This document shows positions 1 to 7,841 of a DNA stretch of 7,841 nucleotides, piece by piece (the first letter of the stretch is position 1; each line of letters opens with the position of its first letter). Source of the DNA: Acidobacteriota bacterium. GTDB taxonomy: Bacteria > Acidobacteriota > Terriglobia > UBA7540. The DNA lies in NCBI GenBank assembly GCA_003165615.1, contig PLWR01000750.1, positions 2,694 to 10,534 of the forward strand. The letters run 5' to 3'. Made by a program: the position numbers and the translations under genes. Below the pieces are notes generated by a model. It had not been told where the DNA came from. It worked only from the letters and a program-made list of their open reading frames with translations, and ran no database searches.

Positions 1-1
1 G

Positions 2-445
2 CTGGGTTACGGCGAACGCGCCCGGTTCGGCGAACGCATCAATGACCTGGTGGCGAAGGGCGAACTGAAGGCCCCCATGGTGATTGGGCGTGATCACCTG
101 GACTGCGGCTCTGTGGCCTCGCCCTTCCGCGAAACCGAGAGCATGAAAGACGGCAGCGACGCCATCGCCGATTGGCCGGTGCTGAACGCGCTGCTCAATA
201 CCGCCTCCGGCGCGAGCTGGGTTTCTTTCCACCACGGCGGCGGGGTGGGAATTGGATACTCATTGCACGCGGGGCAGGTCACCGTTGCCGATGGCACACC
301 GGAAATGGCGAAACGGCTGAATCGCGTGCTCACCAACGACCCGGGAATCGGAGTGGCGCGCCACGTGGACGCAGGCTATGAGGAAGCCAAGACGTTTGCC
401 GAGAAGGCGGGAGTGAAGATTCCCAGAGTGACGAGTGACCTTTGA
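2..445 (+). CDS. hutU: Urocanate hydratase (urocanase), C-terminal 147 residues
   Basis: Urocanase adds water to urocanate to give 4-imidazolone-5-propanoate, the second step of histidine degradation, in the cytoplasm with a tightly bound NAD+. The gene enters from the left edge, so only about the last quarter of the usual ~550 residues is visible. Diagnostic family blocks are present in order: [13 protein letters not shown], then [38 protein letters not shown] and [16 protein letters not shown]. The last codons (VTSDL and stop) lie inside the left arm of a 7-bp-periodic inverted repeat, so the repeat supplies the natural C-terminus. The family normally has little conserved sequence after this point, so loss of function is not implied. 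The next step's gene, hutI, lies downstream on the same strand, with an opposing small gene between them. Confidence 0.97.
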
Positions 446-530
446 CGTGTGACGAGCAAGCAGAAGGCGAATTTCGAGTTTCAAGTTTCGTTTTTCGATT
501 GCTCGTCACACGTCACATGTCACTCGTCAC
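428..530. repeat. 7-bp-periodic hairpin repeat between convergent genes
   Basis: Two 32-bp arms, 428-459 and 499-530, are inverted copies matching at 30 of 32 positions. Each arm is built of heptamers related to GTGACGA. The loop (471-498) is another heptamer run: ATTTCGA, GTTTCAA, GTTTCGT, TTTTCGA. The left arm contains the last six codons of hutU, including its stop. The right arm ends 7 bp before the stop of the opposing zinc-ribbon gene. The structure could fold into a long stem in either transcript and may act as a bidirectional terminator or 3' end stabiliser; that role is inferred. The loop contains TTTCGTTTTTCGA (486-498), whose reverse complement occurs inside the ftcD linker at 6002-6014. 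Confidence 0.9.
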
Positions 531-537
531 TTTTCTT

Positions 538-702
538 TCAGCTCTTTTTCGACGTGACCGCGAAGAACGAGCCAAACTGTTGCTCAACTTTTCTGCTCTT
601 ACATTTTGGGCAAGCGATTCGCTTCTTATCGTGTTCGGCCACGGTTAAGATCAGGGCGAACGTCTTCTTGCATTCTTTGCATTTGTATTCGTAACTGGGC
701 AT
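538..702 (-). CDS. FmdB-type small zinc-ribbon protein (54 aa)
   Basis: This short gene encodes a 54-residue protein starting MPSYEYKCKECKKTF. It has two CxxC pairs: C8/C11 in YKCKECKK and C31/C34 in ACPKCKS. A PxYEYxC start, a paired knuckle at about residue 31 and a basic tail match the FmdB / putative regulatory zinc-ribbon family, usually 50-110 residues long. The biochemical role of most members is unknown; the name comes from a formamidase-linked regulator in Methylophilus. The start is fixed by a perfect AGGAGG (712-717 on the opposite strand) 9 nt before the ATG. It is divergent from hutI, with 48 bp between start codons, and convergent with hutU. It therefore interrupts the hut gene line and is not co-transcribed with it. 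The family assignment is firm; any link to histidine use is only positional. Confidence 0.9.
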   Translation of the reverse strand: MPSYEYKCKECKKTFALILTVAEHDKKRIACPKCKSRKVEQQFGSFFAVTSKKS

Positions 703-711
703 AGGCAAAAA

Positions 712-740
712 CCTCCTGAGGGCGTTGGAAGGGTATTATA
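712..740 (-). promoter_or_regulatory. -10 box and Shine-Dalgarno of the zinc-ribbon gene, overlapping hutI control region
   Basis: Read on the minus strand, a perfect TATAAT (735-740) lies about 33 nt upstream of the ATG, and a perfect AGGAGG (712-717) lies 9 nt upstream of it. I see no good -35 hexamer 17 bp further up. The same AT tract reads TATTAT (734-739) on the plus strand, just 11 nt before the hutI ATG. The two divergent genes therefore may share one opened region. hutI itself has no obvious Shine-Dalgarno sequence at normal spacing. Confidence 0.55.
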
Positions 741-750
741 GCGTATTACC

Positions 751-2271
751 ATGCCACAAGCTTCTCCCCCTCGATTGTTCTTCCGCAATGCCGCGCAACT
801 GGTCACCCTGTCAGGCCCGTCGGTCCCGCGGCGCGGGGCAGCCCTCGGCGAGCTGGGAATTATATCCAAGGGCGGCCTGCTGACGGAGGGAGAGACCATC
901 CTGCGCGTTGGCTCGACGAGCTCGCTGGAGCGCGAGGCGTTGCGACTGGGCGCCGAGGCCATCGACTGCCGTGGGCAGGTGGTCATGCCCGGCTTTGTTG
1001 ATTCGCACACGCATTTGATCTTCGCCGGCAGCCGGGTGAATGATTACGAGCTGCGCCTGCGCGGAAAAACGTACGAAGAGATCGCGCAGGCCGGAGGCGG
1101 GATTCAATCCTCCGCGCAGAAAGTACGGAAAGCCAGTGTTTCATCTTTGGTGCAGCAGGCGGCAAGATTTCTGGACCAGTTCGCCGCGCACGGCACGACC
1201 ACGGTGGAAGTGAAAAGCGGCTACGGGCTGGACGTCGCGCCGGAATTGAAAATCCTGCGCGCCATTCGATTGCTGCAAGCGGATCAAGCGCTGGAATTAG
1301 TTCCCACGCTGCTCGCCCTCCATGCGCTCCCGGCGAGTTTTCGTGGGCGCTCCGCCCAGTATGTGGACCAAGTCATCAAGCGGCTGATCCCTTTGGCCGC
1401 GGGCGTTGACGTAGCGCCGTGCTCTAGAGGCTGCGAAAAAACTCATGGGCACTGTCATTCTGAGGAGCCAGCCGGCGACGAAGAATCTCGCGTTGCCTTG
1501 AAAACGCTCAGAGCGAGGTCTTTCGCTGCTGCTCAGGATGACAGCATTGGAACGTCTTTCCGCAGCCTGTTCAGCCCGGCACATGCCGCCCTCCCGACCA
1601 AGTCGGGACAGGTTCCGGACGGCGCTACAACGGCGAAGAACCAAGTGGTGCGAGAGAAGCTGGCGGAATTCATCGACTGCTTCTGCGACCGGGGCGCGTT
1701 CAGCGTGGAAGACTGCCGCCGCGTGTTTGACGCGGGCCGCAAGTTTGGACTTGTGCCCCGAATCCACCCCGAGCAACTTTCGCGCACCGGCGCCGCGCGC
1801 CTCGCCATCGAGTTTGACGCTGCCTCCGCCGACCATCTTGACAAACTTTCCGCCGCCGACATTCGCGCCCTGGCGCGCTCAGACGTGGTCGCCACACTTC
1901 TGCCGGGAGCCAATTTCCACCTGGGATTGAAGCAGTATCCTCCCGCGCGCAAGCTCATCGACGCCGGTGCCGCCGTGGCGCTGGCCACGGACTTTAATCC
2001 CGGCACCAGCCCCACCCTGAACATGCAATTCATCCTGTCATTAGCCTGCGCGCAGATGCAAATGACCCCGGCGGAGGCCATCGCCGCATCAACCATCAAC
2101 GCCGCCCACGCCCTGCGCCGCGCCCACCGCATCGGTTCACTCGAAGCCGGTAAACAAGCCGATTTGATTGTGCTGGATGTCGATGACTACCGCGAAATCC
2201 CCTATTACTTTGCGATGAATCATTGTGCAATGACGGTGAAGCGAGGAAGGGTCATCTACTTGCGGAGTTAG
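751..2271 (+). CDS. hutI: Imidazolonepropionase with a repeat-derived in-frame insert
   Basis: HutI hydrolyses 4-imidazolone-5-propanoate to N-formimidoyl-L-glutamate, the third step of histidine degradation, in the cytoplasm. It is an amidohydrolase-fold metalloenzyme. Visible landmarks are a family-typical start (RNAAQLVTLSGP, residues 12-23), the metal-binding HTH at 86-88 in GFVDSHTHLIFAG, SGYGLD at 156-161, HALP at 191-194, RIHPEQ with His339, SADHL with His362 and LATDFNPGTSPT with Asp414. All expected metal and catalytic positions are present. At 506 residues it is about 80-90 longer than the usual ~410-420. The excess lies at roughly residues 220-297, between VDQVIKRLIPLAA and KLAEFIDCFCD. 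It is made of palindromic repeat DNA read in frame, including the peptide CHSEEPAGDEESR. By the TIM-barrel order this is a helix-to-strand loop, away from the active-site face, so activity could survive. No stop or frameshift is seen. The start lacks a clear ribosome-binding site. Confidence 0.95.
   Translation: MPQASPPRLFFRNAAQLVTLSGPSVPRRGAALGELGIISKGGLLTEGETILRVGSTSSLEREALRLGAEAIDCRGQVVMPGFVDSHTHLIFAGSRVNDYELRLRGKTYEEIAQAGGGIQSSAQKVRKASVSSLVQQAARFLDQFAAHGTTTVEVKSGYGLDVAPELKILRAIRLLQADQALELVPTLLALHALPASFRGRSAQYVDQVIKRLIPLAAGVDVAPCSRGCEKTHGHCHSEEPAGDEESRVALKTLRARSFAAAQDDSIGTSFRSLFSPAHAALPTKSGQVPDGATTAKNQVVREKLAEFIDCFCDRGAFSVEDCRRVFDAGRKFGLVPRIHPEQLSRTGAARLAIEFDAASADHLDKLSAADIRALARSDVVATLLPGANFHLGLKQYPPARKLIDAGAAVALATDFNPGTSPTLNMQFILSLACAQMQMTPAEAIAASTINAAHALRRAHRIGSLEAGKQADLIVLDVDDYREIPYYFAMNHCAMTVKRGRVIYLRS
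1428..1568. repeat. 141-bp palindromic element inserted in frame in hutI
   Basis: Nested inverted repeats mark this element. The outer arms are AGGCTGCGAAAAA (1428-1440) and CTTTCCGCAGCCT (1556-1568), matching at 11 of 13 positions. The inner arms are CTGTCATTCTGAG (1452-1464) and CTCAGGATGACAG (1532-1544), matching at 12 of 13. End to end it is 141 bp, or 47 codons, and hutI reads through it without a stop. There is no transposase gene, so it is at most a non-autonomous, MITE- or REP-like element. The inner arms look to me like a repeat often seen between genes in acidobacterial genomes; that recollection needs a database check. Confidence 0.85.
1592..1608. repeat. Second small hairpin in the hutI insert
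   Basis: TCCCGAC (1592-1598) and GTCGGGA (1602-1608) form a perfect 7-bp stem with a 3-nt loop. It sits in the remaining part of the insert (about 1569-1635), which also has no counterpart in ordinary HutI. It encodes LPTKSG at residues 281-286. It probably marks a second repeat piece joined to the 141-bp element. Confidence 0.6.
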
Positions 2272-2275
2272 TCCG

Positions 2276-2296
2276 TGGTCAGTTATCAGTTTTCAG
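2276..2296. repeat. Three-unit heptamer array after hutI; 2272-2401 otherwise featureless
   Basis: Three consecutive heptamers ending in TCAG (TGGTCAG, TTATCAG, TTTTCAG) begin 4 bp after the hutI stop. They have the same 7-bp period as the hutU-side hairpin and the ftcD linker. No convincing terminator or promoter is visible in the rest of the 130-bp gap to the next gene. Confidence 0.65.
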
Positions 2297-2401
2297 TAAA
2301 AGCCCCGCGACGATTCGTCCTCGATCGATGGATGCTGGACGCTAACCCCTGATGTCCTGAGGCGGGGGGAATCCCGGCCTGCTTTATTGTGGAGGGTACG
2401 C

Positions 2402-3310
2402 ATGGAACAGATTTCATCAAGCCAGAGCATCCGCTGGACATTCATAGGGTTGCTGGGCGTTGGGGTCGGTAGTGATCCCGAAATCGCACTTCCCGGTGGA
2501 TTTCATCTATCCGCAAAAACTCCACAACTTTGCGCAGCCCTCGACGCCGGTTTCCTGGGTAATATCCAGAAAACTTGGTGGGCCAAGAACATTGATTGTT
2601 TCTTCTGCATGCGGAGTTCGGATCCGCATCTTCTAATCCCTGAAGTGGACCGGTTCCAGAATGGGCTTATGGCTTTGCAGATTATCAAACCAGTGTCGAC
2701 GCTCGGCACCATTTTTCAAGGTACAGCATATGGCGCCAACTCTCTCGTAATACACTCGGCTGAGCAGAGACCAGATATGTCTGCTGGTGATTGGGCGCAA
2801 ATGCGCCGTTTCGACGGTAAGTTGATCGCTCAACTTTTCGATCTAGTACCCAAAGTCCTCGTCAGAATGGAAAAGGGGTCCGCCGAAGAGAAAAACGCCG
2901 TCAATTTGCTCCAGCTTTCGCTAGAGCACCTTCACCCACTCATTAAGGGTTTGTTTGCAGTGATGGGGCTAGAGGCACTCCTTAATAGCAAGGACCGCAA
3001 CGATTTTAAGAGGAAGCTATGCGGATGCTTGGGTGGATCAACCCTGGTGTTTCCAGACTGGAATTCGCCGGGAATTGCTCCCCCCAAATACACGGTCGCT
3101 GATGTGGCAATTCACCTTTACACATTGCGGAGTAAGATTGCCCATGGGGTAGACCTGCGGAAAGCCGCCCAGGACAAGAATGCACCGGTTGACCTGACGA
3201 AGAGAGTGGGGCTAATGGAACAATGGGAATCTCTGCCGTATGCGTCGCTGTTGAGCGAAGCAGCTATCTACATACTTTGCCTTGTGTTGCAAAAGGAGCT
3301 TGCGCTTTAG
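2402..3310 (+). CDS. Apea-like HEPN domain protein, possible RNase (302 aa)
   Basis: The recognisable part is the C-terminal third. Residues 174-210 (LEHLHPLIKGLFAVMGLEALL onward) form a helical stretch. It is followed at 238-249 by HLYTLRSKIAHG, which carries R243 and H248 in the Rx4-6H arrangement of HEPN RNases. The wording LRSKIxHG is typical of Apea-like HEPN domains. Many HEPN proteins are metal-independent RNases acting in toxin-antitoxin or phage-defence settings, and ApeA is a known anti-phage protein. The N-terminal ~170 residues are not recognised; no signal peptide or membrane span is evident. The start is the ATG preceded by GGAGGG at 2391-2396 with a 5-nt gap, not the upstream TTG at 2387. 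Codon choice is less GC-biased than in hutI or ftcD, suggesting acquisition by transfer. Family membership is fairly secure; RNase activity and a defence role are inference. Confidence 0.75.
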   Translation: MEQISSSQSIRWTFIGLLGVGVGSDPEIALPGGFHLSAKTPQLCAALDAGFLGNIQKTWWAKNIDCFFCMRSSDPHLLIPEVDRFQNGLMALQIIKPVSTLGTIFQGTAYGANSLVIHSAEQRPDMSAGDWAQMRRFDGKLIAQLFDLVPKVLVRMEKGSAEEKNAVNLLQLSLEHLHPLIKGLFAVMGLEALLNSKDRNDFKRKLCGCLGGSTLVFPDWNSPGIAPPKYTVADVAIHLYTLRSKIAHGVDLRKAAQDKNAPVDLTKRVGLMEQWESLPYASLLSEAAIYILCLVLQKELAL

Positions 3311-3379
3311 GATATGGGTTCATAAGCCGGGGGATTTCTATAGACCCTTGATCCTTTCATTAACATCGCAAAACCGAAA

Positions 3380-3408
3380 TTGAATCATGTGGTGTTAAGG
3401 CCTATACT
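3380..3408 (+). promoter_or_regulatory. Sigma-70-type promoter of the small secreted protein gene
   Basis: TTGAAT (3380-3385), a 17-bp spacer and TATACT (3403-3408) make a plausible promoter. Transcription would begin near 3415, just before the GGAGG at 3418-3422. This supports the downstream ATG at 3431 and argues against the TTG at 3380, which lies inside the -35 box. Confidence 0.55.
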
Positions 3409-3430
3409 TTCCCGAATGGAGGCAATGCCG

Positions 3431-3868
3431 ATGACTCGATCTTTTTCTATTCTGGCACTCGGTATTCTGATCAGCACATTTCCCCTTGGCGCAAAACAAG
3501 CAGAGCACGATTGGCAAAAGGGCAAACTTGTGTCAACCGACGAATCCCGGTATTTTGCTGGCACGATTGGCTCGGCAAACACGCAGGGGAGTATTCAAGA
3601 AACTGGAGACTCTGGGACCTATTCCGGCAACACGACAGGCTCGGATACGGCGGTTTACAGGGTCTACCAAACTTACGTAATTGAATCTGATTCGTACATC
3701 TATGTTGCCCGGGAGCACATCAAGTGGAGATGGTCCAAGGCGGCCAACGTCACGGTCAATGGTCCAATCCGCTATGCCCTCGAAAAGGATCACGTGTTCA
3801 TCCTTGATGAGGACGGTAAGGAGCATGAAGCGAGATTGACAAAGAAGATTCTAAAGGAAAAGAAATAG
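3431..3868 (+). CDS. Small secreted protein of unknown function (145 aa)
   Basis: The N-terminus MTRSFSILALGILISTFPLG has one basic residue, a hydrophobic core and small residues around 20-24, fitting a Sec signal peptide cut near residue 21 or 24. The mature ~122 residues contain a Gly/Ser/Thr-rich segment (about 44-72), an aromatic stretch VYRVYQTYVIESDSYIYVA (75-93), KWRWSKAANVTVNGPIRYALE (98-118) and a charged C-terminus with DEDGKEHEARL. I associate this pattern (a lone WxKG start after the signal, then WRWSK, VNGP and DGKEHE) with uncharacterised small secreted proteins common in Terriglobia; that is memory, not a search result. The ATG at 3431 is chosen because GGAGG lies 8 nt upstream and a promoter ends shortly before it. 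No function can be assigned. It may be periplasmic or extracytoplasmic. Confidence 0.75.
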   Translation: MTRSFSILALGILISTFPLGAKQAEHDWQKGKLVSTDESRYFAGTIGSANTQGSIQETGDSGTYSGNTTGSDTAVYRVYQTYVIESDSYIYVAREHIKWRWSKAANVTVNGPIRYALEKDHVFILDEDGKEHEARLTKKILKEKK

Positions 3869-3937
3869 CTGGAGCAATTCCCGCCTGCTGCAACCGCGAA
3901 AAAGATGGGGAAGGGCAAGCACCCGATCCGCCTGAGT

Positions 3938-4240
3938 TTAGGCAGAAACTTCGGCAAGGGGATGAATGCGCCGGAGATGGATTTGGTTCTGGCGCTTGCG
4001 GGTTTGGGCGATGTCGTAGGAGGCTTGCATTCGCAGCAGCGTGTCCATTTTCACGCCAAAGGCCTTTTCAAGGCGCAGCGCCATGTTTCCGGAGAGGCTG
4101 GCCCTGCCGTTGAGCAGGCTCGACAGGGTAGGCCGGGAAACCTGAAGCGCCGCGGCTGCCGCAGTCACCGAAAGGCCCGCGGGCGTAATAATCTCCGTCC
4201 GAACGAAATCTCCCGGATGGGGCGGGTTCTTCATGGGCAT
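3938..4240 (-). CDS. higA: HigA-family antitoxin (XRE helix-turn-helix)
   Basis: This 100-residue protein starts MPMKNPPHPGDFVRTEIITP, with the hallmark PxHPGxxLxxE of HigA/VapI antitoxins. The helix-turn-helix lies at about residues 24-46 (SVTAAAAALQVSRPTLSSLL), followed by the conserved NGRASLSGNMALRLEKAFG. It would bind and neutralise the HigB toxin and, through the HTH, repress the shared operon. It lies 19 nt downstream of higB in the toxin-first order typical of hig loci. GGAGG (4252-4256) sits 11 nt before its ATG, so it has its own good ribosome-binding site, whereas higB has none. This would favour antitoxin excess. The C-terminus after residue 80 is poorly conserved. The 69 bp between this gene and the secreted-protein gene shows no clear terminator. 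Confidence 0.93.
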   Translation of the reverse strand: MPMKNPPHPGDFVRTEIITPAGLSVTAAAAALQVSRPTLSSLLNGRASLSGNMALRLEKAFGVKMDTLLRMQASYDIAQTRKRQNQIHLRRIHPLAEVSA

Positions 4241-4259
4241 GGCGTTTGCTTCCTCCGTC

Positions 4260-4550
4260 CTAATGATAGTCTTCCAGATTCACGTCGCAAATTTCGCGCT
4301 CCGTGCGGTCGAAGCAGAACGTCAATCGCCGGTTGCGTGTGACGCTCAGGCTCCAGGTGCCTTTGCGGTCACCGGTCAGCGTGTGAACTTTCCAGCTCGG
4401 GAGCGAGCGCAATTCCTCGGGTTCCTGCATGTCATCGAGAAATGCCGGCATCTTACGGAGCTTATCCGCCGTTTCGGGGGAAATACCTTTTGAGCTGTCT
4501 TGCTCGTAGAGCCCTTTCAGGCCCTTGTGGATAATGTTCCGTATTTTCAC
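4260..4550 (-). CDS. higB: HigB-family mRNA-interferase toxin
   Basis: HigB toxins have a RelE-type fold and cleave mRNA, usually on the ribosome. The 96-residue sequence has the family blocks IIHKGLKGLYEQ (6-17), KGISPETADKLRKM (21-34), LPSWKVHTLTGDRKGTWSLSV (50-70), NRRLTFCF (73-80) and the C-terminal signature DVNLEDYH (89-96). Its length is close to the usual 92-95. The reading frame stays open further upstream, but conservation begins at KIRNIIHKG, so the start is one of two adjacent GTG codons (4553 or 4550). No Shine-Dalgarno is visible, and the promoter would start transcripts at about 4551. The mRNA is therefore probably leaderless or nearly so. It forms an operon with higA 19 nt downstream. 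Confidence 0.92.
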   Translation of the reverse strand: MKIRNIIHKGLKGLYEQDSSKGISPETADKLRKMPAFLDDMQEPEELRSLPSWKVHTLTGDRKGTWSLSVTRNRRLTFCFDRTEREICDVNLEDYH

Positions 4551-4557
4551 CACGCGG

Positions 4558-4586
4558 AGTGTAGCCCGTAGCCTTACACATGTCAA
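4558..4586 (-). promoter_or_regulatory. higBA promoter with candidate HigA operator
   Basis: On the minus strand, a perfect TTGACA (4581-4586), a 17-bp spacer and TACACT (4558-4563) form a strong sigma-70 promoter. An inverted repeat with arms GTGTA (4559-4563) and TACAC (4575-4579) covers the -10 box and most of the spacer. HigA binding there would block polymerase, giving the usual autorepression. The spacer also holds a tandem GGCTAC on the minus strand. The promoter is well supported; the operator is inferred from position and symmetry. Confidence 0.75.
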
Positions 4587-4610
4587 TGGGATAAAGCAGG
4601 CGGATGTCAC

Positions 4611-4920
4611 GGCGGCTTTGCGCCGCCAGGTGGCGACGTAAACTCGCCGCCATCTCTGCCAGGTGGCGGGGTAAACCCGCCGCTACGCTTGCAGGAGCCG
4701 ACCGCGATTCGGCCCTACATCCGCACATGCCGACCTCAAGGTCGGGGCTAGGTCGTGTCGGGCAAAAGCCCGGCGGTGCGTTTGCCCCCCTCGCCGTGCC
4801 CCCGACACTCCCCCGCATCGTTATCGGCGGGTGGGGTGATGCGGATGAAGAGTTCTCAGCGTACAAACGCCGTGGGAGAGCGGATGCTCCCGGCTGAGCG
4901 GCCGGGACTCCCGCGCCACG
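4611..4920. repeat. Mosaic of short hairpins and direct repeats between higB and ftcD
   Basis: This ~310-bp stretch has no credible gene; the open frame at 4604-4897 is Arg/Ala-rich repeat translation. It contains two direct copies of a 28-nt unit (4625-4652 and 4658-4685, 24 of 28 identical, 33-bp period) built around GCCAGGTGGCG and TAAACYCGCCGC. Hairpins follow: CCGACC/GGTCGG (4730-4745), CGGGC/GCCCG (4759-4772), CCGCATC/GATGCGG (4813-4844) and TCCCGGC/GCCGGGA (4888-4907). It lies between the divergent higB and ftcD promoters. It looks like an accumulation site for REP-like elements. A role as insulator or DNA-structure element is possible but not shown. Confidence 0.75.
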
Positions 4921-4944
4921 TTTCCGGCTGCGACAATCTGTCTC

Positions 4945-4973
4945 TTGACAAATAGTAGGCTAGTATGTATACT
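4945..4973 (+). promoter_or_regulatory. Strong sigma-70 promoter of ftcD
   Basis: A perfect TTGACA (4945-4950), a 17-bp spacer and TATACT (4968-4973, one mismatch from consensus) predict a start near 4980, leaving a leader of about 100 nt before ftcD. The spacer contains TAGTA twice (4953-4957 and 4961-4965), and AGTA/TACT symmetry overlaps the -10 box (4962-4973). A repressor site over the promoter is possible; no regulator can be named. A near-consensus promoter directly upstream suggests ftcD is not dependent on read-through from hutI. Confidence 0.8.
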
Positions 4974-4979
4974 GGACGG

Positions 4980-5079
4980 GCAGTTCGATGCGAGGCGCTG
5001 TGTTGATGAAGACATAACAACTGTCTTCTTCGTATTCGCCATGGTTTCCAGAAGACGATTCCTGATAGCATGATGATCC
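4980..5079 (+). other. ftcD 5' leader with alternative pairings
   Basis: GAAGAC (5008-5013) can pair with GTCTTC (5023-5028) in a 6-bp stem. The same GTCTTCT (5023-5029) can instead pair with AGAAGAC (5050-5056). An 11-codon frame (ATG at 5041, stop at 5071-5073) overlaps the second pairing and ends 6 nt before the ftcD ATG. ftcD has no clear Shine-Dalgarno. This could be a simple leader or a small translation-coupled switch; evidence is limited to the base pairing and spacing. No known riboswitch class is recognised. Confidence 0.3.
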
Positions 5080-6693
5080 ATGCAAACTCTTATCGAATGC
5101 GTTCCCAATTTCAGTGAAGGCCGCGACCCCGCGGTGGTGGACGCGATCGTTCACGCCATACTCGCCGGGCCGGAAGTTTACCTGCTCGATCGCGAGATGG
5201 ACGCCGACCACAACCGTTCGGTGATCACTTTTGTTGGAACTCGTGAAAGCGTCGGTGAAGCGGCGCTGCGCGGCATCGGCAAAGCGGCGGAATTGATTGA
5301 CCTGAACCATCACCAGGGAGCGCACCCGCGTTTGGGCGCTACCGACGTCGTACCCTTTGTGCCACTCTCGGGCGTCACACTGGAAGACTGCGTCCACATC
5401 GCGGAATGGGTGGCGGAAGAAACCTGGCGGCGATTTAAGATTCCCACCTACCTTTACGAAGCCGCAGCGCGCAAGCCGGAGCGCGTCAATCTGGAGAACA
5501 TCCGGCGCGGCCAGTTCGAAGGCGTGCGCGAGGAGATCGGCAACAATCCCCATCTCCACCCGGATTTCGGCGAGGCGGCGCTGCATCCCACGGCGGGCGC
5601 TACGGTGGTGGGGGCGCGCAAATTCCTGATTGCCTACAACATCAACCTGAGCACACCGGACGTTGCGCCCGCCAAGGCCATCGCCAAAAAGATTCGAGCC
5701 TCGAGCGGCGGATTTCCCTGCGTGAAGGCGATGGGAGTGGAATTGAAAGCCCGCAACCTGGCGCAGGTGTCGATGAACCTGACGGATTTTGAAACCACCT
5801 CGCTGGCAAAGGTTTTTGAGACGGTGGCACTGGAAGCCGCGGCGCTCGGCATTCAGGTGGTGGGCAGCGAGATTGTGGGCCTGGTCCCGCGCAAGGCACT
5901 TGACGCCGCTGCGGTACACTTCCTGCGTGTCGAAACTTTTCGTCCGGAATTGGTGGTGGAGAATCGCTTGGAACAGATCCGGGCAGATCGAAAATCAAAA
6001 ATCGAAAAACGAAAATCGTACGCCGACCTATCGGCAATCGGCAATCGACAATCGGCAATCCCGCAAGCCCCGCTGCGAGCGATGGTGGAAGAGTATGTGA
6101 ACATGGTGGCGGCTCCCACGCCGACTCCTGGTGGCGGCAGCGCGGCGGCATTCGCGGGGGCGCTGGCGGCGGGTTTGGGGGAAATGGTTTGCGGCGTATC
6201 GCTGAAACGGAAATCGCTCGCTGCCCATCACGCGGGGTTGGAAGCGACGCGCGCGCGCCTGGCCACATTGCGCGAGCGGCTGATGGAAATTGTCGATCTC
6301 GATCCGCAGAGTTACGAGGCCCTGATGCGGGCTTTCAAGTTGCCCAAATCCACCGAGGCGGAGCAGACCGCGCGCGACCAGGCAATCGCGGAAGCCAGCC
6401 AGCAGGCTTCGATGGCGCCTTTGGAGACAGCGGAGTTAGCGGCGGCCGTGGGGCGTGAGATTGCGAGCCTGGCGGGGATTACCATTCCACAAGCGGCGTC
6501 GGACCTCAGCGTGGCATCGAGTTTGGCGGAGACGGCGCGGCGTGGGGGAATCGAAAATGCTCGCGCCAATCTTCCCGGCGTTCGGGACGATAATTGGCTT
6601 AGGAGCGTTAAGGCTCGGTTGGACATTGTGGATAAAGGGCAGATAAGCGGTGATGAGGACCACAAGACACTGCGCGGGCAGCCACTACGGTAG
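5080..6693 (+). CDS. ftcD: Bifunctional glutamate formimidoyltransferase / formimidoyl-THF cyclodeaminase
   Basis: The protein moves the formimidoyl group from N-formimidoyl-glutamate to tetrahydrofolate (EC 2.1.2.5), then deaminates it to 5,10-methenyl-THF (EC 4.3.1.4). This finishes the histidine route that HutU and HutI feed. Residues 1-300 are the transferase: CVPNFSEGRD (7-16), DADHNRSV (41-48) and HQGAHPRLGATDVVPFVPL (78-96), whose His82 matches the catalytic His82 of the pig enzyme, then NINLSTPD and RNLAQVSMNLTDF. Residues 331-537 are the cyclodeaminase, with AAPTPTPGGGSAAAFAGALAA (344-364) and IPQAASDLSVAS (469-480). Its length of 537 is close to the ~541 of mammalian FTCD, with the same domain order. 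The linker (about 303-330), rich in Arg, Lys, Ser and Ile, is encoded by a 77-bp heptamer repeat. The ATG at 5080 is the first after an in-frame stop; no Shine-Dalgarno is clear. It is driven by the promoter at 4945-4973. Confidence 0.97.
   Translation: MQTLIECVPNFSEGRDPAVVDAIVHAILAGPEVYLLDREMDADHNRSVITFVGTRESVGEAALRGIGKAAELIDLNHHQGAHPRLGATDVVPFVPLSGVTLEDCVHIAEWVAEETWRRFKIPTYLYEAAARKPERVNLENIRRGQFEGVREEIGNNPHLHPDFGEAALHPTAGATVVGARKFLIAYNINLSTPDVAPAKAIAKKIRASSGGFPCVKAMGVELKARNLAQVSMNLTDFETTSLAKVFETVALEAAALGIQVVGSEIVGLVPRKALDAAAVHFLRVETFRPELVVENRLEQIRADRKSKIEKRKSYADLSAIGNRQSAIPQAPLRAMVEEYVNMVAAPTPTPGGGSAAAFAGALAAGLGEMVCGVSLKRKSLAAHHAGLEATRARLATLRERLMEIVDLDPQSYEALMRAFKLPKSTEAEQTARDQAIAEASQQASMAPLETAELAAAVGREIASLAGITIPQAASDLSVASSLAETARRGGIENARANLPGVRDDNWLRSVKARLDIVDKGQISGDEDHKTLRGQPLR
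5987..6063. repeat. 11-unit heptamer array encoding the FtcD interdomain linker
   Basis: Eleven 7-bp units run in strict phase for 77 bp. The first four are of type ATCGAAA (5987-6014), then two are diverged, then five are of type AATCGGC (6029-6063). Because 7 is not a multiple of 3, successive units are read in rotating frames, giving a mixed RKSKIEKRKS then IGNRQSAI linker. The 13-mer TCGAAAAACGAAA (6002-6014) is the exact reverse complement of 486-498 in the hutU-side hairpin, so both belong to one repeat family. Confidence 0.9.
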
Positions 6694-6742
6694 AGTGCCA
6701 TGGCGTGAAATCCCGCTTACCGGGTAGTGACAGAATGCCTGC

Positions 6743-6839
6743 GTCCAGACCCAGGTGGGGTGTCCGCAGTTGCAAATCATTTGCAATTAGGGACTTTCGG
6801 TCACACTGACTTTTCACCATATTGGCCTCGGGTCTGGAC
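6743..6839. promoter_or_regulatory. feoAB control region with candidate Fur box
   Basis: TTGCAAATCATTTGCAA (6770-6786) is a perfect 8-1-8 palindrome, matching the odd-centred symmetry and AT-rich core of Fur boxes. It lies 78 bp before the feoA start codon chosen here. It is enclosed by a perfect 10-bp inverted repeat, GTCCAGACCC (6743-6752) and GGGTCTGGAC (6830-6839). No strong -35/-10 pair stands out; CATATT (6818-6823) is the best -10 candidate. Fe2+-Fur repression of feoAB is well known in other bacteria, so the reading is reasonable, but a relative such as Mur or Zur could bind a similar site. Confidence 0.6.
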
Positions 6840-6864
6840 CTCCTCTTGCCCTACTAAGGGTACT

Positions 6865-7122
6865 ATGCGAGACGCCGCGAACTTTGCCTCACCGATGAAC
6901 CTCTACGAAGCTGGCGACGATGCCGAGCTTAAGATCCTTTTAATCACTGGTGGTTGGGAAGTTCGTCGTTCCTTCAACCAGATTGGCATTCAGCCCGGCG
7001 ACCACGTGCGAGTTTTGCGCCACGCGCCTTTTGGCGGCCCTCTGGTGATCGACAACCAAGGCACGCACGTTGCGGTCGGCAAGCAGCTTGCAGAAAAGAT
7101 CCGAGTCGAAGTCCTGCTGTGA
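6865..7122 (+). CDS. feoA: FeoA ferrous iron transport accessory protein
   Basis: FeoA is a small cytoplasmic SH3-like protein that works with the FeoB transporter in Fe2+ uptake. The core runs from MNLYEAGDDAELKIL to AEKIRVEVLL. It includes the family pattern RRSFNQIGIQPGDHVRVLRHAPFGGPLVI and the closing GTHVAVGKQLAEKI. From the inner ATG at 6895 the protein has 75 residues, the usual FeoA size. From the ATG at 6865 it has 85. I chose 6865 because AAGGG (6856-6860) lies just before it, whereas 6895 has no ribosome-binding site; the choice is uncertain. The frame remains open upstream to 6727, but that part is not FeoA-like and overlaps the control region. Its stop overlaps the feoB GTG (sequence GTGA), indicating translational coupling. 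Confidence 0.9.
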   Translation: MRDAANFASPMNLYEAGDDAELKILLITGGWEVRRSFNQIGIQPGDHVRVLRHAPFGGPLVIDNQGTHVAVGKQLAEKIRVEVLL

Positions 7123-7841
7123 AAGTCGCGCTGGTCGGCCAACCCAATTCAGGCAAAAGTACCCTATTTAATGCGGTTGCGGGCTATCGTTCGCTCACCT
7201 CGAACTTCGCCGGCACCACGGTTGAGTACACCCGCGGGCAGGCGCGGGTAGGCGGCGTAGTTCTGGAACTCATTGATCTGCCTGGACTTTACTCCCTGAC
7301 GCCCACCTCCCCGGTGGAAGAGGTCAGTCGCGATTATCTATTGGCTGGCGATTGGGATGTCATTATTAATGTGGTGGACGCCTCGCAAATGGCTCGCAGC
7401 CTGGAACTGACCCTCGAACTGCTGGACTTGCAATCGCCCATGGTGCTCTGCCTGAACATGATGGACGAGGCGGCGCGCAAAGGCATGACCATCGACACTC
7501 ACGCCCTGGCAACTGCCCTGGGAGTGCCGGTGGTGGAGGCCATTGGAGGGCGCGGTCGCGGCATACTTGAGACCTTCCGCACCGCGCAGGAGGTCGCCGC
7601 CAGCGGCAATCGCCCGCCCGCCTTCGTCTATGCGCCGGACGTGGAAGGCACGATTGAAGAGCTTGCGGAGAAGATCGCCGCCAGCGCAACGGGGCAACCG
7701 GTAGCCATTGCCAAGCAGTCAGGAGCTAGTGTGGTGTCCCGCGTAATATTTGACGATGGGAGAATGGACGGACCCCCTCACCCCCCGGCCCCTCTCCCCC
7801 AAGGGGGCGAGGGGAGAGTTGATTTTCCCGCCCTCGCCCCC
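7119..7841 (+). CDS. feoB: FeoB ferrous iron transporter, N-terminal G domain (runs off the window)
   Basis: FeoB is an inner-membrane Fe2+ transporter with a cytoplasmic G-protein domain at its N-terminus. The visible 241 residues carry G1 GQPNSGKST (7-15), the switch region NFAGTTVEYTRG (29-40, canonical NWPGVTVE), G3 DLPG (53-56), G4 NMMD (113-116) and the GGRGRGI region in place of a G5 loop. The GTG start overlaps the feoA stop by 4 nt. The first membrane span lies beyond the window edge. From about residue 219 the sequence becomes PPHPPAPLPQGGEGR, which is repeat-derived and not normal for the helical part that follows the G domain. The frame stays open to the last base, so it cannot be decided here whether the gene is intact further on. 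Confidence 0.93.
   Translation, partial: MKVALVGQPNSGKSTLFNAVAGYRSLTSNFAGTTVEYTRGQARVGGVVLELIDLPGLYSLTPTSPVEEVSRDYLLAGDWDVIINVVDASQMARSLELTLELLDLQSPMVLCLNMMDEAARKGMTIDTHALATALGVPVVEAIGGRGRGILETFRTAQEVAASGNRPPAFVYAPDVEGTIEELAEKIAASATGQPVAIAKQSGASVVSRVIFDDGRMDGPPHPPAPLPQGGEGRVDFPALAP
7773..7841. repeat. C/G-rich hairpin repeat read in frame in feoB
   Basis: CCCCTCTCCCCC (7789-7800) and GGGGGCGAGGGG (7803-7814) pair at 11 of 12 positions around a 2-nt loop. C-rich tracts flank it on both sides (7773-7786 and about 7827-7841), so the element probably continues past the window. I recognise this CCCCTCACCCC...GGGGAG pattern as a common intergenic repeat in several GC-rich phyla; a search would confirm it. 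It shows no stop in the feoB frame. Confidence 0.75.

Follow-up and report, generated by a model that had tools for sequence, protein, structure and literature searches.

Repetitive extragenic palindromes (REPs) tagged with GTAG form REPtrons with RAYT genes, occur in many copies, fold into hairpins and are in some cases found in frame within genes (Di Nocera et al. 2013, PMC3733652). Among the in-frame hosts named there are genes for DNA synthesis and for tRNA pseudouridine synthase, and two Xanthomonas species have a GTAG REP at about the same site of recB; GTAG repeats are listed for Proteobacteria, Cyanobacteria, Chloroflexi and the PVC superphylum, and TIR-flanked TIRYTs for Acidobacteria (PMC3733652). 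The REPtron arrangement, with a transposase gene beside REPs, is described in two sources (PMC6006769, PMC3733652), and for Acidobacteria the first of these reports Class 3 TnpA-Y1 structures that are atypical and have a CnGA foot, with about 600 dispersed hairpins in Solibacter usitatus (PMC6006769). Translated palindromes are known from Rickettsia, whose palindromic elements carry the tag CGTC (PMC3733652) and are read in frame inside unrelated enzymes (PMC10969869, PMC3733652), and intragenic REPs are known from several other phyla (PMC3733652). Among the top-ranked matches in the open-licence literature, we found no report of in-frame REP or MITE peptides in Acidobacteria.

The window, by which we mean the whole stretch of 7,841 nucleotides analyzed here, looks like a hut region of Terriglobia, its nearest named proteins and contigs being from Terriglobia or Acidobacteria, and comprises the end of hutU (2–445), hutI (751–2271, forward strand), a gene for a formiminotransferase-cyclodeaminase fusion (FtcD, 5080–6693) and the start of feoB, which is still open at the window end. 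We consider it highly probable that a REP landed in frame in HutI, the histidine-degrading enzyme imidazolonepropionase, that a YTAR-targeting MITE, here called E2, inserted in the loop of that REP, and that both are translated and tolerated. The hutI reading frame encodes 506 aa without an internal stop, in agreement with a first-pass annotation that had called the gene intact. Its protein scored 443.9 bits against the hutI profile TIGR01224 (cut-off 298.15), the match being split into two stretches, and this score together with the conserved residues places it in the HutI family. Six of these residues (H86, H88, H191, H339, H362 and D414), which we take to be metal or active-site residues of HutI, are invariant in 53 aligned proteins, and the earlier statement that the catalytic residues are kept was thus borne out for these candidates.

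The insert-free HutI relatives listed are mostly 422–423 aa long, and the solved HutI chains have 416–429 residues. When the window protein was aligned to its relatives, the insert fell between the LIP and FIDCF motifs, whose distance is 9 residues in most HutI rows and 92 in the window, giving 83 extra residues in a single helix-to-strand loop, as the initial estimate of 80–90 surplus residues in one place had implied. The two structure alignments shown agree, with query residue 209 facing residue 207 of 2puz and query residue 301 facing residue 216, and likewise for 2gok. In the AF2 model a helix (201–216) is followed by a low-confidence insert and then by a strand (307–310), consistent with the helix-to-strand position proposed from the sequence. 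The confidence of the model is moderate (mean pLDDT 68, pTM 0.67) and its best fold matches are solved HutI structures; the insert has pLDDT blocks of 26–55 and is predicted to be disordered. Judged by the family architecture, the loop would lie on the barrel face that points away from the active site.

The first-pass annotation had described one mobile palindrome captured in frame in this loop. Capture in frame is supported, but the insert consists of two elements, one inside the other. The outer one, a GTAG-tagged REP (1411–1628, forward strand; GTAGCGCC...GGCGCTAC), encodes HutI residues 221–293 together with the E2 that interrupts it. It has GTAG at 1411–1414 and CTAC at 1625–1628, and in the predicted fold (RNA parameters) the GTAG at 1411 pairs with the CTAC ending at 1628 to give one closed structure of −102.9 kcal/mol. 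The plain REP is about 50 bp long with VAPGFSPAHAALKGGAT as its in-frame peptide; four of its six frames are stop-free, and its 50-bp consensus is predicted to form two hairpins, with GTAG/CTAC closing the structure (−35.9 kcal/mol). Within the window, the left part of the REP (1411–1426, forward strand) ends in TCTA (1423–1426), presumably the left-hand duplicate of the E2 target site. The right part (1570–1628, forward strand) consists of TTCA (1570–1573), presumably the right-hand duplicate, the remainder of hairpin 1, and hairpin 2, which has a small additional stem, CCCGACCAAGTCGGG (1593–1607). A similar "PTxSGQxPDGAT" variant of the right part occurs in some MnmE proteins. A REP-like hairpin, CACATGCCGACCTCAAGGTCGGGGCTA, can also be read directly from the sequence upstream of the FtcD gene (4724–4750, forward strand).

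The dispersal of the REP is known from the genomes of relatives alone. In five of these, sites with at most 2 mismatches numbered 25 in G005, 9 in G011, 3 each in G001 and G009, and only 2 in G007, so that the numbers vary much, and the reversed pattern gave 0 sites in all five. Genome G005 contains seven PF01797 matches, two of which lie between or beside GTAG REPs within ~260 bp: on contig C180 the gene is placed among REPs and on contig C115 beside one REP. In the same genome a plain 50-bp double hairpin, GTAGCGCCGGGCTTTAGCCCGGCATGTGCCGCCCTAAAGGGCGGCGCTAC, adjoins a RAYT-type gene (L308). These neighborhoods, found in G005 only, suggest that the REP is probably mobilized by a RAYT (TnpA-REP) transposase. 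A search of the whole window against Rfam gave one match, far below the gathering score and outside the hutI insert, and a plasmid search gave no match.

The inner element, E2 (1427–1569, forward strand), is a 143-bp MITE bounded by terminal inverted repeats, for which the family consensus is CAGGCTGCGGAAAAAC; the 141-bp element first reported was recovered at 1428–1568, one base shorter at each end. Its core palindrome (TGTCATTCTGAG ... CTCAGGATGACA; predicted fold) lies at 1453–1543 on the same strand. Matches to E2 numbered 21 in G007, 8 in G005, 7 in G011, 2 in G009 and 0 in G001, again varying much among relatives, and many of them cover chiefly the core palindrome. We found a 16-bp TIR of CAGG type at both ends of 33 copies (5 and 6 mismatches allowed), a set that includes one doubtful pair of 336 bp. 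At 1 mismatch the TIR pattern occurred at 2–137 sites per genome in eight genomes, against 0 or 1 for the reversed control. Exact 4-bp target duplications were present in 8 of the 33 copies, in comparison with 3.3% of mismatched pairs, and on average 2.58 of the 4 flanking bases matched, in comparison with 1.54 (none of 20,000 permutations as high). The consensus of the duplication is YTAR-like at the level of the family, and in the window it is degraded to TCTA/TTCA, with 2 of 4 bases matching. Two of the six frames of E2 are stop-free and, because E2 and a 4-bp duplication together make 147 bp or 49 codons, the hutI frame is kept. No IS-sized inverted TIR pair that might represent an autonomous transposon with E2 ends was noticed by eye among the matches listed, and the papers listed for the E2 letters (20 of 125) looked unrelated.

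A general rule that E2 sits in hairpin loops was rejected: over 31 copies the outer-flank dyad score was 5.55, versus 5.16 for mismatched pairs, with no copy above the 99th percentile of the control. Exactly at loop spacing, 10 of the 33 copies had a GGGC or GCCC stem (random-position control: mean 0.47, maximum 4 in 2,000) and the other 23 had neither motif. As the test was framed after the flanks had been inspected, the copies had been selected for their resemblance to the window E2 and its kin, and the ten positives include the window E2 itself and two tandem copies of G005, the result is only suggestive.

In the window, E2 splits the first hairpin of the REP in its loop. It occupies the same point of the REP in HutI of the window and G005, read as DNA, and of homologue P0002, read as peptide, and an E2-type insert occupies this point in two MnmE proteins (P0121 and P0122) at the peptide level. 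The window protein is represented by homologue P0001, which has 5 member sequences on 6 contigs, and with the composite of REP and E2 shared by P0002 and G005, a one-off assembly join, considered beforehand as a possible source of the insert, is unlikely. A tandem array on contig C27 of G005 (L309) has two E2 copies joined to REP halves and full REPs, which suggests recombination between composites.

The recurrence of the same joint in HutI, in MnmE and, on one side, in this array can also be explained by the composite moving as one unit, or by gene conversion copying it between REP sites, in which case HutI and MnmE received it ready-made. We give this a low but real probability. The window and G005 differ in the hutI flanks by a dS of 1.07 with a dN/dS of 0.101, and at silent sites E2 (pS 0.273) is closer than the flanks are (pS 0.57; 0.316 in the lowest 47-codon flank window). 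One old E2 insertion inherited by both therefore fits poorly, and the low divergence may reflect a separate entry in each lineage, homogenization of the copies, or hairpin pairing that slows change. On the tree, too, the window does not group with P0002 and G005, which would suit movement as a unit, although the test does not reject a clade of the three (p-AU 0.505). Against unit movement, E2 has terminal inverted repeats and a target duplication of its own and also occurs away from REP-like loops (the 23 of 33 copies above), and the P0122 peptide, when read back, would fit a duplication of 4 bases flanking E2 within the loop of the REP, though codon degeneracy permits other readings. We thus favor two elements that moved separately, with E2 most likely arriving in hutI after the REP.

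To place the insert among its relatives, we used 126 HutI rows, namely the 120 homologues listed, which are the best of 7,998 scored, minus P0001, plus the window and six genome-derived proteins. An insert at the helix-to-strand site was found in 43 of the 126 rows, in a list that favors insert carriers because the query carries one, and 83 rows lack it (after relabelling of P0099). By motif, 39 of the 43 are REP-like (P0073, P0102, P0114 and P0119 are not clearly so), and only the window, P0002 and G005 contain E2; relatives with a simple REP peptide and no E2 at this site were recognized from the peptide. A tree was built from 86 rows; the 40 omitted comprise 36 insert-free rows and 4 carriers (P0038, P0041, P0042 and P0080), and P0099 is outside the tree. 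The insert changes state 14 times on this tree, at least 7 of these changes being forced by well-supported branches, and a single origin of all inserts was rejected (one carrier clade, 39 versus 47 rows, p-AU 4e-29). From these two results the HutI loop seems to gain and lose inserts repeatedly. The HutI stretch could be read in 14 of 40 genomes of the order of G001, and G005 alone has an insert at this site, in the nested form. In HutI of G003 (L004 / L083) the REP-like peptide is a different one, EPRAHAPAVGPVFSPARVG, and lies elsewhere in the protein, ahead of the HALP strand.

The presence of REP inserts at this site in so many rows makes it no one-off, and a recent, silent loss of function, the alternative originally offered, is unlikely. 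A large double insertion in a conserved enzyme could still be seen as the mark of a fresh pseudogene that happens to stay open. We regard this as highly improbable: the frame is intact, the candidate catalytic residues are conserved and REP-bearing orthologues are open as well, although broken ones would be missed because the protein database holds only predicted proteins. The hutI flanks are moreover under purifying selection, with an omega of 0.10 between two carriers of the nested insert, part of whose divergence may predate the inserts.

Adoption of the insert as a functional part of HutI, in a regulatory, oligomeric or RNA-hairpin role, would be consistent with its presence at one site in the 43 rows of this carrier-favoring list and with a pN/pS below 1 (0.42) in the E2 part of the window/G005 pair. 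The latter requires no selection on the peptide, and we do not claim any, because nine E2 copies outside hutI (entries in open stretches of the same frame, at most 123 aa) give 0.38–0.83 in the same pseudo-frame; a reversed comparison for contig C67 of G007 covered 5 codons and was too short to use. The length of the insert also varies strongly, with LIP–FIDCF gaps of 36–99 residues, and the many state changes on the tree and the predicted disorder likewise speak against a role, making adoption improbable. Most likely the insert is a floppy surface loop without a function of its own, which the enzyme tolerates while retaining its activity.

A search with the E2 peptide returned two matches among 12 candidates, this HutI and MnmE P0121; its silence on other proteins means little, because the E2-bearing P0002 was missed. 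In P0121 the same composite lies between the G4 (NKSD) and G5 (TSAL) motifs, and the E2-type insert of P0122 was judged from the peptide ends. Among the 120 MnmE relatives listed (the best of 7,998 scored), a loose pattern finds a REP-like motif in the G4–G5 loop of 50 (a strict pattern in that of 25), 66 have none, and in 4 the loop could not be located. REP peptides without E2 thus occur at the same MnmE site, and DNA read in six relatives gave a clear in-frame REP in G011.

The REP peptide as query gave 110 matches in 25 of the 40 genomes, and we inspected ORFs at 14 loci and 12 further regions. Profile matches, several of them below curated cut-offs and some partial, identify as hosts TrmFO, with the REP at the C-terminus (two genomes), PrmC, with two different sites (two genomes), MtnA, a BadF-type ATPase, a type ISP restriction protein, two protein kinases in G018 and a B-family DNA polymerase (two genomes). 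The REP is N-terminal to the domain in a LarA-like protein and upstream of the likely start in a NuoH-like ORF named from sequence only (L312), and four of the 12 further regions (L316, L318, L319 and L321) contain no ORF of at least 200 aa with the REP peptide pattern. Stop-free frames of at least 300 aa, counted by eye and not all shown to be genes, were found for the HutI frame in 19 of 110 matches, for the opposite strand in 10 of 104 and for the third frame in 3 among the matches listed, and we claim no reading-frame bias from them.

Other repeats of the window are observations of their own. The interdomain linker of the FtcD fusion (5990–6060), RADRKSKIEKRKSYADLSAIGNRQSAIP, is encoded by short repeats of the AATCGAAAA and CGGCAATC types, with 6000–6014 an exact inverted match to 486–500, and it is possibly a second in-frame repeat in the same operon. 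At 7773–7841 the feoB frame seems to run on through a further palindromic repeat (GPPHPPAPLPQGGEGR, DNA CCCCTCTCCCCCAAGGGGGCGAGGGGAGAG), and similar "SPSPQGRG" peptides occur in kinases of G018. An inverted repeat of 45 nt (427–531; 84% complementary, 15-nt loop) overlaps the end of hutU, and a HigA/HigB-type toxin–antitoxin pair (HTH_3 and a HigB-like toxin) lies on the minus strand between hutI and the FtcD gene (3938–4610).

The history we propose begins with a GTAG-tagged REP, probably spread by RAYT, that would have landed in frame in the HutI loop before the FIDCF strand in a lineage of Terriglobia; the YTAR-targeting E2 would then, most likely later, have entered the first REP loop with the frame kept, and both may be translated together, forming a floppy loop at the surface that HutI tolerates. 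We regard the insert as real and largely explained, and as one case of a wider pattern in which GTAG REPs are translated in Terriglobia, the REP in this case holding a nested MITE. At one site HutI comes in graded forms, from the enzyme without an insert through one with a REP to one in which a MITE is nested in the REP; MnmE offers the same series, and dispersed copies outside both genes are found in relatives. With this series one can test whether translated repeats are no more than tolerated or can give rise to new segments of proteins, and whether the first repeat provides a safe site for a second. The case illustrates how selfish repeats may end up in a translated loop, apparently tolerated by the enzyme, and repeat peptides in predicted proteins should not be mistaken for domains. 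More tentatively, REPs in coding loops might be reusable, frame-safe landing pads, whose TTYA/YTAR-like tip attracts MITEs at the same base and in phase, such that conserved enzymes, HutI and MnmE among them, would grow step by step through the nesting of mobile palindromes across a bacterial order.

The likeness to the palindromic elements of Rickettsia that the first-pass annotation had drawn is one of behavior. In both systems unrelated enzymes are invaded in frame, and the insert works like those elements but is not a member: it comes from another phylum, combines two unrelated nested elements, and has a GTAG outer tag and CAGG-type E2 ends instead of CGTC (PMC10969869, PMC3733652). As the tag is GTAG and RAYT-type genes lie beside the REPs in G005, the outer element is by sequence best classed with the GTAG-REP/RAYT kind. 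It shares with the GTAG REPs described in PMC3733652 the GTAG end, the hairpins, the occurrence of some copies in frame and, as seen in relatives, the dispersed copies and the RAYT neighbors, and differs from the REPs described there in being a double hairpin in Terriglobia that recurs at one HutI and one MnmE loop and has a second element nested in it. Its tag is paired with CTAC, whereas the tags are unpaired in the descriptions of PMC3733652, and its 50 bp exceed the 20–40 bp quoted for REPs. Contigs C180 and C115 of G005 show the arrangement of the REPtrons of PMC6006769 and PMC3733652. The Class 3 TnpA-Y1 structures likewise combine a REPtron-like transposase with dispersed hairpins in this phylum, but have a CnGA foot where the REPs here have GTAG (PMC6006769). 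The inner element has its closest counterpart elsewhere: E2 resembles the bacterial YTAR MITEs with IS5- or IS701-like ends in its terminal inverted repeats and its YTAR-rich 4-bp target duplication, and stands apart from them in the GGGC or GCCC stem that 10 of its 33 sampled copies have exactly at loop spacing.
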